From assembly GCA_017397845.1 (NCBI GenBank), contig JAFQHU010000008.1:1-64000 (forward strand): 64,000 bases of DNA. Direction: 5' to 3'. The translations under genes were made by a program, and so were the position numbers. The DNA is from Clostridia bacterium (GTDB taxonomy: Bacteria; Bacillota; Clostridia; Oscillospirales; Acutalibacteraceae). Of this stretch, positions 1-64,000 are shown in pieces. A model generated the notes under the pieces. It ran no database searches and was not told the origin of the DNA. It worked only from the letters and a program-made list of their open reading frames with translations. Positions within the stretch are counted from its first letter, which is position 1, and every line of letters begins with the position of its first letter.

Positions 1-284
1 CACCTTCGAAGAAGCTTCTTTAACAATTGTTAACTACATTGAACTATATTACAACTCGGAAAGATTACATTCCGGCATTAATTATTCTATACCAAATCAG
101 TTTTTCACTCTTCTATCTGTTCACTAATCTTGACAAGTTTCCCCTCACCGACAAGTGAGGGTTTTGTATAATATAAAGAGAAACAGAAACTGTCGAGTTT
201 GCAACAAAAGAAAGAAAAACGTTGCTCTCAACACTTATATAATACACTTTTTTTCAAAAAAGTCAAATGTTTTTTGAATGTTTT
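1..284. other. Left-edge intergenic region
   Basis: No coding sequence is evident here. It holds one clear hairpin terminator (142-165), described separately, and AT-rich DNA downstream of the minus-strand MATE gene. A TATAAT at 167-172 lies just past the terminator but has no well-spaced -35. Confidence 0.5.
142..165 (+). terminator. Rho-independent terminator
   Basis: CCCTCAC (142-148) pairs with GTGAGGG (155-161) around a six-base loop, and TTTT follows. It would end a plus-strand transcript entering from the left of the window. Confidence 0.6.
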
Positions 285-1649
285 TTATTTTTCCGGTGCA
301 GAGATGGGTTTTATGATTTTTTTGTACACATAGGCAAAACAAATAAGTGTAACGATAAGAGACATAAGTTCCGCAATAGGGAAGGCAAACCAAACATTAT
401 TGAGTATACCTGTTTTGGACATAAGCCATGCCACGGGAAGAAGAACCACAATCTGACGGCAGAAGGAGGTGATCATAGAGAAATAGCTTTTGCCTAAAGC
501 TTGGAAGACTGCACCGAGGTTTATGCACACACCTGCGAAAATGAAGTGAGTGCTGATGATTCTCAGAGCGGGAACACCTATTTCCATCATTTCATCTTTG
601 GCATCGAAAAGACGGAGCATTTGTTCGGGCATAAGCCACATAAGAAGTGTACCTAAAGCCATAATCGCAACAGCTATGGTACAGCTGAAGCGTAAACATT
701 CAGTGATTCTTTCCCTTTTTCTGGCGCCGTAGTTATATGCAATAATGGGAATTACGCCGTTATTGAGACCGAAAATCGGCATAAAGATAAATGATTGGAG
801 TTTGAAGTAAACGCCGAAAACGGCAGCTGCTGTGGTGGTAAAGGCGAGAAGAATTTTATTCAGGCAGAAGGTCATAAAAGAGCCGATGCCTACCATAAGC
901 ACCGAAGGGATGCCGATTTTATAAATATCACCTATAATTTTAAAGTCGGGTCGGAAATCACAAAGGCGGAGACGGATTTCTCTGTTTGCTTTTTCATTTA
1001 TGATAATACCTGCCGTAAAGGCTAAAATCTGACCGATAACCGTAGCCACGGCGGCACCCTTTGCTTCCATACGCGGAAAGGGTCCTATACCCAAAATAAA
1101 TAAAGGGTCCAGAATTATGTTTGCGATAGCACCTATGAGCTGAGTTACCATGGAGAGGGTGGTTTTGCCTGTGGCCTGCATGAGTCTTTCCATAATTACC
1201 TGGCCGAAAAGACCGACGGAAACGGTGCATACCACAGAAAGATAGTCCACGCCGTAGTTATATATTGCACTTCCCTCCTCTATCTGTGAGGCAAAGAAAA
1301 TTTTGGTACCGAAAAGACCGAAAAGTGCAAAAAGAATAAAGCTGAACATAGCAAGCAAAACACCCTGCGAAGCAATTTTGTTTGCTTTTTCGAAATTCTT
1401 TTCACCTAAGCTTCTGGAAAGCAGAGCATTAACGCCTACACCTGTACCTGTTGCCACACCTATCATAAGATTTTGTGCAGGGAAAGCAAGAGAAACAGCA
1501 GTGAGCGCATCTTCACATACCTGCGAAACGAAAATACTGTCCACCACATTGTAAAGTGCCTGTACCAGCATAGACACCATCATGGGAAGAGACATGGTAA
1601 TAACCAAATTTTTTACGGGCATGACACCCATTTTGTTTTCTCGGTTCAT
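285..1649 (-). CDS. MATE-family multidrug/Na+ antiporter
   Basis: A 454-residue integral membrane protein with about 12 hydrophobic segments in two similar halves, the size and layout of MATE (multi-antimicrobial extrusion) exporters. These move cationic drugs or metabolites out of the cell using Na+ or H+ gradients. The N-terminal half has the family pattern LPMMVSMLVQALYNVVDSIF, and the second half starts near residue 240 (IGIPSVLMVGIGSF). The ATG at 1649 follows GGAGGT by seven bases. It stands alone, divergent from the phosphoesterase gene at 1919. Substrate cannot be told from sequence; family assignment is secure. Confidence 0.9.
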   Translation of the reverse strand: MNRENKMGVMPVKNLVITMSLPMMVSMLVQALYNVVDSIFVSQVCEDALTAVSLAFPAQNLMIGVATGTGVGVNALLSRSLGEKNFEKANKIASQGVLLAMFSFILFALFGLFGTKIFFASQIEEGSAIYNYGVDYLSVVCTVSVGLFGQVIMERLMQATGKTTLSMVTQLIGAIANIILDPLFILGIGPFPRMEAKGAAVATVIGQILAFTAGIIINEKANREIRLRLCDFRPDFKIIGDIYKIGIPSVLMVGIGSFMTFCLNKILLAFTTTAAAVFGVYFKLQSFIFMPIFGLNNGVIPIIAYNYGARKRERITECLRFSCTIAVAIMALGTLLMWLMPEQMLRLFDAKDEMMEIGVPALRIISTHFIFAGVCINLGAVFQALGKSYFSMITSFCRQIVVLLPVAWLMSKTGILNNVWFAFPIAELMSLIVTLICFAYVYKKIIKPISAPEK

Positions 1650-1912
1650 TTTAACCTCCGTTATTTTTATATAATTTTAACTATTATATCATCCATTTAA
1701 TCTATTTTCCATATTATTAAGAAAATTTATTGTTTAAATTGTCTGTTTTTTGGCTTTGTTTTCTGTGCATTTCGCTTTAAAAACATGTGATTTTTACCAA
1801 AAGTGGACTGTAATGCTTTGGAGGAGCTCACAAAATAGAATTTAAGAATTGAAATTCTTTTATTTTTGACCGTAATATGGTATAATTCATTTTAATTGAA
1901 CCCTTAGGAGGT
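1650..1912. promoter_or_regulatory. Divergent intergenic region with extended -10 promoter
   Basis: This region separates the MATE gene (minus) from the phosphoesterase (plus). An extended -10 promoter, TGGTATAAT, is seen at 1878-1886, with TATAAT at 1881-1886. No good -35 hexamer sits at the usual distance, as expected for extended -10 promoters. AGGAGGT at 1906-1912 is the ribosome binding site. The rest is AT-rich with no other feature seen. Confidence 0.5.
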
Positions 1913-1918
1913 ATGAGA

Positions 1919-4900
1919 ATGAAAAATTTTAAAAGGATTCTTGCGGTTGCTCTGGTAATCACCATGGTGTTTTCACTTATGGGAACCGTAGCTTATGCAC
2001 GGGTCGGCACAGCGGAAAGTGAAATTTCCTTTGCAATACTTTCCGACCCTCATTATTATCCCTATTCTCTTACAGGAGACAGATGTGAGGAGTACCGTGA
2101 ATTTTGCTCTTATAACTCGAAGATGTATGATCAATCAGGTGCTATGGTGAAAACAGCCATCGAGACCATGCTTAAAAGAAATCCCGGACTCAGATACATT
2201 TTGGTTCCCGGTGATCTTACCAAAGACGGTGAGTTGGAGGGCCATAAGGCATTGGCTGAAATTTTCAGAGAATATGAAGAAAATTACGGTGTAGAATTTT
2301 TGGTTACTACAGGTAATCACGACATAAATCAGGAAAAATCATCGACTTTTGAAAACGGCAGAGAGGAATTTACCGAAACGGCCACAGCTGAAGATTTCCG
2401 TGATATATATGCCGATTTCGGTTATGATCTTGCTTTTGAGGAGTATGCCTCAAAGGGTGCCGACGTGAGAGGACAGCTTTCCTATGCGGCGGATTTGAAG
2501 GACAGCGACGGTAACGAAAAATTCAGACTTATTTCAGTTGACAGCTGCATTTATTCTTTTGACGAACCTTCAAAGGAAACAAAGGGCGAAATCACCGAAG
2601 ATACCATGCAGTGGATAAAGGCTCTTACCGATGAAGCACACGCTCAGGATAAAACCCCCATCATTATGATGCACCACAGCATAGCACCTCATATGGATTT
2701 GGAAATTTCTCTGTTTCAGCCCTTCCTTCTCAATGAATATGTCGATGCGGCGGAAACTTTCGCATCATGGGGTATAGATTATGTTTTTACGGGACATCTT
2801 CATACTAATGATATAGCATCAATAGTGAATGATGACGGCCGGGTTATTTATGATGTGGAAACATCGTCTGTCGCGGATTTCCCCTGTACCTACCGTGAGG
2901 TTGAAATCAAAACCTTTGCCGACGGCAGAAATGAGCTTAAGGCTGACACCGTCGATTTTGATGCTGAGGTTCCGTTTACATGGGGCGGAAAAACTTACGA
3001 AAAGGGAACATACAAATATGTTTCATTTTCCGAATATACCTGTGATTCGGACGGTATAGGCGGTGAGCTTTCGGGTACAGGATTTGTTATGCGCTTTTTA
3101 AGAGGCGGTCTCGGTGACGGTATTCTTGAGGATATAAGAGAATCAGGCAGTCTCGGTGCTTATCTTAAGACTATGGGTATAGATATAGAAAAAATACTTC
3201 AAGATTTTTTTGAGCCTTATATCGGAGACGGAATTAAAATCGGTAATATAAAGGTTTTCAGCACAGATAACCTTATGTGGTTTATCAATGATTTGTTAGA
3301 ACAGGTTTATGACCTTTACATAAAGGATGAAAATGCTCTTTTGGATCTTTGTAAGGGTGTTATAGATGACCTTATGTCAATAGAGGTTTCTGAGTACCCT
3401 TGTGAAAAATTCATTGATACTTACGGCTTCGGTGACAGCGGCAAAGCGGGAACTCTCGGTGAATTGGTTCTTTCGGTTGTATGCTATTGGTATAACGGTA
3501 ACGAGAATATTTCCGAGGACGCTTTTGTAAATGATGCCATCAGAAATTTTGACAGCGGCAATTTGGCAAATACTGTTTTTGATAAGCTTGTTGATTTGCT
3601 TTTGCATACTCTCATAGAGGACAGCATTCTCGGCAAATTGGAAATCAGAACCTATAAGCTCCTCTGCGACAAGGAAATAATGGATGCTATGGGTAAGGGT
3701 ATAAATTACCTTTTGAAAACACTTCTTAAAAATGACCTTTCCTATATGAATCTCATTGACTGCATTTTCGGGCTGGGTGTGCTTCCCTACGAAAGCATTT
3801 ATGATATCTTGGACAAAGAGCTTTTGCAGAAATATCTTACACAAAGTCAGCTCGAATCCGTAGGAATTGTTATTGCTGACATTTTAACTGACCTGACGTT
3901 TGATGAGGACCCTGTTTTTATGGGTGACTCAGGTGCCGTTCTTTCAAATGAAGACAAAGAGGTTGATGTTAGCCGAGAAAATTACCGTTTGCCCACAGCT
4001 GTAACCGTTACCATGGGTGAGGACAGCAGCAGGGAAGCTTTCATCACCTGGTATTCGAAAACGACTCTCGGCGGAGATATAGAAATTTACCGCGCCGACA
4101 GTGAGCCGTTCTTTACCGGCGAAAAAACAGTTACCGATGAATTTTTTACGGAGACCGAGACGGAAACGGTTACACGGTCTTATCCGGGTATTGACCTTGG
4201 TATTATCGGCTTCTTTGCCTATAATTTCGAAATCAATAAGCATACGGTGACTTTGAAAAATCTTCAGCCCGGCGCCACATATTATTTCCGTGTGGGTGAT
4301 GCCGAAAGAGATTGGTGGAGTCAGACAGGTACGGTCAAGACAGCGGACGGCAGTAAGGATGTAACCTTCCTTCATTTTGCCGATCCCCAGGCACAGAATG
4401 AAAGACAGTACAAAAGAGCATGGCAGAAGGCACTTTATGCCGCTGCGGAGCTTTATGATGAGGATTTCATTATAAACACAGGCGACATAGTGGATCACGG
4501 CGATAATTCGCGCCAATGGTCGTGGGCTCTTGACACAGGCTCAGATTATCTGATGAATACCTTTATGATGCCCGCTTCAGGTAATCACGAGGGTATGGGT
4601 ACAAATGCCACGGTAAACTACTTTACTTTGCCCAATCTTCCCGAACAGGATACGGCGAAGGGTGTTTATTATTCTTTCGACTATAACAATGTTCATTTTG
4701 CAGTGCTCAATACAGAGGATCTTGACGATAATGAAGGACTTACGGACAAACAGCTCGATTGGTTAAAGAATGATATGCAGTCAAGCGATGCACAGTGGAA
4801 GTTTGTTATGCTTCATAAGGCACCCTATTCGCAGGGCTCACATTATAAGGATGACGATGTATGTGAAATACGTGCTCAACTGAAAAATCTTATGCCTGAG

Positions 4901-5410
4901 CTGGATATAGATATGGTTTTCCAGGGTCATGACCACGTTTATATGCGTACCGGTTCCCTTGCCAACAACCGTCACACTGCATATGACAAGACTTATCTGA
5001 ATTACAAGGGTGATATTTACAGGACGCAGGTGCTTCCTCAAGGCACAACCTATGTTATTTCAGGCACAGCAGGTGTGAAGACATATATACAGAACGACGA
5101 AAGCAAAACCGATATGTACTTCCCGCGTGCAGAAAAAATCCTTTCCGTTGATGCTCCCATGTTCTCAGCGGTCGAAATAGTGGACGGTGTGCTTTATTTC
5201 AATGCATATTCCGTAACCGATGAAGGTACGGAAAATGTCGACCGTTTTGCTATTCAGAAGGATGTTACACAGGGTACTGTGGAAGAAGGCTACAGCGAGG
5301 ATGATACTGTAGCAAAGAGACATCCCGTCTTTGAGCTTATTGCTGCCATAAGAGATATCCTCGAAAAGGTTATAGCCATCGTAAAAAAGCTGATCCCCTC
5401 AGTAAAATAA
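1919..5410 (+). CDS. Secreted double metallophosphoesterase with Fn3-like domain
   Basis: A 1163-residue exported protein. The ATG at 1919 is preferred over 1913 because AGGAGGT ends at 1912, leaving six bases of spacing. A signal peptide covers about residues 1-27. The first calcineurin-like phosphoesterase domain (about 35-330) has SDPHYY, PGDLTKDG, TGNHD, MHHS and GHLH. A long, mainly helical region of no recognised family follows (about 380-670). A purple-acid-phosphatase-type Fn3 domain (about 695-810) and a second phosphoesterase domain (about 815-1060: FADPQ, NTGDIVDHG, SGNHEG, GHDH) complete the catalytic part. The tail ends in an amphipathic Lys-rich helix. Both domains keep the di-metal ligands, so both may act on phosphate esters outside the cell. 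Substrate is unknown. It is monocistronic, with its own promoter and terminator. Confidence 0.85.
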   Translation: MKNFKRILAVALVITMVFSLMGTVAYARVGTAESEISFAILSDPHYYPYSLTGDRCEEYREFCSYNSKMYDQSGAMVKTAIETMLKRNPGLRYILVPGDLTKDGELEGHKALAEIFREYEENYGVEFLVTTGNHDINQEKSSTFENGREEFTETATAEDFRDIYADFGYDLAFEEYASKGADVRGQLSYAADLKDSDGNEKFRLISVDSCIYSFDEPSKETKGEITEDTMQWIKALTDEAHAQDKTPIIMMHHSIAPHMDLEISLFQPFLLNEYVDAAETFASWGIDYVFTGHLHTNDIASIVNDDGRVIYDVETSSVADFPCTYREVEIKTFADGRNELKADTVDFDAEVPFTWGGKTYEKGTYKYVSFSEYTCDSDGIGGELSGTGFVMRFLRGGLGDGILEDIRESGSLGAYLKTMGIDIEKILQDFFEPYIGDGIKIGNIKVFSTDNLMWFINDLLEQVYDLYIKDENALLDLCKGVIDDLMSIEVSEYPCEKFIDTYGFGDSGKAGTLGELVLSVVCYWYNGNENISEDAFVNDAIRNFDSGNLANTVFDKLVDLLLHTLIEDSILGKLEIRTYKLLCDKEIMDAMGKGINYLLKTLLKNDLSYMNLIDCIFGLGVLPYESIYDILDKELLQKYLTQSQLESVGIVIADILTDLTFDEDPVFMGDSGAVLSNEDKEVDVSRENYRLPTAVTVTMGEDSSREAFITWYSKTTLGGDIEIYRADSEPFFTGEKTVTDEFFTETETETVTRSYPGIDLGIIGFFAYNFEINKHTVTLKNLQPGATYYFRVGDAERDWWSQTGTVKTADGSKDVTFLHFADPQAQNERQYKRAWQKALYAAAELYDEDFIINTGDIVDHGDNSRQWSWALDTGSDYLMNTFMMPASGNHEGMGTNATVNYFTLPNLPEQDTAKGVYYSFDYNNVHFAVLNTEDLDDNEGLTDKQLDWLKNDMQSSDAQWKFVMLHKAPYSQGSHYKDDDVCEIRAQLKNLMPELDIDMVFQGHDHVYMRTGSLANNRHTAYDKTYLNYKGDIYRTQVLPQGTTYVISGTAGVKTYIQNDESKTDMYFPRAEKILSVDAPMFSAVEIVDGVLYFNAYSVTDEGTENVDRFAIQKDVTQGTVEEGYSEDDTVAKRHPVFELIAAIRDILEKVIAIVKKLIPSVK

Positions 5411-5422
5411 TTAAACATAAAG

Positions 5423-5457
5423 CCCGATGCATGCATTGCATCGGGTGAATTGTTTTT
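5423..5457 (+). terminator. Terminator of the phosphoesterase gene
   Basis: CCCGATGC and GCATCGGG (5423-5445) form an 8-bp stem, followed by a T-rich run. Confidence 0.75.
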
Positions 5458-5495
5458 CGTTGTATTGTTTCCTTTCGGTGAGATATGACGGTTAG

Positions 5496-5582
5496 GCCGG
5501 GGAGCCAAGCGACCGCAGGCGGTCACCCGCCGTGCTGGGCAGGCGCGGCGGAACCCTGTATACAGGGGCTTGGCTCCCCGGC
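5496..5582. repeat. GC-rich cloverleaf-like palindromic element
   Basis: Perfect 15-bp arms, GCCGGGGAGCCAAGC (5496-5510) and its complement (5568-5582), enclose three consecutive hairpins. These are GACCG/CGGTC (5511-5524), CCGCCG/CGGCGG (5527-5551) and the palindrome CCCTGTATACAGGG (5554-5567). Linkers are only two bases, so a four-way junction is predicted on either strand. It is far richer in G+C than the flanks and lies between the terminators of two converging genes. No coding sense or tRNA motif was seen. It could be a REP/MITE-like repeat or a structured RNA. Confidence 0.6.
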
Positions 5583-5640
5583 TATTGTGTTTCGCTGCGG
5601 TAAATTCAGCACAGCAGCCTTTCATGTAAAAATAAAAGCA

Positions 5641-5668
5641 AAGGTCGCAGTGAACACACCGCGACCTT
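5641..5668. terminator. Bidirectional terminator, mainly for the minus-strand SBP gene
   Basis: AAGGTCGC (5641-5648) pairs with GCGACCTT (5661-5668). T-rich DNA follows on both strands, and it lies eight bases past the stop of the lipoprotein gene. Confidence 0.7.
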
Positions 5669-5675
5669 GTTTCTT

Positions 5676-7313
5676 TTATTTCCTTATCGTATTTTTGAAA
5701 TAAACTATTTCACCGCTGATATTATGGATGACTCCGCTGACTTTTTTGCCGAGCCCGTAATAATCTGTACCTTTATAGAGAGGGATAACGGCACATTCGG
5801 AAATAAGATATTGCTCTGCTGCCTTTGCCTTTGTGGCCAGAGGGGCGATGCCGTCTGCTTTTTTTATGGCTGACACCATAGAGTCGTAGTTTTTATCCTT
5901 AAGCAGTAAGATGTTTTCTTTGGACGAAGAGGTGAGTGAGCTTAAAATTTGATAAACTCTGTTACCCGTGAAATCCAAATCTGCAAAAGCTATCTGATAA
6001 TCTCCCTTTCTGATGCGTTCTTTGAGGGTGACATCGTCTGTGGCTTCGGCATATACGGTGAAGGAAACACCCAAAACAGATTGCCAGGACTGCATAAGTG
6101 CTCTGACGGTGTTTTCGTTTTCTTCGGAGCAAAGCACGGTAACCTCTATACCGCTTTGTTCGATTTCATTGAGTCCTTTTTTGAACAGTGTAAGAGGACT
6201 TGCATTATAGTATCTGTCCGTTTCCTTTCTGTATTCGCTGAACCGTAGTGAGCCCGTAAGGAAAGAGTCGGGGATAAGACCGGATGCATCGCATTTCCCG
6301 TAAGTGTTTTCTATAACGGAATAATCGAAAGAGGAAACGATAGCCTTTCTGATATTTTTGTTTTTCAGTCCCTCGTCACTGCAGTTAAAAATGAGAGCGG
6401 TTACCGATGAAGAAAAGGAGTTGACTGTATAATGCTTTTTCTTTGACAGCTCCTCTGCCTGAGCTTTTGTTAGAGGCGTCACTGAGTAGGTGCTGTCGGT
6501 GAGCTTTTTCAGTCGGGTGGGCTGTTCGTTATTTATCGAAAAGTAAACGGAGGCAGGCATAACGCTGTCGGCACTGTGATAGGTGTCGCTTTTTCTTACG
6601 GAAACGGAGATATCGTCTGCCCAGTTATTTATATAGAAAGGTCCGTTATAAATGAGATATCTGGTGGCAAGACCGTATCTGCCGCCTGTTTTTTCGAAAA
6701 ATTCCTCATTACAGGGCATACAGTAGCTTTCAAGCAGAGTATAAAGGAAATCAGGGTCGGCCTGTGAGAGGGTTATGCGCAAAGTGTAATCATCTACAGC
6801 TTTAATTCCCAAAGCAGATGACGGAAGATCGCCCTTGTATACCTTTTTGGCATTTTTTATTGAGAAAAGACTGTCGGCACCGGGACAGAGAGTTTCGGGC
6901 AAAAGAGCACGGGTAAGACCGAAAGCAAAGTCATGTGCAGTAACACGGCTGTCAAACTCTTCTTTGTAGTTTTCACCTATAATTTTACCGGCGGCGGAGG
7001 TTATTTTCCATTTCATATCCTTACGCAGATGAAAGGTGTAGATTGTCTCGTTTGTATTGGTTTCCCATTTCTCTGCAGCGGCGGGTATGATGACGCCGTC
7101 TTTGTCTATAGCGACCAAACCCTCAAAGCAGTTGGCGATAATATTTTTAGCACCGATATCATAAATTATCTGTGGGTCAAGAAAACGGGGATCTTTGTCG
7201 ATGGGATAAACCAACTGTGCATCTGCCCCCTTGTTACCTCCGCAGGAGCAAAAGGAAAGCAGTGTTATGAAAACAAAAAATAAGCATAGAAGTTTTTTCA
7301 GCATTTTTTTCAT
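5676..7313 (-). CDS. Peptide/nickel-type ABC transporter substrate-binding lipoprotein (SBP family 5)
   Basis: A 545-residue extracytoplasmic solute-binding protein. The N-terminus is a lipoprotein signal with lipobox-like LSFCSC ending near residue 25. The body has family 5 hallmarks: YPIDKDPRFLDPQIIYDIGA near the start, then ANCFEGLVAIDKDG, the AAEKWETNTNETIYTFHLR segment, and a late FADLDFTG region. Family members capture oligopeptides, nickel or similar ligands for an ABC importer. AAGGA directly touches the ATG at 7313, so the in-frame ATG at 7304 may be the real start. No permease or ATPase genes are adjacent, so it is an orphan here or serves a distant transporter. Confidence 0.85.
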   Translation of the reverse strand: MKKMLKKLLCLFFVFITLLSFCSCGGNKGADAQLVYPIDKDPRFLDPQIIYDIGAKNIIANCFEGLVAIDKDGVIIPAAAEKWETNTNETIYTFHLRKDMKWKITSAAGKIIGENYKEEFDSRVTAHDFAFGLTRALLPETLCPGADSLFSIKNAKKVYKGDLPSSALGIKAVDDYTLRITLSQADPDFLYTLLESYCMPCNEEFFEKTGGRYGLATRYLIYNGPFYINNWADDISVSVRKSDTYHSADSVMPASVYFSINNEQPTRLKKLTDSTYSVTPLTKAQAEELSKKKHYTVNSFSSSVTALIFNCSDEGLKNKNIRKAIVSSFDYSVIENTYGKCDASGLIPDSFLTGSLRFSEYRKETDRYYNASPLTLFKKGLNEIEQSGIEVTVLCSEENENTVRALMQSWQSVLGVSFTVYAEATDDVTLKERIRKGDYQIAFADLDFTGNRVYQILSSLTSSSKENILLLKDKNYDSMVSAIKKADGIAPLATKAKAAEQYLISECAVIPLYKGTDYYGLGKKVSGVIHNISGEIVYFKNTIRK

Positions 7314-7418
7314 TCCTTAATCTATTAAAATATGATAAATTTCTAAAATCGAAATAACCTTTCATTCTTTACTGTTATAATTAAAGGTATGAATCTTATC
7401 TTACAGGGAGAATAAAAA

Positions 7419-8696
7419 ATGACAGGTGTACCAAGTATAGTTATATATGCCATACTGATATTACTTATTATATGCGTAGTTCTTTTGGTTTTGTTGCTAA
7501 AAAAGAAAAATAACGGAGAATATGACAGACTTTTTGAGGAAAATGAAAAAACATGGGATAAAATTGACAGGGTCGTTTCATCCGTTGAAGGAAGTGTCCG
7601 TGATGAGTTCAGTAAAAGCCGTATGGAAAACGCTGCCTCCTCAAGTCAGCAGAGAAAGGAGCTTACCGCTGCTTTTGCCGACATGAATGTTATTTTACGA
7701 AAAATGACAAATGATAACTATGATCATAATATAAAAATGAGTGAAACTATTTCGCAAAAGCTTTTAGAAATGCGTAAGGGCAACGAAGAAAAGTTGGAGC
7801 AGATGCGTCTGACTGTTGACGAAAAGCTAAACGAAACTCTGACAAAGCGTCTTGACTCATCCTTTAAAACCGTAAGTGAGCAGTTGGAAAACGTTTATAA
7901 ATCTTTGGGTGAAATGAAGGTGCTTTCCGGCGGTGTCACGGAAAACGTAACTGCACTTAACCGTATTCTCACCAATGTAAAGGCGAGAGGCACTTGGGCA
8001 GAGGTGCAGTTAGAGGGCCTTTTGGATCAAACTATTCCCGGCATGTATGACAGAAATGTGATGACAAATCCTGCGTCGAGAAATATCGTTGAGTTTGCTG
8101 TAAAAATTCCTTCGGGAGACGATAAAAATATAATAACTTATCTTCCCATCGACTCGAAATTCCCCGTCGAAGCATACATCAGGCTGTGCGAGGCGGCTGA
8201 CAGAGGCGACACGGCACAGGTGGAAATAAACAGAAAGGCTCTCGAAACCACAGTGCTCACTCAGGCGAAGGAAATAAAAAAATATATCAATGAGCCTGTT
8301 ACCACACCCTTTGCCATTCTTTATCTTGCCACGGAGGGCCTTTACAGTGAGATTATCTCCTCTAAAAACGGCATAGCAGAAAGATGTCAGAATGAATGGG
8401 GCATCATGATAGCCGGACCGAGCACCATAACAGCGCTGCTTAATTCACTTTCCATCGGCTTCCGTGCCATGGCTATCAATGAAAAGGCAAAGGAAGTGCG
8501 CACGGTACTTGCTGCTGCAAAGGTGCAGTATGAAAAATTCGGCACCGTGCTCGAAAAAGCCAAAAAGAAAATCGAAGAGGCAGGAAAAAGCCTCGATGAT
8601 GCAAAAAGCAGAAATGATATTATTCAGAAAAAGCTCCGTACCGTGGAAACCATCGATGCCGGCGAGGGAGCAGAGATATTGGGTCTTGAGGAATAA
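7419..8696 (+). CDS. rmuC: DNA recombination protein RmuC
   Basis: A 425-residue protein with an N-terminal transmembrane helix (about residues 5-28). A long coiled coil (about 40-170) precedes the RmuC nuclease-like domain, with GGVTENVTALNRILTNVKARGTWAE and the later ILYLATEGLYSEI and AGPSTITALLNSL stretches. RmuC proteins limit inversion and rearrangement at short inverted repeats; the domain is related to restriction-enzyme folds. The start follows AGGGAG. A TATAAT at about 7376 may be its -10. The next gene lies beyond a repeat element, so it is probably monocistronic. Confidence 0.9.
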   Translation: MTGVPSIVIYAILILLIICVVLLVLLLKKKNNGEYDRLFEENEKTWDKIDRVVSSVEGSVRDEFSKSRMENAASSSQQRKELTAAFADMNVILRKMTNDNYDHNIKMSETISQKLLEMRKGNEEKLEQMRLTVDEKLNETLTKRLDSSFKTVSEQLENVYKSLGEMKVLSGGVTENVTALNRILTNVKARGTWAEVQLEGLLDQTIPGMYDRNVMTNPASRNIVEFAVKIPSGDDKNIITYLPIDSKFPVEAYIRLCEAADRGDTAQVEINRKALETTVLTQAKEIKKYINEPVTTPFAILYLATEGLYSEIISSKNGIAERCQNEWGIMIAGPSTITALLNSLSIGFRAMAINEKAKEVRTVLAAAKVQYEKFGTVLEKAKKKIEEAGKSLDDAKSRNDIIQKKLRTVETIDAGEGAEILGLEE

Positions 8697-8703
8697 TTCG
8701 GAA

Positions 8704-8907
8704 AACCTCTCCGTCGGCTTTACCGACACCTCTCCTGAAAGGAGAGGTTAATCATCACAAATCTATTTGTAATCCATAGGGCGACCGTTTGTCGTCCGTC
8801 TGAACTTTTGAAATATAACCATTCGCGAATGTAAATTCGGCGGCAGCAAGGTGTTTTATTGCTGACAGCAGGGCGCAATTCCGCATTCCGAATTCCGCAT
8901 TCCGAAT
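8704..8907 (-). repeat. Intergenic repeat mosaic R1 (heptad array plus modules)
   Basis: Read on the minus strand it starts with four heptads (ATTCGGA/ATGCGGA alternating) closed by ATTGCG (8907-8874). A B-like module ending in CCGCCGA follows (8874-8837), then a D-like module with GGGCGACC/GTCGTC symmetry (8800-8777). It ends with a C module carrying CTCTCCTTTCAGGAGAG and GACGGAGAGGTT (8749-8704). The same modules recur at 32373, 48137 and 61214. It fills the rmuC-alr gap. Confidence 0.65.
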
Positions 8908-8922
8908 TGATTCGAGGTATAT

Positions 8923-10032
8923 ATGTACAACAGAACTTACAGAGAAATCAATTTAAAAGCAATAGAACACAACTTCGATCTTTTATCGGAAAAGGTTTCG
9001 GAGGGAGTGAAAAAGTGTGCCGTTATAAAGGCGGATGCATACGGACACGGTGCAGTACCCGTGGCAAAGATATTGGAAAGCAGGGCGGATTATTTCGCTG
9101 TGGCGTGCTTCGGTGAGGCAGTTGAGCTTCGTGAAGCGGGAATCACCCTGCCCGTTCTTGTTCTTTCATATATTTGCCCGGATTATTTCACCGAAGCGGT
9201 GGAAAAAGACATAACCGCTACGGTATATACCGTGAATGATGCGATTATGCTTAATGAGGCAGCGGAGAAAAAGGGTAAAAAAGCGGTGGTGCATATCGCT
9301 CTCGATACGGGTATGAGCCGCATCGGCTTTCCTTTGACGGAGGCTTCGGCTGAAAAAATAAAGCAGATAGCCGAGCTTCCTTTTATAACGGTTGAGGGAA
9401 TTTTCAGTCACTTTGCCAAAGCGGATATGGAGTATGACAGTTATTCCGAAAAGCAAAGGGAGCACTTTGATGCCTTCCTTTTGAAGCTTTCGGAAATGGG
9501 AGTGAACATTCCGCTTCCCCATCTTTATAATACAGCGGGACTTTTTCGCTTCGAAAACAAATATCCTATGGTCAGAATGGGTATCGCCATTTACGGTATC
9601 AATCCCATGGATTATCCTACCGAGGATGAAGGTCTTATCCCCGCCATGGAGGTAAAAACTCACGTAATTCATATTCATGATGTATATGAAGGCGAGGGTA
9701 TAAGCTACGGGCATACCTATGTGGCAAAGGAAAACAGAAAAATCGCCACTCTTTCAGTCGGCTATGCCGACGGCTTTCGCAGAGTTCTTTCAAATAAAGG
9801 TTATGTTCTCATAAGAGGCGAAAAAGCCTTTGTCACCGGCAAGGTATGTATGGATCTTGTTATGGTGGATGTAACGGATATAGAGGGAGTATGCGTAGGT
9901 GATGAGGCAGTGATTATCGGTAAAAGCGGAGAAAGAGAGATTTCTGCCAATGATTACGGAAAAATGTATGGCTCTTTTGCTTATGAGGCACTGTGTACCT
10001 TCTCTCCCAGAGCTGAAAAGATATATAAATGA
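8923..10032 (+). CDS. alr: Alanine racemase
   Basis: A 369-residue PLP enzyme that interconverts L- and D-alanine for peptidoglycan. The PLP lysine is in CAVIKADAYGHGA (about residue 38). The TIM-barrel part has TGMSRIGF, SHFAKAD and MVRMGIAIYGINP. The catalytic tyrosine is in SYGHTY, followed by SVGYADGFRR and GKVCMDLVMVDVT. Length and motif order are typical. GAGGT precedes the ATG. The next gene starts 11 bases after its stop and trmB follows closely, so alr, the aldolase and trmB probably form one operon. Confidence 0.95.
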   Translation: MYNRTYREINLKAIEHNFDLLSEKVSEGVKKCAVIKADAYGHGAVPVAKILESRADYFAVACFGEAVELREAGITLPVLVLSYICPDYFTEAVEKDITATVYTVNDAIMLNEAAEKKGKKAVVHIALDTGMSRIGFPLTEASAEKIKQIAELPFITVEGIFSHFAKADMEYDSYSEKQREHFDAFLLKLSEMGVNIPLPHLYNTAGLFRFENKYPMVRMGIAIYGINPMDYPTEDEGLIPAMEVKTHVIHIHDVYEGEGISYGHTYVAKENRKIATLSVGYADGFRRVLSNKGYVLIRGEKAFVTGKVCMDLVMVDVTDIEGVCVGDEAVIIGKSGEREISANDYGKMYGSFAYEALCTFSPRAEKIYK

Positions 10033-10043
10033 GGTAAAAAGAA

Positions 10044-11075
10044 ATGATAAGATTTGAAAGTGATTACACACAGGGAGCAGTTCCTGAAATAATCGAAAAA
10101 TTGGTCGAAACAAATTTAGAGCAGACGCCCGGTTACGGAACGGATAAATACTGTCTTTCCGCCGCAGAAAAGATAAAAAAGGAAATCGGAAATGATAATG
10201 CAGATGTACATTTTCTCGTAGGCGGCACACAGACGAATTATATCTTTATCGCAAGTGCTCTGCGTCCTCATCAGGGGGTTATTTCCGCCTGTACGGGGCA
10301 TATAAACGTTCACGAAAGCGGCTCTGTAGAGGCTGTGGGTCATAAGGTTATCGGTCTTCCCTCCGAAGACGGAAAAATCACTGCCGCTCAGATAGAGAAA
10401 ACAGTAAAGGAGCATTATGCAGATCCGACCTTTGAGCATACCGTTCAGCCTAAAATGGTTTACATTTCCTTCCCCACTGAGAACGGAACCATCTATTCCA
10501 AAAAAGAGCTTACGGATATTTACGGTGTATGTAAAGAAAACGAGCTGATTCTTTTCATTGACGGTGCCAGAATGGGTTACGGACTGGCAAGTGAAAAAAA
10601 TGATATGACACTTAAGGATATCGCCTCGCTCAGTGATGCTTTCTATATCGGAGGCACCAAGGTCGGTGCACTTTTCGGCGAGGCATTGGTTATTACCAAT
10701 GATTTATACAAAAAGGATTTCCGTTACATAGAAAAGCAAAAGGGCGCCATGCTTGCCAAGGGCAGACTTTTAGGTTTGCAGTTTGATGTGCTTTTTACCG
10801 ACGGTCTTTATCATAAAATTTCACGCCATGCCGCATCTCTTGCCATAAAAATCCGTGAAGCATTCCTTTCAAAGGGAATAGAGCTTTATTACGATTCATA
10901 TACAAATCAGCAGTTTCCTGTCCTTACCGATGAACAGCTCGGAAAGCTTAATGAGCATTTCGTTTCATCCTTTTGGGCAAAGGTCGGTGACAAAACTGCC
11001 GTGCGCTTCTGCACCAGCTGGGCAACTCCCGCAGAGGATGTAGATTTCCTTATAGAAAAGATAATGGAGCTGTAA
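10044..11075 (+). CDS. Threonine-aldolase-family PLP lyase
   Basis: A 343-residue fold-type I PLP enzyme of the low-specificity L-threonine aldolase/beta-eliminating lyase family, expected to cleave L-threonine or allo-threonine to glycine and acetaldehyde. Visible motifs are TPGYGTDKYCLSA near residue 30, HINVHESGSVEAVGHK, FIDGARMGYGLAS and the PLP lysine in YIGGTKVGALFGE. GAGGT precedes the start. It sits between alr and trmB with almost no spacing. The aldolase name is the usual family call; the actual amino acid substrate is not shown by sequence. Confidence 0.85.
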   Translation: MIRFESDYTQGAVPEIIEKLVETNLEQTPGYGTDKYCLSAAEKIKKEIGNDNADVHFLVGGTQTNYIFIASALRPHQGVISACTGHINVHESGSVEAVGHKVIGLPSEDGKITAAQIEKTVKEHYADPTFEHTVQPKMVYISFPTENGTIYSKKELTDIYGVCKENELILFIDGARMGYGLASEKNDMTLKDIASLSDAFYIGGTKVGALFGEALVITNDLYKKDFRYIEKQKGAMLAKGRLLGLQFDVLFTDGLYHKISRHAASLAIKIREAFLSKGIELYYDSYTNQQFPVLTDEQLGKLNEHFVSSFWAKVGDKTAVRFCTSWATPAEDVDFLIEKIMEL

Positions 11076-11079
11076 AATT

Positions 11080-11751
11080 ATGAGAATGCGAAAAAAGAAA
11101 AACCTTGACACCCGACTTGAAGGTGTCAAGGAATATATACTTGATCTGCCTTTGGGTGATGAGAGAGATTTCAATAAAGCCATCGAAGAAAAGCATATTA
11201 TCGATTACAGGGAAATTTTCGGTAATGATAACCCTGTGAGAATGGAAATCGGATGCGGCAGAGGACAGTTTGCCATGGAGATAGCAAAAAGACACCCTGA
11301 CGTTAACTTCATCGCCGTGGAAAAGGTGCTCAATGTTATCGTTTTGGCATGTGAAAAGGCGAAAAAAGAAGGACTTACAAACATAAAATTTATCTGCGGC
11401 TCTGCGGAATATTTGCCTAAATTTATTCCCGAAAAGAGCATTGAGCTGCTTTATCTTAATTTCTCTTGCCCATATCCCAAAGCAAGATATGCAAGGCACA
11501 GACTCACACACCGGTTTTTTCTTGACATTTATCGCAAACTTCTGAAAGATGATGCGGAAATCCATCAAAAAACGGATAATATGCACTTTTTTGAATTTTC
11601 CATAGCTGAGTTTTCTCAAAGCGGATGGAAAATAAAAAATGTCTCTCTTGACCTTCATAACAGTGACTTTGAGGGGAATATAGTTACTGAATATGAAAAA
11701 AGGTTTTCCGACCTCGGTCAGCCCATTTACAGGCTTGAGGCATATTTTTAA
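11080..11751 (+). CDS. trmB: tRNA (guanine-N7-)-methyltransferase TrmB, variant motif
   Basis: A 223-residue SAM-dependent methyltransferase that makes m7G46 in tRNA. The SAM-binding EIGCGRGQF (about residues 57-65) and the FIAVEK acidic strand are intact. The signature normally reading NFSDPWPK followed by R/H residues here reads NFSCPYPKARYARHRLTH, so Cys130 replaces a nearly invariant aspartate. A KTDN motif is present downstream. GGAG in the end of the previous gene may be its ribosome binding site. The family call is strong; normal activity is less certain because of the substitution. Confidence 0.85.
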   Translation: MRMRKKKNLDTRLEGVKEYILDLPLGDERDFNKAIEEKHIIDYREIFGNDNPVRMEIGCGRGQFAMEIAKRHPDVNFIAVEKVLNVIVLACEKAKKEGLTNIKFICGSAEYLPKFIPEKSIELLYLNFSCPYPKARYARHRLTHRFFLDIYRKLLKDDAEIHQKTDNMHFFEFSIAEFSQSGWKIKNVSLDLHNSDFEGNIVTEYEKRFSDLGQPIYRLEAYF

Positions 11752-11768
11752 TAAAAGGAAACGAGACA

Positions 11769-11797
11769 AAAAGCCAAATTTTATTTGACCTTTTGCC
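11769..11797 (+). terminator. Possible terminator after trmB
   Basis: CAAAA..G..CAAAT and ATTTG..C..TTTTG form an interrupted inverted repeat about 20 bases past the trmB stop. The T-run is short, so the call is weak. Confidence 0.35.
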
Positions 11798-11821
11798 GTA
11801 TATATGAAAGGAAAGATAAAA

Positions 11822-12316
11822 ATGAGCAAAGTTAAAAACGAAGCAAAAATCAAAAATCCTCTTATCGTAGCTGTACGTGAGCAGTTAGAGCACAGAGCCA
11901 CCTGGCTTTATCTTCTGTGTGACGAAGCAAGCAAAAGAGGTCTCGATCCGAAAGATTTCGGCTCAGCTGCAGTTAAGCGCTGCGGTCTTATGCAGGGTAA
12001 GGGCTTTATTCAAAAGGGAAAGACAGACTCTCTTGTGGGTCTTCGGAAAACTCTTTTCACAAAGCCGGCACAGTGGGTGTTTGAAATGGATATCAAAAAT
12101 TCCACCGATGACGAGCTTGAAATTCATTTCCATTACTGCCCTCTCGTAAAGGCATGGCAGAAGGCAGGGTGCAGCGATGAAGAGATCGCCATGCTTTGCG
12201 ATATCGCCATGTGCGGAGACAGAGGCATCGGCGAAAGCTACGGAGCAGAGCTTGATTTGCCGAAAACTATCGCAAACGGTGACGATATCTGCCATCTCAG
12301 ATATCATAAAAAATAA
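11822..12316 (+). CDS. L-2-amino-thiazoline-4-carboxylate hydrolase-like protein
   Basis: A 164-residue cytosolic protein resembling the ATC hydrolase-like family (Pfam L-2-amino-thiazoline-4-carboxylic acid hydrolase). It has an N-terminal helical part with the small-residue GSAAVKRCGLMQGKG stretch, then an FHYCPLVKAW motif and an LCDIAMCGDRG segment. The named enzyme opens the thiazoline ring on the way to cysteine, but many Clostridia carry homologues of unknown role. The ATG at 11822 is chosen because AAAGGA lies just before it; an in-frame ATG at 11804 overlaps that site. Monocistronic, with a strong terminator behind. Confidence 0.65.
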   Translation: MSKVKNEAKIKNPLIVAVREQLEHRATWLYLLCDEASKRGLDPKDFGSAAVKRCGLMQGKGFIQKGKTDSLVGLRKTLFTKPAQWVFEMDIKNSTDDELEIHFHYCPLVKAWQKAGCSDEEIAMLCDIAMCGDRGIGESYGAELDLPKTIANGDDICHLRYHKK

Positions 12317-12332
12317 ATTACGGATACATAAA

Positions 12333-12380
12333 AAATCCATTGTAAAAAGTTTTCGGACTTTTACAATGGATTTAATTTTT
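12333..12380. terminator. Strong bidirectional terminator
   Basis: A stem of about 17 bp, AAATCCATTGTAAAA with its complement (12333-12350 and 12357-12373), has T-runs on both strands. It separates the converging genes ending at 12316 and 12385. Confidence 0.8.
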
Positions 12381-12384
12381 TGCG

Positions 12385-13356
12385 TTATTTTGCCATCTTG
12401 CTGTAAAGATGCTTTTCAAGGAAAGCGTCAACAGTCTGCCAATATTCTTCGGGGAACCATATGGCTGAAAGTGCATGCTCGGCACCGCGGACGATATGCT
12501 TTTCTTTTTCGGCGGCACAGGCCTCATAAACAGGGTCCAGATTTGAAATACGTACAAAATCGTCCTTGTCACCGTGGATGAAAAGAGTAGGAGTTTTTGA
12601 TTTTTTTAACTGCTCCACACTGGATGCCTTGCCCCAGAAAAAGCCGTTTAATATACGGCATACGATAGCTGCGGGGGGCATAACGAGTTTCGGGGGAATA
12701 TGATACTTTCTCTTACAGCGATCCTCAAAAATTTCTTTTACAGAAGAAAATCCGCAGTCCTCTATGGCAAGCATAACATTTTCGGGCAATTTTTCACCGG
12801 TGGTCATCATGGTGGTGGCACCGCCCATGGAAGGACCGTGAAGCACAATTTTTGCCTTTGGGTTTTCTTTTACGATGCTGTTTATCCAATCAACCACATC
12901 GAGTCTGTCCATCCAGCCCATGGTTACGAATTTATGCTCGCTTTTATTGTGACCGCGAAGGTCAGGGATGAGGACATTGAATCCTCTTTTGTAATATTCT
13001 GAGCCGTAGGTGCCCATTTCACGGTTAACGTTTGTCCAACCGTGGAGAACGATAGCCCACATATTGCTGTTTGAGGGGTTGCGGAATTCCACACCGTGGA
13101 GATTGACGCCTTTGCGGTTTTTTATGATAACCTCTTGATGGTATGTATTGTCGAACCATTTGTAGCCGTTTTTGAGTGTGGGGTTATCGGCGTTTTTTTC
13201 AAAAAGGCTTCCCTTGCAGGGGACGGTGTTATCCTTTCTTTTTTTGTTGCCCAGGGCGATGAAGAAAAATGCGAAGCCGAGACCGATCCAAGCAAGTAAA
13301 AGCACAGCGGCGATTACGGCTAAAACCGTAAGTGTGATTTTTATTTCGTGAGGCAT
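12385..13356 (-). CDS. Membrane-anchored alpha/beta hydrolase
   Basis: A 323-residue protein with one N-terminal membrane helix (about residues 5-38) and an alpha/beta-hydrolase domain outside or at the membrane. It has the oxyanion region VLHGWTN, the nucleophile elbow GPSMGG (Ser around residue 165), a late acidic HGDKDDFV, and a C-terminal GAEHAL histidine, giving a complete Ser-Asp-His triad. It resembles the serine aminopeptidase S33/BAAT-like hydrolases of Firmicutes, which are esterases or lipases of unknown substrate. AAAGGG precedes the ATG at 13356; a GTG nine bases upstream is less likely. Confidence 0.8.
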   Translation of the reverse strand: MPHEIKITLTVLAVIAAVLLLAWIGLGFAFFFIALGNKKRKDNTVPCKGSLFEKNADNPTLKNGYKWFDNTYHQEVIIKNRKGVNLHGVEFRNPSNSNMWAIVLHGWTNVNREMGTYGSEYYKRGFNVLIPDLRGHNKSEHKFVTMGWMDRLDVVDWINSIVKENPKAKIVLHGPSMGGATTMMTTGEKLPENVMLAIEDCGFSSVKEIFEDRCKRKYHIPPKLVMPPAAIVCRILNGFFWGKASSVEQLKKSKTPTLFIHGDKDDFVRISNLDPVYEACAAEKEKHIVRGAEHALSAIWFPEEYWQTVDAFLEKHLYSKMAK

Positions 13357-13416
13357 AATAAGCACCCTTTCATTAATAATGTTAACTCATTATACACTTA
13401 TACGGCAGAAAAATCA

Positions 13417-13445
13417 AGAGAGACTTTATCAGTAAAAGTCTCTCT
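13417..13445 (-). terminator. Terminator of the padR operon
   Basis: AGAGAGACTTT pairs with AAAGTCTCTCT, followed by a T-rich stretch on the minus strand. Confidence 0.7.
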
Positions 13446-13460
13446 GTAAGGTAGGTAATA

Positions 13461-13922
13461 TTAAGATAAAGTTCCGTTCGAACTGCAGGTGAGAGTAACG
13501 GTTCTTTCCACGGTTTTTATCGGTATGCCTAAAACATATTTCTTTGCAACAACATTTCCCGTGGCCGTGTTTCCGCTTTTAGAGGCGGTGGCGGAGATGA
13601 TTTTCCAACTGTCATCATAAACTGCATATGTTATGCTTGAGGCGGTGCAGGTAGCCCTGCTTCCCGTGTGAGTGAATGTACCTTTGAGTGTGGCAGACCA
13701 TAATATCTCGTTGCTGTCATTGTAGCAGGTGGTACTTTTTTGGCCACTTTTGGTGCCTCCTGCACGGAATAAAATGCTTTCCTCCGTAATTGTTTCGACA
13801 ATATAATATCCGTTTTCGAGATATATTACAGTATCTTCTGAAGAGGGAACAGCAAACGCAGTAATATTATTTGAGAACAGTAAAAACAACAGTGCAGATA
13901 ATATGCATGTTAACCTTTTCAC
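13461..13922 (-). CDS. Small secreted beta-rich protein of unknown function
   Basis: A 153-residue protein with a signal peptide (about residues 1-27, ending near TAFA). The rest is Ser/Thr-rich and beta-like, with two cysteine-bearing strands (GSRATCTASSITYAVYD and TLTCSSNG). It has a GTG start behind AAGAAGG. No domain was recognised beyond general similarity to small exported proteins of Clostridia. It is the last gene of the padR operon, 13 bases after the HAAS-type gene, so it probably belongs to the same envelope-related response. Confidence 0.6.
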   Translation of the reverse strand: MKRLTCILSALLFLLFSNNITAFAVPSSEDTVIYLENGYYIVETITEESILFRAGGTKSGQKSTTCYNDSNEILWSATLKGTFTHTGSRATCTASSITYAVYDDSWKIISATASKSGNTATGNVVAKKYVLGIPIKTVERTVTLTCSSNGTLS

Positions 13923-13935
13923 AGTAAAACCTTCT

Positions 13936-14337
13936 TTACAGTATTTTAATTAATAATGATTCTGATATTTCTTCGGGAAGCGAATCGATAAAATATACAT
14001 TAAAATCTTCCCGGGCATCTAAATATGTTATGACAAGAAACACCACAAATATAACAAGTGCCGTAACAGTCGCATAAAGGATAAATCTTTTTATACTGAC
14101 CGCCTTTTTTATCAGTTTCGGATCTATCAGGCTGAGATATTCCCTTGCTACATCTTCGGGTGTACCGAAATGCTTTTCTATTTCTTCGATATTTCTTATT
14201 CCGTTTGTTTCGGCAAATTCATAAATAGACTCTTCAATTTCGGTTATTATACTTTTTTTCAGTTTACTGTCACATATCAGAAAGTTCTTTATTTTTGACA
14301 GATATTCTTTAATCTCTTTTTCTACAGTGCTTTGCAT
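13936..14337 (-). CDS. HAAS/DUF1700-type membrane protein paired with PadR
   Basis: A 133-residue protein. The N-terminal 75 residues form a small helical domain with the pattern IEEIEKHFGTPEDVAREYL, typical of HAAS/DUF1700 proteins (permuted phosphorelay-like helices in PadR operons). One membrane helix follows (about 88-108), then a short external tail. AAGGAG precedes the ATG, nine bases after padR. Partners of PadR regulators of this kind are thought to sense or adjust envelope state; that role is inference. Confidence 0.7.
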   Translation of the reverse strand: MQSTVEKEIKEYLSKIKNFLICDSKLKKSIITEIEESIYEFAETNGIRNIEEIEKHFGTPEDVAREYLSLIDPKLIKKAVSIKRFILYATVTALVIFVVFLVITYLDAREDFNVYFIDSLPEEISESLLIKIL

Positions 14338-14346
14338 AAAATCTCC

Positions 14347-14727
14347 TTATTCATTTGCCGGTAAAGCGTTTTTCAAAGGCACGATATTAGTTTCTTTGTT
14401 CCGATCAAGAAGCAAGGCTATACCCAGACTGATTTCATCATATTCAGACAGAATTTTTTTTAGGTATTCCTTGCCCTTTTCTTCCAGATGGTAGTATCTG
14501 CGTGTTCTTTTCTTACCCACAAGTGTGGTATAGGTCGTGATATATTCCGCTTCGACGAGTCTGTAAAGGATGAGATAGAGAGAACCCTCAAGCATGGTAA
14601 ATCTGCCTTCACTGATTTTATCCATGGTTGCAGTCATCTGGTATCCGTACATATCATCTTTGGTCAAAAGATAAAGTATTATCATTTCGGCACAGCCTCT
14701 TTTAAAATTTTCGGTGTTTTGGCCCAT
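14347..14727 (-). CDS. PadR-family transcriptional regulator
   Basis: A 126-residue winged-helix repressor. It has the PadR pattern ILYLLTKDDMYGYQMTATMD, then GSLYLILYRLVEAEYITTY and the winged RRYYHLEEKGKEYL (about residues 15-95). PadR proteins usually repress their own operon and lose DNA binding on ligand contact. AAAGGAGG precedes the start. It leads a three-gene operon with the HAAS-type and secreted proteins. The operator is probably in the AT-rich divergent region before 14942. Confidence 0.9.
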   Translation of the reverse strand: MGQNTENFKRGCAEMIILYLLTKDDMYGYQMTATMDKISEGRFTMLEGSLYLILYRLVEAEYITTYTTLVGKKRTRRYYHLEEKGKEYLKKILSEYDEISLGIALLLDRNKETNIVPLKNALPANE

Positions 14728-14808
14728 AGCTTTTTCCTCCTTTGATACATCTAATACATGATATCAAAAAAAACATTGATTGTAAATATGTTTTCTGTAA
14801 ATATAATG

Positions 14809-14837
14809 TTGACAAGACAGAAAAAATTTGTTAATAT
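14809..14837 (+). promoter_or_regulatory. Promoter of the V8-like protease gene
   Basis: TTGACA (14809-14814), 17 bases, then TAATAT (14832-14837). It drives a leader of about 100 bases before the ATG at 14942. Confidence 0.65.
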
Positions 14838-14941
14838 ATTTGTACAAAATATATTTAAGCAGGTGGTACCGATGTGGCAGATGTGATTTGTCAGAAAATA
14901 GTTATAGGATTGAAAATTTAAAATAAAATGAGTATAATATT

Positions 14942-15907
14942 ATGAAAAGGACTATATCTTTTATTCTGTGTGCAGTTTTTATATGTTCTGTTATGATTTG
15001 TATAACTTACGCTGAAACATCACCGCTTGAAATATTTACGAAGGAATCAAAAACATTTTCAGTTACAGAAATAGATATGGATACCGGCAAAGAAACTGTA
15101 AGAACATTTGATAAAATTGTTTCGTCTCAGTTGAATGAAATGGAAACCTTTGATCTTCCTGAAAGTAAATTTATGTCTTCCCGTTCAGTAATGGGGAGCG
15201 ATGAACGAATAAAGGTAGAAGATACCACTGTTTACCCACATTCTGCCATTGTGCTTCTTGAAATAGATTGGGGAGGCATTATTCCAACATACGCAACAGG
15301 GTTTATGATCAGTGAAAATGTAGCTGTTACATCGGCTCACGCTTTATACAAAAGAAATAACGGCTTTGCTGAGGAAGTAAAAATCTATCCCGCAAAAGAT
15401 GGATTTGGTGCATGGAACAATCCGTATGGAACCACTGTGGCTAAAGCTATGGGCGTTTGTACTGAATGGGTAGATTTTATTGATAATAACGCTAATATCT
15501 ATGCTACTTTCCACGATGGAGATTGGGGGGCAGTAATACTGGATGAACCTTTAGGCAGAGAAACAGGCATAATTTCTTTAAAATGTCCTACAGATAGTGA
15601 ATTAGAGACAGCAAAAACTAAAAGTATTATAAAATTGTGCGGTTATCCCGGCGATTTACATCTGCTACCGTACTATCAATATATGTCTACGGGAAATGTG
15701 TATGAGTATATGGATGAATTGATATATTATATGTTAGATTCAGAAGGAGGACAAAGCGGCTCACCCATATTAGATGAAAACAACACAGCGATAGGTATTC
15801 ACTGCGGCGGTGATCCAAACGAGCAATCTTTTAATTTTGCCGTAAGAATGGATGAAAATATGCTGTATTATTACAATTTAGCAATCGAAGATTATAAAGT
15901 ATCATAA
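14942..15907 (+). CDS. Secreted V8-like (S1B) serine protease
   Basis: A 321-residue exported protease. A signal peptide covers about residues 1-23, and a propeptide-like region (24-95) follows. The trypsin-fold domain has the catalytic His in VAVTSAHALYK, Asp in HDGDWGAVILDEP and Ser in GGQSGSPILD, matching staphylococcal V8/glutamyl endopeptidases and relatives. It likely acts on extracellular proteins. The ribosome binding site is poor, unlike its neighbours. The last 33 bases recur at 17868, evidence of local duplication. Operon with the Ig-like gene 30 bases downstream is likely. Confidence 0.85.
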   Translation: MKRTISFILCAVFICSVMICITYAETSPLEIFTKESKTFSVTEIDMDTGKETVRTFDKIVSSQLNEMETFDLPESKFMSSRSVMGSDERIKVEDTTVYPHSAIVLLEIDWGGIIPTYATGFMISENVAVTSAHALYKRNNGFAEEVKIYPAKDGFGAWNNPYGTTVAKAMGVCTEWVDFIDNNANIYATFHDGDWGAVILDEPLGRETGIISLKCPTDSELETAKTKSIIKLCGYPGDLHLLPYYQYMSTGNVYEYMDELIYYMLDSEGGQSGSPILDENNTAIGIHCGGDPNEQSFNFAVRMDENMLYYYNLAIEDYKVS

Positions 15908-15915
15908 GAAATAAA
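15883..15915 (+). repeat. Protease-tail repeat, copy 1
   Basis: The last codons of the protease gene and its stop (AATCGAAGATTATAAAGTAT and following) recur almost exactly at 17868-17900. Confidence 0.75.
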
Positions 15916-15937
15916 CTGTGTAGAAAGGGATTTATTT

Positions 15938-16345
15938 ATGTTGAATGTATTAAGAACTATTATACTGTATATTTCGCTGTTTCTTTCGCTGTTTTTGGGC
16001 TATAACGCAGATAATTTAACGGCAACTGTCAATGATACGGTAACAACGGAAACAAAAGAGATTACAGTAACTATAAAAAACGAAACAAGAATTACTACCG
16101 GTATGAACGGCTATTATCCTGTTCAGTCAATTGAACAGAATGTAAACGGTGAATGGAAGCAAACAGGATGTCTCAGCAGTGTACCTGAGGTGGCTACGGT
16201 TCTTTATCCTTTGGATAAAATCGAGCATACTGTATATCTCGAATCTTTCGGTATCCTTTCCCTTTCATCGGGGGAATACCGTTTGGTGATACCTTATTCT
16301 GCTGACGGAAACAGAACAGCATATGCTTATTTTACCGTAGCGTAA
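15938..16345 (+). CDS. Small secreted Ig-like domain protein
   Basis: A 135-residue protein with an N-terminal signal or anchor helix (about residues 3-24). One beta-sandwich domain resembles the Firmicute bacterial Ig-like domain (Big_14 type). It shows TVTIKNETR, SIEQNVNGEWKQT, YPLDKIEHTVYLESFG and LSSGEYRLVIPYSADGN. Such domains usually sit on exported proteins, with binding or structural roles. A 5'-truncated near-copy lies at 18734-18952. It follows the protease by 30 bases with its own AGAAAGG site. Confidence 0.65.
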   Translation: MLNVLRTIILYISLFLSLFLGYNADNLTATVNDTVTTETKEITVTIKNETRITTGMNGYYPVQSIEQNVNGEWKQTGCLSSVPEVATVLYPLDKIEHTVYLESFGILSLSSGEYRLVIPYSADGNRTAYAYFTVA

Positions 16346-16411
16346 TTAAAATCTTATAGGATAGAATTGATGATAATTCATAATGAGAGAGCTTGCCGGC
16401 TCTCTTGTTTA
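16137..16411 (+). repeat. Ig-gene 3' half plus terminator, copy 1
   Basis: This segment, from codon 67 of the Ig-like gene to the T-run of its terminator, recurs with few changes at 18734-19018. Confidence 0.8.
16385..16410 (+). terminator. Terminator of the protease-Ig unit
   Basis: GAGAGC and GGCTCTC form a compact stem followed by TTGTTT. Similar hairpins occur at 17781 and 18992. Confidence 0.65.
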
Positions 16412-16464
16412 ACATGGATTTCATAACCGATTCTTAAGTTTTTCTTAAAACAGTTAATATCTTA

Positions 16465-16493
16465 TTGACGTTAAAAATTGCACATAATATAAT
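16465..16493 (+). promoter_or_regulatory. Promoter of the LRR gene
   Basis: TTGACG (16465-16470), 17 bases, TATAAT (16488-16493). The related segment at about 17860 keeps only a TTGATT, so the promoter was lost in that copy. Confidence 0.75.
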
Positions 16494-16528
16494 ATAACCA
16501 TAAAAAGAATACTGAAGGAGTGATTATT

Positions 16529-17767
16529 ATGAAGAAAAAGTTTTTGTACCTCTTATCGGTTGTGATGCTTGCGGTTATATGCGTTTTCGGCGCAAATGCT
16601 TATGACGGCGACAGACCCTACGATGACACGGATAAATTTCCGCCTGAGTTTTATAAAATTATTAACGGCGTAGTTTATCATAAAAACTATGACAGCGAAG
16701 CCAAAAAGCATTATTATGAAATCGTTGATTATTTTGCTACTGAGGAGCTGGCTAAGAAAGCTACAGAGATAACAAACCTCCTCAGTGAAATTAACGGCAT
16801 TCCAGTTACTGAGCTGAGATTTTATGAAAATAATAATAAAAAGACATATCCAAATATAAAAAAGATTATTCTGCCCGATTCACTTAAGGTTATCGGTGAG
16901 GAAGCATTGTGGAGCTTCGGCGGTATTAAGGAGCTGAAAATCCCTGCATCTGTAGAGAGAATAGAACGTGCCGCATTTGCACGTATGAGTTCACTGGAAA
17001 AAATAACACTGCCTGAAAAGGTGACGTATATCAGTGAAAATTTGTTCAGCGGTTGTGAAAAGCTGAGCAAGGTTGTAATCAAAGGTGATGTTTACGCTGT
17101 CGGTGCAGATGCATTCAGCGGATGTAGCTCTCTTAAAAAGATATCACTTCCTGAGACGGTAAAATCAATAGGTGGCGGTGCATTTGCAGGAAGCGGTCTG
17201 ACGAGCATAACCATTCCTGCTGCGGTGGTGAGAAACAATCGCTTCGGTGATGCGGATGACGGACCTGTGTTCAAAGATTGCAAAAGCCTTGCAAAGGTTG
17301 TGTTTTCTGATGCTGAGACCAAGTATTTCAGAATTAATACGGATGATTTCCGTAACTGCACAGCACTGAAAAAGGTATATCTTCCCAAATCTGCAAAGAA
17401 CGTTTTGATTTCAGAGGATGCTTTCCGCAACTGTAAAAAGCTGACGAAAATATATAACAGCAGTAATATAAAGGAAATAGGAGCTAACGCCTTCCGTGGC
17501 TGTAAGACACTTACGGCCTTTACCGTTTCTTCCAAAATGACCGAAATAGGCAGGACTGCCTTTTACGGTTGCACTAAGCTTAAAAAGGTTACCGTAAACA
17601 GCAAAAAGAAAGCTCCCGTAATTGGCAAAAAGGCATTCGGAAAAACTGCTGCGGGTATCAAATTTGTGACCAAAAACAGCACAGCCGCAAAGAGCTGGAA
17701 ATCTGCACTGAAAAAATCAGGCCTTAAGAAAATGAAGGTCTGCTATGTTAAATATGTAAATGTATAA
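16529..17767 (+). CDS. Secreted BspA-type leucine-rich repeat protein
   Basis: A 412-residue exported protein. The ATG at 16529 follows GAAGGAG; a GTG nine bases upstream is less likely. A signal peptide covers about residues 1-24 and ends in GANAYD. From about residue 105 to 385 there are repeats of about 23 residues of the LRR_5/BspA type (LPDSLKVIGEEALWSF, SLPETVKSIGGGAFAGSG, EIGRTAFYGCTKLKKVTV). BspA-like proteins bind host or bacterial surface molecules, but here no anchor or Fn3 tail is seen, so it may be freely secreted. Confidence 0.85.
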   Translation: MKKKFLYLLSVVMLAVICVFGANAYDGDRPYDDTDKFPPEFYKIINGVVYHKNYDSEAKKHYYEIVDYFATEELAKKATEITNLLSEINGIPVTELRFYENNNKKTYPNIKKIILPDSLKVIGEEALWSFGGIKELKIPASVERIERAAFARMSSLEKITLPEKVTYISENLFSGCEKLSKVVIKGDVYAVGADAFSGCSSLKKISLPETVKSIGGGAFAGSGLTSITIPAAVVRNNRFGDADDGPVFKDCKSLAKVVFSDAETKYFRINTDDFRNCTALKKVYLPKSAKNVLISEDAFRNCKKLTKIYNSSNIKEIGANAFRGCKTLTAFTVSSKMTEIGRTAFYGCTKLKKVTVNSKKKAPVIGKKAFGKTAAGIKFVTKNSTAAKSWKSALKKSGLKKMKVCYVKYVNV

Positions 17768-17780
17768 AATTACGTGAAAC

Positions 17781-17863
17781 GAGATAGCTTTCCGGCTCTC
17801 TTGTTTAACATGGATTTCATAACCGATTCTTATGTTTTTCTTAAGCCGTGTAACTTATTGATT
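17781..17863 (+). repeat. Terminator-flank repeat, copy 2
   Basis: Near-copy of 16385-16467: the terminator-like hairpin (17781-17800), then the AACATGGATTTCATAACCGA segment and its neighbours. The hairpin arms have drifted (GAGATAGC versus GAGAGAGC). Confidence 0.75.
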
Positions 17864-17867
17864 TAGT

Positions 17868-17900
17868 AATCGAAGATTATAAAGTATCATAAACAATAAA
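17868..17900 (+). repeat. Protease-tail repeat, copy 2
   Basis: Copy of 15883-15915, joined directly to the terminator-flank repeat. The junction removes the TATAAT found in the first copy. Confidence 0.75.
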
Positions 17901-17922
17901 CCGCTAACAAAAGGAGAATATT

Positions 17923-18663
17923 ATGAAATTTTGCAAGGGTTTAATTGTATCTGCGTTAATATTTTTTTCTTTTGCCTTTAGATGTACTGCTGCAGACGGT
18001 GATATTGGAGAAATGCTTTTATCAAAGAAATTTCCTGAGGAAATATTGAATTCTATCAGCGATACTGCAACAGAAAAGCTGTTTTCGTCTGTTGGCAGTT
18101 ATGAAATAGCAGATATCATTGCAGAAACTAAGTATTTTCCGGAAAATATTGCTGAAAATGCAGATTTAGAAGTTAAAACCGTTTCAGTAAAGCTGAAAAA
18201 TAAACAGAACAGTATTTATATGGGTGAAACCGTATGTGTATATTGGGAGTGGTTGGACAACAAGCCAAAAATCAGAGAAGAAGATTACTTATATTTAAAA
18301 TGGAGTGATAACAGGCTAAATTATGAAACGGGTTCTTTTTATGCAGAAGATTATTCGAGAAAGAATACACAGGATAACCAAACGGTAAGAAATACATACA
18401 ATACATTGGCTGAAGCTAAACAGAACAGTATAGGACACTGGATTGATTTGTATGAAAAAGAAAACTGTGTGGGCGGTGTTATGATTTTACGACTTATACC
18501 GGAATCATTTGAACTCACTGACAGCAAAAATATTATAAAATGTGAGTATACACATTATATAACAACATTACCTACTATAATAATTTGTGTTTTTGTTTTT
18601 TTATTCGTTTGTATACTCTTCATTGTCATAAAGAAAAAGCTACTCATTTCGAGAAAAAACTGA
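17923..18663 (+). CDS. Exported single-pass membrane protein of unknown function
   Basis: A 246-residue protein with a signal peptide (about residues 1-24) and an external domain of about 180 residues. One C-terminal membrane helix follows (about 215-237) with a Lys/Arg-rich cytoplasmic end. The N-terminal DGDIGEMLLSKKFPEEILNS region and the mention of YMGETVCVYWEWLDNKP do not match a family I recognise. AAAAGGAG precedes the ATG. It sits inside the duplicated patch, between a copy of the protease tail and a copy of the Ig-gene tail. It therefore occupies the place of the first half of the Ig-like gene. Confidence 0.55.
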   Translation: MKFCKGLIVSALIFFSFAFRCTAADGDIGEMLLSKKFPEEILNSISDTATEKLFSSVGSYEIADIIAETKYFPENIAENADLEVKTVSVKLKNKQNSIYMGETVCVYWEWLDNKPKIREEDYLYLKWSDNRLNYETGSFYAEDYSRKNTQDNQTVRNTYNTLAEAKQNSIGHWIDLYEKENCVGGVMILRLIPESFELTDSKNIIKCEYTHYITTLPTIIICVFVFLFVCILFIVIKKKLLISRKN

Positions 18664-18733
18664 TAAAAAGATATTGCAACGACTGCAATAAGTACATCAC
18701 AATGAAATATGCCCAACATATTATCACGTCAGC

Positions 18734-18952
18734 TCAATTGAACAGAATGTAAACGGTGAATGGAAGCAAACAGGATATCTCAGCAGTGTACCTGAGGTGG
18801 CTATGGTTCTTTATCCTTTGGATAAAATCGAGCATACCGTATATCTCGAATCTTTCGGTATCCTTTCCCTTTCATCGGGGGAATACCGTTTGGTGATACC
18901 TTATTCTGCTGACGGAAACAGAACAGCATATGCTTATTTTACCGTAGCATAA
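18734..18952 (+). pseudogene. 5'-truncated copy of the Ig-like gene
   Basis: The last 69 codons and stop of the Ig-like gene at 15938 are repeated here with few changes (for example CTC to GCTC at the edge and a Cys-to-Tyr change). The frame stays open to the stop, but the signal peptide and first third are missing and no start or ribosome binding site is seen. It is a duplication remnant. Confidence 0.8.
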
Positions 18953-19018
18953 TTAAAACCTTATATAACATAATTGATTATAATTCATAACGAGAGAGCT
19001 TGCCGGCTCTCTTGTTTT
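18734..19018 (+). repeat. Ig-gene 3' half plus terminator, copy 2
   Basis: Second copy of 16137-16411, including the terminator hairpin at 18992-19011 with a longer T-run. It acts as terminator for the membrane-protein gene at 17923. Confidence 0.8.
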
Positions 19019-19052
19019 TTGTAATTTTTTTGTATATTTTGTATGTTTTTGG

Positions 19053-19081
19053 TTGAAATTATCAAGTAATAGTGGTATACT
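19053..19081 (+). promoter_or_regulatory. Promoter of the DUF3048 lipoprotein gene
   Basis: TTGAAA (19053-19058), 17 bases, TATACT (19076-19081). It lies just upstream of the chosen ATG at 19117 and rules out more upstream starts. Confidence 0.75.
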
Positions 19082-19116
19082 ATGTGAAAATAAGCAGTTT
19101 AAAGGAGAAAGAGAAA

Positions 19117-20241
19117 ATGAAAAATAAAACTGTCTTAAAAAGAACCGTAGCACTTTTACTTGCCGTGGTTATGCTTTTCGGTCTGACTGCCTGCGGCGGA
19201 AAAGACGAAGAAGAAACCACAGAGCCCACCACCGCAGCAGTCACAACCACAGAGCCCGCCGCGGATACAACCAAAATCAACAAGCTTACGGGTCTTGCCA
19301 CACTTAGTAAGGCCGCTTACGGCAAACGTCCCGTGGCCATTATGATAAACAATGTACGTGCCGCTTTGCCTCAGTACGGTATCAGCAAGGCTGACCTTAT
19401 GTTTGAGGTTATAGTAGAGGGCGGTATCACACGTATGATGGCTGTTTTCGGTGATTATACAAAGGTGCCTAACGTTTGCTCTGTAAGATCCTGCCGTTAT
19501 TATTTCCCGATTCTTGCTTACGGTCTGGATGCGGTTTACATCTGCTTCGGCAGTAACAAAACCTTCGGCACACCCACTCTGAAAAGACTCGGCATTGACT
19601 ATTTTGACGGTGCGGCAAATTACATCACCGACCTTTTCGGCAGAGATGCGGCAAGACTTAAAAAATACAGCAGTGAGCATACCGCTTATGTAAAGGGTGA
19701 AAATATACCCAGGGTTCTTGAAAGCAAAAAAATCAGAACGGATTACAGCAAAGGCAAAAATGTTCCTATCTTTAATTTCCGAGAGGAAGGCAAGGCTGTG
19801 GCTGTCGGTGACACAAACTGCGATAAGGTAAGACTCAACTTCTCACCCTCATATTTCAGCACCTTTACCTATGACACGGAAAAAAAGGTATATCTCAAAC
19901 AGCATAACGGCTCCGTTCATAAGGACAGCGTTTCGGGCGAACAGCTTAATTATACGAACGTATTCGTTCTCGAAACCAAGGTAACACCCCACAGCGATAA
20001 TTATCTTATGAAAGTCGAGCTCAAGGGCGGTAACGGCTATTACATCTCCATGGGTAAAAGTCAGAAAATCACATGGACAAAGGCGGCGGAGGGTGACACC
20101 ATTCAGGTCTTTGACAGCACAGGTGCTCCCTTACAGGTTAACCCCGGTCAAAGCTATATCGGCATCATCGCTCCGAATTCCACCAAAATTACGGGACAGA
20201 ACCCTGAAACCACAGCTGCTCCCACCACAGCGGCGAAATAA
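19117..20241 (+). CDS. DUF3048 lipoprotein (YerB-like)
   Basis: A 374-residue surface lipoprotein. The signal ends in the lipobox LTACGG near residue 26, then a Thr/Glu-rich linker (about 30-50) precedes the DUF3048 domains. Typical stretches are RPVAIMINNVRAALPQYGIS, ADLMFEVIVEGGITRMMAVF, VRSCRYYFPILAYGLDAVYI and a C-terminal part with YISMGKSQKITWTK. YerB of Bacillus belongs to this family; its function is unknown. AAAGGAG precedes the ATG. Monocistronic, with its own promoter and terminator. Confidence 0.85.
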   Translation: MKNKTVLKRTVALLLAVVMLFGLTACGGKDEEETTEPTTAAVTTTEPAADTTKINKLTGLATLSKAAYGKRPVAIMINNVRAALPQYGISKADLMFEVIVEGGITRMMAVFGDYTKVPNVCSVRSCRYYFPILAYGLDAVYICFGSNKTFGTPTLKRLGIDYFDGAANYITDLFGRDAARLKKYSSEHTAYVKGENIPRVLESKKIRTDYSKGKNVPIFNFREEGKAVAVGDTNCDKVRLNFSPSYFSTFTYDTEKKVYLKQHNGSVHKDSVSGEQLNYTNVFVLETKVTPHSDNYLMKVELKGGNGYYISMGKSQKITWTKAAEGDTIQVFDSTGAPLQVNPGQSYIGIIAPNSTKITGQNPETTAAPTTAAK

Positions 20242-20255
20242 GAGTATATAACCGA

Positions 20256-20290
20256 AAGAACCATTGTCATTTTTACAGTGGTTCTTTTCT
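20256..20290 (+). terminator. Terminator of the DUF3048 gene
   Basis: AAGAACCA.TG pairs with CAGTGGTTCTT (20256-20286), followed by TTTCT. Confidence 0.7.
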
Positions 20291-20303
20291 GTGTTTAAAA
20301 CTC

Positions 20304-20332
20304 TTGCCAAAAACTGCATTTTATGCTAAAAT
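20304..20332 (+). promoter_or_regulatory. Promoter of lepA
   Basis: TTGCCA (20304-20309), 17 bases, TAAAAT (20327-20332), with a TG just before the -10. Confidence 0.6.
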
Positions 20333-20371
20333 ACATAATTATAATAATTTTACCCCGTAAGAGGTGATACT

Positions 20372-22189
20372 TTGGCAGCAAAAAAAGAAAACATCAGAAA
20401 TTTCTCTATCATAGCCCATATTGACCACGGTAAAAGCACTCTTGCCGACAGACTTTTGGAAATAACGGACTCTGTGGCAAAAAGAGATATGTCCGCTCAG
20501 ATATTGGACGATATGGATTTGGAAAGAGAAAGAGGAATTACCATAAAAGCACACGCCGTAAAGCTTAATTACAAAGCTAAGGACGGCGAAGAGTACGAGC
20601 TTAATCTGATCGACACACCGGGACATGTTGACTTTAACTATGAGGTTTCACGTTCTCTTGCCGCCTGTGAGGGTGCGGTGCTTATCATCGACGCTTCCCA
20701 GGGCATAGAGGCGCAAACCCTCGCCAATACCTATCTTGCTCTCGACCATGATCTGGAGCTTGTTCCCGTAATCAATAAAATCGACCTTCCCGCTGCCGAG
20801 CCGGACAGAGTTGCCGCCGAGGTGGAGGAGGTTATCGGTCTGGACTGTATGGGTGCGCCCAGAGTTTCGGCTAAAACGGGCGAAAATGTGGCAGAGGTGC
20901 TGGAAAGAATAGTTTCCGACATTCCCGCTCCCTCGGACTGTGACGATAAAGCTCCCCTTAAGGCTCTTATCTTCGATTCCGTTTACGATAATTATAAAGG
21001 TGTTATAGTTTATGTCCGTGTTATGCAGGGAACTCTCAAAGCAGGTGAGACCATGCGTATGATGGCCACGGGTGCAGAGTTTAATGTGGTAGAGGTCGGT
21101 TATATGCGTGCCACAGGACTTGAGCCCTGTAAGGAGCTTTCATCGGGTGAGGTCGGCTATATCACCGCTTCCATAAAAACTGTGCGTGATGCGAAGGTGG
21201 GCGACACGGTAACCAAGGTGCAGAATTCGGCAAAAGAACCCCTCCCCGGCTACAGAAAGGTTAATCCGATGGTTTACTGCGGTGTTTATCCCGCTGACGG
21301 TGCAGATTACGAAGCACTCCGTGACGCACTGGAAAAATTGCAGCTCAATGACGCTTCTCTTTCTTATGAGCCTGAAACATCGGGTGCACTCGGCTTCGGT
21401 TTCCGTTGCGGCTTCCTCGGTCTTTTACATTTGGAAATCATCCAGGAAAGATTGGAAAGAGAGTATAATCTTGACCTTGTGACTACTGTTCCCTCCGTTG
21501 TGTATAAAATTCATCTTACCGACGGCAGTGTGGTGGAAATCGATAATCCTACCCATTATCCCGAACAGGCATCCATCGACTTTTGCGAAGAGCCGATTAC
21601 CAATGCTCATATTTATTCTCCCGCTGATTATGTAGGTGCCATTATGGACCTTTGTCAGGACAGACGCGGTGTTTTCAAGGATATGAAATATATCACGCCC
21701 GACCGTGTGGATATTCATTATGAGCTTCCTCTCAACGAAATTATTTACGATTTCTTTGATGCACTTAAATCGAGAACGAGGGGTTATGCTTCCTTTGACT
21801 ATGAGATTTTCGAATACAGACGTTCCTCTCTTCAGAAGGTTGATGTGCTTCTAAACGGTGACATCATAGATGCTCTTTCATTCATTATCCATTCGGAAAA
21901 GGCCATGTCCCGTGCACGTAAGATAGCCGAAAAGCTTAAAGAGCATATTCCGAGACAAATGTTCGAAATTCCCATCCAGGTTGCCATCGGCAGCAAGGTC
22001 ATAGCCCGTGAAACAGTCAAAGCTATGAGAAAGGACGTTTTGGCCAAATGCTACGGCGGTGACATCACACGAAAGAAAAAGCTTCTCGAAAAACAGAAGG
22101 AAGGCAAAAAACGTATGCGTCAGTTCGGTACTGTCGAGGTGCCTCAGGAGGCCTTTATGGCAGTTCTCAAGCTGGACGATAACGGATAA
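20372..22189 (+). CDS. lepA: Elongation factor 4 (LepA)
   Basis: A 605-residue translational GTPase that acts on the ribosome and is linked to 30S assembly and back-translocation. It has the P-loop AHIDHGKST (about residues 15-23), [19 protein letters not shown], and domains II, III and V as in EF-G. The LepA-specific C-terminal domain has [22 protein letters not shown] and [16 protein letters not shown]. The start is TTG with GAGGTGAT upstream. The radical SAM gene begins five bases after its stop, as in many Firmicutes. Confidence 0.97.
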
Positions 22190-22193
22190 CAGT

Positions 22194-23285
22194 ATGACAG
22201 GAATATACATTCACATTCCCTTTTGCATGAGTAAATGTCCTTACTGTGATTTCTATTCCTTTAAAGGTGACGAAAAACAAAAGGACAGCTATCTTCAAGC
22301 TGTCCTTTTATCTTTGGACGGCTATGCCGACAGAGAAATGAAGGTGGATACTCTCTATTTCGGCGGAGGAACTCCTTCGGTTTTCGGCTCAGAGAGAATA
22401 GAAAAAATAATAAGGCACATAAGGGAAAGCTTTGATTTACGGGAAAATGCCGAAATAACTGTGGAGTGCAATCCATCTTCCGCCGATGAGGCTTTTGTCC
22501 GCGGAGTGAAAAAAGCGGGAGTTAACCGTGTATCTATGGGTATGCAGTCGGCGGTGGACCGTGAAAGGAAAATACTCGGCAGGCACTCCGGCAGAGAGGA
22601 GACAGAACGAGCGGTTGCTCTCTTTAAAAAAGAGGGCATAGATAATATCTCTCTTGACCTTATGCTCGGTGTACCCTTTCAGACGACGGAAAGCTTAGAT
22701 GAAAGTATAGATTTTATCCTTTCTCAGGGCGTGAAGCACATCAGCGCCTATTTGCTTAAAATAGAAAAAGGTACACCCTTTGAAAGGGATGAAAAAAATC
22801 TTTCCCTTCCCGATGAGGATGCCGTGGCGGATATGTATTTGCACACCTCGGAAAGATTAAAAAAAGAAGGCTATATCCATTACGAGATTTCTAATTTTGC
22901 TCTACCCGGTTTTCACAGCAGACATAACACACGGTATTGGCGGTGCGAGGATTATATCGGCATAGGCCCCTCAGCTCACTCCTGCTTCAAAGGAAAACGG
23001 TTTTATTATTCCCGCTCCTTTGAGGATTTTCTTTCGGGAAAAGAGCCGATATATGACGGTGAAGGCGGAGACGAAGAGGAATACATAATGCTTTCTCTCA
23101 GACTCGGAGAGGGTCTTGACGGAAAAAAATTCAGAGAAAAATACGGCAGGGATTTGAATAAAGCTGTTTTTGAAAAAGCGGGGAAATATGAGAAAGCAGG
23201 CTTGCTTGAAATTAAAGGTGAGAGGATTGCTCTTACTGCTGAGGGCTTTTTGCTTTCGAATACCATAATATCGGATTTATTATGA
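22194..23285 (+). CDS. hemW: HemW-like radical SAM protein
   Basis: A 363-residue protein of the HemN/HemW family. The [4Fe-4S] motif is CMSKCPYC (about residues 10-17), followed by YFGGGTPS and VECNPSS, and a C-terminal HemN-type domain (ALPGFHSRHNTRYW). HemW is a heme chaperone, not the coproporphyrinogen oxidase it is often named after. An ATG four bases after the lepA stop is used; longer upstream extensions would lie inside lepA. The lepA-hemW pairing is common in Firmicutes. Confidence 0.9.
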   Translation: MTGIYIHIPFCMSKCPYCDFYSFKGDEKQKDSYLQAVLLSLDGYADREMKVDTLYFGGGTPSVFGSERIEKIIRHIRESFDLRENAEITVECNPSSADEAFVRGVKKAGVNRVSMGMQSAVDRERKILGRHSGREETERAVALFKKEGIDNISLDLMLGVPFQTTESLDESIDFILSQGVKHISAYLLKIEKGTPFERDEKNLSLPDEDAVADMYLHTSERLKKEGYIHYEISNFALPGFHSRHNTRYWRCEDYIGIGPSAHSCFKGKRFYYSRSFEDFLSGKEPIYDGEGGDEEEYIMLSLRLGEGLDGKKFREKYGRDLNKAVFEKAGKYEKAGLLEIKGERIALTAEGFLLSNTIISDLL

Positions 23286-23286
23286 C

Positions 23287-23376
23287 GGAATACAGGGGAC
23301 GTTTTATGTATTCCGGATCATCAGATGCAGAGTTTTATTAAATACTGAACACACATAACCGTCCCCGTGTGTTTTT
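23287..23376 (+). promoter_or_regulatory. Alternative-hairpin region before the patatin gene
   Basis: GGAATACA (23287-23294) pairs with TGTATTCC (23307-23314), and ACACAC (23349-23354) with GTGTGT (23367-23372) before a TTTTT run, which is terminator-like. GGGGACG (23295-23301) is also fully complementary to CGTCCCC (23360-23366), which would exclude both hairpins. This could be an attenuator or two coincident terminators after hemW. Confidence 0.4.
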
Positions 23377-23394
23377 GATTGAGGCGGTGTAGCT

Positions 23395-24522
23395 ATGATT
23401 TTTAAAAAGTACGGTCTTGTGCTTGCGGGCGGAGGCGGTAAAGGTGCCTATCAGATAGGTGCCTGGAAGGCACTCAGAGAAATGCGCATATCCTTTGACG
23501 CCATAGCCGGTGTTTCTATCGGCTCCATAAACGGTGCACTTATTGCGGCGGGGGATATGAATAAAGCCATAGAATTCTGGCATAACGTGTCTGTAGAAAA
23601 GGGAATAAGAATCGAAAATGAGCTGGTTGACCCGGAAAATCTTTTCAGTAAAAAGAATTGGAGTATTCTTTTTAAGGAATTTCTGAAAAACGGCGGCTTT
23701 GACGCTTCTCCGGCCGCAGATTATCTTAAAGCCTATGTGGACGAGGATAAGGTAAGAAAAAAGAAAATTCCTTTAGGTATCGTAACGGTGCATCTTTCGC
23801 AAAGTGCCACACCTTTGGAAATTTTCGTCGAGGATATTCCTCAGGGCGAGCTCGTTGATTATCTTTTGGCTTCGTCAAATATACCTCTTGCCACAAATAT
23901 AGGTCCGGAGGGTGAAAAGTTTTTAGACGGCGGTGTTTATGATAATACTCCCGTAATGACTCTGAAAAAGCGCGGCTGCAACAAGCTTATTGTTATCGAT
24001 ATTTCAAACATAAAGGGAGTTGCCCATAATCTTAATTTCAATAATTCTCAGGTGGTTTATATCCGTCCTTATGACCTTGAGGATCTGGGTCCCTCCTTTG
24101 ATTTCAGCGGTCCCATGATTGACAGAAGAATTCAGTTGGGTTATCTCGATACGAGAAAGGCATTCGGACACCTGTCGGGGAATATTTACTATTTCACCCC
24201 CGACGTTTTTGAACAGATGATACAGCAATACGGAGCGAACGCCATTTATGAGCTCGAAGAGTTGGCACACAAATTAAAGGTGGAAAAAATCTGTATTTAC
24301 GGTAAGGATGAATTTATCTCCGCAACCAAAACCGCTTTGGAAAATGCGAAAGCGGAGGAGACGGAAAAGACACAGGAGAGCTCCGAAGAGAAAACAGCTG
24401 AAGGCACCTTTGATTGGAAGGATATAAAGGAAAAATGGAATCAGCTGAGAGGAAGAAGCCAAAGAAAGGATTTGGAGGAATATGCCGAGGCGATAGCGGT
24501 TCTTGATTCGGTGGTAATGTAA
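23395..24522 (+). CDS. Patatin-like phospholipase
   Basis: A 375-residue cytosolic or peripheral lipid acyl hydrolase. The oxyanion GGGGKGAYQIG (about residues 10-20), the nucleophile GVSIGSING (Ser about 41) and the catalytic Asp motif DGGVYDNTP (about residue 180) give the full Ser-Asp dyad. The C-terminal 80 residues are charged and poorly conserved, with a coiled-coil-like Glu/Lys-rich stretch. The catalytic part resembles RssA-type bacterial patatins of unknown substrate. GGCGGTG precedes the ATG. It is followed by the Trp T-box promoter, so it is its own unit. Confidence 0.88.
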   Translation: MIFKKYGLVLAGGGGKGAYQIGAWKALREMRISFDAIAGVSIGSINGALIAAGDMNKAIEFWHNVSVEKGIRIENELVDPENLFSKKNWSILFKEFLKNGGFDASPAADYLKAYVDEDKVRKKKIPLGIVTVHLSQSATPLEIFVEDIPQGELVDYLLASSNIPLATNIGPEGEKFLDGGVYDNTPVMTLKKRGCNKLIVIDISNIKGVAHNLNFNNSQVVYIRPYDLEDLGPSFDFSGPMIDRRIQLGYLDTRKAFGHLSGNIYYFTPDVFEQMIQQYGANAIYELEELAHKLKVEKICIYGKDEFISATKTALENAKAEETEKTQESSEEKTAEGTFDWKDIKEKWNQLRGRSQRKDLEEYAEAIAVLDSVVM

Positions 24523-24554
24523 AATTTTACCTGACGGAAAATTTCCTTAAACTC

Positions 24555-24583
24555 TTGACAAAAGAGAAAAACTGATATATCAT
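24555..24583 (+). promoter_or_regulatory. Promoter of the Trp T-box-trpB unit
   Basis: TTGACA (24555-24560), 17 bases, TATCAT (24578-24583), just upstream of the T-box leader. Confidence 0.8.
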
Positions 24584-24599
24584 TTTTACATGATATCTT

Positions 24600-24826
24600 A
24601 AACCGATGAACGAGAGTAGTAACATTATCGGAAACTTACAGAGAGTTACGGACGGTGGAAAGTAACAGCGGAAGATGGTGCGAATGGACTCGTGAGGGCG
24701 GCTCCGAAAAATGCAGTAGGTGCCGACGGGAACTCTGCCGTTATATTGAGAGCGTATGTCAGTACGTGAAAACCATTGAGGTGGCAACAGACTTCTGTTC
24801 CTTTGTGGAGCAGAAGTTTTTTATTT
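24600..24826 (+). promoter_or_regulatory. T-box riboswitch, tryptophan-specific
   Basis: A T-box leader that senses uncharged tRNA. Stem I elements are seen from 24608 (GAACGAGAGTAGTAA, CAGAGAG, GGTGGAAAG). The predicted specifier is TGG (Trp) at 24676-24678 in AAGATGGTGCGAATGG. The T-box antiterminator core GAGGTGGCAAC is at 24778-24787. Its variable base C (TGGC, 24782-24785) pairs with discriminator G73, as bacterial tRNA-Trp has. A terminator of ACTTCTGTTC/GAGCAGAAGT (24791-24817) plus T-run follows. The downstream gene trpB fits the specifier. Confidence 0.9.
24791..24826 (+). terminator. Regulated terminator of the Trp T-box
   Basis: ACTTCTGTTC (24791-24800) pairs with GAGCAGAAGT (24808-24817), followed by a run of six T and a further T-rich tail. 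Confidence 0.85.
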
Positions 24827-24842
24827 TAAGGAAGTGTTATTT

Positions 24843-24878
24843 ATGTATTATTCAGGTATTCGATGGCGTAGGTTATAA
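24843..24878 (+). CDS. Possible 11-residue leader peptide with a Trp codon
   Basis: ATG TAT TAT TCA GGT ATT CGA TGG CGT AGG TTA TAA lies between the T-box terminator and trpB. An AAGGAAG is seven bases upstream. It encodes MYYSGIRWRRL. It is followed by two hairpins (24889-24915 and about 24949-24975) before the trpB ribosome binding site. A translated attenuator is possible; chance is also possible, as only one Trp codon is present. Confidence 0.3.
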   Translation: MYYSGIRWRRL

Positions 24879-24997
24879 TCAAATTGATTGCAGAGGACAG
24901 TTTTGACTGTTCCGCAGATACCGTATGTAAAACAGTAAACTAAAAACAGCCACGGAGCGGTAAAAACGTTTTCCGCGGTGAAAAAGGAGAATTTCAA

Positions 24998-26242
24998 ATG
25001 AATACAAATTATAAAGATTTCGACAACTATCTCAAACAATATCCCGACAAAAACGGCTATTTCGGCGCTCACGGCGGTGCATTTCTTCCTCCTGAGCTTG
25101 AGCCTGCGTTCAAGGAAGCGGACGACGCTTATGAGGCTATTTGTCAGTCTGCACAATTTATTTCCGAGCTTCGCAGAATAAGAAAGGAATTCCAGGGCAG
25201 ACCCACACCCGTTTACCATTGCGAAAGACTTTCAAAGCTTTTCGGCAACTGTCAGATTTATCTCAAGCGTGAGGACCTTAATCACACGGGAGCACACAAG
25301 CTTAATCACTGTATGGGTGAAGGTCTTTTAGCCAAATATATGGGTAAAAAGAAGCTTATTGCCGAAACGGGTGCAGGTCAGCACGGCGTTGCTTTGGCTA
25401 CTGCGGCTGCATACTTCGGTATGGAATGTGATATTTACATGGGTGAGGTTGACATCGCAAAGCAGCATCCTAATGTTATCAGAATGAAAATGCTCGGCGC
25501 CAATGTCATTCCCGTAACCCACGGACTGAAAACTCTCAAAGAGGCTGTAGATGCTGCGTTTGAGGCCTATCTCAAAGAATATGACCACGCCATTTACTGC
25601 ATCGGCTCCGCTCTCGGCCCCCATCCCTTCCCGAAAATGGTGCGTGATTTCCAGGCTGTTATCGGCATTGAAGCCAGAGAGCAGTTTCTCGAAATGACAG
25701 GACATTATCCCGATGCTGTATGTGCATGTGTGGGCGGCGGCTCAAATTCTATCGGTATGTTCGTTCCCTTCCTTGCCGATCCTGTCGATATTATCGGTGT
25801 GGAGCCTCTCGGCAGAGGTGAAAAGGTGGGTGACCATGCCGCCACCATGGCATTCGGCACCAAGGGCAGACTCCACGGCTTTGAAAGCTATCTTCTTCAG
25901 GACGAAAACGGTGAGCCTCTTCCTGTTTATTCCATCGCCAGCGGTCTCGATTATCCCGGTGTAGGTCCCGAACATGCCAATTTACGTGATATGGGCAGAG
26001 TAAAGTATGACACTATCTCTGACGAAGAAGCTATGGAGGCATTTTTCCTGCTGTCAAGATATGAGGGCATCATTCCTGCCATTGAGTCCTCTCATGCGGT
26101 AGCTTATGCAATCAAGTACGCAAAGGAGCATAAGTCAGGTTCTATTCTCGTTTCTCTTTCAGGCAGAGGCGACAAAGATATCGATTATGTTTATGAGCAG
26201 TACGGCTGCGGTGAAAGATTTATGGAAAAGTACGAAAAATAA
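24998..26242 (+). CDS. trpB: Tryptophan synthase beta chain
   Basis: A 414-residue PLP enzyme joining indole and serine to make tryptophan. It has [18 protein letters not shown] near the start and the PLP lysine in [10 protein letters not shown] (about residue 95). The catalytic glutamate is in AETGAGQHG, the phosphate loop is [12 protein letters not shown], and LSGRGDKD is at the end. NHC replaces the common NNA after the lysine. AAAAAGGAG precedes the ATG. It is transcribed alone behind a Trp T-box, with no trpA or other trp gene in the window, and a strong terminator follows. It may serve indole salvage or pair with a distant TrpA. Confidence 0.95.
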
Positions 26243-26260
26243 AATATGAAAAAACATCTG

Positions 26261-26299
26261 CTCTCCCGACACTCAGTGTTTCGGGAGAGTGATTTTTTT
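26261..26299 (+). terminator. Terminator of trpB
   Basis: CTCTCCCGA.ACT pairs with AGT.TTCGGGAGAG (26261-26289), then seven T. Confidence 0.85.
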
Positions 26300-26360
26300 G
26301 CTCTTTGCACCGAGACTTTTGTTTCAATAAGAAAAAATGATAAATTTTTTCTTAATTCTA

Positions 26361-26389
26361 TTGAGAATGGGTAAAATTTATTATATAAT
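26361..26389 (+). promoter_or_regulatory. Promoter of the mreB operon
   Basis: TTGAGA (26361-26366), 17 bases, TATAAT (26384-26389), about 50 bases before the mreB ATG. Confidence 0.75.
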
Positions 26390-26439
26390 AAATTATTACA
26401 ATGTAGTATTATGTCCTCATATAAGAAAGGAGAAAAGTT

Positions 26440-27450
26440 ATGCTGTTTTCTCAGGATATTGGTATAGATTTAGGTACGGCAAACACCCTCATTTTTGTCA
26501 AAGGAAAGGGTATTGTTATACGTGAGCCTTCTGTTGTTGCCATAAATGTTGCAACCCGACCCGCAAAGGTGGTTGCAGTGGGCACCGAGGCAAAGGAAAT
26601 GATAGGCAGAACTCCCGGTTCCATCACCGCCATGCGTCCTCTGAAGGACGGCGTTATTGCGGATTTCGATGTTACCTGTGAAATGCTTAAAAAGTTTATC
26701 CATAAGGCTATGGGCGGCTCGTATTTGGCCAAAGCGAGAGTGGTTATATGTATACCCTCAGGTGTTACAGAGGTTGAAAGAAGAAACGTTCACGATGTAG
26801 CCATAGAGGCGGGAGCCAAATATGTCAGCCTTATCGAAGAGCCTATGGCGGCGGCTATAGGTGCGGGTCTTCCCGTGGGACAGGCTATGGGAAGCATGGT
26901 AGTCGATATCGGCGGCGGTACTGCAGAGGTAGCGGTAATTTCTTTGGGCGACATCGTGTGCTCACGTTCGGTCAGAATAGCGGGCGACAGCTTTGATAAT
27001 GCCATCAGTCTTTATATAAAGAAAAAGTATAATCTTCTCGTAGGCGAAAGAACAGCCGAGGAAATTAAAATAAAAATCGGCTCGGCAACGGAATATGAGG
27101 GTGAAGGTAAAATGGAGGTCAAGGGAAGAAATCTTCTTGACGGATTGCCGAAAAGCATCACCATCACCAGCGAAGAGGTGCGAGAAGCACTTAAGGACTC
27201 TGTGGAGCAGATTCTCGATGCAGTGAAATCCACATTGGAAAAAACTCCTCCTGAGCTTTCAGCGGATATTATGGAGCACGGCATCACTCTTACGGGGGGC
27301 GGTGCGCTGCTCAGAGGTATAGATAATCTCATTTCACAGCAGACGGGGATGCCGGTGAATGTTTCTGACAATCCTCTTGACTGTGTGGTTGACGGCACAG
27401 GTATTTATCTTGAGTCCGATGTACTCGGTGCCAACGGAAAACGTTTTTAA
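26440..27450 (+). CDS. mreB: Rod-shape-determining protein MreB
   Basis: A 336-residue actin homologue forming short filaments under the membrane that direct lateral wall synthesis. It has the phosphate-1 loop [34 protein letters not shown] (phosphate 2), adenosine-loop [12 protein letters not shown], and [12 protein letters not shown] between them. Length is normal. AAAGGAG precedes the ATG. First gene of the mreB-mreC-mreD-PBP2-minD cluster; mreC follows after 24 bases. Confidence 0.97.
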
Positions 27451-27474
27451 TGATTAAAATAAAAGGTGTTTAAA

Positions 27475-28332
27475 ATGCTTCAGTTTTTTAAAAGCAGAAA
27501 ATTCAAAGCGTTTCTTCTCACTCTCTGTGCGTTAACGGTGGGTGCTGTTTTTGCTGTGGCTGTAAGAAGCTCTTCTTCGCCCCTTACGGATGCAGTGGGC
27601 GTGCTTTTCAGTCCCGTGCAAAAGCTTTCGGGCTTTGTGGCGGAAAAGGTTGACTGGTTTGCGGATTCCTTCCGCGGGTCGGGTACTTATCTTCGGGAAA
27701 TAGAGCGTTTGCAGCAGAAGATAGCTGAATATGAAAATAAAATTGTTGACTATAATGCCATGGAGCAGAAGGTTGCTTCATATGAAAAAATGCTCGGTGT
27801 TAAAGAAGAAAACCGTGATTTTGTACTTCAAAGGGCAAACGTTATCGGCACAGACAGTGCGGATATGTTTTCTTCTCTCATCATCGATAAGGGCAGCAAC
27901 GACGAAATCGCCGTAAACGACCCGGTTATAAGCGGCAATTACCTCGTAGGTATAGTCAGCAAGGTGCATCCTTCTTATTGTGTGGTGGAAACCTTGCTCA
28001 GTCCTGACCTTAACATAAGCGCTCTCGAAAGCAAAACGAGAGAAACGGCTTATGTGACCACCAGCATAGAGCTTTCGGCTAAAGGGGCTTGCATGATGGC
28101 GGGGTTGGAAAGAACCAGCGCAGTAACTCCCGGCGGCATAGTTATCACGTCGGGTGTCGGCGGTACTTATCCGAAAGGTATCATCATCGGTACGGTGAGT
28201 GAGGTGGCTGAAAGCAAATATGACCTTTCCAATTATGCAGTAATCGAGCCGGGCGTAAACGTCCGTGAGACAGAGGATGTATACGTAATCACTGATTTTG
28301 ACGGACAGGGAATAGAAGAGAAAATAGACTGA
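27475..28332 (+). CDS. mreC: Rod-shape-determining protein MreC
   Basis: A 285-residue bitopic membrane protein linking MreB to external wall enzymes. It has an N-terminal membrane helix (about 13-32), then a coiled coil (about 68-100) and a beta-rich MreC domain. Motifs are VIGTDSADMFSSLIIDKGSNDEI, DPVISGNYLVGIVSKVHPSY and GGIVITSGVGGTYPKGIIIG. The ATG at 27475 is chosen over the GTG at 27466, as AAAAGG lies at the better distance. mreD follows 27 bases later. Confidence 0.93.
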   Translation: MLQFFKSRKFKAFLLTLCALTVGAVFAVAVRSSSSPLTDAVGVLFSPVQKLSGFVAEKVDWFADSFRGSGTYLREIERLQQKIAEYENKIVDYNAMEQKVASYEKMLGVKEENRDFVLQRANVIGTDSADMFSSLIIDKGSNDEIAVNDPVISGNYLVGIVSKVHPSYCVVETLLSPDLNISALESKTRETAYVTTSIELSAKGACMMAGLERTSAVTPGGIVITSGVGGTYPKGIIIGTVSEVAESKYDLSNYAVIEPGVNVRETEDVYVITDFDGQGIEEKID

Positions 28333-28359
28333 CTATAAAAAGAAAGGGCGGTGTAAAAA

Positions 28360-28878
28360 ATGAGATTTTCTTCTTCACGTAATATTTATATAAGAAGAGC
28401 ACTTACAGTACTTCTCGTTTTTCTGACCGCTCTTTTTCAGCATTCCGGATTTATTCCTGAGCTTTTCGGCGCTCCTGCCATGCTTTTGGTTCCTCTTACT
28501 GTATGTATTGCCATGTTTGAGAGGAGCATACCCGGTATGTGCTTTGGTGTGCTTGCGGGTGCTTTATGGGATTTTGCACTTTCGGGCGGTGACGGTTTTT
28601 TTTCCGTGATGCTTACGGCGGTCGGCTTTGCTTCGGGAGCTTTGGTGACCTTTATTTTCAGAAACAATATCCGCGCCGCTTTGCTTCTTTCTTTCGGAGC
28701 GCTGAGCTTTTGTAATGCAGCTCACTGGCTTATGTTTATTGTGCGAAAGGGCTATGAGGGCGGATTTGATTTGCTTTTCTCCCGTTATATTCCTTCGGTT
28801 TTTTATTCGTTGGTTTTCGTTTTCGTCTACTATTATATAGTTTCGGCATTGCAAAGGATGTGTTCAGATGCAGAATAA
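28360..28878 (+). CDS. mreD: Rod-shape-determining protein MreD
   Basis: A 172-residue integral membrane protein with about five membrane segments, including RALTVLLVFLTALFQHS and LLVPLTVCIAMFE. An ALLLSFGALSFCNAAHWL helix follows later. MreD proteins are poorly conserved; the call rests on size, topology and position between mreC and PBP2. It starts behind AAAGGGCGGTG and overlaps the PBP2 start by 11 bases, implying translational coupling. Confidence 0.85.
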   Translation: MRFSSSRNIYIRRALTVLLVFLTALFQHSGFIPELFGAPAMLLVPLTVCIAMFERSIPGMCFGVLAGALWDFALSGGDGFFSVMLTAVGFASGALVTFIFRNNIRAALLLSFGALSFCNAAHWLMFIVRKGYEGGFDLLFSRYIPSVFYSLVFVFVYYYIVSALQRMCSDAE

Positions 28879-30895
28879 AAACAGCAAAAAAAGATATGCT
28901 TTTGTTATTATGATGTTTGTACTGCTTTTTGCGGGCTTTCTTACGTATCTTTTCAATGTGCAGATTATAGATACAAAGCAGAAGGAGGACACGGTAGTTT
29001 CTTCCGTAGAGGTAAGCGTGGACGCCATAAGAGGAAATATCCTCGACAGAAACGGTTATCCTTTGGTAACAAACAAGCAGGTCAATAAAATCGTTTTTAA
29101 TTATCTTGCTTTTCCGAAAGCCTACGAGGAAAGAAATCCCATTATTCTTGAGCTTATAAAAATTTTCGATAAAAACGGAGTCGAGTGGAAGGATAATTTA
29201 CCGATCGAACTGAAAAAAGGTAAGCTGCGTTTCGAAAAGAAAAGAGATAACGAAATCTCCTATCTTAAAAGTGAAGCATTTCTCGACCTTAACTACTACG
29301 CTGATGTGGAGGACTGCTTTAACGCTTTGGTGGAAAAATACGGTCTCGCCGATTATACACTCCGTCAGCAGAGAGATATAGCCTCCGTTTATTATTCAAT
29401 GGTAAAGGACGGCTTCAATGCGGGGCGCAACTACGAATTTGCCACAGAGGTTTCCTCAGCTTTGGTTTCCGTTATAAAGGAAAAAAGCGATCATTTTCCC
29501 GGTGTAGATGTCCAGGTATCCTCCGAAAGACAGTATACTGACGGGACGATTGCTCCCCATCTTTTGGGTATGGTGGGTCCCATCACAAACGAAGAGTATG
29601 AAAGCAAAAAGGAAGAGGGCTACACTCTCAACGATGTTATCGGTAAAAGCGGCGTGGAATCCGCCATGGAAAGCTATCTCAGGGGCACAAAGGGTGTCAA
29701 GACGATAAATACAGATGCATCGGGTAATAAAAGTGAAGAATATACGCTGTTGCCTCAGACGGGTGACACGGTAATTCTTACCATAGATTATGAGCTGCAA
29801 AAGGTGGCACAGGAGGCTTTGGCAAAGGGTGTCAAAAGTTTGCAGACGAGTCTCGAAAGAATTTATCCCATGTCGGGTGCAGTTGTGGTAATGAATACGA
29901 AAAATAACGAGATTTTGGCTCAGGCTTCTTATCCGACTTATGATAATTCCACCTATAATGAAAATTCAGATAAATTAAACACCGATCCGAGTAAACCGCT
30001 GTGGAACAGAGCACTGCGCAGTACCTATACACCGGGCTCTACCATAAAACCTGCCGTGGCTATGGCGGGGCTTCAGGAAAAGGTTATTTCCGCATCTACC
30101 CTCATAAAATGTCTCGGCATTTATACTTATTATGAGGATTATCAGCCCGGCTGTACGGGAAGGCACGGAAACCAGAACGTGATAAATGCACTGTTTAATT
30201 CATGCAATATTTTCTTTTATGAAACCTCCCGCCTTTTGGGTATAGAGAAGCTTAATAATTATTTCGCTATGTTCGGTCTCGGTGAAGAAACCGGTGTCGA
30301 GCTTTATGAGTCCACAGGTACCGTTGATTCGGTGGCGTTGAGAAAGGGTATGGGTGAGCTGTGGACCCCCGGTCTTACTATTCAGGCGGGCATCGGTCAC
30401 GGCAATAATCAGTTTACCCCTATTCAGCTTTGCTCTTATGTTTCCACCATCGCAAACAGAGGAACAAGATATAAAGCAAGCATCATCAAAAGCATAAAGA
30501 CTGCCGATCTTTCAGAAACCGTTACGGAAAACAGAACACAGATTCTCTCTCAAACGGATTTTTCCGATGCCAACTGGGATTTGGTTCACAAAGGTATGCT
30601 TTTGGTAGGTACGGAAAGCTATGCGAACTTTTCCAAAGTTCCCGTAAAGGTAGCCGCCAAAACGGGTACAACCACCATCGAAAAGACAGTGAACGGCAGA
30701 AAAATAGAAACCTATAACGGCCTTATTCTTACCTTTGCCCCTTATGACGACCCTGAAATCGCGGTTGCGGTTGTGGTTGAGGGTGCGGGAAGCGGTGGCT
30801 CCACAGCACCTATAGCTTCAGCTATAATGGAGCACTATTTTGCGGAAAAGGATATGGCTGAAAGTCAGCAGAACGAAAACACATTACTTGGTTAA
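28868..30895 (+). CDS. Penicillin-binding protein 2 (elongasome transpeptidase)
   Basis: A 675-residue class B PBP. It has a membrane helix (about 11-30), a dimerisation/pedestal domain (GNILDRNGYPLVTNKQ) and the transpeptidase domain. Active-site motifs are STIKPAVA (SxxK, around residue 395), SCNIFFYE (SxN) and AAKTGTTT (KTG). It cross-links peptidoglycan during rod elongation with MreBCD and RodA. Overlaps the end of mreD. No rodA is present next to it. Confidence 0.93.
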   Translation: MQNKNSKKRYAFVIMMFVLLFAGFLTYLFNVQIIDTKQKEDTVVSSVEVSVDAIRGNILDRNGYPLVTNKQVNKIVFNYLAFPKAYEERNPIILELIKIFDKNGVEWKDNLPIELKKGKLRFEKKRDNEISYLKSEAFLDLNYYADVEDCFNALVEKYGLADYTLRQQRDIASVYYSMVKDGFNAGRNYEFATEVSSALVSVIKEKSDHFPGVDVQVSSERQYTDGTIAPHLLGMVGPITNEEYESKKEEGYTLNDVIGKSGVESAMESYLRGTKGVKTINTDASGNKSEEYTLLPQTGDTVILTIDYELQKVAQEALAKGVKSLQTSLERIYPMSGAVVVMNTKNNEILAQASYPTYDNSTYNENSDKLNTDPSKPLWNRALRSTYTPGSTIKPAVAMAGLQEKVISASTLIKCLGIYTYYEDYQPGCTGRHGNQNVINALFNSCNIFFYETSRLLGIEKLNNYFAMFGLGEETGVELYESTGTVDSVALRKGMGELWTPGLTIQAGIGHGNNQFTPIQLCSYVSTIANRGTRYKASIIKSIKTADLSETVTENRTQILSQTDFSDANWDLVHKGMLLVGTESYANFSKVPVKVAAKTGTTTIEKTVNGRKIETYNGLILTFAPYDDPEIAVAVVVEGAGSGGSTAPIASAIMEHYFAEKDMAESQQNENTLLG

Positions 30896-30908
30896 CAGGA
30901 GAAATAAT

Positions 30909-31622
30909 ATGGCTGAAAAAATTCTTATCGCTTCAGGAAAGGGCGGAGTAGGTAAAACCTCCCTGACTGTGGGTCTCGGCAAGGCTTTGGCGGCTATGGG
31001 AAACAAAGTTCTTCTCATAGACTGTGACTGTCTGAGAAGTATCGACCTTTTGGTCGGTGTTACGGAAAAAATAGTTTATGATTGGGGAGATGTCATAAAG
31101 GGTGCCGACAGCGAGGATGCTCTTTATGATGCAGGAGATGTAAGTGTTCTCACCTGTCCCGAAGATTACGGAGATATAACCGAAAGAGACATGAAAAAGC
31201 TTTTGGATAAGTATGATGTTGATTTCAATTACATACTTATCGATGCTCCTGCCGGTGTAGACAGAGGTCTCACACTTTCTGCCGCAGCAGCTGACAGGGC
31301 AATTGTAATCTCTACCCCCGATCTGGTTTGTGTCAGAAGTGCCTGTATAGCCGCAAGAAAAATCGGCAGTTTAGGCATAGACGATGTAAGGCTCATCATA
31401 AACCGTGTTTCACGTCGCGACGTTATCAGAGGCAGACTTCTCAATATTGACTCGGTAATCGACGGGGTGGAGGTACAGCTTATCGGTGTGGTGCCCGAAG
31501 ACGGGAAAATCCGCTTCGGTGCCATGGGTATGAATATTTATAAAGAAAATCAGATTTCCTTTGATTCACTTAATAATATTGCGGCAAGAATAACAGGGGA
31601 GTATGTTCCGTTAGATTTGTAA
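30909..31622 (+). CDS. MinD-like ATPase without a C-terminal membrane helix
   Basis: A 237-residue deviant Walker P-loop ATPase. The N-terminus is ILIASGKGGVGKTSLTVGLG, followed by LLIDCDCLRSIDLLVG, YILIDAPAGVDRGL (Walker B) and PDLVCVRSA. This is the MinD pattern, in the usual position after PBP2. It stops at about residue 237 with ITGEYVPLDL, whereas MinD normally continues about 30 residues to an amphipathic membrane-targeting helix. minC and minE, usually flanking it, are absent. Start ATG at 30909 follows CAGGAG. It may be a MinD with altered membrane contact or a related ATPase. Confidence 0.8.
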   Translation: MAEKILIASGKGGVGKTSLTVGLGKALAAMGNKVLLIDCDCLRSIDLLVGVTEKIVYDWGDVIKGADSEDALYDAGDVSVLTCPEDYGDITERDMKKLLDKYDVDFNYILIDAPAGVDRGLTLSAAAADRAIVISTPDLVCVRSACIAARKIGSLGIDDVRLIINRVSRRDVIRGRLLNIDSVIDGVEVQLIGVVPEDGKIRFGAMGMNIYKENQISFDSLNNIAARITGEYVPLDL

Positions 31623-31673
31623 TATGGATAGAATACAAAAAAACGACATAAATTTTTTCTGATCTATTGATTT

Positions 31674-31702
31674 TTGACAACTTTTTTGTTAGTATATACC
31701 TT
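31674..31702 (+). promoter_or_regulatory. Possible promoter of the mgsA-like gene
   Basis: TTGACA at 31674-31679. The -10 is uncertain: TATATA at 31693-31698 is too close and TACCTT at 31697-31702 is poor. AAAGGG is the ribosome binding site. Confidence 0.35.
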
Positions 31703-31728
31703 GACAAAGATTTGAAAGGGATGAGTAG

Positions 31729-32133
31729 ATGAATATTGCTTTAATTGCACATGACGCAAAAAAAGAACTTATGACACAATTCTGTATCGCGTACTGCGGT
31801 ACTCTCAGCAAACACTCACTTTGTGCAACGGGTACAACCGGCAAAATGGTAAGTGAAGCAACGGGGCTTGAAATCACCAAATTCCTTTGCGGTTATCAGG
31901 GCGGCGAAGAACAGATTGCAGCACGTATCGCCTGCAACGAAATCGACCTTCTTCTCCTTTTCCGTGACCCTCTCACAGCAAAGCCCAACGAACCCAACGA
32001 AGCAAACCTTTTAAGACTTTGTGACGTTCATAATATTCCTGTGGCCACAAACATCGCCACAGCGGAAGCACTCATTATGGCACTCGAAAGAGGCGACCTT
32101 GATTGGCGTGACATAATCAACCCGAAAAATTAA
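31729..32133 (+). CDS. Methylglyoxal synthase-like protein with altered active site
   Basis: A 134-residue protein with the MgsA fold: MNIALIAHD at the start, LCATGTTGKM as the phosphate-binding loop, RDPLTAKP and IPVATNIATAEALI. MgsA makes methylglyoxal from dihydroxyacetone phosphate. Compared with the E. coli enzyme, three active-site residues differ: GGDQQ is GGEEQ here (Glu60 for Asp71) and PHDPD is PNEPN (Asn87 for His98, Asn90 for Asp101). It may be a subfamily with changed or lost activity. Position after minD matches mgsA in related clusters. Confidence 0.8.
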   Translation: MNIALIAHDAKKELMTQFCIAYCGTLSKHSLCATGTTGKMVSEATGLEITKFLCGYQGGEEQIAARIACNEIDLLLLFRDPLTAKPNEPNEANLLRLCDVHNIPVATNIATAEALIMALERGDLDWRDIINPKN

Positions 32134-32144
32134 GTTAATAATAT

Positions 32145-32368
32145 ATAACAGCTGTGACGGAAAAGAGTAACAGACACCCCCGTTCAGAGAGAGATGCCCC
32201 GTGCTGAAAGCATCTTACGTAAGGAAATCTGCCAAGACATTCCCGAGCTGACCGTTTGCCGCGTTAAGGCCAAGAGAGGAACAGTCCGTCTGTTCAATCG
32301 GGGTGGTACCGTGGAGTTTATGCTTCATCCCCAATGCAGTCTTTTTGCGTTGGAGATGGAGTTTTTTT
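32145..32368 (+). promoter_or_regulatory. T-box riboswitch upstream of hisS-aspS (overlapping Asp/His specifier)
   Basis: A T-box leader. Stem I signs are CAGAGAGAGATGCC, GTGCTGAAAGCATC and GAAATCTGCCAAGACAT. The T-box core is GGGGTGGTACCGTGG (32300-32314), with variable base T (TGGT, 32304-32307). The specifier stretch GACAT holds GAC (Asp, 32236-32238) overlapping CAT (His, 32238-32240). Alignment to the Trp T-box in this window favours CAT, but T pairs with A73 or wobbles with G73, which suits tRNA-Asp better than tRNA-His (C73). Terminator at about 32322-32368. hisS and aspS lie downstream, after an inserted segment. Confidence 0.85.
32322..32368 (+). terminator. Regulated terminator of the hisS-aspS T-box
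   Basis: CTTCATC.CCAA.GC pairs with GCGTTGG.GATGGAG (GU pairs allowed), then seven T. The left arm begins just after the T-box core, so it competes with the antiterminator. Confidence 0.75.
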
Positions 32369-32372
32369 GTTA

Positions 32373-32555
32373 ATTCGGAATGCGTAATTCGGAATTACGA
32401 ATGGCGAAAAGGGTTTCGAAAACAAAGAAGCGAGACACCGCCACTTTAACAGCCTCTACTGAAAGGAGAGGTGGCAGCCGTCAGGCTGACGGAGAGGTAA
32501 TCACACATACAACCTACCTTTAATCGGTAGGGGCGGATATTATGTCATCCGCCCG
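32373..32555 (+). repeat. Intergenic repeat mosaic R2
   Basis: Heptads ATTCGGA, ATGCGTA, ATTCGGA, ATTACGA, closed by ATGGCG (32373-32406). Module B follows, ending CACCGCCAC (to 32444). Module C (32453-32498) has GAAAGGAGAGGTGGC and CTGACGGAGAGGT, and module D (32528-32555) has GGGGCGGAT and ATCCGCCC. It begins five bases after the T-box terminator T-run and separates it from the next gene. Confidence 0.7.
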
Positions 32556-32573
32556 TTCACACGGAGGATAAAT

Positions 32574-33359
32574 ATGCTTACAACAGAATCAACCACTAAA
32601 GGTCGTAAAGAGAAAAACAAACACGGTGCATTGTTGTATTCGACTTTTATTAAAACGATTATTTGTATTTATTGGTTAGCTATTATTCTATCTTTGAAAG
32701 ATGAATGGCCTCTTTTTGCTTTGAAAAGGTTTGCGATAGCCTTTGTTATCGGTACAGTTATTAATACGGTTTTATGGTATATGAGGCGGCTTAGTTTGGG
32801 ATATATGCAGATATTTGAACTTGATATGCGAGCTGTTTATAATTTTGACCGCAGAAAGCTATCTTTCTTTAAAAGTTATAATTACAAACTGCTTTATTAT
32901 ACTCATTTTTTTGAGGGCGATTTCTTTAAAGCAATATCCGTCTGTAATGAAGCAATTGAGCATACAAAAAACAAAAAATATATTTTGCTTGCACGGCACA
33001 CAAAAATTCTTTCACTGTTTTTCAGTGAAGGAACTCAAAACATAGAGGAACTCATTCGTGAGCAAAAAGAGCTTAAAGCTACTGTAAAAAGCAAAGACTT
33101 TGATTTTATGTTCAAGCAGTATCAGTTCATAGAAGCTTATCTTGACGATGATTACGAAAAGGCTTCCAAAACGGTAACAGCTTTCCTTAGCAACGAAAAA
33201 GAAAGCGTATATAATTCGAGAAAAATAATTTTTCTGCAATTCAGAAAAATGCTCTGCTTAAAAAATAACGATGCAGAGGGCGTACAGAACTGTAATTCAG
33301 AGATACTTAAATGCGACAGCGAAAGAAGAACATTCTTTTCAAAAATATTAGTTTCATAA
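32574..33359 (+). CDS. Membrane protein of unknown function, TPR-like helical region
   Basis: A 261-residue protein. Two membrane helices lie near the N-terminus (about 25-42 and 50-72). The remainder is soluble, helical, with TPR-like spacing of hydrophobic and small residues (FEGDFFKAISVCNEAIEHTK, LDDDYEKASKTVTAFLSN). No family recognised. It is more AT-rich in codons than hisS and aspS. It lies between the T-box and hisS, 24 bases before hisS, so it may be co-transcribed with the synthetases although it has no evident link to them. Acquired insertion is possible. Confidence 0.55.
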   Translation: MLTTESTTKGRKEKNKHGALLYSTFIKTIICIYWLAIILSLKDEWPLFALKRFAIAFVIGTVINTVLWYMRRLSLGYMQIFELDMRAVYNFDRRKLSFFKSYNYKLLYYTHFFEGDFFKAISVCNEAIEHTKNKKYILLARHTKILSLFFSEGTQNIEELIREQKELKATVKSKDFDFMFKQYQFIEAYLDDDYEKASKTVTAFLSNEKESVYNSRKIIFLQFRKMLCLKNNDAEGVQNCNSEILKCDSERRTFFSKILVS

Positions 33360-33383
33360 AAATACATTAACTTGGAGGATACT

Positions 33384-34733
33384 ATGGCATTAGTAACAAA
33401 ATCAATCAAGGGTACACAGGATACCCTGCCAAATGAAAGCTATAAGGTGCAGTTTTTAGAGCAGACCGTTTTAGAAACAGCAAAAAATTACGGCTACAGG
33501 GAAATCAGAGTTCCCGTTTTCGAGCACACAGAGCTTTTCCAGAGAGGTGTGGGTGACACCACCGACGTGGTACAGAAGGAAATGTACACCTTCGAGGATA
33601 AGGGGGGCAGAAGCATTACGCTCCGTCCTGAAGGTACTGCGGGTGTAGTACGCTCCTATTTAGAGCACGGCCTTTTCAATGAGCCTCAGCCCATGAAAAT
33701 GTGCTATCTTACCTCATGCTACCGCTACGAAAAGCCTCAGGCAGGCAGACTCCGTGAGTTCCATCAGTTCGGCTGTGAATGTATCGGTACCGCTTCTCCT
33801 GCCGCCGATGCAGAGGTTATCTCACTCGTAAGCGATATTTTCACTTTCCTCAATGTAAAGGATATTTCTCTCGAAATCAACTCTATCGGCTGTCCCGAAT
33901 GCAGAAAGAATTATCATAAAGCTCTCCACGATTATTTCGAAAGTAAAAAGGGTGAGCTTTGCGGAACCTGTCTCGACAGACTCGAAAGAAATCCCATGAG
34001 AATTTTGGACTGTAAAAGTCCCATTTGCTCCGATATAGCAAAGGATGCACCCAAGGTTACGGACTATCTCTGTAACGAATGTGAAAATCATTTCGCTTCC
34101 GTACAGAAATATCTTGACGCCATGGGTATTCAGTATAAGGTCAATCCCTCTATCGTAAGAGGTCTCGACTATTACACAAAGACCGTTTTCGAATTCGTTT
34201 CAAATCAGATCGGTGCTCAGGGTACCGTATGCGGCGGCGGTCGTTATGACGGTCTTGTGAAGGAGGTGGGCGGTCCCGACACTCCCGCTTTGGGCTTTGC
34301 TATCGGTATCGAAAGATTGCTCCTTCTTATGGCGGCACAGAACACACACTTCCCCGAAGAGGCAAAGTGCGACATTTATATCGCTTCAATGGGTGAGAAT
34401 GCCACAATCAAGGCGGCACAGATAGCCTCCGACCTCAGAGGTGAGGGCATCCACGCACAGTTCGACGTGGTAGGCAGAAGTGTAAAAGCACAGATGAAGT
34501 TCGCCAATAAAATCGGTGCGGCTTATACGGTTGTACTCGGTGACAGTGAGCTGGAAGAGGGCAAAGCTAAGCTTAAAAATATGGCTACGGGCGAAGAAAC
34601 GGAAATACCTCTCGACGGCTTCGAGGATATCTTTATGCGCATTTCCATCAATGAAAGCCTTAAAGAGTTAGAAGATTTCGGCTATGAAAGTAACATCGAT
34701 ATAAATTCCATATTAAACGGAAATTTATTTTAA
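33384..34733 (+). CDS. hisS: Histidyl-tRNA synthetase
   Basis: A 449-residue class II aminoacyl-tRNA synthetase. ATG at 33384 follows TTGGAGGA. Motif 1 region (KGTQDTLPNE), motif 2 (CYRYEKPQAGRLREFHQFGCE), the histidine-binding RGLDYYTKTVFEF, and motif 3 (ALGFAIGIERLLLL) are intact. The C-terminal anticodon-binding domain is present (about 345-425). aspS begins 15 bases after its stop, an arrangement common in Firmicutes and under one T-box here. Confidence 0.97.
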   Translation: MALVTKSIKGTQDTLPNESYKVQFLEQTVLETAKNYGYREIRVPVFEHTELFQRGVGDTTDVVQKEMYTFEDKGGRSITLRPEGTAGVVRSYLEHGLFNEPQPMKMCYLTSCYRYEKPQAGRLREFHQFGCECIGTASPAADAEVISLVSDIFTFLNVKDISLEINSIGCPECRKNYHKALHDYFESKKGELCGTCLDRLERNPMRILDCKSPICSDIAKDAPKVTDYLCNECENHFASVQKYLDAMGIQYKVNPSIVRGLDYYTKTVFEFVSNQIGAQGTVCGGGRYDGLVKEVGGPDTPALGFAIGIERLLLLMAAQNTHFPEEAKCDIYIASMGENATIKAAQIASDLRGEGIHAQFDVVGRSVKAQMKFANKIGAAYTVVLGDSELEEGKAKLKNMATGEETEIPLDGFEDIFMRISINESLKELEDFGYESNIDINSILNGNLF

Positions 34734-34748
34734 GGAGGACTGAAAGAA

Positions 34749-36533
34749 ATGGATTTTATGACAGGACTTAAAAGAACAGACTATTGCGGCACCTTTACTG
34801 CAAAGGATTGCGGCAGAGAGGTAGTCGTTGCCGGTTGGGTACAAAGACAAAGAGACCTTGGTGCTCTTATTTTCGTTGACCTTCGTGACAGAACGGGTAT
34901 CGTACAGCTTGCCTTCGACGATAATACACAAAAGGAAATCTTTGACAAGGCATTTACCGTAAGAAGTGAATATGTCCTTATGGCAAAGGGTGAAGTGAGA
35001 GAGCGATCCTCAAAGAATATGGATATTCCCACGGGTGAAATTGAAATTTTCGTCACCGATCTTCGTATTTTGGGCAAAAGTGAAACTCCTCCCTTCGAAA
35101 TCGTGGAAAATTGTCAGACAGCGGAAAACACCCGACTTAAATACCGTTATCTGGACCTTCGCCGTCCTGATTTGCAGAAGAACATCATCATGCGTCACAA
35201 AATAACCAAGATTATCCGTGACTATTTCGACGATAACGGCTTCATCGAAATTGAAACCCCCATTCTCGTTAAATCTACTCCTGAGGGTGCACGTGACTTC
35301 CTCGTTCCCTCACGTATTCACAAGGGCAGCTTTTACGCTCTTCCTCAATCACCCCAGCTTTACAAGCAGCTTTCAATGGTGGCAGGCTTTGACCGTTATA
35401 TGCAAATAGCCCGCTGTTTCCGTGACGAAGACCTGCGTGCAGACCGTCAGCCCGAATTTACCCAAATTGACGTGGAAATGAGCTTTATCGATATGGAGGA
35501 CATCCTCGGCCTTATCGAAGGCTTTATGAAAAAGGTCTTCAAGGAAGCTATCGGTGTGGATATTGAAACACCCCTTCCCCGTCTTACCTATAAAGAGGCT
35601 ATGGAGCGTTACGGCTCCGACAAGCCTGACACAAGATATGCCATGGAAATCACAGACATATGCGATGAGGTTAAAAATTGCGGCTTCGGTGTGTTTACAG
35701 GTGCTATCGAAAATGGCGGTAAGGTAGCCGCAATTACAGCCAAGAAAGCCTTCTCTGTGCTCACCCGTAAGGAAGTTGACAAGCTTACAGAAACCGTCAG
35801 AGGTATCGGTGCCAAGGGTCTTGCATGGGCAAGAATCGGTGAAGACGGTACCATCGCATCTTCCTTTGCCAAATTTATGACAGAGGACGAAATGAAGGCC
35901 ATTATGGATAAGTGCGGTGCTGAAAACGGCGACGTTATCCTTATTATCGCCGACAAGGCAAGCACCACTCTTTCCGTTCTCGGTGCACTTCGTCAGATAG
36001 TTGCAAAGAAATTAGACATTATCCCCACAGACAAATACAATCTCCTCTGGGTTGTTGAATTCCCCTTCTTTGATTGGGATGAAGAAGCAGGCGAATATGT
36101 TGCCATGCACCATCCGTTCACTGCTCCTTTGGACGAATGTATGGAATATCTTGAAACAGATAAGGCAAAGGTAAGAGCAAATGCTTATGACCTTGTTCTC
36201 AACGGCATCGAGCTTGCTTCCGGCTCCATCCGTATCACCAACCCCGACCTTCAGAAGAGAATTTTCTCTCTCCTCGGTCTTTCCGACGAAGAGGCACACG
36301 AAAAGTTCGGCTTCCTCACCGACGCTTTCAAATACGGTGCACCTCCTCACGGCGGTATCGGCCTCGGTCTTGACAGACTCGTTATGCAGATGCTCAAGCT
36401 CGATACACTTCGTGATGTTGTAGCTTTCCCGAAGCTTCAGAATGCGAGCGAGCCCATGACAGAGTGTCCCTCTGTGGTTGACGGTGACCAGCTCGAAATG
36501 CTCGGAATCGGAATCGTTAAGGAAGAAGAATAA
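34749..36533 (+). CDS. aspS: Aspartyl-tRNA synthetase
   Basis: A 594-residue class II synthetase of the bacterial type. It has an N-terminal OB-fold (about 15-110: VAGWVQRQRDLGALIFVDLRD), motif 2 (FRDEDLRADRQPEFTQID), the bacterial GAD insertion domain (about 290-420), and motif 3 (GIGLGLDRLVMQML). AAGGAGG precedes the ATG. Length and domains are normal; no GatCAB genes are nearby, so whether it is discriminating is not shown. Confidence 0.97.
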   Translation: MDFMTGLKRTDYCGTFTAKDCGREVVVAGWVQRQRDLGALIFVDLRDRTGIVQLAFDDNTQKEIFDKAFTVRSEYVLMAKGEVRERSSKNMDIPTGEIEIFVTDLRILGKSETPPFEIVENCQTAENTRLKYRYLDLRRPDLQKNIIMRHKITKIIRDYFDDNGFIEIETPILVKSTPEGARDFLVPSRIHKGSFYALPQSPQLYKQLSMVAGFDRYMQIARCFRDEDLRADRQPEFTQIDVEMSFIDMEDILGLIEGFMKKVFKEAIGVDIETPLPRLTYKEAMERYGSDKPDTRYAMEITDICDEVKNCGFGVFTGAIENGGKVAAITAKKAFSVLTRKEVDKLTETVRGIGAKGLAWARIGEDGTIASSFAKFMTEDEMKAIMDKCGAENGDVILIIADKASTTLSVLGALRQIVAKKLDIIPTDKYNLLWVVEFPFFDWDEEAGEYVAMHHPFTAPLDECMEYLETDKAKVRANAYDLVLNGIELASGSIRITNPDLQKRIFSLLGLSDEEAHEKFGFLTDAFKYGAPPHGGIGLGLDRLVMQMLKLDTLRDVVAFPKLQNASEPMTECPSVVDGDQLEMLGIGIVKEEE

Positions 36534-36544
36534 AAAATAAAAAA

Positions 36545-36586
36545 CAGGTTATCCTTGCTTCTCGGCTCGGATGACCTGCTTCTTTT
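36545..36586 (+). terminator. Terminator of aspS
   Basis: CAGGT.ATCC (36545-36554) pairs with GGAT.ACCTG (36569-36578), then TTCTTTTATT. Confidence 0.6.
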
Positions 36587-36587
36587 A

Positions 36588-36615
36588 TTGACATTTTGAC
36601 AGAAAGTGATATAAT
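36588..36615 (+). promoter_or_regulatory. Consensus promoter of the small-ORF RNA (plus)
   Basis: TTGACA (36588-36593), 16 bases, TATAAT (36610-36615). Transcription is expected to start near 36622. Confidence 0.8.
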
Positions 36616-36660
36616 ACCCTCTGTAATGTAACTGTATAGCTATCGGGCGGTTGGTGATAT

Positions 36661-36684
36661 TACTTCCGTAAAGGAGGTGATATT
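36661..36684 (+). promoter_or_regulatory. Sequestered, full-length Shine-Dalgarno
   Basis: AAGGAGGTGAT (36671-36681) matches the 3' end of 16S rRNA over 11 bases, seven bases before the ATG. ACTTCC (36662-36667) can pair with GGAGGT (36673-36678, one GU pair), closing a small hairpin that hides it. GGTGATATTA is repeated directly at 36653 and 36676. Confidence 0.6.
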
Positions 36685-36774
36685 ATGCCTATGACTTTAA
36701 CTTTACATATCGGAAGATATACTCTTACGATTCGTCTTAAAGTAAAAGGTAACAACCGCCACTCGGCAAAGTGA
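36685..36774 (+). CDS. 29-residue small basic peptide, toxin candidate
   Basis: ATG to TGA encodes a 29-residue peptide beginning MPMTLTLHIGRYTLTIRLKV. The pattern of alternating polar and hydrophobic residues suggests an amphipathic beta strand, net positive, rather than the hydrophobic helix of Fst/TxpA-type toxins. The last codons and the stop lie inside the central hairpin, as in several type I toxin mRNAs. No match to a family is known to me. Expression is inferred from the strong but masked ribosome binding site. Confidence 0.5.
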   Translation: MPMTLTLHIGRYTLTIRLKVKGNNRHSAK

Positions 36775-36782
36775 CGGTTGTT
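36751..36782. terminator. Central hairpin, possible bidirectional terminator
   Basis: AACAACCGCCACT (36751-36763) pairs with AGTGACGGTTGTT (36770-36782), 12 of 13 pairs. Modest T-rich flanks are found on both strands. CAACCGCC in it is also complementary to GGCGGTTG at 36646-36653, allowing a long-range 5'-3' pairing in the plus RNA. Confidence 0.5.
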
Positions 36783-36845
36783 TCAAATATTAATTTTCAA
36801 ACAATCATAATCACCAACCGCTAAAGGATCAGCTCTTACAGTTAC

Positions 36846-36874
36846 ATTATATATAATCTCTTCCGTTTTGTCAA
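36846..36874 (-). promoter_or_regulatory. Consensus antisense promoter (minus)
   Basis: On the minus strand TTGACA (36874-36869), 17 bases, TATAAT (36851-36846). Its -10 overlaps the right 13-bp inverted repeat. Start expected near 36839, running leftward over the small ORF. Confidence 0.75.
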
Positions 36875-36895
36875 CACACGGGAGAGATTTTTTCT
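36855..36895 (+). terminator. Terminator on the right of the small-ORF locus
   Basis: AATCTCTTCCG (36855-36865) pairs with CGGGAGAGATT (36879-36889), then T-rich. It encloses the antisense -35. Confidence 0.6.
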
Positions 36896-36896
36896 T

Positions 36897-37511
36897 TCAG
36901 TCTCTTCTCGCACTTAAATCCTGATTCTCATAAGCCTCTTCATATTTTTTTATAACCTCATCTATGTTTGACAGATCCTTACTGTCAAGGCGTATACCGT
37001 TATGATAGTATATATTACTGTTATCATCTGACCCGTCAGTACACATAAAAACATAGGTGTTGCCCTTTTCGGGCATGGCACGGTTCATGTCACTGAGCAT
37101 TCCGTTGGGCTGCTGACCGCCCCAACACAGCATGGTGAATTCTTCGGGAGCGGTACCCTTTATGTTATGCTTTACCTTTATGCGGTAGTGGGTTACGGGG
37201 TCAGAGTCGTAAAGACCGAACCAATTTTCGTTAAAGATGTATTCAAGATCGGTATATTCCGTGCCGATAATTTCTTCGACTGTGCCGATAAAGGTATAGT
37301 CGGACCAACCGATGCTTTTCAATGTATCACTGAGAGGGAAAATGTAATCGACGCACATAGGTACCGTTTCCATTGATGAAAACGGCTCAGTCACGGGATG
37401 AAGCTTACTTTCCATAAGCTTTATTTTTATTTGTCCTACTCCAAATACAGCTGCTCCGGTCAGCAAAAAAGAGAGTATGACCGTAAAAGCAAATTTAAGT
37501 ATTCTTTTCAT
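36897..37511 (-). CDS. Membrane-anchored extracytoplasmic protein of unknown function
   Basis: A 204-residue protein with one N-terminal membrane helix or uncleaved signal (about residues 4-27). The external domain contains FIGTVEEIIGTEYTDLEY, YRIKVKHNIKGTAPEEFTML and an MCTDGSDDNSNIYYHNG stretch. The layout looks like a small beta-rich domain seen in Clostridial exported proteins of unknown role. The ATG at 37511 is chosen since AAAGGGG lies eight bases upstream; an ATG 18 bases earlier overlaps that site. TATAAT-like DNA lies just upstream. Its stop abuts the terminator of the small-ORF locus. Confidence 0.6.
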   Translation of the reverse strand: MKRILKFAFTVILSFLLTGAAVFGVGQIKIKLMESKLHPVTEPFSSMETVPMCVDYIFPLSDTLKSIGWSDYTFIGTVEEIIGTEYTDLEYIFNENWFGLYDSDPVTHYRIKVKHNIKGTAPEEFTMLCWGGQQPNGMLSDMNRAMPEKGNTYVFMCTDGSDDNSNIYYHNGIRLDSKDLSNIDEVIKKYEEAYENQDLSARRD

Positions 37512-37592
37512 ATTTTCAGCCCCTTTCATTATATAAGATTAACAAAGAGGTTATTTTGTTGCATAAGAGCGAGCACAGGCAAATATAATTAA

Positions 37593-38231
37593 TTAAAATC
37601 CGAGATTATCGTTTACTAATATAACGTGAATTCTGTCCTTGTCTCTGCTTCTGCGGGTAATGACTATCTGATTGCATATACAGTCGGGGGACATACAGTT
37701 ACCGCATTTTCCCGTAACAGCACAGGGAGTATTTTTATTAAGGCGGACTGTATTCGGAGGAGAGGCGATGTTTCTCGTTCTGTTAAAGCCTTCTTCGACT
37801 GTGGAAACTATCTTGTTCATACCCGCCACCACAATAACATGGTCGGGTCCGAAGATGAGAGAAGATACACGGTTGCCCGCTCCGTCGATATTTACCAGCT
37901 CACCGTCGAGGGTAATGGCGTTGGTGCTCATAAAGAAATAATTGCTTTGGAAAGCAAGAGCATAAAACTCCTTTTGTTGTTCGGGCGAAATATAGCGGCT
38001 TCTGTCGTAAACGGTGTATTTTCCGCTTGTCTGCAATGCTGAGGGAATACCGCATTCCTTTATACTTTCGCTTCCGCCCCAGGCGATGGTGCTTCCTTCG
38101 GGGATAAGAGAAAGAATGAGAGAAATACATTCCTCTTTATCTTTGCAATAGTGACCGGTCATATTTCTTTTTTCGAGAGCAGAAATGATTGATTTTGCCT
38201 GATTTTCTCTGGCTGTTGAAAGATGTGACAT
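37593..38231 (-). CDS. LUD-domain protein (LutC/DUF162 type)
   Basis: A 212-residue cytosolic protein of the lactate-utilisation LUD family. Typical stretches are IISALEKRNMTGHYCKDKEE, LIPEGSTIAWGGSESIKECG, FLMSTNAITLDGELVNIDGAGNRVS-type sequence (from about residue 98) and FGPDHVIVVAGMNKIV. The C-terminal region has four clustered cysteines (GKCGNCMSPDCICNQ), which may bind a metal or Fe-S cluster. In lut operons it acts with LutA and LutB, but none are here; stand-alone LUD proteins are common in Clostridia and their substrate is unknown. AAGGAGA precedes the ATG. Confidence 0.85.
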   Translation of the reverse strand: MSHLSTARENQAKSIISALEKRNMTGHYCKDKEECISLILSLIPEGSTIAWGGSESIKECGIPSALQTSGKYTVYDRSRYISPEQQKEFYALAFQSNYFFMSTNAITLDGELVNIDGAGNRVSSLIFGPDHVIVVAGMNKIVSTVEEGFNRTRNIASPPNTVRLNKNTPCAVTGKCGNCMSPDCICNQIVITRRSRDKDRIHVILVNDNLGF

Positions 38232-38531
38232 AGTAAATCTCCTTTTCTTGTTTTATGTGTATATTTTATCAAATAAACGCCGAATTTACAAGACCTGGTG
38301 CATTAATATACATATGTCTACGAAATACATTGTGACCTTTTGTTCGTTTTAGATAAAAAAATAAATGATAAACAAAAACTTTTTGTAATCTTTACAAAGT
38401 TAAAATCCGTGTTTATTTTTTTCTTGCAATTTCGACATTATGGGTATAAAATATGCTCATCACACATTAAAGCGTTAATAAGCCTTAATGTTTATTCGCC
38501 CTTCGAGGGTATAAAAGGAGTTTGGAATTAA
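38232..38531. promoter_or_regulatory. Divergent region between LUD and gdhA
   Basis: About 300 AT-rich bases. A gdhA promoter may be TTGCAA (38424-38429), 17 bases, TAAAAT (38447-38452). That leaves a leader of about 70 bases with a small CCCTTCGAGGG hairpin. AAAAGGAG precedes the gdhA ATG. Nothing else is seen. Confidence 0.4.
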
Positions 38532-39875
38532 ATGAGTTATGTACAGAATGTAATCGATTCGGTTGCAAAAAAGTATCCCCACGAGCCTGAGTTCGTGCAG
38601 ACAGTAACAGAGGTTCTTGCCTCTCTTGAGCCTGTCGTTGAAAAACACCCTGAATATGAAAAGGCTGCCCTTCTCGAAAGAATGGTTGAGCCCGAAAGAT
38701 CAGTAAGCTTCCGCGTTACCTGGGTAGACGATAACGGCAAGGTAAACGTAAACACAGGCTACAGAATTCAGTTCAACGGCGCCATCGGTCCCTATAAGGG
38801 CGGTCTCCGTTTCCATCCGTCAGTTTACAGTGGTATTATGAAGTTCCTCGCCTTTGAGCAGACCTTCAAAAACAGCCTTACAAGTCTTCCCATCGGCGGT
38901 GCAAAGGGCGGCAGTGACTTCGACCCCAGAGGCAAGAGCGACGGAGAAATTCTTCGCTTCTGTCAGGCATTTATGACAGAGCTTTACAGACATATCGGTG
39001 CTGATATAGACGTTCCCGCAGGTGACATCGGTGTAGGCGGCAGAGAAATCGGCTACCTTTTCGGTCAGTACAGAAGAATCAAGGGCAACTTTGAAAACGG
39101 TGTTCTTACAGGTAAGGGTCTTTCCTACGGCGGTTCTCTTATCCGTCCCGAAGCTACAGGCTACGGCGCTACATATTATGCAGTCGAGGTTCTCAAGCAC
39201 TTCGGCGAAGAAATCAAGGGTAAGACAGTTGCAGTTTCAGGCTTCGGCAATGTTGCCTGGGGTACAGCAAAGAAGGTGGCAGAGCTTGGCGGTAAGGTAG
39301 TAACCCTTTCAGGCCCCGACGGTTATATTTACGACCCCGACGGTGTTACCACAGAAGAAAAGATTAACTATCTTCTCGAAATGAGAGCATCAGGCAGAGA
39401 CAAGGTGCAGGATTATGCAGATAAATTCGGAGTTGAATTCCACGCAGGCGAAAAGCCCTGGGGTGTCAAGGTTGACATCGCTATGCCCTGCGCCACACAG
39501 AATGAGATCGGCATGAAGGAAGCTGAGCAGATTGTTGCCAACGGTGTTCCCTATTATATCGAGGTGGCAAATATGCCCACAACCAATGAGGCACTTACCT
39601 ATCTTATGGAAAACTGCAAGGCAGTTGCTCCCTCAAAGGCAGTTAATGCCGGCGGTGTTGCATGCTCCGCTCTTGAAATGAGCCAGAACTCAATGAGATA
39701 CAGTTGGACAGCCGAAGAGGTTGATGCAAAGCTTAAGGGCATAATGAAAAATATTCACGATGCCTCCGCAGCTGCTGCCGAAGAGTACGGTCTCGGCTAT
39801 AACCTTGTAGCCGGCGCAAATATCGCAGGCTTCCTTAAGGTTGCTGATGCTATGATGGCACAGGGTCTTATATAA
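38532..39875 (+). CDS. gdhA: NADP-type glutamate dehydrogenase
   Basis: A 447-residue hexameric-type GDH that makes glutamate from 2-oxoglutarate and ammonia. It has the substrate-binding GPYKGGLRFH, catalytic-lysine motif PIGGAKGGSDFDP, catalytic Asp in VPAGDIGVGGREIG, and Rossmann GFGNVAWG. Length and motifs fit the S50-I family (E. coli GdhA-like), usually NADPH-dependent. It starts at ATG after AAAAGGAG. Monocistronic, with a strong terminator; codon choice is that of a highly expressed gene. Confidence 0.95.
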   Translation: MSYVQNVIDSVAKKYPHEPEFVQTVTEVLASLEPVVEKHPEYEKAALLERMVEPERSVSFRVTWVDDNGKVNVNTGYRIQFNGAIGPYKGGLRFHPSVYSGIMKFLAFEQTFKNSLTSLPIGGAKGGSDFDPRGKSDGEILRFCQAFMTELYRHIGADIDVPAGDIGVGGREIGYLFGQYRRIKGNFENGVLTGKGLSYGGSLIRPEATGYGATYYAVEVLKHFGEEIKGKTVAVSGFGNVAWGTAKKVAELGGKVVTLSGPDGYIYDPDGVTTEEKINYLLEMRASGRDKVQDYADKFGVEFHAGEKPWGVKVDIAMPCATQNEIGMKEAEQIVANGVPYYIEVANMPTTNEALTYLMENCKAVAPSKAVNAGGVACSALEMSQNSMRYSWTAEEVDAKLKGIMKNIHDASAAAAEEYGLGYNLVAGANIAGFLKVADAMMAQGLI

Positions 39876-39905
39876 GGAAAAATTAAGAGGAAAAAGTTAA
39901 CAGGT

Positions 39906-39944
39906 AAATAAGCGGTTGCAGAAAGTCTCTGTAACCGCTTATTT
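39906..39944 (+). terminator. Terminator of gdhA
   Basis: AAATAAGCGGTT (39906-39917) pairs with AACCGCTTATTT (39933-39944), a perfect 12-bp stem. Confidence 0.75.
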
Positions 39945-40006
39945 GAATAAAACAGAAAATCTATTCATTTTATATAAATTTTTAATCAAATTTAACCCTG
40001 TTACAC

Positions 40007-40035
40007 TTGACATATTGTATAAATTGTTTTAAAAT
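40007..40035 (+). promoter_or_regulatory. Promoter of rny
   Basis: TTGACA (40007-40012), 17 bases, TAAAAT (40030-40035). It lies in what would otherwise look like an N-terminal extension of rny, so supports the downstream TTG start. Confidence 0.75.
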
Positions 40036-40138
40036 AAATAGGATAGTGAGAAACTGTCGTTCGAGTAACATTACTGTAATTCTTTTGATGAAACTAACGG
40101 TTAAATCAGAAACAAAAAAAGAAGGAGGTGCTGCTACT

Positions 40139-41689
40139 TTGGATTGGTTATATATTGTAATCGGTGTCGTATGTGCCGCAGTTTTCGGTGTGGTCGGCTT
40201 TATTGCCGGTCAGGCACACAGAAAAAAGACTGCCGAATCACTTATAGGCTCCGCTAATGAAGAAGCTATCCGCATTGTCAACCAGGCAGTTGCAGAGGCT
40301 GAAACGAAGAAAAAAGAGGCTATTCTCGAAGCCAAGGATGAAATTCATAAATTCAGAAATGAAACCGACAAAGAACTCCGTGAGAGAAGAAACGAAGTTC
40401 AGCGTCAGGAAAGAAGAATGATCCAAAAGGAAGAAAGTCTTGACAAAAGAACTGAAAACCTTGAGAAAAAAGAAGAACAGCTTGACGAAAAAATCAAGCA
40501 GGCTGAAAACCAACTCTCCGAAGCAGAAAGCATCAAAAGAAGTCAGTTAGAAATGCTTGAAAAGATATCGGGCTATACAAAAGAGCAGGCTAAAATTGAT
40601 TTGATTAAAACGATCGAGGAATCTCTTAAAAGAGAAAAGGCTGTCAAGGTTATGGAATACGAGCAGATGGTTCGTGAAGAAAGCGAAAATCTTGCCCGTG
40701 AAATCATCACCACCGCTATTCAGCGCTGTGCAGCTGACCACGCATCAGAGGCCACAGTTTCTGTTGTTGCTCTTCCCAACGATGAAATGAAGGGTAGAAT
40801 TATCGGCCGTGAGGGCAGAAATATCCGTACTCTCGAAACCATCACAGGTGTCGATCTTATTATCGACGATACTCCCGAAGCAATCACCCTTTCATCCTTT
40901 GACCCCGTGCGCAGAGAGGTCGCCAGAATCACTTTGGAAAGACTTATCAGTGACGGACGCATTCATCCCGCTCTTATCGAAAAAATTCATGAAAAGGCAA
41001 AGCGTGAGGTTGATCAAACCATCAAGCAGGCAGGTGAAAGAGCCGTTATTGATGCCGGTGTAAACGGTGTTCATAATGAGCTTGTAAAGCTTTTAGGCCG
41101 TCTCAAATACCGTACCAGCTACGGTCAGAATGTGCTTAACCATTCACTTGAGGTTTCTTATATCGCAGGTCTTATGGCTGCAGAGCTCGGTGTCGATGTA
41201 AAGCTTGCACGCCGTGCGGGTCTTCTCCATGATATCGGTAAAGCCATCGACCATCAGCAGGAGGGCTCACACATCGAGCTCGGTGTGGAAGCCGCCAAAA
41301 AGTATAAGGAAAATGATATCGTTATCAACGCTATCCACGCTCACCACGGTGATGTCGAACCGAAAAGCATCATCGCCTGTCTCGTTCAGGCTGCCGATGC
41401 CATCTCAGCGGCAAGACCCGGTGCAAGAAGAGAAAATCTTCAGAATTACATCAAACGTCTCGAAACGCTCGAAAAGATTTCGAAATCCTTCAGCGGCGTA
41501 GACAGTGCCTTTGCAATTCAGGCAGGCCGTGAGGTTCGTATTCTTGTCAAACCTGAGGCAGTAAGCGATGAAGAGATGGTGCTCCTCGCTCACAGCATCG
41601 TGGAAAAGATTGAACAGGAGCTCGAATATCCCGGTCAGATCAGAGTTAATATGATCCGTGAGACGAGAGCGGTAGATTACGCAAAATAA
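40139..41689 (+). CDS. rny: Ribonuclease Y
   Basis: A 516-residue membrane-tethered endoribonuclease initiating mRNA decay. TTG at 40139 follows GAAGGAGG and gives the typical N-terminus [20 protein letters not shown] (one membrane helix). A long coiled coil follows (about 30-205). The KH domain has [21 protein letters not shown], and the HD domain has [20 protein letters not shown] and HHGD. Length matches the family. Own promoter, and a terminator at 41700. Confidence 0.96.
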
Positions 41690-41699
41690 TTAATTTCAG

Positions 41700-41731
41700 G
41701 GAGTTGCGACTTTGGTTGTAACTCCTTTTTT
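41700..41731 (+). terminator. Terminator of rny
   Basis: GGAGTT (41700-41705) pairs with AACTCC (41720-41725) with further pairing in the loop, then six T. Confidence 0.65.
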
Positions 41732-41741
41732 AGGTGACAGT

Positions 41742-42359
41742 ATGGAAATTCTTTTTGAAGACAAAGAATTAATCGTGTGTGTTAAGGAAAGAGGTATCCT
41801 TTCACAGGAGGGCAAAGCAGGTGAAAAAACCATGCTCTCTTTGCTTTCAGAGATTACAGGTGAAGAGATATTTCCTGTTCACAGACTTGACAAAGAGGTT
41901 GGCGGTGTTATGGTGTTTGCAAAAACACGGAAGTCTGCTGCCGCTCTTTCTGCTCAGGTGACGGACCGTACTATGGAAAAGGAATATATTACCGTAATCG
42001 AGGGCAGTCCCGCTGAAAAAGCGGGCATCATGGAGGATTTGCTGTTTTTTGACAGAAGTAAAAACAAATCCTTTACCGTAAAAAAGGAAAGACGGGGTGT
42101 CAAAAAGGCAAGCCTCAGTTACAGTGTTTTGTCCGAAAGTGACGGTCTTTCCCTCGTAAGAGTGAAGCTTCATACCGGCAGAACTCACCAAATAAGGGTG
42201 CAGTTTGCTTCACGTAAAATGCCGATAGTCGGTGACCGACGCTACGGGAGCAAGACAGAAAGTAAAAATATTGCTTTGTGGTCCTGTTACATTTCCTTTG
42301 TTCATCCGACCTCAGGGGAGAAAATGACATTCGAAAAAATGTGTGATTTTCAATTTTGA
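41742..42359 (+). CDS. RluA-family pseudouridine synthase
   Basis: A 205-residue RNA pseudouridine synthase, short for RluA/RluD types, with no S4 domain. The catalytic aspartate is in PVHRLDKEVGGVMVFAKT, where EVGG replaces the usual xTSG. Other motifs are EKEYITVIEGSP, LHTGRTHQIRVQFA and GDRRYG. Which uridine in rRNA or tRNA it modifies cannot be told. ATG at 41742 follows TAGGTGA, directly after the rny terminator; read-through could supply its transcript. Confidence 0.88.
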   Translation: MEILFEDKELIVCVKERGILSQEGKAGEKTMLSLLSEITGEEIFPVHRLDKEVGGVMVFAKTRKSAAALSAQVTDRTMEKEYITVIEGSPAEKAGIMEDLLFFDRSKNKSFTVKKERRGVKKASLSYSVLSESDGLSLVRVKLHTGRTHQIRVQFASRKMPIVGDRRYGSKTESKNIALWSCYISFVHPTSGEKMTFEKMCDFQF

Positions 42360-42538
42360 AATAAACAAAAAGTATGGGGCTGTCTTAAGGTGATTTACAA
42401 TATTTTTCCGTTTGCTTTCTCATCATCATATCCAAAAAATACTGCCAAAATAACTGAAAGCTATTTCTCTTAAGGACATAGTATTTTAAGCTGAGTACGG
42501 ATTAAGTAATTATTATATTCAAATCGGGGTGATACATT

Positions 42539-42910
42539 TTGAAAAAAACGTTACATATAACTGCTGAGCTTGCCGTTATATTCGGTGTGTGCCTTTTGGG
42601 GGAGTTTATTGCAGAACTGCTTCCTTTTGACTTTTCGGCAAGTGTGTTAAGCATGATAATTTTGCTTTTACTTCTTATTGTAAAAGCCATAAAATTTGAA
42701 AATATCAAAGCTACTGCAAATTTTCTCACGTCCAATATGGCTGTCCTTTTTATTCCGTACGGAGTGAAGGTTCTTCAATATATTGATATAATCAAGGAAA
42801 ATCTTGTTTTATTTTTACTGATAGTCCTTGTTACAACGCCTGTAGTTTACGGAGTAACGGCTCTTACTGCGGCACTTATTATAAAGTTGCAGAAAGGGGA
42901 GAGCGAATAA
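42539..42910 (+). CDS. lrgA: LrgA/CidA-family holin-like protein
   Basis: A 123-residue protein with four membrane segments. The pattern is that of LrgA/CidA: a first helix ITAELAVIFGVCLLGEFIAE, then LPFDFSASVLSMIILLLLL, and a third SNMAVLFIPYGVKVLQYID. These proteins modulate murein hydrolase export and autolysis, or act as transporters of small organic acids such as pyruvate. TTG start behind GGGGTGAT. Its stop overlaps the ATG of lrgB by one base (TAATG). Confidence 0.85.
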   Translation: MKKTLHITAELAVIFGVCLLGEFIAELLPFDFSASVLSMIILLLLLIVKAIKFENIKATANFLTSNMAVLFIPYGVKVLQYIDIIKENLVLFLLIVLVTTPVVYGVTALTAALIIKLQKGESE

Positions 42911-43590
42911 TGGAAACAATGCTTGCTTCACCCTTGTTCGGTTTGTTTTTGAGTGTACTCTCTTTCGGCGTGGGAAATTTTTTGTTTTCAAAGCTGAAAA
43001 CACCGCTTCTCAACCCTTTGCTTTTTGCGATTATCTGTTGTGTACTGTTTGTTCAGTCGGGTTTGATTTCCTATGAAAAGTATATGGCTGACAACGCCTT
43101 TCTCACAAACCTTCTGCCTGTTGCAACCGCCTTGCTTGCAGTGAACATCTATAAGCAACTCAAAACCGTTAAAAAATACGCCCTTGTCATTGTTGTCAGC
43201 TGTCTTGCAGGCTCGGTCACAAGCATTTTAAGCGTGGTCGGCCTTTGCAGACTTTTCGGTGTTGACAAAGCTATAGAGGCTTCCTTTATCGGCAAAAGCT
43301 GTACAACGCCCATTGCTCTTGATGTTTCCCTTATGAACGGCGGAATGGAGGGCATAACGGTAATTGCTGTTATATGCACGGGGATTGTGGGTGCAGTGCT
43401 TGCTCCCTCACTTGCAAAGCTTTTTAAGGTTAAATCTCCCGTTGCAGAGGGTATTGCCATCGGCACCTGCAGTCATGTTATCGGCACATCAAAGGCCGTC
43501 GAAATCGGTGAAATTCAGGCGGCTTTAAGCGGCGTCGCAATCGGCATTTGCGGTTTGATTACGATTATATTGGTAACAGTAATTAATTGA
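42910..43590 (+). CDS. lrgB: LrgB/CidB-family membrane protein
   Basis: A 226-residue protein with about six membrane segments. Family motifs are KLKTPLLNPLLFAIICCVLF, GKSCTTPIALDVS (usually KSVTTPIAL) and GIAIGTCSHVIGTSKAVEIG (usually GxxSHxxGTA). It partners LrgA in a two-gene operon. Its role, autolysis control or organic acid transport, is not settled for the family. Confidence 0.9.
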   Translation: METMLASPLFGLFLSVLSFGVGNFLFSKLKTPLLNPLLFAIICCVLFVQSGLISYEKYMADNAFLTNLLPVATALLAVNIYKQLKTVKKYALVIVVSCLAGSVTSILSVVGLCRLFGVDKAIEASFIGKSCTTPIALDVSLMNGGMEGITVIAVICTGIVGAVLAPSLAKLFKVKSPVAEGIAIGTCSHVIGTSKAVEIGEIQAALSGVAIGICGLITIILVTVIN

Positions 43591-43782
43591 TAATTTGAGA
43601 ATTACAGGGCGGTCCCGGTGCAATAAATCTCTTTTTTGCTTAGGGAGCAAACGTAAAAGCGTAATATAATATCAAACAGATATCAATATGAGTTCATAGA
43701 ATATTCTTTTAAGCAGTACATCATAAAATATGAATCAGAGCTAGGTGAAATTGAATTGTTCGAATATGAAAGGATAAATAAT

Positions 43783-45381
43783 ATGAAAAGAATAGTTTCG
43801 TTTTTTTTGACAGCAGTGATGATGCTTACTATGCTTTGCGGTCTTTCCTTTGAAAGCTCTGCGGCGAAAAACACCCATAAGATTACCGAGAAAAATCCTG
43901 CGGTAGTTATCCGAAGCACCTTTGCTACGGCTAAATTCAAAGAAAGCTTCGGCGGAGTATATACCGCCGTTCCCGTAAAGGATAAGGAGGGATATATTCT
44001 CTATGATGTAATTATTTGGGAAGACAGAATCAATCTTTATAAATTTCCTACCGATCTTGAGCAAAATGAGAAAGACGGATTCGAAGGCATATTGGGCTCA
44101 GAGGAATACTACAAATGGAGAGAGTCCTTTTGTATTAAAAGCATCCCGTGTAAGGATACGGAGAATATGAGCAAAAGCAGTAAAATTCTTCGTGATGCCT
44201 TCGTTGAGTTTTTCCGTGTGGTAAATAAAAAAACTCCCTCAAAAAATATCGTACTGAAATATTCCGGACACGGTAATATCGGTTACAGCGGATGTATGAA
44301 TGTGGAGGACACTAAGGTAATGCTCGAAAAGGGTGTAAAAATTTTCGGTCAAAAGTTTGCACTTATTGATTTCGGTACCAACTGCCGTACGGGTAATACT
44401 GATTTTGTCCAAGTTTATCATAACTATACCGATTATCTGCTCCTTTCTCAGTGGGATTTCGGCGGTTACGGATGGGATAAATGGGACTACGAGCTTTATA
44501 AAAAGGTAGATATAGACTATTGCTATGCTGATATGTTCAACATCGGCTCTACCGTTGAGCAGGCAGGAAAAAATATAGTCGATAAAAGCACAGAGCGTTG
44601 GAAATATTGCAAAAAAGATCTCAGAAAAGGTAAAATAAAGCAGTCGATGACGCTTTTGGATATGAGCGCTTATGATAGCTTTATGCCTGAGCTTGCGAAG
44701 CTGATGTATAAAAACAATGTCGCCTCAACGGACGTTTATTCTCTCATCAGCAAAAAAGGAAGTAAGAAGCTGAAAAATCTTTATAAGAAATTTGTTATTT
44801 ACTATAAGGACAACAACAGCAAAGAAATATTTATATGGGATAAAAAGGATTACGGGCTTACTGCCTATACTTTTGTTTACAAAACAGAACTTTCCGAAAA
44901 GGAATATACATATAACGGAAAGGTGCGTAAGCCTTCGGTAAAGATAACCCTTACCAACGGATATGTTCTCAGACAGGGCGAGGATTATACTGTTTCTTAT
45001 CAGAAGGGAAGAAAGAATACCGGTAAATACAAGGTGACCGTTTCTTTCAAGAGATCTTTGGGCAGTAAGGAAGAACTGTTTTTTACCGTAAAGCCGCAGA
45101 AGGTGACGGTGAACAGTGTTTCAGCTCTCAAAAAAGGCTTCAAGCTGAAATGGAAGCCCGTTTCGGGAGCCGTGACGGGTTATCAGGTGCAGTACGCTCT
45201 CAAATCCTCCTTCTCAGGTGCCAAGTCTAAATGGATTAAAAATGAGGACACAGCAAATACATCCGTAAAAAAGCTTAAGGCAAAGAAAAAATACTATGTG
45301 CGCATACGTGCTTACAAAATTGCGGACGGAAAAAAGATTTATTCTCCCTGGTCAGTAAAAAAGACGGTTAAAACCAAATAG
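43783..45381 (+). CDS. Secreted caspase-fold (clan CD) peptidase-like protein with Fn3 C-terminus
   Basis: A 532-residue exported protein; signal peptide about 1-25. The N-terminal half has LKYSGHGNIGYSG, with a His-Gly, and then DFGTNCRTGN with a cysteine about 35 residues later. This is the order seen in clostripain-like (C11) and other clan CD cysteine peptidases. A beta domain (about 355-440) and a fibronectin type III-like module with Lys-rich strands (about 445-532) follow. The ATG at 43783 follows AAAGGAT. If active it would cleave proteins outside the cell, perhaps after Lys or Arg. The peptidase call rests on few residues. Confidence 0.55.
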   Translation: MKRIVSFFLTAVMMLTMLCGLSFESSAAKNTHKITEKNPAVVIRSTFATAKFKESFGGVYTAVPVKDKEGYILYDVIIWEDRINLYKFPTDLEQNEKDGFEGILGSEEYYKWRESFCIKSIPCKDTENMSKSSKILRDAFVEFFRVVNKKTPSKNIVLKYSGHGNIGYSGCMNVEDTKVMLEKGVKIFGQKFALIDFGTNCRTGNTDFVQVYHNYTDYLLLSQWDFGGYGWDKWDYELYKKVDIDYCYADMFNIGSTVEQAGKNIVDKSTERWKYCKKDLRKGKIKQSMTLLDMSAYDSFMPELAKLMYKNNVASTDVYSLISKKGSKKLKNLYKKFVIYYKDNNSKEIFIWDKKDYGLTAYTFVYKTELSEKEYTYNGKVRKPSVKITLTNGYVLRQGEDYTVSYQKGRKNTGKYKVTVSFKRSLGSKEELFFTVKPQKVTVNSVSALKKGFKLKWKPVSGAVTGYQVQYALKSSFSGAKSKWIKNEDTANTSVKKLKAKKKYYVRIRAYKIADGKKIYSPWSVKKTVKTK

Positions 45382-45443
45382 GTTAGTTGAAATAAAGATC
45401 TTAAAAATTTTTATTAATATTTCTTTCACTTTTTTATAATATC

Positions 45444-45472
45444 TTGACCTTATTTCCTTAAAGTGATATTAT
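45444..45472 (+). promoter_or_regulatory. Promoter of the large secreted protein gene
   Basis: TTGACC (45444-45449), 17 bases, TATTAT (45467-45472). Confidence 0.7.
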
Positions 45473-45523
45473 GTTACAGTAAAGAATAAAGGCTTTATAA
45501 AATTCAAAAAGGAGATGTTTTTA

Positions 45524-48136
45524 ATGAAGAAAATTTTGGCGGTCATTCTGGCCGTAATCCTTGCCTTTGGCGCCTGTCTTCCCGTATCTGCAGGCCTTTT
45601 TGACAAGGAAAAGAGCATCCGTCTTATCGTTCCCGAAAATTGGGAAATGGAAATCGGTGACAGCAGAAGTGTTGACTGTGCTGCACAGAATACAAGCAAT
45701 TATGTACAATGGTCCGCAGAGCCTGCCGAGGTGGCAGCTGTGGATGTGTTCGGCAGAGTTACAGCACTCAAAGAGGGTGAAGCAGTTATTACCGCCGTTA
45801 ATGCTGACGGCTGCAAATCGAGCGTAACTCTTAAGGTCGTTTCCGAAGCCACAAAGAGCGATGTTGAAAAAACCAAGGTTGACTATCAGGGTGATGCGAT
45901 AGCCGAAAACGAAACCTTGCAGAAAATTGTTACCAGATATGAAATCGGCAGCAAGGATGTTCCCGCCAAGGTAGCCGATAAAAGCGGCTATGCCGCCGCA
46001 CAGACAGCTACCACCGCTGACGGTGCAGTATGGACAATAACAAATTACGGTGTACTCCGTACAGATGCAAACGCAAAAAATGAAAGAGATATCGAACAGC
46101 GCTTTATGGGCGACAGATATTTTTATTCAGCTGATACCACAGACGGCAAAGTTCTCGCTATTTTTGCCGACGGCAAAAACGGTATATGGACGGTGATGGC
46201 AGAGGGCTATACCCATATCGAAATGCTTGACATCGACGGCACAGATAAGGCTGCCATGATGAGCGAAAATACACAGAAGTACGTTTCCAGAAGAGGTATG
46301 GTTTCCGAAGCTTTCTTTATTGACGGCGAATGGGTACCGAATGAAAGCGATAATGACGGTCTTTGGACCTCTATGTACGGTGCGGGTGAGCTTATGAGAT
46401 ACGCCGTGCTCCGTGACGATCCCACAGCTACCGCTGAAGAAATTGAAGCGGCCAGAAAGACAGCCACTCTTGCCACAGAGGCAGTGGTTATGCTTACATA
46501 CATTTCTATGCGTGACGGTACGACAGAAAGCTTTGTCAGAGCGCAGAGAAACGGCGGAGTTACGGATTATGACAAAGGTAAATATTACACTCCCGGTGCT
46601 CTCGTAACGGGCGGTAACTACGGACAGAATGTTCCTTTCGAAAGTCCCGCCACAATGTTTGACAAAATGAATGCCAAATATATGCTTTACGGTATTCCTT
46701 CGTATATCCAGGATGATGACGGTAACCTTTCTTTGGAAAATCCCTCTGATTGGGTAGATACCACCAATCCTCCCGAAGGTACAGACTATGCAAAGAGAAC
46801 CCGACTTCTTGAGGGCTTTTGGGCCAGAACCTACTCCTTTAAGGATGAAAAATTTGACTATGACGGATATGCCTATTGGTCACACAACGGTGACGGTACA
46901 GCCACAGGTATTTCCACAAAGAAAAATTCAGACGGCTCCGATTATCTTCTTCATAACGAAAACTACCGCGGTCTGAAGGTAGATGCTACAAAGGAAATCC
47001 CCGAAAGATTATGGAATGACCTTATCGGCTCAGGCTACGATGTAGAGGATATTTTCTACAAAGGCGATACAAGTGCAGACGAGGTCATCGGCCATCTCTT
47101 CCTTTACAAATTGGCTTACGATATTTTGGGTGAAGAAGACCCTGAACTCGCACAGCTTATCGTAAACGCTGTGGATAAATTCGCACAGCATTTGGTTGAC
47201 AACAGCTACTGTCTCGTTGACGGCTCAGGTCAGCCCACCACATGGGGTAAATTCTCCAGAACATACCTTCATAACGGTCAGGTTTTGGGCGGTGCACCTC
47301 TCCAAACACTCGTTTGTCTGAACGTATTCAAGCTCGCTCATTATCTCACAGGTGAGCAGAAATGGGAAGACGAATACAGAATGGCAGCACTTGACGAGCA
47401 GTATCAGTATGCCAAGGTTATGACACAGGAAAAAGAGAGATATGAGCTTTGCGTTCTCGAATATGCGAACAGTGTATCTCCCGTTTTAGGCTTCATTCTC
47501 CGTCCTTTGGTAGGCACAGAAATGTTTAAAACCTTGGTCAGAATCATCCTTAATTATTCTGACGAAGAAATGGCTATGCTCGGATATTATCTTCTTTTCC
47601 AAATGGAAGACGATGAGGAGCTGTTAGGCTATTACAGAGAAGGTCTTGCTGATTGGTGGTATTCAATGAGCTTCAGTGAAAATGCTCTTTGGTACTATAT
47701 TTATCAGCTGGCATATCCCGAAAGCGAAATGACCGACGTTTACGGCAACAGTCTCGTCGAAACCGCATCATGGGTGCTTTCACGCCATCCCATCGACACC
47801 AGACGTTATCTCGCCACCAATTCAAACAGAGATGATATTGCGGAGCTTGATTTGGACGATGTCGGTATCGGTGGAACGAGTGAGCTTTCCTTTGACCTTA
47901 CAAAGAAGGTTCCCTTATTCTGGAATTCCGACAATAACATCCTTAAGCTTATCGGCATGGTATTTGCCCTCGGTAAGCTCGAATGGGCAGTTGCTCCCGC
48001 AGACGAAAGATCAATGCATAAATATAACGGCTCAACCTATGAAATGGACAATAACCACAATCCCAACGAAATGGAAGGCTCCACGACTTATACTCTTCCT
48101 TATTGGATGGGCAGATATCACGGTATGCTTAAATAA
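45524..48136 (+). CDS. Large secreted protein with Big_2-like Ig domain, unknown function
   Basis: An 870-residue exported protein; signal peptide about residues 1-23, ending at SAG. A Big_2-like domain (about 28-112) follows, with WSAEPAEVAAVDVFGRVTALKEGEAVITAV. The rest (about 130-870) is one large region with many Trp, Tyr and Asp residues and segments like GRYHGM, NGQVLGGAPLQTLVCLN and EYANSVSPVLGF. It reads like a helical alpha/alpha-barrel fold as in some glycan-active enzymes; this is only an impression. ATG at 45524 follows AAGGAG. Repeat R3 starts directly after its stop. Confidence 0.6.
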   Translation: MKKILAVILAVILAFGACLPVSAGLFDKEKSIRLIVPENWEMEIGDSRSVDCAAQNTSNYVQWSAEPAEVAAVDVFGRVTALKEGEAVITAVNADGCKSSVTLKVVSEATKSDVEKTKVDYQGDAIAENETLQKIVTRYEIGSKDVPAKVADKSGYAAAQTATTADGAVWTITNYGVLRTDANAKNERDIEQRFMGDRYFYSADTTDGKVLAIFADGKNGIWTVMAEGYTHIEMLDIDGTDKAAMMSENTQKYVSRRGMVSEAFFIDGEWVPNESDNDGLWTSMYGAGELMRYAVLRDDPTATAEEIEAARKTATLATEAVVMLTYISMRDGTTESFVRAQRNGGVTDYDKGKYYTPGALVTGGNYGQNVPFESPATMFDKMNAKYMLYGIPSYIQDDDGNLSLENPSDWVDTTNPPEGTDYAKRTRLLEGFWARTYSFKDEKFDYDGYAYWSHNGDGTATGISTKKNSDGSDYLLHNENYRGLKVDATKEIPERLWNDLIGSGYDVEDIFYKGDTSADEVIGHLFLYKLAYDILGEEDPELAQLIVNAVDKFAQHLVDNSYCLVDGSGQPTTWGKFSRTYLHNGQVLGGAPLQTLVCLNVFKLAHYLTGEQKWEDEYRMAALDEQYQYAKVMTQEKERYELCVLEYANSVSPVLGFILRPLVGTEMFKTLVRIILNYSDEEMAMLGYYLLFQMEDDEELLGYYREGLADWWYSMSFSENALWYYIYQLAYPESEMTDVYGNSLVETASWVLSRHPIDTRRYLATNSNRDDIAELDLDDVGIGGTSELSFDLTKKVPLFWNSDNNILKLIGMVFALGKLEWAVAPADERSMHKYNGSTYEMDNNHNPNEMEGSTTYTLPYWMGRYHGMLK

Positions 48137-48248
48137 ATGCAAAGTTCAAAATGCAAAGTGCAGAATGGCGGGAAAGACTTCGGGAAACCAAAGTGAAACG
48201 CCGCCGAATAAAGGTGTATATCGTAGGGACACGGCGCGCCGTGTCCGC
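48137..48248 (+). repeat. Intergenic repeat mosaic R3
   Basis: Starts on the base after the stop codon. Heptads ATGCAAA, GTTCAAA, ATGCAAA, GTGCAGA, closed by ATGGCG (48137-48170). Module B follows with CTTCGGGAAACCAAAG and ACGCCGCC (to about 48206). Module D (48221-48248) has GGGACACGGC and GCCGTGTCC symmetry. Module C is absent. Confidence 0.75.
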
Positions 48249-48334
48249 TAAGTAACCGTAACCTTATCAGAAGTGGTAGGGGAGGATATTATCAGCCTGC
48301 CAAATCTTTGCAAGCTTACAGGAAAATTAAATCA

Positions 48335-48366
48335 ACCCTCTGCTCTTTACGGACAGAGGGTTTTTC
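48335..48366 (+). terminator. Terminator of the large secreted protein gene
   Basis: ACCCTCTG (48335-48342) pairs with CAGAGGGT (48354-48361), then TTTTC. Confidence 0.75.
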
Positions 48367-48391
48367 ATATACATAAATGCGGATAACAGAA

Positions 48392-48434
48392 AGAGCACGC
48401 TTATAACCATCGTAAAGGTGGTGTAGTGTGCTCT
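48392..48434 (-). terminator. Terminator of the HD-hydrolase gene
   Basis: AGAGCAC.C and G.GTGCTCT form the stem with a long loop, T-rich on the minus-strand side. Confidence 0.5.
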
Positions 48435-48454
48435 CGAAACTTTAAGAGTATATA

Positions 48455-49018
48455 TTAAAAAAGAGAATATACATCTTTATGTATCAGTGTATCAAAATAA
48501 TGTTTCAATTCTAATATGGCGTTCCATTTGTTTGTGGTAGTGTCTTTAAATCCAAATTTTAAAACACTGTTTACCATTTTCTTTTCAGCGTAACAATAAC
48601 CGTTTGTTAAGGTTAAAGCATCGCATAACTGAATAAGCTTGTCATAATCATCATATATAACATTATTTAGATAACTCTTTATAAATCGCTTTTCGTCTGC
48701 AGAACAGTCCCAATTATCATAGATAGCTTCAATGTTTTTATATTGGAAAGTATGAGTAATACAAATTCTTGCACCGTCTTCAAAACCGATATTTGTTAAA
48801 TAATTGAAGCCTTCTAAAGCATGACGGGCTTGCATTGCTCCGTTTCTTCTGCCTATATCGTGAAGAAGTCCGACAATATAAGCCTTTTCACTATCCATAT
48901 TTGCTTTGACAGCAATTTTTTCAGCGAGACGAGCAACATTATACGAATGTTCAATCCACGCACCGTCATTCAGTTCTTTTGCTTCTGCAATCAGTTTTTC
49001 TGCATACTGTCTGTTCAT
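48455..49018 (-). CDS. HD-domain phosphohydrolase
   Basis: A 187-residue cytosolic HD-superfamily protein. The metal ligands are in [27 protein letters not shown] and ITHTFQYK, with an Asp late in YDDYDKLIQLCDAL. It looks like the HDIG/YqeK-like single-domain phosphohydrolases that cut nucleotides or phosphate esters; substrate unknown. GGAGGT is 11 bases before the ATG. It is convergent with the large secreted gene and downstream of, or separate from, the DUF1906 gene at 49051. Confidence 0.8.
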   Translation of the reverse strand: MNRQYAEKLIAEAKELNDGAWIEHSYNVARLAEKIAVKANMDSEKAYIVGLLHDIGRRNGAMQARHALEGFNYLTNIGFEDGARICITHTFQYKNIEAIYDNWDCSADEKRFIKSYLNNVIYDDYDKLIQLCDALTLTNGYCYAEKKMVNSVLKFGFKDTTTNKWNAILELKHYFDTLIHKDVYSLF

Positions 49019-49050
49019 TTATAAATATTTACCTCCGTACATACAGGGAA

Positions 49051-51027
49051 TTATTTCTTCACCTTAATGCTCTTAACCGCACTGAATGCACCGTAAACCT
49101 TTTTATCGTTCACGGTTTTATAGCCGCGGATTTTTACATAATAGGTTTTCTTTTTCCTGAGGCTTTTAACGGTGGCTTTGACTGTTTTGTTCTTTTTCAC
49201 CGTAACCTTTTCGGTGGTTTTTGAGGTGAATTTTTTGCTTGTTGACACATAAAGCTGATAGCCGTTTGCACCGCTCAGCTTTGACCAGGTGACAGTAAGA
49301 GCGCCGCTTTTCGGGGACTTAAGGGATTTGACTGCTCCCGCGCCGACTTTGGTGGCAGTTTTAAGCACAGCGGAATATGAGCCTTTGTTGCTTCCGGCTG
49401 TGGCACGTACCTTAAAGCGGTAGCTTTGTCCTTTTTTGAGTCCCTTTACTGTTAATGAGGTCTTATCGGTTTTGACTGTTTTCCATTTTTTACCGTCGGT
49501 GGAATAGCTTACCTTATAGCTTTCTGCACCGGTGACCTTTTTCCAAGTGAGCTTAATGTACGATGAGGTTGTTTTGATCGCTTTAAGCTCTTTAACCTTG
49601 CCTAACTTCTTCCGCGCCACGGTTTTCTGTGCGGTGATTATTTCTCCGCATACTTTACAGTGACTGCCCTCGGTTTTGCCGGATTTTTTATAGGTAGGGG
49701 CGACAGCCTTATCCTTAACGGGTGTATGTCCGGTTTTGCTTACAGAAACGGTGTAACTGTCACCGCATCCGCATTTGTAAAGCTTTATGCCTGCTTTTGT
49801 ACAGGTGGGTGCTTTAGAAACGGAGGATGAATAGGAATGGCTGTGAGGCTCAGTAAGTTCGGAAACACCCTCGTCACGGCCTGAGAAATCGTTTCTGTCT
49901 ATTCCGAAGCCCTTTACCTTCGTTTCCATAAACTGATTAAAGGCCCAATTTTCAGGCATTTTATAGCCTGAATTTCCGTAATGTGCCGAGGAAAGACTGC
50001 TGACAAAGCTGAAATCTGCATAACCCTTTTCAGAGACGGTACGGCATACTCCACGTGACCCGTAAACACCGACCCTGTAGCAGCCGCTGCTCATTCTTTC
50101 GCTTATCTTTTTAAAGTAAGAAAGAATATTGCCGTTAATCTGGGCACGGGTGGCATCAAAATCCACAGCGAAATAAATTACCGTACCCTTGGGGATTCCC
50201 AATTTAAAAGCGGCGTTCATAGCCTTGACCGCATCATCGGTTCCTCTGTCGGCAGTAAAGTATGAATAAGAGGTTCCCGCTGTCTGATATATGGGAAAGA
50301 AATTCATTCCGGAATCGAGAATGATTTCCGCTTCCTCTCTTGTGAGCGCCTTGTCAAAGCCGTTTGCGGCATTGGTAAGATATCTGCCTATGTATCTGTA
50401 GCCCTCGGAATAGAGATAATCGGCCTTGCTTTTGTCTAAAATGGTGGCGGTGTCGGCGGCTTCGGCACTTCGTGAGGTATCACCGGGAGCTGTAAGGAGT
50501 GTAAGCCATGTGGCAAGGTCTGCCTTTCCGGTAATTTCCATACCCATAAGAGCTTTGAAATCCTTAATTGCATTGACCGTTTCTGTGTTAAAGCTTCCGT
50601 CGAAATCACCAGGGTCAAAGCCGTTAACATAAAGTGACATTTGCAAAAGCCGTGTAAAACCTTTTATCTGTGCATCGGTATATTCTTTACCTGAGAAGGA
50701 AAGAGCTGCACCGTTGCCTTTTTCATAAGGGATGGTAGGACAGTGCTTTTGTGTGGTCGGACCGAAATTTCCGTTTGCCTTAATTGTACCGCTTGTCGGC
50801 AAGCCCTCCGATGCCTGCAAAGCGAAAATAAGTGCTTTGCACATATAGGGCGAAGGAACACCGTCAACAGGAATGTAGGATATGTATTTGCTGAAATTTT
50901 CGTTAAGATACTGCTGGATTTCCTTTATTCTGCTGTCTGCTACGGTGCTTTCGCTGCCGAGTGCAAGAAAGGAAAAGGAAGAAAGCACAAAAAGCGCAGT
51001 CATTAAAAATGCGAGTATTCTTTTCAT
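49051..51027 (-). CDS. Secreted cell-wall hydrolase: PG-binding, DUF1906 GH-like and Fn3 domains
   Basis: A 658-residue exported protein; signal peptide about 1-24. Two peptidoglycan-binding-like domains come first (about 30-205, including DFDGSFNTETVNAIKDFKAL). A DUF1906/Rv2525c-type glycoside-hydrolase-like barrel follows (about 210-400: YRYIGRYLTNAANGFDK, VIYFAVDFDA, YRVGVYGSRG). A Cys-bearing linker (CTKAGIKLYKCGCG and HCKVCGE) lies before two Fn3 modules (about 490-658). It likely binds and trims cell wall. AAGGAGG precedes the ATG. Its last Fn3 resembles that of the peptidase-like gene at 43783. Confidence 0.8.
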   Translation of the reverse strand: MKRILAFLMTALFVLSSFSFLALGSESTVADSRIKEIQQYLNENFSKYISYIPVDGVPSPYMCKALIFALQASEGLPTSGTIKANGNFGPTTQKHCPTIPYEKGNGAALSFSGKEYTDAQIKGFTRLLQMSLYVNGFDPGDFDGSFNTETVNAIKDFKALMGMEITGKADLATWLTLLTAPGDTSRSAEAADTATILDKSKADYLYSEGYRYIGRYLTNAANGFDKALTREEAEIILDSGMNFFPIYQTAGTSYSYFTADRGTDDAVKAMNAAFKLGIPKGTVIYFAVDFDATRAQINGNILSYFKKISERMSSGCYRVGVYGSRGVCRTVSEKGYADFSFVSSLSSAHYGNSGYKMPENWAFNQFMETKVKGFGIDRNDFSGRDEGVSELTEPHSHSYSSSVSKAPTCTKAGIKLYKCGCGDSYTVSVSKTGHTPVKDKAVAPTYKKSGKTEGSHCKVCGEIITAQKTVARKKLGKVKELKAIKTTSSYIKLTWKKVTGAESYKVSYSTDGKKWKTVKTDKTSLTVKGLKKGQSYRFKVRATAGSNKGSYSAVLKTATKVGAGAVKSLKSPKSGALTVTWSKLSGANGYQLYVSTSKKFTSKTTEKVTVKKNKTVKATVKSLRKKKTYYVKIRGYKTVNDKKVYGAFSAVKSIKVKK

Positions 51028-51040
51028 GGAAAACCTCCTT

Positions 51041-53431
51041 TTATTTTAAGGTTACAATCGTAACACCTGTCTCACCCTCACCGTAAACACCGAGACGGAA
51101 GGATTTGACATACTTACTTTTTCTCAGATGCTCCTGTATGCCCTTGCGCAGCACACCGGTGCCCTTGCCGTGAATTACTGTGATTTCACCGAGACCGAGA
51201 CGTAATGCCTGATCAATATATCGCTCAAGCTCCAATATACCCTCTTCCACGTTCATACCTCTGAGATCGCAACGGGTCTGAGCTTCACTGCCGGGAGAAA
51301 AAACGTGTTCCTTTTTGTTGGGTACACTGCGATTTTTGGATGTCTTTGTTTTTGATTTTTCCGCCAAACGGATATTTGAAAGGGGGGTGCGCATTTTCAT
51401 AATGCCTGCCAACACCTCGATGTTACCCTTTCTGTCCTCAAGGGCAGTTACTGTGGCTGTTTTTCCCATATCGATGAGGAAAACCTCATCTCCCAACTTA
51501 AGAGGGCGGGGCAGAACATAATTTTCATCCTCTATAACGGCCGCTACCACAGGGTTCGTGATATCGTCGAAGTCTGAAAGTCCCTTTTTCATCAGCTGTT
51601 TGGCTCTGCGTAACATTTCAGCCTTGTCGGCATTTTTGTCACTTTCCTTTTTCAGCTTTTCTAATTCAGAGGTAAGAGCGTAGGCACTTCGTTTCGCCTG
51701 TTCAACTATTTTAAGAGCCTGGCTCTGAGCCTTGTCCAACTCTCTTTGACGCATTTCCTCTATACTGTCTTTGTATTTCTGTGCCTGCGCTTTTTCTTTT
51801 TCCGCCTGTTCTTTGAGAGCCTCGGCTTCCTTTGTCTGCTCTTCAAATTCCTGACGGGATTTTTCGAGCGATTCGATTACATTTTCGAACTGAGTGCTTT
51901 CCTTTGATACAAGCTCCTTTGCTCTGTCAATAATGCCTTCCTCCATGCCGAGGCGCAGGGAGATAGCGAAAGCATTTGAACGTCCCGGTGTACCGATCAA
52001 AAGACGGTAGGTGGGCTTGAGAGAGGAAACATCGAATTCGCAGGAGCCGTTTTCTATGCCCGGTGTCTGCAAAGCGTAGGCCTTAAGCTCTGCATAGTGG
52101 GTGGTGGCGGCTATTCTGGCACCCTTATGATGGAGCTTTTCCAATATTGATATGGCGAGGGCGGCACCCTCAATGGGGTCGGTTCCCGCACCCAGCTCAT
52201 CAATAAGGACGAGTGAATGTTCGTCAGCTACGTCGATAATATTTATTATATTCACCATGTGTGAGGAGAAGGTGGAAAGGGACTGCTCTATGCTTTGTTC
52301 GTCACCTATATCGGCAAGTATATGGTCAAAGACACTCACACGGCTTTGATCCTTTACCGGGAGCATAAGACCGCACATGGCCATAAGACACATAAGTCCC
52401 ACTGTTTTTATCGAGACGGTTTTGCCGCCTGTATTGGGACCGGTGATGATGAGAGTGTCGAAGCTTTCGCCGAGCATGATATCTGTCGGAACGACCTTTT
52501 TCGGGTCAATAAGGGGATGTCGTGCCTGTTTGAGATTTATGATTCCTTCGTCATTAAGTATAGGCACTGTGGCCTTCATGGCGTAGGCAAGCTTCGCTTT
52601 GGCAAAGATAAGATTAAGCTCCACAGCACATTCATAGCTTGCCTTTATGCCTTCGTAAAAGCCGCCTGCTTCAGCGGAAAGCTCATAAAGTATACGCTCT
52701 ATTTCTTCTCTTTCTTTGCCTTGGAGTACTTTGATTTCGTTGTTTGCCTCGACCACGGCAGCGGGCTCCACGAAAACTGTGGCACCGCTCGATGATGTGT
52801 CGTGTACGAGACCGCTGATTTCGTTTCTGTGTTCGATTTTAACGGGAACGACATATCTGCCGTTTCTCATAGTGACTATCGAATCACGCAAAAATTTCTG
52901 ATAATGCTGTGAATGTGTAAGCTTGTCCAGTTGGTCTCTTACCTTTGAAGAGGCGGCACGGATTTTTCTTCTGATTTCATAAAGAGCAGGGGAGGCATTG
53001 TCGCTCATTTCCTCTTCACTTATGATGGCATTTGTGATTCTGTCTTCGAGAAATTTATTGGGTGACATGGAGTAAAAGAGAGTGTCTATGCGGGTGGTGA
53101 TACCTGCATTTTTGCTTCTCCAATCACTCAAAGAGCGTATAACACGCAGCACCTCCGCTATGTCCAAAAGCTCACGCATATTAAGCACGCTGCCTGCGTT
53201 TGCACGGCTGAGAGCGTTATTTACATTTTTTAGAGAGCCGAAAGATGGGGCACCGAATTTCGCCATCAGAGCATGGGCGTCCTCAGTCTGACCCAAAAGA
53301 GCTTTTGCCAAATCTAAATTGCTTTCGGGCTCCATATGCTCTGCCAAATATCTCGCGTCCTCACAGGTCGTGTATTCCGTAAGCAGAGCCAGCACTTTAT
53401 TAAGCTCAAGTGAAATATGATGCTTGTTCAT
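51041..53431 (-). CDS. mutS2: MutS2 endonuclease/recombination suppressor
   Basis: A 796-residue MutS2. ATG at 53431 gives the usual MNKHHISLELNKVLALL start; longer extensions run into recO. Core domains precede the ATPase: Walker A ITGPNTGGKTVS (about residue 330), Walker B LVLIDELGAGTDPIEG, and ATTHYAELK. A long coiled coil (about 510-640) and a C-terminal Smr nuclease domain (DLRGMNVEEGILELERYID, VIHGKGTGVL) follow. It suppresses homologous recombination or acts on stalled ribosomes. It follows recO in the minus-strand operon. Confidence 0.96.
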   Translation of the reverse strand: MNKHHISLELNKVLALLTEYTTCEDARYLAEHMEPESNLDLAKALLGQTEDAHALMAKFGAPSFGSLKNVNNALSRANAGSVLNMRELLDIAEVLRVIRSLSDWRSKNAGITTRIDTLFYSMSPNKFLEDRITNAIISEEEMSDNASPALYEIRRKIRAASSKVRDQLDKLTHSQHYQKFLRDSIVTMRNGRYVVPVKIEHRNEISGLVHDTSSSGATVFVEPAAVVEANNEIKVLQGKEREEIERILYELSAEAGGFYEGIKASYECAVELNLIFAKAKLAYAMKATVPILNDEGIINLKQARHPLIDPKKVVPTDIMLGESFDTLIITGPNTGGKTVSIKTVGLMCLMAMCGLMLPVKDQSRVSVFDHILADIGDEQSIEQSLSTFSSHMVNIINIIDVADEHSLVLIDELGAGTDPIEGAALAISILEKLHHKGARIAATTHYAELKAYALQTPGIENGSCEFDVSSLKPTYRLLIGTPGRSNAFAISLRLGMEEGIIDRAKELVSKESTQFENVIESLEKSRQEFEEQTKEAEALKEQAEKEKAQAQKYKDSIEEMRQRELDKAQSQALKIVEQAKRSAYALTSELEKLKKESDKNADKAEMLRRAKQLMKKGLSDFDDITNPVVAAVIEDENYVLPRPLKLGDEVFLIDMGKTATVTALEDRKGNIEVLAGIMKMRTPLSNIRLAEKSKTKTSKNRSVPNKKEHVFSPGSEAQTRCDLRGMNVEEGILELERYIDQALRLGLGEITVIHGKGTGVLRKGIQEHLRKSKYVKSFRLGVYGEGETGVTIVTLK

Positions 53432-53442
53432 TTTTGTTAACC

Positions 53443-54180
53443 TCAAATCATTTTTTTGTAAAAGTCCAAAGTTTTGAATCTTTTCCTTGTAACGCTTCTG
53501 AGATATTTTTCCGAAATATCGCATAAAGCCGAAAGTCCGTCCTCGGAAAGGCTGAAGCTGAAAATTTTATTTGGCGGAGCAAGACAGATATATCTCATAG
53601 CCGTCAGCACGCCGGGTGAGCAGGCAAAAAGCTTTTTACCGTTTTTGCATTTTTCGCAGTAAAGCTCTCCGGCAGCACAGTCGAAAAATATTTCGTCCTC
53701 ATTGAAGTCACACCCGCATCCGCAGCAGCATTCCACAGCGGGCATATAGCCGGCGAGAGTAAGCATACGAAGCTCGGTTACGCTTTTGATAAGAGAGATA
53801 TTCTTTTTACCGTCGCAGAGAAGATGCAATGCATTCAGTATGAGAGAAAGCTCTGCATCAGCTTTGTCCTCACGTGGAGCAAGCTCATATGTAAGCTCAG
53901 CGAAATACTGAGCTAAGGAAAGAATCGTCAGATCCTCGCGAAGACGGAAAAAAACCTGCTTTGGCACCGCATCCTTAAGTACATAAGAGTCTCCCTTTGT
54001 ACTTGCCAACGAAAAATCGGAATAAGCCAAAAGGCTTGTGGCACTGCTGTGTTTTCCAACCTTGGCACCGTTTGCAAAAATGCTTATAACGCCTCTTTCG
54101 CGGGTGAGCACGGTAATGATTTTGTCTTTATCTTTGAGAGGTCTTTCATTAATTATTATACCATCCGTCAAAATCGTCAT
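53443..54180 (-). CDS. recO: DNA repair protein RecO
   Basis: A 245-residue recombination mediator that loads RecA with RecR. It has an N-terminal OB-fold (TDGIIINERPLKDKDKIITV), then a helical domain with a Zn-binding set CCCGCGC and CEKC (about residues 150-180). ATG at 54180 follows GAGGAG. Its start lies inside the preceding small gene (overlap of 32 bases), and mutS2 follows 11 bases later. The yqzL-recO pairing is typical of Firmicutes. Confidence 0.92.
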   Translation of the reverse strand: MTILTDGIIINERPLKDKDKIITVLTRERGVISIFANGAKVGKHSSATSLLAYSDFSLASTKGDSYVLKDAVPKQVFFRLREDLTILSLAQYFAELTYELAPREDKADAELSLILNALHLLCDGKKNISLIKSVTELRMLTLAGYMPAVECCCGCGCDFNEDEIFFDCAAGELYCEKCKNGKKLFACSPGVLTAMRYICLAPPNKIFSFSLSEDGLSALCDISEKYLRSVTRKRFKTLDFYKKMI

Positions 54181-54346
54181 AGTTAAACTCCTCAGCATGG
54201 GGGTTGTTGAGATAAAATTCTTCGGCAGCCTCCATGTCCATCGAATCGAGAACGTCAGACTGTCTGTCTGCCGCATTTTTGTAGCGAAGATAATCGGAGA
54301 CCTTTCCTGTTTTCATAAAAATATTCCATAAATCTTTTTTGTTCAT
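54149..54346 (-). CDS. YqzL-like small protein
   Basis: A 65-residue acidic protein of the YqzL type: KDLWNIFMKTGKVSDYLRYK near the start, matching the W..F..TG....YL.YK pattern. YqzL genes sit between era and recO in Bacillus, as here. Function is unknown. The acidic C-terminus (EEFNYDDFDGWYNN) is longer than in Bacillus. GAGGTG precedes the ATG. Overlaps recO by 32 bases. Confidence 0.7.
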   Translation of the reverse strand: MNKKDLWNIFMKTGKVSDYLRYKNAADRQSDVLDSMDMEAAEEFYLNNPHAEEFNYDDFDGWYNN

Positions 54347-54420
54347 TTATGACACCTCACTGTAAATGATACTCATATCATTTGCAGAAAGACACGAAAA
54401 ATGCAATTCGCTTTTTTCAA

Positions 54421-54447
54421 ATTCGGAATGCGGAATTCGGAATCGCG
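54421..54447 (+). repeat. Heptad array R5, left of the four-helix-bundle gene
   Basis: ATTCGGA, ATGCGGA, ATTCGGA, then ATCGCG. Three heptads and a variant closing hexamer, plus-strand orientation, pointing toward the gene at 54486-54842. Mirror of R6. Confidence 0.7.
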
Positions 54448-54485
54448 CCATACCGATGAATTAACGGAAAGAATGTTCCCGCCCA

Positions 54486-54842
54486 TCAACTTTCTACCTT
54501 TTGTTTTTTCGTGATTGAAACAAGTATTTTTATAAGTTCCATACAGTCATTATAAATACTTTCAAAGTGTTTAGCTTCTATGTAATCACTTTCGTGAAGA
54601 AGTTCAAGCCAATATATTGTCTCCTCGGCTTCTTTAAGAGAAATATTGAATTTGGCATAAAAATCGGCAGAACTCTGCCCTCTGACAGCTTCCCTGGCAT
54701 TAGCACCGATGCTTGTGCCACTGCGAAGAATTTGCTTGGAAAGAACATACTCTCTTTTTTCTGTTGTCAAATATTTATACAATTTAATTATTCTTAAAGC
54801 AAAATGTTTACTTTTATCTAAAATTGCATTGTTCTCTTTCAT
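54486..54842 (-). CDS. S23/IVP-type four-helix-bundle protein
   Basis: A 118-residue helical protein of the family first seen encoded in 23S rRNA intervening sequences (TIGR02436-type). Motifs are FALRIIKLYKYL, SKQILRSGTSIGANAREA, and SLKEAEETIYWLELLHES. ATG at 54842 follows GAAG. Upstream open frame reaches into the heptad array but has no start support. Some relatives accompany retroelements or are mobile; its function alone is unknown. It splits the usual era-yqzL-recO order and lies between inverted heptad arrays R5 and R6. Confidence 0.8.
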   Translation of the reverse strand: MKENNAILDKSKHFALRIIKLYKYLTTEKREYVLSKQILRSGTSIGANAREAVRGQSSADFYAKFNISLKEAEETIYWLELLHESDYIEAKHFESIYNDCMELIKILVSITKKQKVES

Positions 54843-54906
54843 ATAACACACTTCTTTAAACGTCTTATTATGCGGAATATCACTTTTACAATTACGAAAT
54901 TTTCCT

Positions 54907-54940
54907 CGCAATTCCGCATTCCGCATTCCGCATTCCGCAT
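54907..54940 (-). repeat. Heptad array R6, at the era stop codon
   Basis: On the minus strand four ATGCGGA heptads and ATTGCG. The first base is the last A of the era TAA stop. Followed by the S23-type gene. Confidence 0.8.
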
Positions 54941-55827
54941 TAATCCAAGCCGAAATTATGAATAAGTCCTTCTCTGTTTCTCCAATCCTCTTTTACCTTG
55001 ACCCAACATTGCAGATTTATCCTGCAACCGAAAAATTTTTCCATATCCTGTCTGGCGTAGGTGGAAATACGTTTGAGGGATGCACCTTTTTTCCCGATTA
55101 TGATACCTTTGTGGCTTTCTCTTTCGCAGTAGATGGTGGCCTCAATATCCATAAGGTCCGTATCTGACCTTTCGCGCATTTTTTCTATGGAAACGGCTAC
55201 ACCGTGGGGGATTTCCTTGTCAAGGAGACGGAGCATTTTTTCTCTGATTATTTCGGAAGCCAGCACTCTTTCCGGTTGGTCGGTAAGTGTGTCTTCGGGA
55301 AAGAAATGCTCCGAGGGAAAGGCTAAAGCCTCAAGCTCCTTTTGTAATTCGTCTATACCGTCGTTTTTGGCGGCAGAAACAGGAACGATTGCTTCAAAGT
55401 CATATTCCGCTGTCATTTGCATGATTTTCGGCATTATTTCTTCTTTGTTTTCGATGGTGTCTATTTTATTTATGGCAAGGACAACGGGCATTTTCTGCTG
55501 ACGGAATTTTTCCAAAAGCTCTCTTTCACTGTCCTTTATATCCTCTGTACATTCTACCACGAAAAGACATGCATCCACACCTGAGATGCTGTCACCGACA
55601 GCCTTTATCATTTTTTCGCCCAATTTGGTTTTCGGGCGGTGGAAGCCGGGGGTGTCAGTAAAAACGAGCTGCGTTTCACCCGTTGTCAGCACACCCATAA
55701 TGCGAGTGCGTGTGGTCTGAGGTTTATCTGAAACGATAGCGATTTTCTGACCGAGCATACGGTTGAGGATGGAGGATTTGCCCACATTGGGTCTGCCTAC
55801 TATGGCAATAAAAGCGGTTTTAGTCAT
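54940..55827 (-). CDS. era: GTPase Era
   Basis: A 295-residue ribosome-assembly GTPase. G1 GRPNVGKSS (about residue 10), G3 DTPGFH, G4 NKID, and a C-terminal KH domain with GKKGASLKRISTYARQDM. It ends normally at NFGLD. AAAGGAA precedes the ATG. It follows the GH-like gene by 14 bases, so it lies in the rpe-rnf-era operon; the heptad array at its stop is not part of the coding sequence. Confidence 0.97.
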   Translation of the reverse strand: MTKTAFIAIVGRPNVGKSSILNRMLGQKIAIVSDKPQTTRTRIMGVLTTGETQLVFTDTPGFHRPKTKLGEKMIKAVGDSISGVDACLFVVECTEDIKDSERELLEKFRQQKMPVVLAINKIDTIENKEEIMPKIMQMTAEYDFEAIVPVSAAKNDGIDELQKELEALAFPSEHFFPEDTLTDQPERVLASEIIREKMLRLLDKEIPHGVAVSIEKMRERSDTDLMDIEATIYCERESHKGIIIGKKGASLKRISTYARQDMEKFFGCRINLQCWVKVKEDWRNREGLIHNFGLD

Positions 55828-55841
55828 AATTTTTTCCTTTC

Positions 55842-57071
55842 TTAATATACGCCCTCAGAGCTGTAAATGATGAAATCGGTGTAGCCTGCTCTTTGCATTT
55901 TTCTGACAAAGGAGGCGGAATATTCGGAAATATCTACGGTAAAGACGGCTTTCTTTTCTCCAATATTATTTTTCAAAGTCGAGAAAAGCGAGAAAACAGA
56001 GGCGTAATCCGTCTTTTTGTCGATGATAACATTTTCGGGCCTTTGCAGCGTATCCACGGCGAAGCCGTCAGCGGCGCAGGTCAGTACGGAGCCGGCATAA
56101 AGCTCGCTGTTCGGCTCCAAAACATCCTTTGCCGAGTGTCCCATAAGCAGAATACAGTTTTCGGGAAGAGCTTTTTTTACATCGTCCATAAAGGAGAGAA
56201 GGGTTTTATGCTTGCTGCTGTTTTTCTTTTCTCCGGGATAGGAGGCATTTTTTGCATTTTCGCCCGAAGGGAAGCTGACCTCTTCGAGTAATACTCCGTT
56301 TATTTTAAACTGTGTAACCTCTTTTATTATGCTGATAATATATTTGCGGGCATCGGCGGATAAGGGATTAAGCCGGTTTCCGCCTTTTTCTGATGATGAA
56401 TCAACCCAATTTACATCGGTGTTCATATATTTTACTGCCAATGAAGGAACAGTCGAAGCGACGGCATTATCCTTGAAGCAGTAAATCCGTGCAATCACCC
56501 TGATATCTTTTTCTTCGAAAAGGTCGAGTGCCTTTCTTATGGTGTCATTATCGAAAAGAAAAGCATGTGCAGTAATGGCGTTTTCGTTAAGTGAAGTGTA
56601 AGAAAGCTTACCCTCACTGTTTTTGAAATCAATAAGGACAGTATTGCAGTTTTTTCTTTTTATCTCTTTGATGAATTTTCCGATATATTCTCTGTCTCCT
56701 AACCTTTCCGCAGACATATAAAGTGCTTTTATGTTTTCGCCGTTAAAGGAGAGCTGAGGGTCAGTCGGTTCGTTTTCCTGTGTGTCGGTCAGGGTTGTTT
56801 CCGATTCGGAATCAAGCTTTTCTTTATCCGTGTAAGAAATATCCAACATAAGGTTTACGGTGAAATAGGAAAAGAGCATAAGAATGATAAAGAAAAAGCC
56901 CGTAAGGATGTTTTTTAATATGCGTTTTTTTCTGTGCTTTCTTCTTTTTCCCTCCAAAGGCATAATCTTTGAGGGAAATTCACGGGCAAAGGTATAATAG
57001 CTGTGTCTTATTCTTACTTTGCCGTTTTCGGGATAGGGAGATTTTTTCTTATCTGTTTTTTTCTTTGACAT
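55842..57071 (-). CDS. Membrane-anchored putative glycoside hydrolase (DUF4015-like)
   Basis: A 409-residue protein with a short basic cytosolic part, one membrane helix (about 53-75), a linker rich in Glu and Thr, and an external barrel-like domain (about 110-405). The segments NIKALYMSAERLGDREYIG, NCNTVLIDFKNSEGKL, RVIARIYCFKD and INGVLLEEVSFPSGE match the putative glycosyl hydrolase DUF4015 layout. The family's substrate is unknown. It starts 11 bases after rnfA-like. Confidence 0.65.
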   Translation of the reverse strand: MSKKKTDKKKSPYPENGKVRIRHSYYTFAREFPSKIMPLEGKRRKHRKKRILKNILTGFFFIILMLFSYFTVNLMLDISYTDKEKLDSESETTLTDTQENEPTDPQLSFNGENIKALYMSAERLGDREYIGKFIKEIKRKNCNTVLIDFKNSEGKLSYTSLNENAITAHAFLFDNDTIRKALDLFEEKDIRVIARIYCFKDNAVASTVPSLAVKYMNTDVNWVDSSSEKGGNRLNPLSADARKYIISIIKEVTQFKINGVLLEEVSFPSGENAKNASYPGEKKNSSKHKTLLSFMDDVKKALPENCILLMGHSAKDVLEPNSELYAGSVLTCAADGFAVDTLQRPENVIIDKKTDYASVFSLFSTLKNNIGEKKAVFTVDISEYSASFVRKMQRAGYTDFIIYSSEGVY

Positions 57072-57082
57072 AATTATTTTCC

Positions 57083-57676
57083 TTAAACAAAGAGAGTTTG
57101 ACCTGAAATGCAGCTCATAGCCAAAGCTATAAGTGAAATGTAAATGAAAAGTGCGGGGGTACCCTTGAATACATCGGGGATATAACGGTTGCCGTGTATG
57201 TGCTTCATGCCTGTGTTTATGAGGAGCATGGAAAGGGTAAAGGCAAACCCGGCACCGATACCCGTACCGACGGTTTCGGCAAAGGTGTAACCGGCTTTGA
57301 AATCAACCACGGGAAGGGCGATGATAAGAGTGTTCAGCGCACACATACCCAAAGAGTTCATGAATTTTTTGTCAGCCTTCAGCACTGTAAGACAGAACAG
57401 TGCCGAAAGTATATAAACCGCCAAAAGCACTATCGTGTATAATGCTATGCGGTATTTGGTTTCGAGAGAAAATATAAAGGGGATTTTATTGAGAAAGAAG
57501 CATATGAGCGAAAGGCTGAGAGAAAAAAACGTCACGGTGCCTCCGTACATAAAAAAATGCTTTGGGCGTTTTGCCATACGTATGCTTTCACTCATACCGT
57601 AGCCCGTACTGAAAATAATATTCTGTACCAACATAGCATAAAGGGCGGCGGTAAGCATCGAGGTGAAGTGGGTCAT
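57083..57676 (-). CDS. RnfA-like membrane subunit with one missing Fe-S cysteine
   Basis: A 197-residue protein with six membrane segments, in the RnfA/NqrE family. It has FAETVGTGIGAGFAFTLSMLL and DVFKGTPALFIYISLIALA at the right places. Each RnfA normally supplies two Cys to the intramembrane [2Fe-2S] centre. In the GICP motif, here SSTGYGM-like (about residues 23-28), the Cys is absent. The second (in LGMCAL, Cys112) is kept. Overlaps the previous gene by four bases, so it is translationally coupled. Confidence 0.8.
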   Translation of the reverse strand: MTHFTSMLTAALYAMLVQNIIFSTGYGMSESIRMAKRPKHFFMYGGTVTFFSLSLSLICFFLNKIPFIFSLETKYRIALYTIVLLAVYILSALFCLTVLKADKKFMNSLGMCALNTLIIALPVVDFKAGYTFAETVGTGIGAGFAFTLSMLLINTGMKHIHGNRYIPDVFKGTPALFIYISLIALAMSCISGQTLFV

Positions 57677-58461
57677 TTTCCGTCACCGCCTTTCTTTTCT
57701 TCCGTATCTGTGTGTCTGGGCCGGATCGTATCACCGTAATCACGGATGACCTTCGGTTTGGCCTTATTTTTATCGGCGAAAAGACCGGGATCCTTTTTTT
57801 CCGGCTTTTCATAAACTGCATTCATCGAAAAGGTGTCACGGACTTCATCGGGATAAAATTTAATGAGAAGCCATTTGTGTCCCGCTGCCATAAAGCCTAA
57901 AATGACCAATACCGTAAAGGGCATAGCGGTTTGGGGAAAACGGGGCAAAGTTTCCGGTGAGGTGAAAAGTGAACCGTAGGTTATATATTCTCTTACGGCG
58001 CCGACCGTCAGTGCGACGGCACCGTAGCCGATACCGGCGGCGACACCGTCTGTAAGAGCATTTACGGCACTTGTTTTACAGGCGAATTTTTCGCAGCGGA
58101 TAACGGCAAGAGCATTGACACAAAGCATATAAAAATAAATACCGAGACCTGCTCCGCCGTCAGAGGTGAGGGAAAATATATATTTGTCGCACAAAAGAAC
58201 CACGGCCAGGGAAATAAGGGTATAAACAGCCATGCGGAGCCAACGGGGTACTTTTTTCAGCGTAAGACTCGTCAGCACCTCCGTCACCGTAAGTACAGCC
58301 GTAACGCCCAAAGCGATACATAACCCGTTCACCGCCGTGGTGGCGGCACCGACTATGGGGCATATACCGATTATCTGTGTGAGCACAGGATTGTGGACAA
58401 AGCTTCCTTTGAAAAGAGCGGTAGAAAGACTGAGTACAGGTTTTGATTTTTTGTTTTTCAT
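57673..58461 (-). CDS. RnfE-like membrane subunit with one missing Fe-S cysteine
   Basis: A 262-residue protein; the first about 200 residues follow RnfE/NqrD. The first Cys is in IIGICPIVG (Cys34). The second half, normally NC followed by IILGRAEAF, reads VNALAVIRCEKFA, so Ala117 is in the Cys position. A cytosolic C-terminal tail of about 60 residues is rich in Lys, Asp and Arg and is unusual for the family. Overlaps rnfD-like and rnfA-like by four bases each. Confidence 0.8.
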   Translation of the reverse strand: MKNKKSKPVLSLSTALFKGSFVHNPVLTQIIGICPIVGAATTAVNGLCIALGVTAVLTVTEVLTSLTLKKVPRWLRMAVYTLISLAVVLLCDKYIFSLTSDGGAGLGIYFYMLCVNALAVIRCEKFACKTSAVNALTDGVAAGIGYGAVALTVGAVREYITYGSLFTSPETLPRFPQTAMPFTVLVILGFMAAGHKWLLIKFYPDEVRDTFSMNAVYEKPEKKDPGLFADKNKAKPKVIRDYGDTIRPRHTDTEEKKGGDGK

Positions 58462-59474
58462 TTTGTACCCGCCTTTCTTTTGAGTGCTTCTTTTTTCTTC
58501 ATGAGGGGCTTTTTATATTTTTCTGCTGTCTTTTTGGTGAGTATGGTTTCTCCCGTAACAGCGGGCCACAGAGCGTTTGTGATGAGAATACTGAAGCATG
58601 CTGCGTCGGGTGTTTTGGAAAAATATCTCAAAAGCATACATACTGCACCGCCCGTAAGGCCGTAAAGGAAAGCTCTGACAGGCTTACGGGGTGAGGTGAC
58701 CGGGTCGGTTATGAGAAGCAAAGAGACGAAAATAAGTCCGCCGGCGCACAGCTCGATTATCACCGATGACATTCTGCCGGAATTTACTCTGGGGAAAAGG
58801 AAGGCAAAGACCGCCGCCGACAGAAGATAGCCTGCAGAGGTGAAAAGTCTTTTCGGATGTCTTATGGCCATATAACCGAAGCCGCCTGCCAGCACCAACA
58901 TGCTTGTGGTACCGATGGCACCGGGGTAAGAACCCGACAGCAGAGATATTCTGCCGAAAACATTCAGAGAAAGGCTGTTTCCTTTTGAAAGCATATCGAA
59001 AACGGTTTCTCCCTTTACGAAACCTTCACTGCCGAAAAAAGCAAATTCACTGCCTGAAGCAGGATAGGTGAACACTGCGTCGGTGAACATCATCGCCGCA
59101 AAACAGAAGCCGGCCGCAGCGGGAAAAAACGGAGCATTTCTTACATCGCCGAAGGGGAGCTTCGCCGCCAACACGGCGAAGGCCGAAGCACTTATGCCCA
59201 CATAAAAGGGGGCGGAAACAGGCAGTAAAAGAGCAATTATCATGCCTGTGGTAAGGGCACTAAGGTCGCTGAGAGTGTTTTTTTTCAGCACCGCCTTAAA
59301 GCTGACAGCTTCACATAAAACTGCAGTAGCCGAGCAGATAAGAATTTGCCACAGAGCATATATGCCCCAATGATAAATTCCCACTGCGGACAGAGCAGCA
59401 CAGATGGCGAAAATGTCAGCATTATATCTGAAAACAGGATTTTTAAAAGAAAAAACTTCTTTACTGTTATGCAT
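58458..59474 (-). CDS. RnfD-like membrane subunit
   Basis: A 338-residue protein with about nine membrane segments, RnfD/NqrB family: NPVFRYNADIFA, LSDLSALTTGMIIALLLPVSA and PGAIGTTSMLVLAGGFGYM. RnfD carries FMN linked to a Thr in an (S/T)GAT motif. The corresponding place reads VKGETVF, with Thr157 kept but the context changed. A Lys-rich tail follows the last helix. First of the D-E-A gene trio, 17 bases after rpe. Confidence 0.8.
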   Translation of the reverse strand: MHNSKEVFSFKNPVFRYNADIFAICAALSAVGIYHWGIYALWQILICSATAVLCEAVSFKAVLKKNTLSDLSALTTGMIIALLLPVSAPFYVGISASAFAVLAAKLPFGDVRNAPFFPAAAGFCFAAMMFTDAVFTYPASGSEFAFFGSEGFVKGETVFDMLSKGNSLSLNVFGRISLLSGSYPGAIGTTSMLVLAGGFGYMAIRHPKRLFTSAGYLLSAAVFAFLFPRVNSGRMSSVIIELCAGGLIFVSLLLITDPVTSPRKPVRAFLYGLTGGAVCMLLRYFSKTPDAACFSILITNALWPAVTGETILTKKTAEKYKKPLMKKKEALKRKAGTK

Positions 59475-59491
59475 AACTACCTCGAAAAAGA

Positions 59492-60154
59492 TTAAAAGTA
59501 TTTTGCAGCCTTTTCACGCAAAAGGGCAATAGCCTCTTTGGGGTCCTGTGCACCGAAAACGGCAGAGCCTGCCACGAGTACGTTTGCACCTGCTTTGGCG
59601 GCTGTTTCTACTGTGGCGGGGGAAATACCGCCGTCAACCTGGATGTCCATTTCAATATTTCTTCTTTTACATTCCTCACGGAGCTTTTCGATTTTCGGCA
59701 TCATATCTGCCATAAAGCTTTGTCCGCCAAAGCCGGGCTCTACGGTCATGACGAGAACCATACCTAATTTTTCGAGATAAGGATATACTGCTTCGATTTC
59801 TGTGCCGGGTTTGACGGCTAAAGCGGCAATTTTTCCCTTTTCTCTGATGAAATCGATGGTTTCATCGACGGGTGAGTCAGCTTCCACATGAAAGCAGATA
59901 ACATCTGCACCCGCATTAATAAAATCGGGAATGTATTTGAGAGGCTCGCTTATCATAAGATGGCAGTCGAAAACAAGGTCGGAGCATTTTCTGAGGCATT
60001 TTATCAAGGGTGCACCTAAGGTGATATTGGGAACGAAATGTCCGTCCATAACATCTATGTGAAGCCAATCGGCACCGCAGCGTTTCATATTTTCGAATTC
60101 TTCACCCATTTTTGAATAATCACAGGAAAGAATAGACGGTGAAATTTTAATCAT
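59492..60154 (-). CDS. rpe: Ribulose-phosphate 3-epimerase
   Basis: A 220-residue TIM barrel enzyme interconverting ribulose 5-phosphate and xylulose 5-phosphate. It has ISPSILSCDYSKMGEE, LHIDVMDGHFVPNITLG (metal His and catalytic Asp), DCHLMISEP, TVEPGFGGQSF and QVDGGI. AAAGGAG precedes the ATG. It leads the minus-strand operon with the rnf-like genes and era. Confidence 0.97.
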   Translation of the reverse strand: MIKISPSILSCDYSKMGEEFENMKRCGADWLHIDVMDGHFVPNITLGAPLIKCLRKCSDLVFDCHLMISEPLKYIPDFINAGADVICFHVEADSPVDETIDFIREKGKIAALAVKPGTEIEAVYPYLEKLGMVLVMTVEPGFGGQSFMADMMPKIEKLREECKRRNIEMDIQVDGGISPATVETAAKAGANVLVAGSAVFGAQDPKEAIALLREKAAKYF

Positions 60155-60235
60155 AATGTTTTATCTCCTTTATATTAATTTATATTGATTATATATTATA
60201 ACAATTATAGAGGAAAAAATCAAGATTTATTGCAG

Positions 60236-60264
60236 TTGACACTGTCGGTCTTTTGTGCTATACT
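60236..60264 (+). promoter_or_regulatory. Promoter of the 295-residue unknown gene
   Basis: TTGACA (60236-60241), 17 bases, TATACT (60259-60264). It lies inside any longer reading of the gene and supports the ATG at 60326. Confidence 0.8.
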
Positions 60265-60325
60265 CTTATACTGTATAAAAATATATACATCACTTTGTGA
60301 TTTATGGAAAAGGAGTTATCCTGTA

Positions 60326-61213
60326 ATGGCTATCAATGAAAATTTCAGAAGTATTCTTGACGGTATCGGTCAGGAAATTACAAATCTCGGCTTCGCTGCT
60401 TACAAAAACGAAAAGGGTGAATTCATCACCGAAGCAGATGATAAACTCACCGCAAGGTATACCGGTGAAAAGGGTGTTATTGCCGTGAGCTATGAGGACG
60501 GAAAGGTTATTCTTTTCTCAGGCGAAGATATCGAAGCACCCGAAGACACACCCAAAAAGCTTTCGGTTTCTCTTCTCGACGAAAATGCAGACGTCAGAGA
60601 CGTAAAATATGTGGTAAACGAGCTTACGGACACTCTTCACAGCAAATATGCAAAGAAGATCGCCGCACCCAAAAAGGCAGCTCAGCAGAAAGCGACACAG
60701 ACCGTCTCCAAAGCTGCGGTAAAGCACGGCTCTTTTTATGATCCGAATACTCTCGCAAGCAAACTTTGTCTTGTTTTTCCTGAACTCAGACCCTATTACA
60801 AAGATAACCTTGCTCAGTACGGTGAGTTTCTTGCAGAAAAATTCTTTGACGAATACGGCACAGCCAAAGTTATCGGTGCAATCAAGGCAAATGATCCTCA
60901 GACCATGAAAAAGCTTTTCCAGGTTCTCAACGAAATTTATGAGGACGGCACAAGTGAGGTTCAGGATGTTATCGCCGTAACCATTCTCGGTGCTCTCGAA
61001 AATGACCAAATTCTTCTCGCACGCTGTGTGGATTATATGAGCGCTACCATGGCTCCTCCCGTAATCGAGGTAAACAAGCTTTTGGCAAAATCAAAGAAAT
61101 CAAGAAAGCTGCTTAAAAATCCTCCCGCATACAAACCAAAAAAAGAAAAGAAGCCCGGTATGTTCGCCCAGGCTATGGCACAAAGCGGCGGCGGTATGCC
61201 TCCCGCAATGTAA
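60326..61213 (+). CDS. Soluble protein of unknown function
   Basis: A 295-residue cytosolic protein. The N-terminal part (about 1-110) looks alpha/beta, with ITEADDKLTARYTGEKGVIAV-type strands. An Ala/Lys/Gln-rich linker (about 110-135) and a helical C-terminal part (about 140-260: LFPELRPYYKDNLAQYGEFL) follow. The end is Lys/Pro/Gly-rich (KEKKPGMFAQAMAQSGGG). No family recognised. ATG at 60326 follows AAAGGAG, with a consensus promoter upstream. Repeat R4 begins on the base after its stop. Confidence 0.6.
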   Translation: MAINENFRSILDGIGQEITNLGFAAYKNEKGEFITEADDKLTARYTGEKGVIAVSYEDGKVILFSGEDIEAPEDTPKKLSVSLLDENADVRDVKYVVNELTDTLHSKYAKKIAAPKKAAQQKATQTVSKAAVKHGSFYDPNTLASKLCLVFPELRPYYKDNLAQYGEFLAEKFFDEYGTAKVIGAIKANDPQTMKKLFQVLNEIYEDGTSEVQDVIAVTILGALENDQILLARCVDYMSATMAPPVIEVNKLLAKSKKSRKLLKNPPAYKPKKEKKPGMFAQAMAQSGGGMPPAM

Positions 61214-61371
61214 ATGCAAAATGCAGAATGCAAAATGCAAAATGGCGTGTGAGGCTTCGGGGAACGAAAAGCGATACACCGCCACCTGAAAAATGCCTTG
61301 CCTTCCTGAGGAGAGGTGGCACACGCAGTGTGACGGAGAGGTCGTAGGGACACGGCGTGCCGTGTCCGCCC
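61214..61371 (+). repeat. Intergenic repeat mosaic R4
   Basis: Starts on the base after the stop codon. Heptads ATGCAAA, ATGCAGA, ATGCAAA, ATGCAAA, closed by ATGGCG (61214-61247). Module B follows with GCTTCGGGGAACGAAAAGC and ACACCGCCACC (to 61286). Module C (61304-61342) has GAGGAGAGGTGGC and GTGACGGAGAGG, and module D (61341-61371) has GGGACACGGC and GCCGTGTCC. Confidence 0.8.
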
Positions 61372-61414
61372 TTAACAGCCCCTGCAAATATATCCCCTTG
61401 AAAGGAAAAGCAGT

Positions 61415-62332
61415 ATGTATTTAGATCCGATTCTTAAACTTTTCTGGAAAAACACCGAAAGAATGGATAATAAGAGAATAGCTACTCTTCATTTCCCCGA
61501 AGGTGTACACGAAAGCAATAATCACGCCTATATTTCTGACGGTCACAGACATCATCTGCTGGATGTTTATTATCCTGAAAGTGCAGAGGGTAAATTTCCG
61601 GTCATAATTGACGTTCACGGCGGCGGGTGGATGTACGGAGACAAAGAGCTTAACAAAAATTACTGCCTTACTCTCGCAAAAAGGGGTAACGTGGTTTTCA
61701 ATATCAGCTACCGTCTTTATCCTGAGGTGACCGCTGATGAACAGCTCCGTGATGTGGCTGCGGCTCTTAAATGGATAAATGAAAACATGGATTCATTTCC
61801 CTGCGATAAAGGAAGCATCTGTCTTACGGGGGATTCTGCCGGCGGTATGCTTGCCGCCTTTACGGCTATGCTTTCACAGAGCGAAAAAATGAGGGAGCTT
61901 TTCTCCGTTCCCGATTTTTCCCTTAAGTTTGATGCTGTGGGTCTTACCTCTGCCGTGGCATACATGGATGACGGTTCGCTTATGTCCTTTTATACCAAAA
62001 TTATGCTCGGCGGCAATAAATATAAAAAAGAAAAATGGGCACCCTATGTAAATATTGACAGGGTACTCGATTTAGGTGAAATGATTCCCACCTTTATGGT
62101 CACCTCCACAGGCGACACTCTTGCTTTAAAGCAAGTGCTCCGTGCTGCTGAGGACTTTAAGAAAAAGGGTGTAGAAGTAGAAATGATGAATTTCGGAGAA
62201 TATAAAGGCAAAGCTTTACCACATGTTTTTTCCGTTCTTTATCCTGAAATGAAGCCTTCGGCAGAAAACATAGACGCTATGCTTGATTTCTTTAAAAAGC
62301 ACAGCAAGGAATGCAAAATGCAAAAAACATGA
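61415..62332 (+). CDS. HSL-type alpha/beta hydrolase (esterase)
   Basis: A 305-residue hydrolase of the hormone-sensitive lipase group. The oxyanion motif HGGGWMYGD (about residue 68), the nucleophile GDSAGG (about 149) and late Asp (STGDTLAL) and His (LPHVFS) residues complete a triad. It likely cuts short acyl esters. AAAGGAAAAG precedes the ATG. The last six codons (KMQKT region) fall in ATGCAAA heptads, so a repeat array forms its 3' end. Own terminator. Confidence 0.88.
   Translation: MYLDPILKLFWKNTERMDNKRIATLHFPEGVHESNNHAYISDGHRHHLLDVYYPESAEGKFPVIIDVHGGGWMYGDKELNKNYCLTLAKRGNVVFNISYRLYPEVTADEQLRDVAAALKWINENMDSFPCDKGSICLTGDSAGGMLAAFTAMLSQSEKMRELFSVPDFSLKFDAVGLTSAVAYMDDGSLMSFYTKIMLGGNKYKKEKWAPYVNIDRVLDLGEMIPTFMVTSTGDTLALKQVLRAAEDFKKKGVEVEMMNFGEYKGKALPHVFSVLYPEMKPSAENIDAMLDFFKKHSKECKMQKT
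62311..62324 (+). repeat. Two-heptad remnant R7 in the esterase 3' end
   Basis: ATGCAAA twice, coding the last residues before the stop at 62330-62332. It has the same unit as the R3 and R4 arrays but lacks the closing hexamer. Confidence 0.55.
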
Positions 62333-62356
62333 GGGCTGACAACAGCCCTTTTTTGA
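62332..62356 (+). terminator. Terminator of the esterase gene
   Basis: AGGGCT (62332-62337) pairs with AGCCCT (62344-62349), then six T. Confidence 0.75.
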
Positions 62357-62387
62357 TGATTATTTTAAATGAACAAAGGAGGAAAAA

Positions 62388-62948
62388 ATGAAGCTTCTTT
62401 TCGATTTGTTTGTTATATTTGCCCGCATCGGAGGCTTTACCTTCGGAGGCGGTTATGCTATGCTTCCCATGCTCCAGAAGGAAGTGGTGGAAAAGCGTAA
62501 GTGGGCAACACAGGATGAGCTTATGGATTATTATGCCATCGGTCAATGCACACCGGGTATTATCGCCGTTAATGTGGCAACCTTCATCGGCACCAAGCTG
62601 AGGGGCTTTTGGGGTGCGCTGTTTGCCACTTTGGGCGTAATAACTCCGTCAATAATTATCATTATGATAATCGCCGCATTTATCAGCGGTTTTCAGGATA
62701 TAGAGATTGTTACCCATGCCTTCAACGGCATAAGAGCTGCAGTCGTGGCGCTTATTCTCTCTTCGGTAATCAAGCTTTCAAAAAAGAGCATAGTTGACAA
62801 AATTACTGTGGTAATTTTTGTTTTGGTGGCCATTCTTTCCTTTTTCACGGATATTTCACCCGTTGTATTTATTATCGCGGTGGCATTTATTTCTCTTGCC
62901 GTCAATATGATTAAGGAAAAGAAAATGAAAGGGGGAAAAGAAAAATGA
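62388..62948 (+). CDS. Chromate transporter half, N-type
   Basis: A 186-residue membrane protein, one of the two short (SCHR) halves of a ChrA-type chromate transporter. The N-terminal signature FARIGGFTFGGGYAMLPMLQ and YAIGQCTPGIIAVNVATFIG are typical. CHR proteins export chromate, or an unknown physiological anion. AAAGGAGG precedes the ATG. Overlaps the next half by four bases. Confidence 0.9.
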   Translation: MKLLFDLFVIFARIGGFTFGGGYAMLPMLQKEVVEKRKWATQDELMDYYAIGQCTPGIIAVNVATFIGTKLRGFWGALFATLGVITPSIIIIMIIAAFISGFQDIEIVTHAFNGIRAAVVALILSSVIKLSKKSIVDKITVVIFVLVAILSFFTDISPVVFIIAVAFISLAVNMIKEKKMKGGKEK

Positions 62949-63535
62949 TTTTTTTAGAGCTTTTTTTCCGTTTCTTTTTCGTGGGACTTTTCTCTGTGGG
63001 CGGCGGACTTGCCACTTTACCCTTTCTGACAGATATGGGAGAGGTTACCGGATGGTTTAACCAAACTGATATTTCGAATATGATAGCCATTTCCGAATCT
63101 ACTCCCGGTCCTATCGGTATAAATATGGCAACCTATGTGGGATTTCAGATGGGTGAAGGCCTCGGAGGCATGCCTGGAGGTCTTTTCGGTGCACTGGTAG
63201 CGCCCTTAGGTTTGACCGCTCCGGCACTTATCTTGGTTTTAGCCATTTCAAAGGTACTGCTCAAATTCCGTTCATCAAAGTATGTGGAGTGGGTGTTTTA
63301 CGGTTTGCGTGCCGCCTCTCTCGGCCTTATCGCTTCCGCCTGTATGGGTGTGGCTAAGATAGCCTTTTTCTCCGCAGATGTTTTCGCGGAAAGCGGAAAT
63401 TTTCTGATGGCTGTGGATTATAAAAGCATTATTCTTTCGGTGCTTATTTTTATCGGTGTAACGAAATTCAAAAAAATCCACCCCATTGTGTTTATACTGA
63501 TTGCGGCGGTGGTGGGGGTAGTATTTAAGTTCTGA
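62945..63535 (+). CDS. Chromate transporter half, C-type
   Basis: A 196-residue partner of the preceding half: FFVGLFSVGGGLATLPFL and ISESTPGPIGINMATYVGFQ. The two halves normally form a heterodimer in the membrane with opposite topology. It overlaps the previous gene by four bases. Followed by a small lipoprotein gene. Confidence 0.9.
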   Translation: MIFLELFFRFFFVGLFSVGGGLATLPFLTDMGEVTGWFNQTDISNMIAISESTPGPIGINMATYVGFQMGEGLGGMPGGLFGALVAPLGLTAPALILVLAISKVLLKFRSSKYVEWVFYGLRAASLGLIASACMGVAKIAFFSADVFAESGNFLMAVDYKSIILSVLIFIGVTKFKKIHPIVFILIAAVVGVVFKF

Positions 63536-63561
63536 TAAAAGATTATTAATGAGAACGGAAA

Positions 63562-63882
63562 ATGAAAAGAATTATTTGCTTGTTTCTTGCTTCTGTTGTT
63601 TGTCTGTCCTTTTCTGCCTGCGGAAAAATTTCTGTGGAAGCAGACAGTGAAGTGAATACTACTGCATTTGCAATTGATGAAAACGGCAGTGCGGATTTCA
63701 CAGAGGAGCAGTTGGTAAAGTACATCGAAAAGGTCGAGCTGACAACTGAGAACCGGATGCTGTATTTTGAGGATTATTGCAGAGAAAAAGCTGTAGAAAG
63801 AGTTAATTCCTTTGGCGAGGTTACACACGGTAAAGAGCTTCACAATCAACGGATTCCTAAGGGCGATGAGTATTCAATGTAG
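63562..63882 (+). CDS. Small lipoprotein of unknown function
   Basis: A 106-residue protein with a lipoprotein signal (lipobox LSFSACG near residue 20) and an acidic external part containing TEEQLVKYIEKVELTTENR. No family recognised. A weak GAACGG ribosome binding site is present. Probably the last gene of the chromate transporter operon, 26 bases after it. Confidence 0.6.
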   Translation: MKRIICLFLASVVCLSFSACGKISVEADSEVNTTAFAIDENGSADFTEEQLVKYIEKVELTTENRMLYFEDYCREKAVERVNSFGEVTHGKELHNQRIPKGDEYSM

Positions 63883-63940
63883 TGGGGTACCCCGGAGGGT
63901 GATTATATTTCTGAAATTTATAACAAATATCATAAATAAA

Positions 63941-63978
63941 AGCTATAGTCCGTCAGCTCGGCGGATTATAGCTTTTTT
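63941..63978 (+). terminator. Terminator at the right edge
   Basis: AGCTATAGTCCG (63941-63952) pairs with CGGATTATAGCT (63962-63973), GU allowed, then six T. Confidence 0.75.
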
Positions 63979-64000
63979 GATTGGTGAAAGGTATTCCTCT

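Follow-up and report, generated by a model that had tools for sequence, protein, structure and literature searches.

Genes of the locus

Within the window, that is, the whole stretch of 64,000 nucleotides that was analysed, three genes encoding RnfD-, RnfE- and RnfA-like membrane proteins follow one another (Table 1). A preliminary description of this DNA, made from the letters alone, had reported three tightly overlapping genes of this kind, and the coordinates, the common position on the minus strand, the overlaps of 4 bp each (D/E and E/A) and the Pfam assignments confirm this. All three proteins score above the cut-offs of PF03116 and PF02508 and far below the curated cut-offs of the NCBIfam rnf and nqr models, including those for rnfD/E/A and nqrB/D/E. 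The nearest solved structures are RnfA/D/E and NqrB/D.

The trio belongs to a compact cluster, with rpe located 17 bp upstream and a DUF4015 gene 11 bp downstream, followed by era and recO. The missing rnfG, rnfB and rnfC and the presence of rpe in front of D were likewise described correctly: none of these three rnf genes was found at the window locus or at the locus of any D-E-A relative. Neither is a redox subunit, including NqrF and NqrA/NqrC, encoded alongside the trio in the window. Elsewhere in the window, era and recO are separated by a gene for a 23S rRNA intervening-sequence protein, and two adjoining, overlapping chromate-transporter-family genes form a split ChrA-type pair. In many relatives a MecA-like gene stands next to rpe in the opposite orientation, separating it from the Rnf-like genes or from DUF4015; this gene does not occur at the window's own trio locus.

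Table 1. Position of the trio, its neighbours and further features mentioned in the text
Feature	Position	Strand	Profile match
RnfD/NqrB-like membrane subunit, 338 aa	58458..59474	-	PF03116, 176 bits
RnfE/NqrD-like membrane subunit, 262 aa	57673..58461	-	PF02508, 110 bits
RnfA/NqrE-like membrane subunit, 197 aa	57083..57676	-	PF02508, 55 bits
DUF4015 putative glycosyl-hydrolase-like protein, 409 aa	55842..57071	-	PF13200, 97 bits
rpe, ribulose-phosphate 3-epimerase, conserved upstream neighbour of the trio	59492..60154	-	TIGR01163, 264 bits
23S rRNA intervening-sequence protein	54486-54926	-	PF05635
Chromate-transporter-family gene pair	62388-63535	+	PF02417, 181 + 127 bits
MecA-like gene, relatives	L041:4461-5039, L073:8233-8790, L135:3821-4414, L138:5197-5778		PF05389
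RnfE of a C-D-E-A locus, extended N-terminus	L042:5857-7374		
RnfE of an ordinary rnf operon, C-terminal tail	L046:5875-7335		

According to the gene-order table the DUF4015 gene is located downstream of the trio across the window's genus and in many relatives. We considered its product as an obligate fourth subunit, which is unlikely: the gene is present in congeners without the trio and trails ordinary rnfB elsewhere. Because it is kept where the trio is absent, the DUF4015 protein is probably not a subunit of the trio. At loci from several families (L083, L084, L086 and L046) an ordinary rnfCDGEAB operon, or rnfB at the start of a contig, is followed directly by DUF4015, an arrangement which suggests that the association of rnf with DUF4015 is old.

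Cofactor and ion-path sites

Site numbering follows A. woodii, where the membrane [2Fe-2S] cluster is bound by RnfA C25 and C113 and by RnfE C25 and C108 (PMC11889175). The window counterparts are Ser29, Thr116, Cys34 and Ala117, respectively, so that three of the four ligands are gone and RnfE Cys34 is the only one remaining. The preliminary description had counted two losses. Its replacement of the cysteine in the NC site of RnfE by Ala117 is correct, but the RnfA NC cysteine (A. woodii Cys113) is lost as well; the GICP cysteine of RnfA is indeed missing, but the residue aligned with it is Ser29 (in G-M-S-E) and not Gly27. RnfA of the window retains Asn115 and has a new Glu30. In RnfE, Arg76 and Glu124, the equivalents of the A. 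woodii R67/E115 gate, are retained and Cys123 is new. In A. woodii the exchange R67A and the exchange of Glu115 for Gln or Lys cripple Rnf, whereas E115A does not (PMC11889175).

RnfD has Phe117 in place of the riboflavin ligand Asn123, and Asp249 is retained as Asp257. The flavinylation motif is degraded to V-K-G-E-T157, as the KGET context noticed earlier had indicated; the trio does not have the ApbE motif around a covalent-FMN threonine, and across the clade this position is occupied by Ser, Thr, Ala or Asp.

The predicted structures demonstrate that the membrane fold is retained in D and A of the trio. The AlphaFold model of the RnfD-like protein (pTM 0.81) matches RnfD 9eri_D with a Foldseek TM of 0.76, and the model of the RnfA-like protein (pTM 0.65) matches RnfA 7zc6_A and 9eri_A, also with a TM of 0.76; its helices are still broken near the former cysteine sites. 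For the D model, urea transporters rank next after Rnf/Nqr as a coherent group (probability 0.96-1.00, TM 0.40-0.50), with weak E-values of 0.02-0.1. A structural relation of RnfD/NqrB to urea/ammonium transporters has been described (PMC12174285).

Conservation of the losses among relatives

A contig scan of genomes yielded 24 loci, and 24 complete trios, including that of the window, were compared. The named relatives are Oscillospiraceae, Ruminococcaceae and Clostridia MAGs, and many of the genomes are MAGs. The gene order is D-E-A in 24/24 trios, with rpe upstream in nearly all. RnfA C25, RnfA C113 and RnfE C108 are each missing in every one of them, and RnfE C25 (Cys34 in the window) is present in 21/24. 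RnfD Asn123 is gone throughout (24/24), and Asp249 is present in 11 trios, the window's among them. The RnfA Fe-S cysteines are mostly replaced by Ser or Thr.

Other positions were retained: RnfE Arg67 and Glu115 and RnfA N112 in all 24 trios, and RnfE N107 in 23. Only 11 columns of RnfE are invariant across the trio clade, and R67 and E115 belong to them. Two new residues, RnfE Cys123 (window numbering) and RnfA Glu30, are also invariant (24/24), and RnfA Cys112 is limited to part of the clade. Concerning the Na+ gate mapped to RnfE Arg67-Glu115 with RnfA Glu88, the E pair is thus kept in 24/24 trios whereas Glu88 is lost in 24/24. The RnfA residues that belong to the Na+ path in A. woodii, E88, T110, Q85, Y105 and P107, are all replaced, so that half of the original Na+ route at most survives. 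A conserved C-terminal tail of RnfE (FYP...DTFS...DPGL...IRPR), seen in the first ten sequences and considered as a new interaction motif, turned out to be genus-limited.

Including further relatives, 45 divergent complexes from the same bacterial order were compiled. RnfA C25 and RnfE C108 are gone in 45/45, and each complex retains at most two of the four [2Fe-2S] ligands; no member of the clade has all four cysteines. As every one of the 45 complexes is damaged at the same positions, the losses are due neither to chance nor to a single odd genome.

Phylogeny and intermediate forms

In a tree built from the concatenated D, E and A sequences, the 45 divergent complexes form a single clade with a support of 100/100, separate from ordinary Rnf; the losses which the preliminary description proposed to look for in related genomes are conserved across this monophyletic clade. 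Forms with the order C-D-E-A are located at the base of this clade and in several branches. Presence and absence of RnfC switch three times on the tree; therefore RnfC was probably lost more than once.

C-D-E-A loci without G or B were found at L041-L044, L121-L129 and L135. Their RnfC keeps both 4Fe-4S motifs with all eight Fe-S cysteines and has no glycine-rich NADH loop (observed at L041, L042, L043, L121-L129 and L135), and the riboflavin ligands of their RnfD are mostly kept. In the CDEA sister group RnfD Asn123 is present in 11/13 complexes and RnfE Glu115 in 3/13. Judged from these sequences, such C-D-E-A complexes may represent a second Rnf derivative that is partly redox-competent. 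The RnfE of one of them (L042) carries a low-complexity N-terminal extension of about 290 residues, and the ordinary RnfE at L046 a long low-complexity C-terminal tail.

A full rnfCDGEAB operon is located between rpe and DUF4015 in L046. The descent of the trio from Rnf and the order of losses follow from the tree and from the state of sites and subunits in the C-D-E-A compared with the D-E-A forms. The route leads stepwise from a full rnfCDGEAB between rpe and DUF4015 via C-D-E-A to D-E-A: the first to go were B and G together with the AE cluster and the binding of NADH; RnfC went later and, in the clade of the window, the riboflavin Asn too.

Selection and distribution

Using four close relatives, dN/dS values of 0.06-0.10 for D, 0.08-0.17 for E and 0.04-0.07 for A were obtained, with 0.01-0.06 for era and rpe. 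The trio genes are under purifying selection, and their products evolve faster than those of rpe and era. Reading frames are unbroken in all loci that were opened, and the clade covers dozens of genera. Taken together, these analyses demonstrated that electron-carrying ligands have been lost from proteins that are maintained by purifying selection.

Within the window's genus the trio is present in 10/24 genomes. At least 11 congeners have rpe followed directly by DUF4015, in three of them with a gap of about 20-40 bp; this absence is clean, without an assembly gap, and the trio is therefore dispensable. In an order-wide profile search 51/394 genomes had a match stronger than 1e-20. Among the best-scoring loci 20 were opened with their flanks, and the locus at 1e-20 proved to be an ordinary Rnf. 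Among 398 genomes sampled across the phylum, only the window itself and a single genome of the window's family gave stronger matches; the sole match from outside the order (G827) was an ordinary rnf with all cysteines.

Ordinary Rnf in the same and related genomes

A search of the window's genome by family for rnf and apbE genes revealed a second, complete and ordinary rnf elsewhere, together with apbE (L031). This operon has D, E and A genes of its own and contains the only RnfC of the genome; the E and A proteins of the trio share about 23-26% identity with these ordinary counterparts. An ordinary rnf is co-present in nearly all D-E-A genomes checked and in all well-assembled ones, and the D-E-A form was found only beside ordinary Rnf. 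The single candidate for a trio genome without ordinary Rnf (G045/G020) was discarded: its contig ends just after apbE, where rnf would come. Among C-D-E-A genomes, G245 (99% complete, two contigs) is without ordinary Rnf and FMN_bind, and G029 (98% complete) is without ordinary Rnf, FMN_bind and ApbE. Because these two genomes hold C-D-E-A, the complex as a class, represented by its C-D-E-A members, is maintained independently of ordinary Rnf.

Interpretation

The view of the preliminary description that the trio is a derived membrane complex with another job, and not a normal Rnf, is supported by the conservation of the losses throughout the clade, the purifying selection and the relatives without ordinary Rnf. 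We propose that it is a paralogous D-E-A membrane core derived from a complete rnfCDGEAB operon that formerly stood between rpe and a DUF4015 gene. B, which feeds in the electrons, G, the periplasmic flavoprotein, and the [2Fe-2S] site in the membrane have gone, and in the lineage of the window so have RnfC and the flavin sites of D; the membrane fold has stayed. Electron transfer of the Rnf type from ferredoxin to NAD+ would no longer be performed. D, E and A presumably still assemble as one complex, in which the E/A pair may offer a redox-independent path for a cation or a small solute, perhaps with participation of the urea-transporter-like D. The former cluster cavity would now have Ser29, Glu30 and Asn115-Thr116 as its lining on the A side and Cys34, Asn116 and the Arg76/Glu124 pair on the E side. 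As a substrate we favour a cation, because the Arg-Glu pair of E is conserved and the old cluster site of A has changed to Ser/Thr/Glu. An Rnf-derived core without Rnf electron transfer, most likely a putative redox-independent ion or solute route, is a reading to which we give somewhat less than even chances. Somewhat more tentative is the broader possibility that an Rnf core free of cofactors transports an ion or solute on its own; such transporters would be widespread in gut bacteria of the Oscillospiraceae type, and the CDEA complexes would be halfway stages that have survived.

The main rival to transport is a regulatory role: as a decoy paralogue, the trio could swap D, E or A with the canonical subunits or compete with them, so that inactive complexes tune Rnf. 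The constant company of ordinary rnf in well-assembled genomes of the D-E-A clade would fit, as would RnfE surfaces that are conserved better than the redox sites. We nevertheless consider this role unlikely, as CDEA relatives persist in G245 and G029 without any ordinary Rnf to regulate and the identity between trio and ordinary E and A is low for an exchange of subunits. Redox activity with changed cofactors, such as a metal or disulfide at Cys34 and Cys123 of E and Cys112 of A, or a weakly bound flavin in D, would account for the invariant Cys123 and the frequent Cys34, and a short redox wire seems to survive in the CDEA complexes with their eight RnfC cysteines and mostly preserved riboflavin ligands. 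For the trio itself it is rather improbable: the window's clade has neither RnfC nor the riboflavin Asn123 nor a linked electron donor or acceptor subunit, Cys112 is confined to part of the clade, and the CDEA genome G029 is entirely without apbE.

That the trio is the decaying remnant of a redundant rnf copy could explain the frequent disappearance of subunits or of the trio altogether and the faster evolution of its proteins compared with those of rpe and era. Such decay is already largely refuted and very improbable, given dN/dS values far below 1 for all three genes, intact frames and the spread over dozens of genera. Hardly credible at all is an ordinary Rnf for which the second operon supplies B, C and G. 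The genome does contain a complete rnf with apbE, but this is no set of missing partners, because its own D, E and A are present and intact; moreover, the trio is without three [2Fe-2S] ligands, the riboflavin Asn and the flavinylation motif, and A. woodii loses both growth on H2/CO2 and Fd:NAD activity when the cluster cysteines are mutated (PMC11889175).

A redox-independent D-E-A core would bear on two questions: which subunits of Rnf and Nqr are responsible for moving the ion, and whether this movement depends on the buried [2Fe-2S] cluster. In the trio, evolution has taken away the redox parts and selection has long preserved the membrane core, a natural case that could help to explain ion movement by Rnf. 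Should D-E-A prove to conduct an ion or a solute, its path for transport can be separated from the transfer of electrons, and a redox-driven pump would have turned into a redox-independent carrier. Rnf is an energy-conserving ion pump, and automatic annotation of the trio as RnfD/E/A would wrongly credit the host with a second one; in genomes like G029 and G245 the sole Rnf pump would be credited to a copy unable to pump by the known mechanism.

Comparison with known systems

No description of such a complex was found in the open literature on incomplete, second or cysteine-lacking Rnf or on DUF4015. With the Rnf complex (RnfABCDGE; A. woodii 9eri, C. tetanomorphum 7zc6) the trio shares homologous D, E and A subunits, the gene order once G is removed, the Arg67-Glu115 pair of RnfE and the TM4 asparagines. 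It differs in the absence of B, C and G, of three of four [2Fe-2S] ligands, of the riboflavin Asn and of the flavinylation motif, and has no electron path. The Na+-NQR (NqrABCDEF) is thought to go back to a duplication of rnf, with loss of rnfB and a change of function (PMC4014512), and is in this respect a parallel, a proposed rnf-derived copy with a changed function; however, Nqr kept the AE [2Fe-2S] cluster and the flavins and recruited NqrF, whereas the trio kept no full site and recruited no redox subunit. Two-subunit Nqr/Rnf-like complexes consist of an RnfD-like protein with an NAD-binding domain and an RnfG-like protein (PMC10979944). They are also reduced Rnf derivatives in which the flavinylation Thr of the RnfD-like subunit is lost, but they keep a flavinylated G and an NAD(P)H domain without A/E, and the trio is the reverse. 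With the urea/ammonium transporter family, finally, the trio shares a likeness in the predicted fold of D, at weak E-values, and a pore in this subunit is putative.
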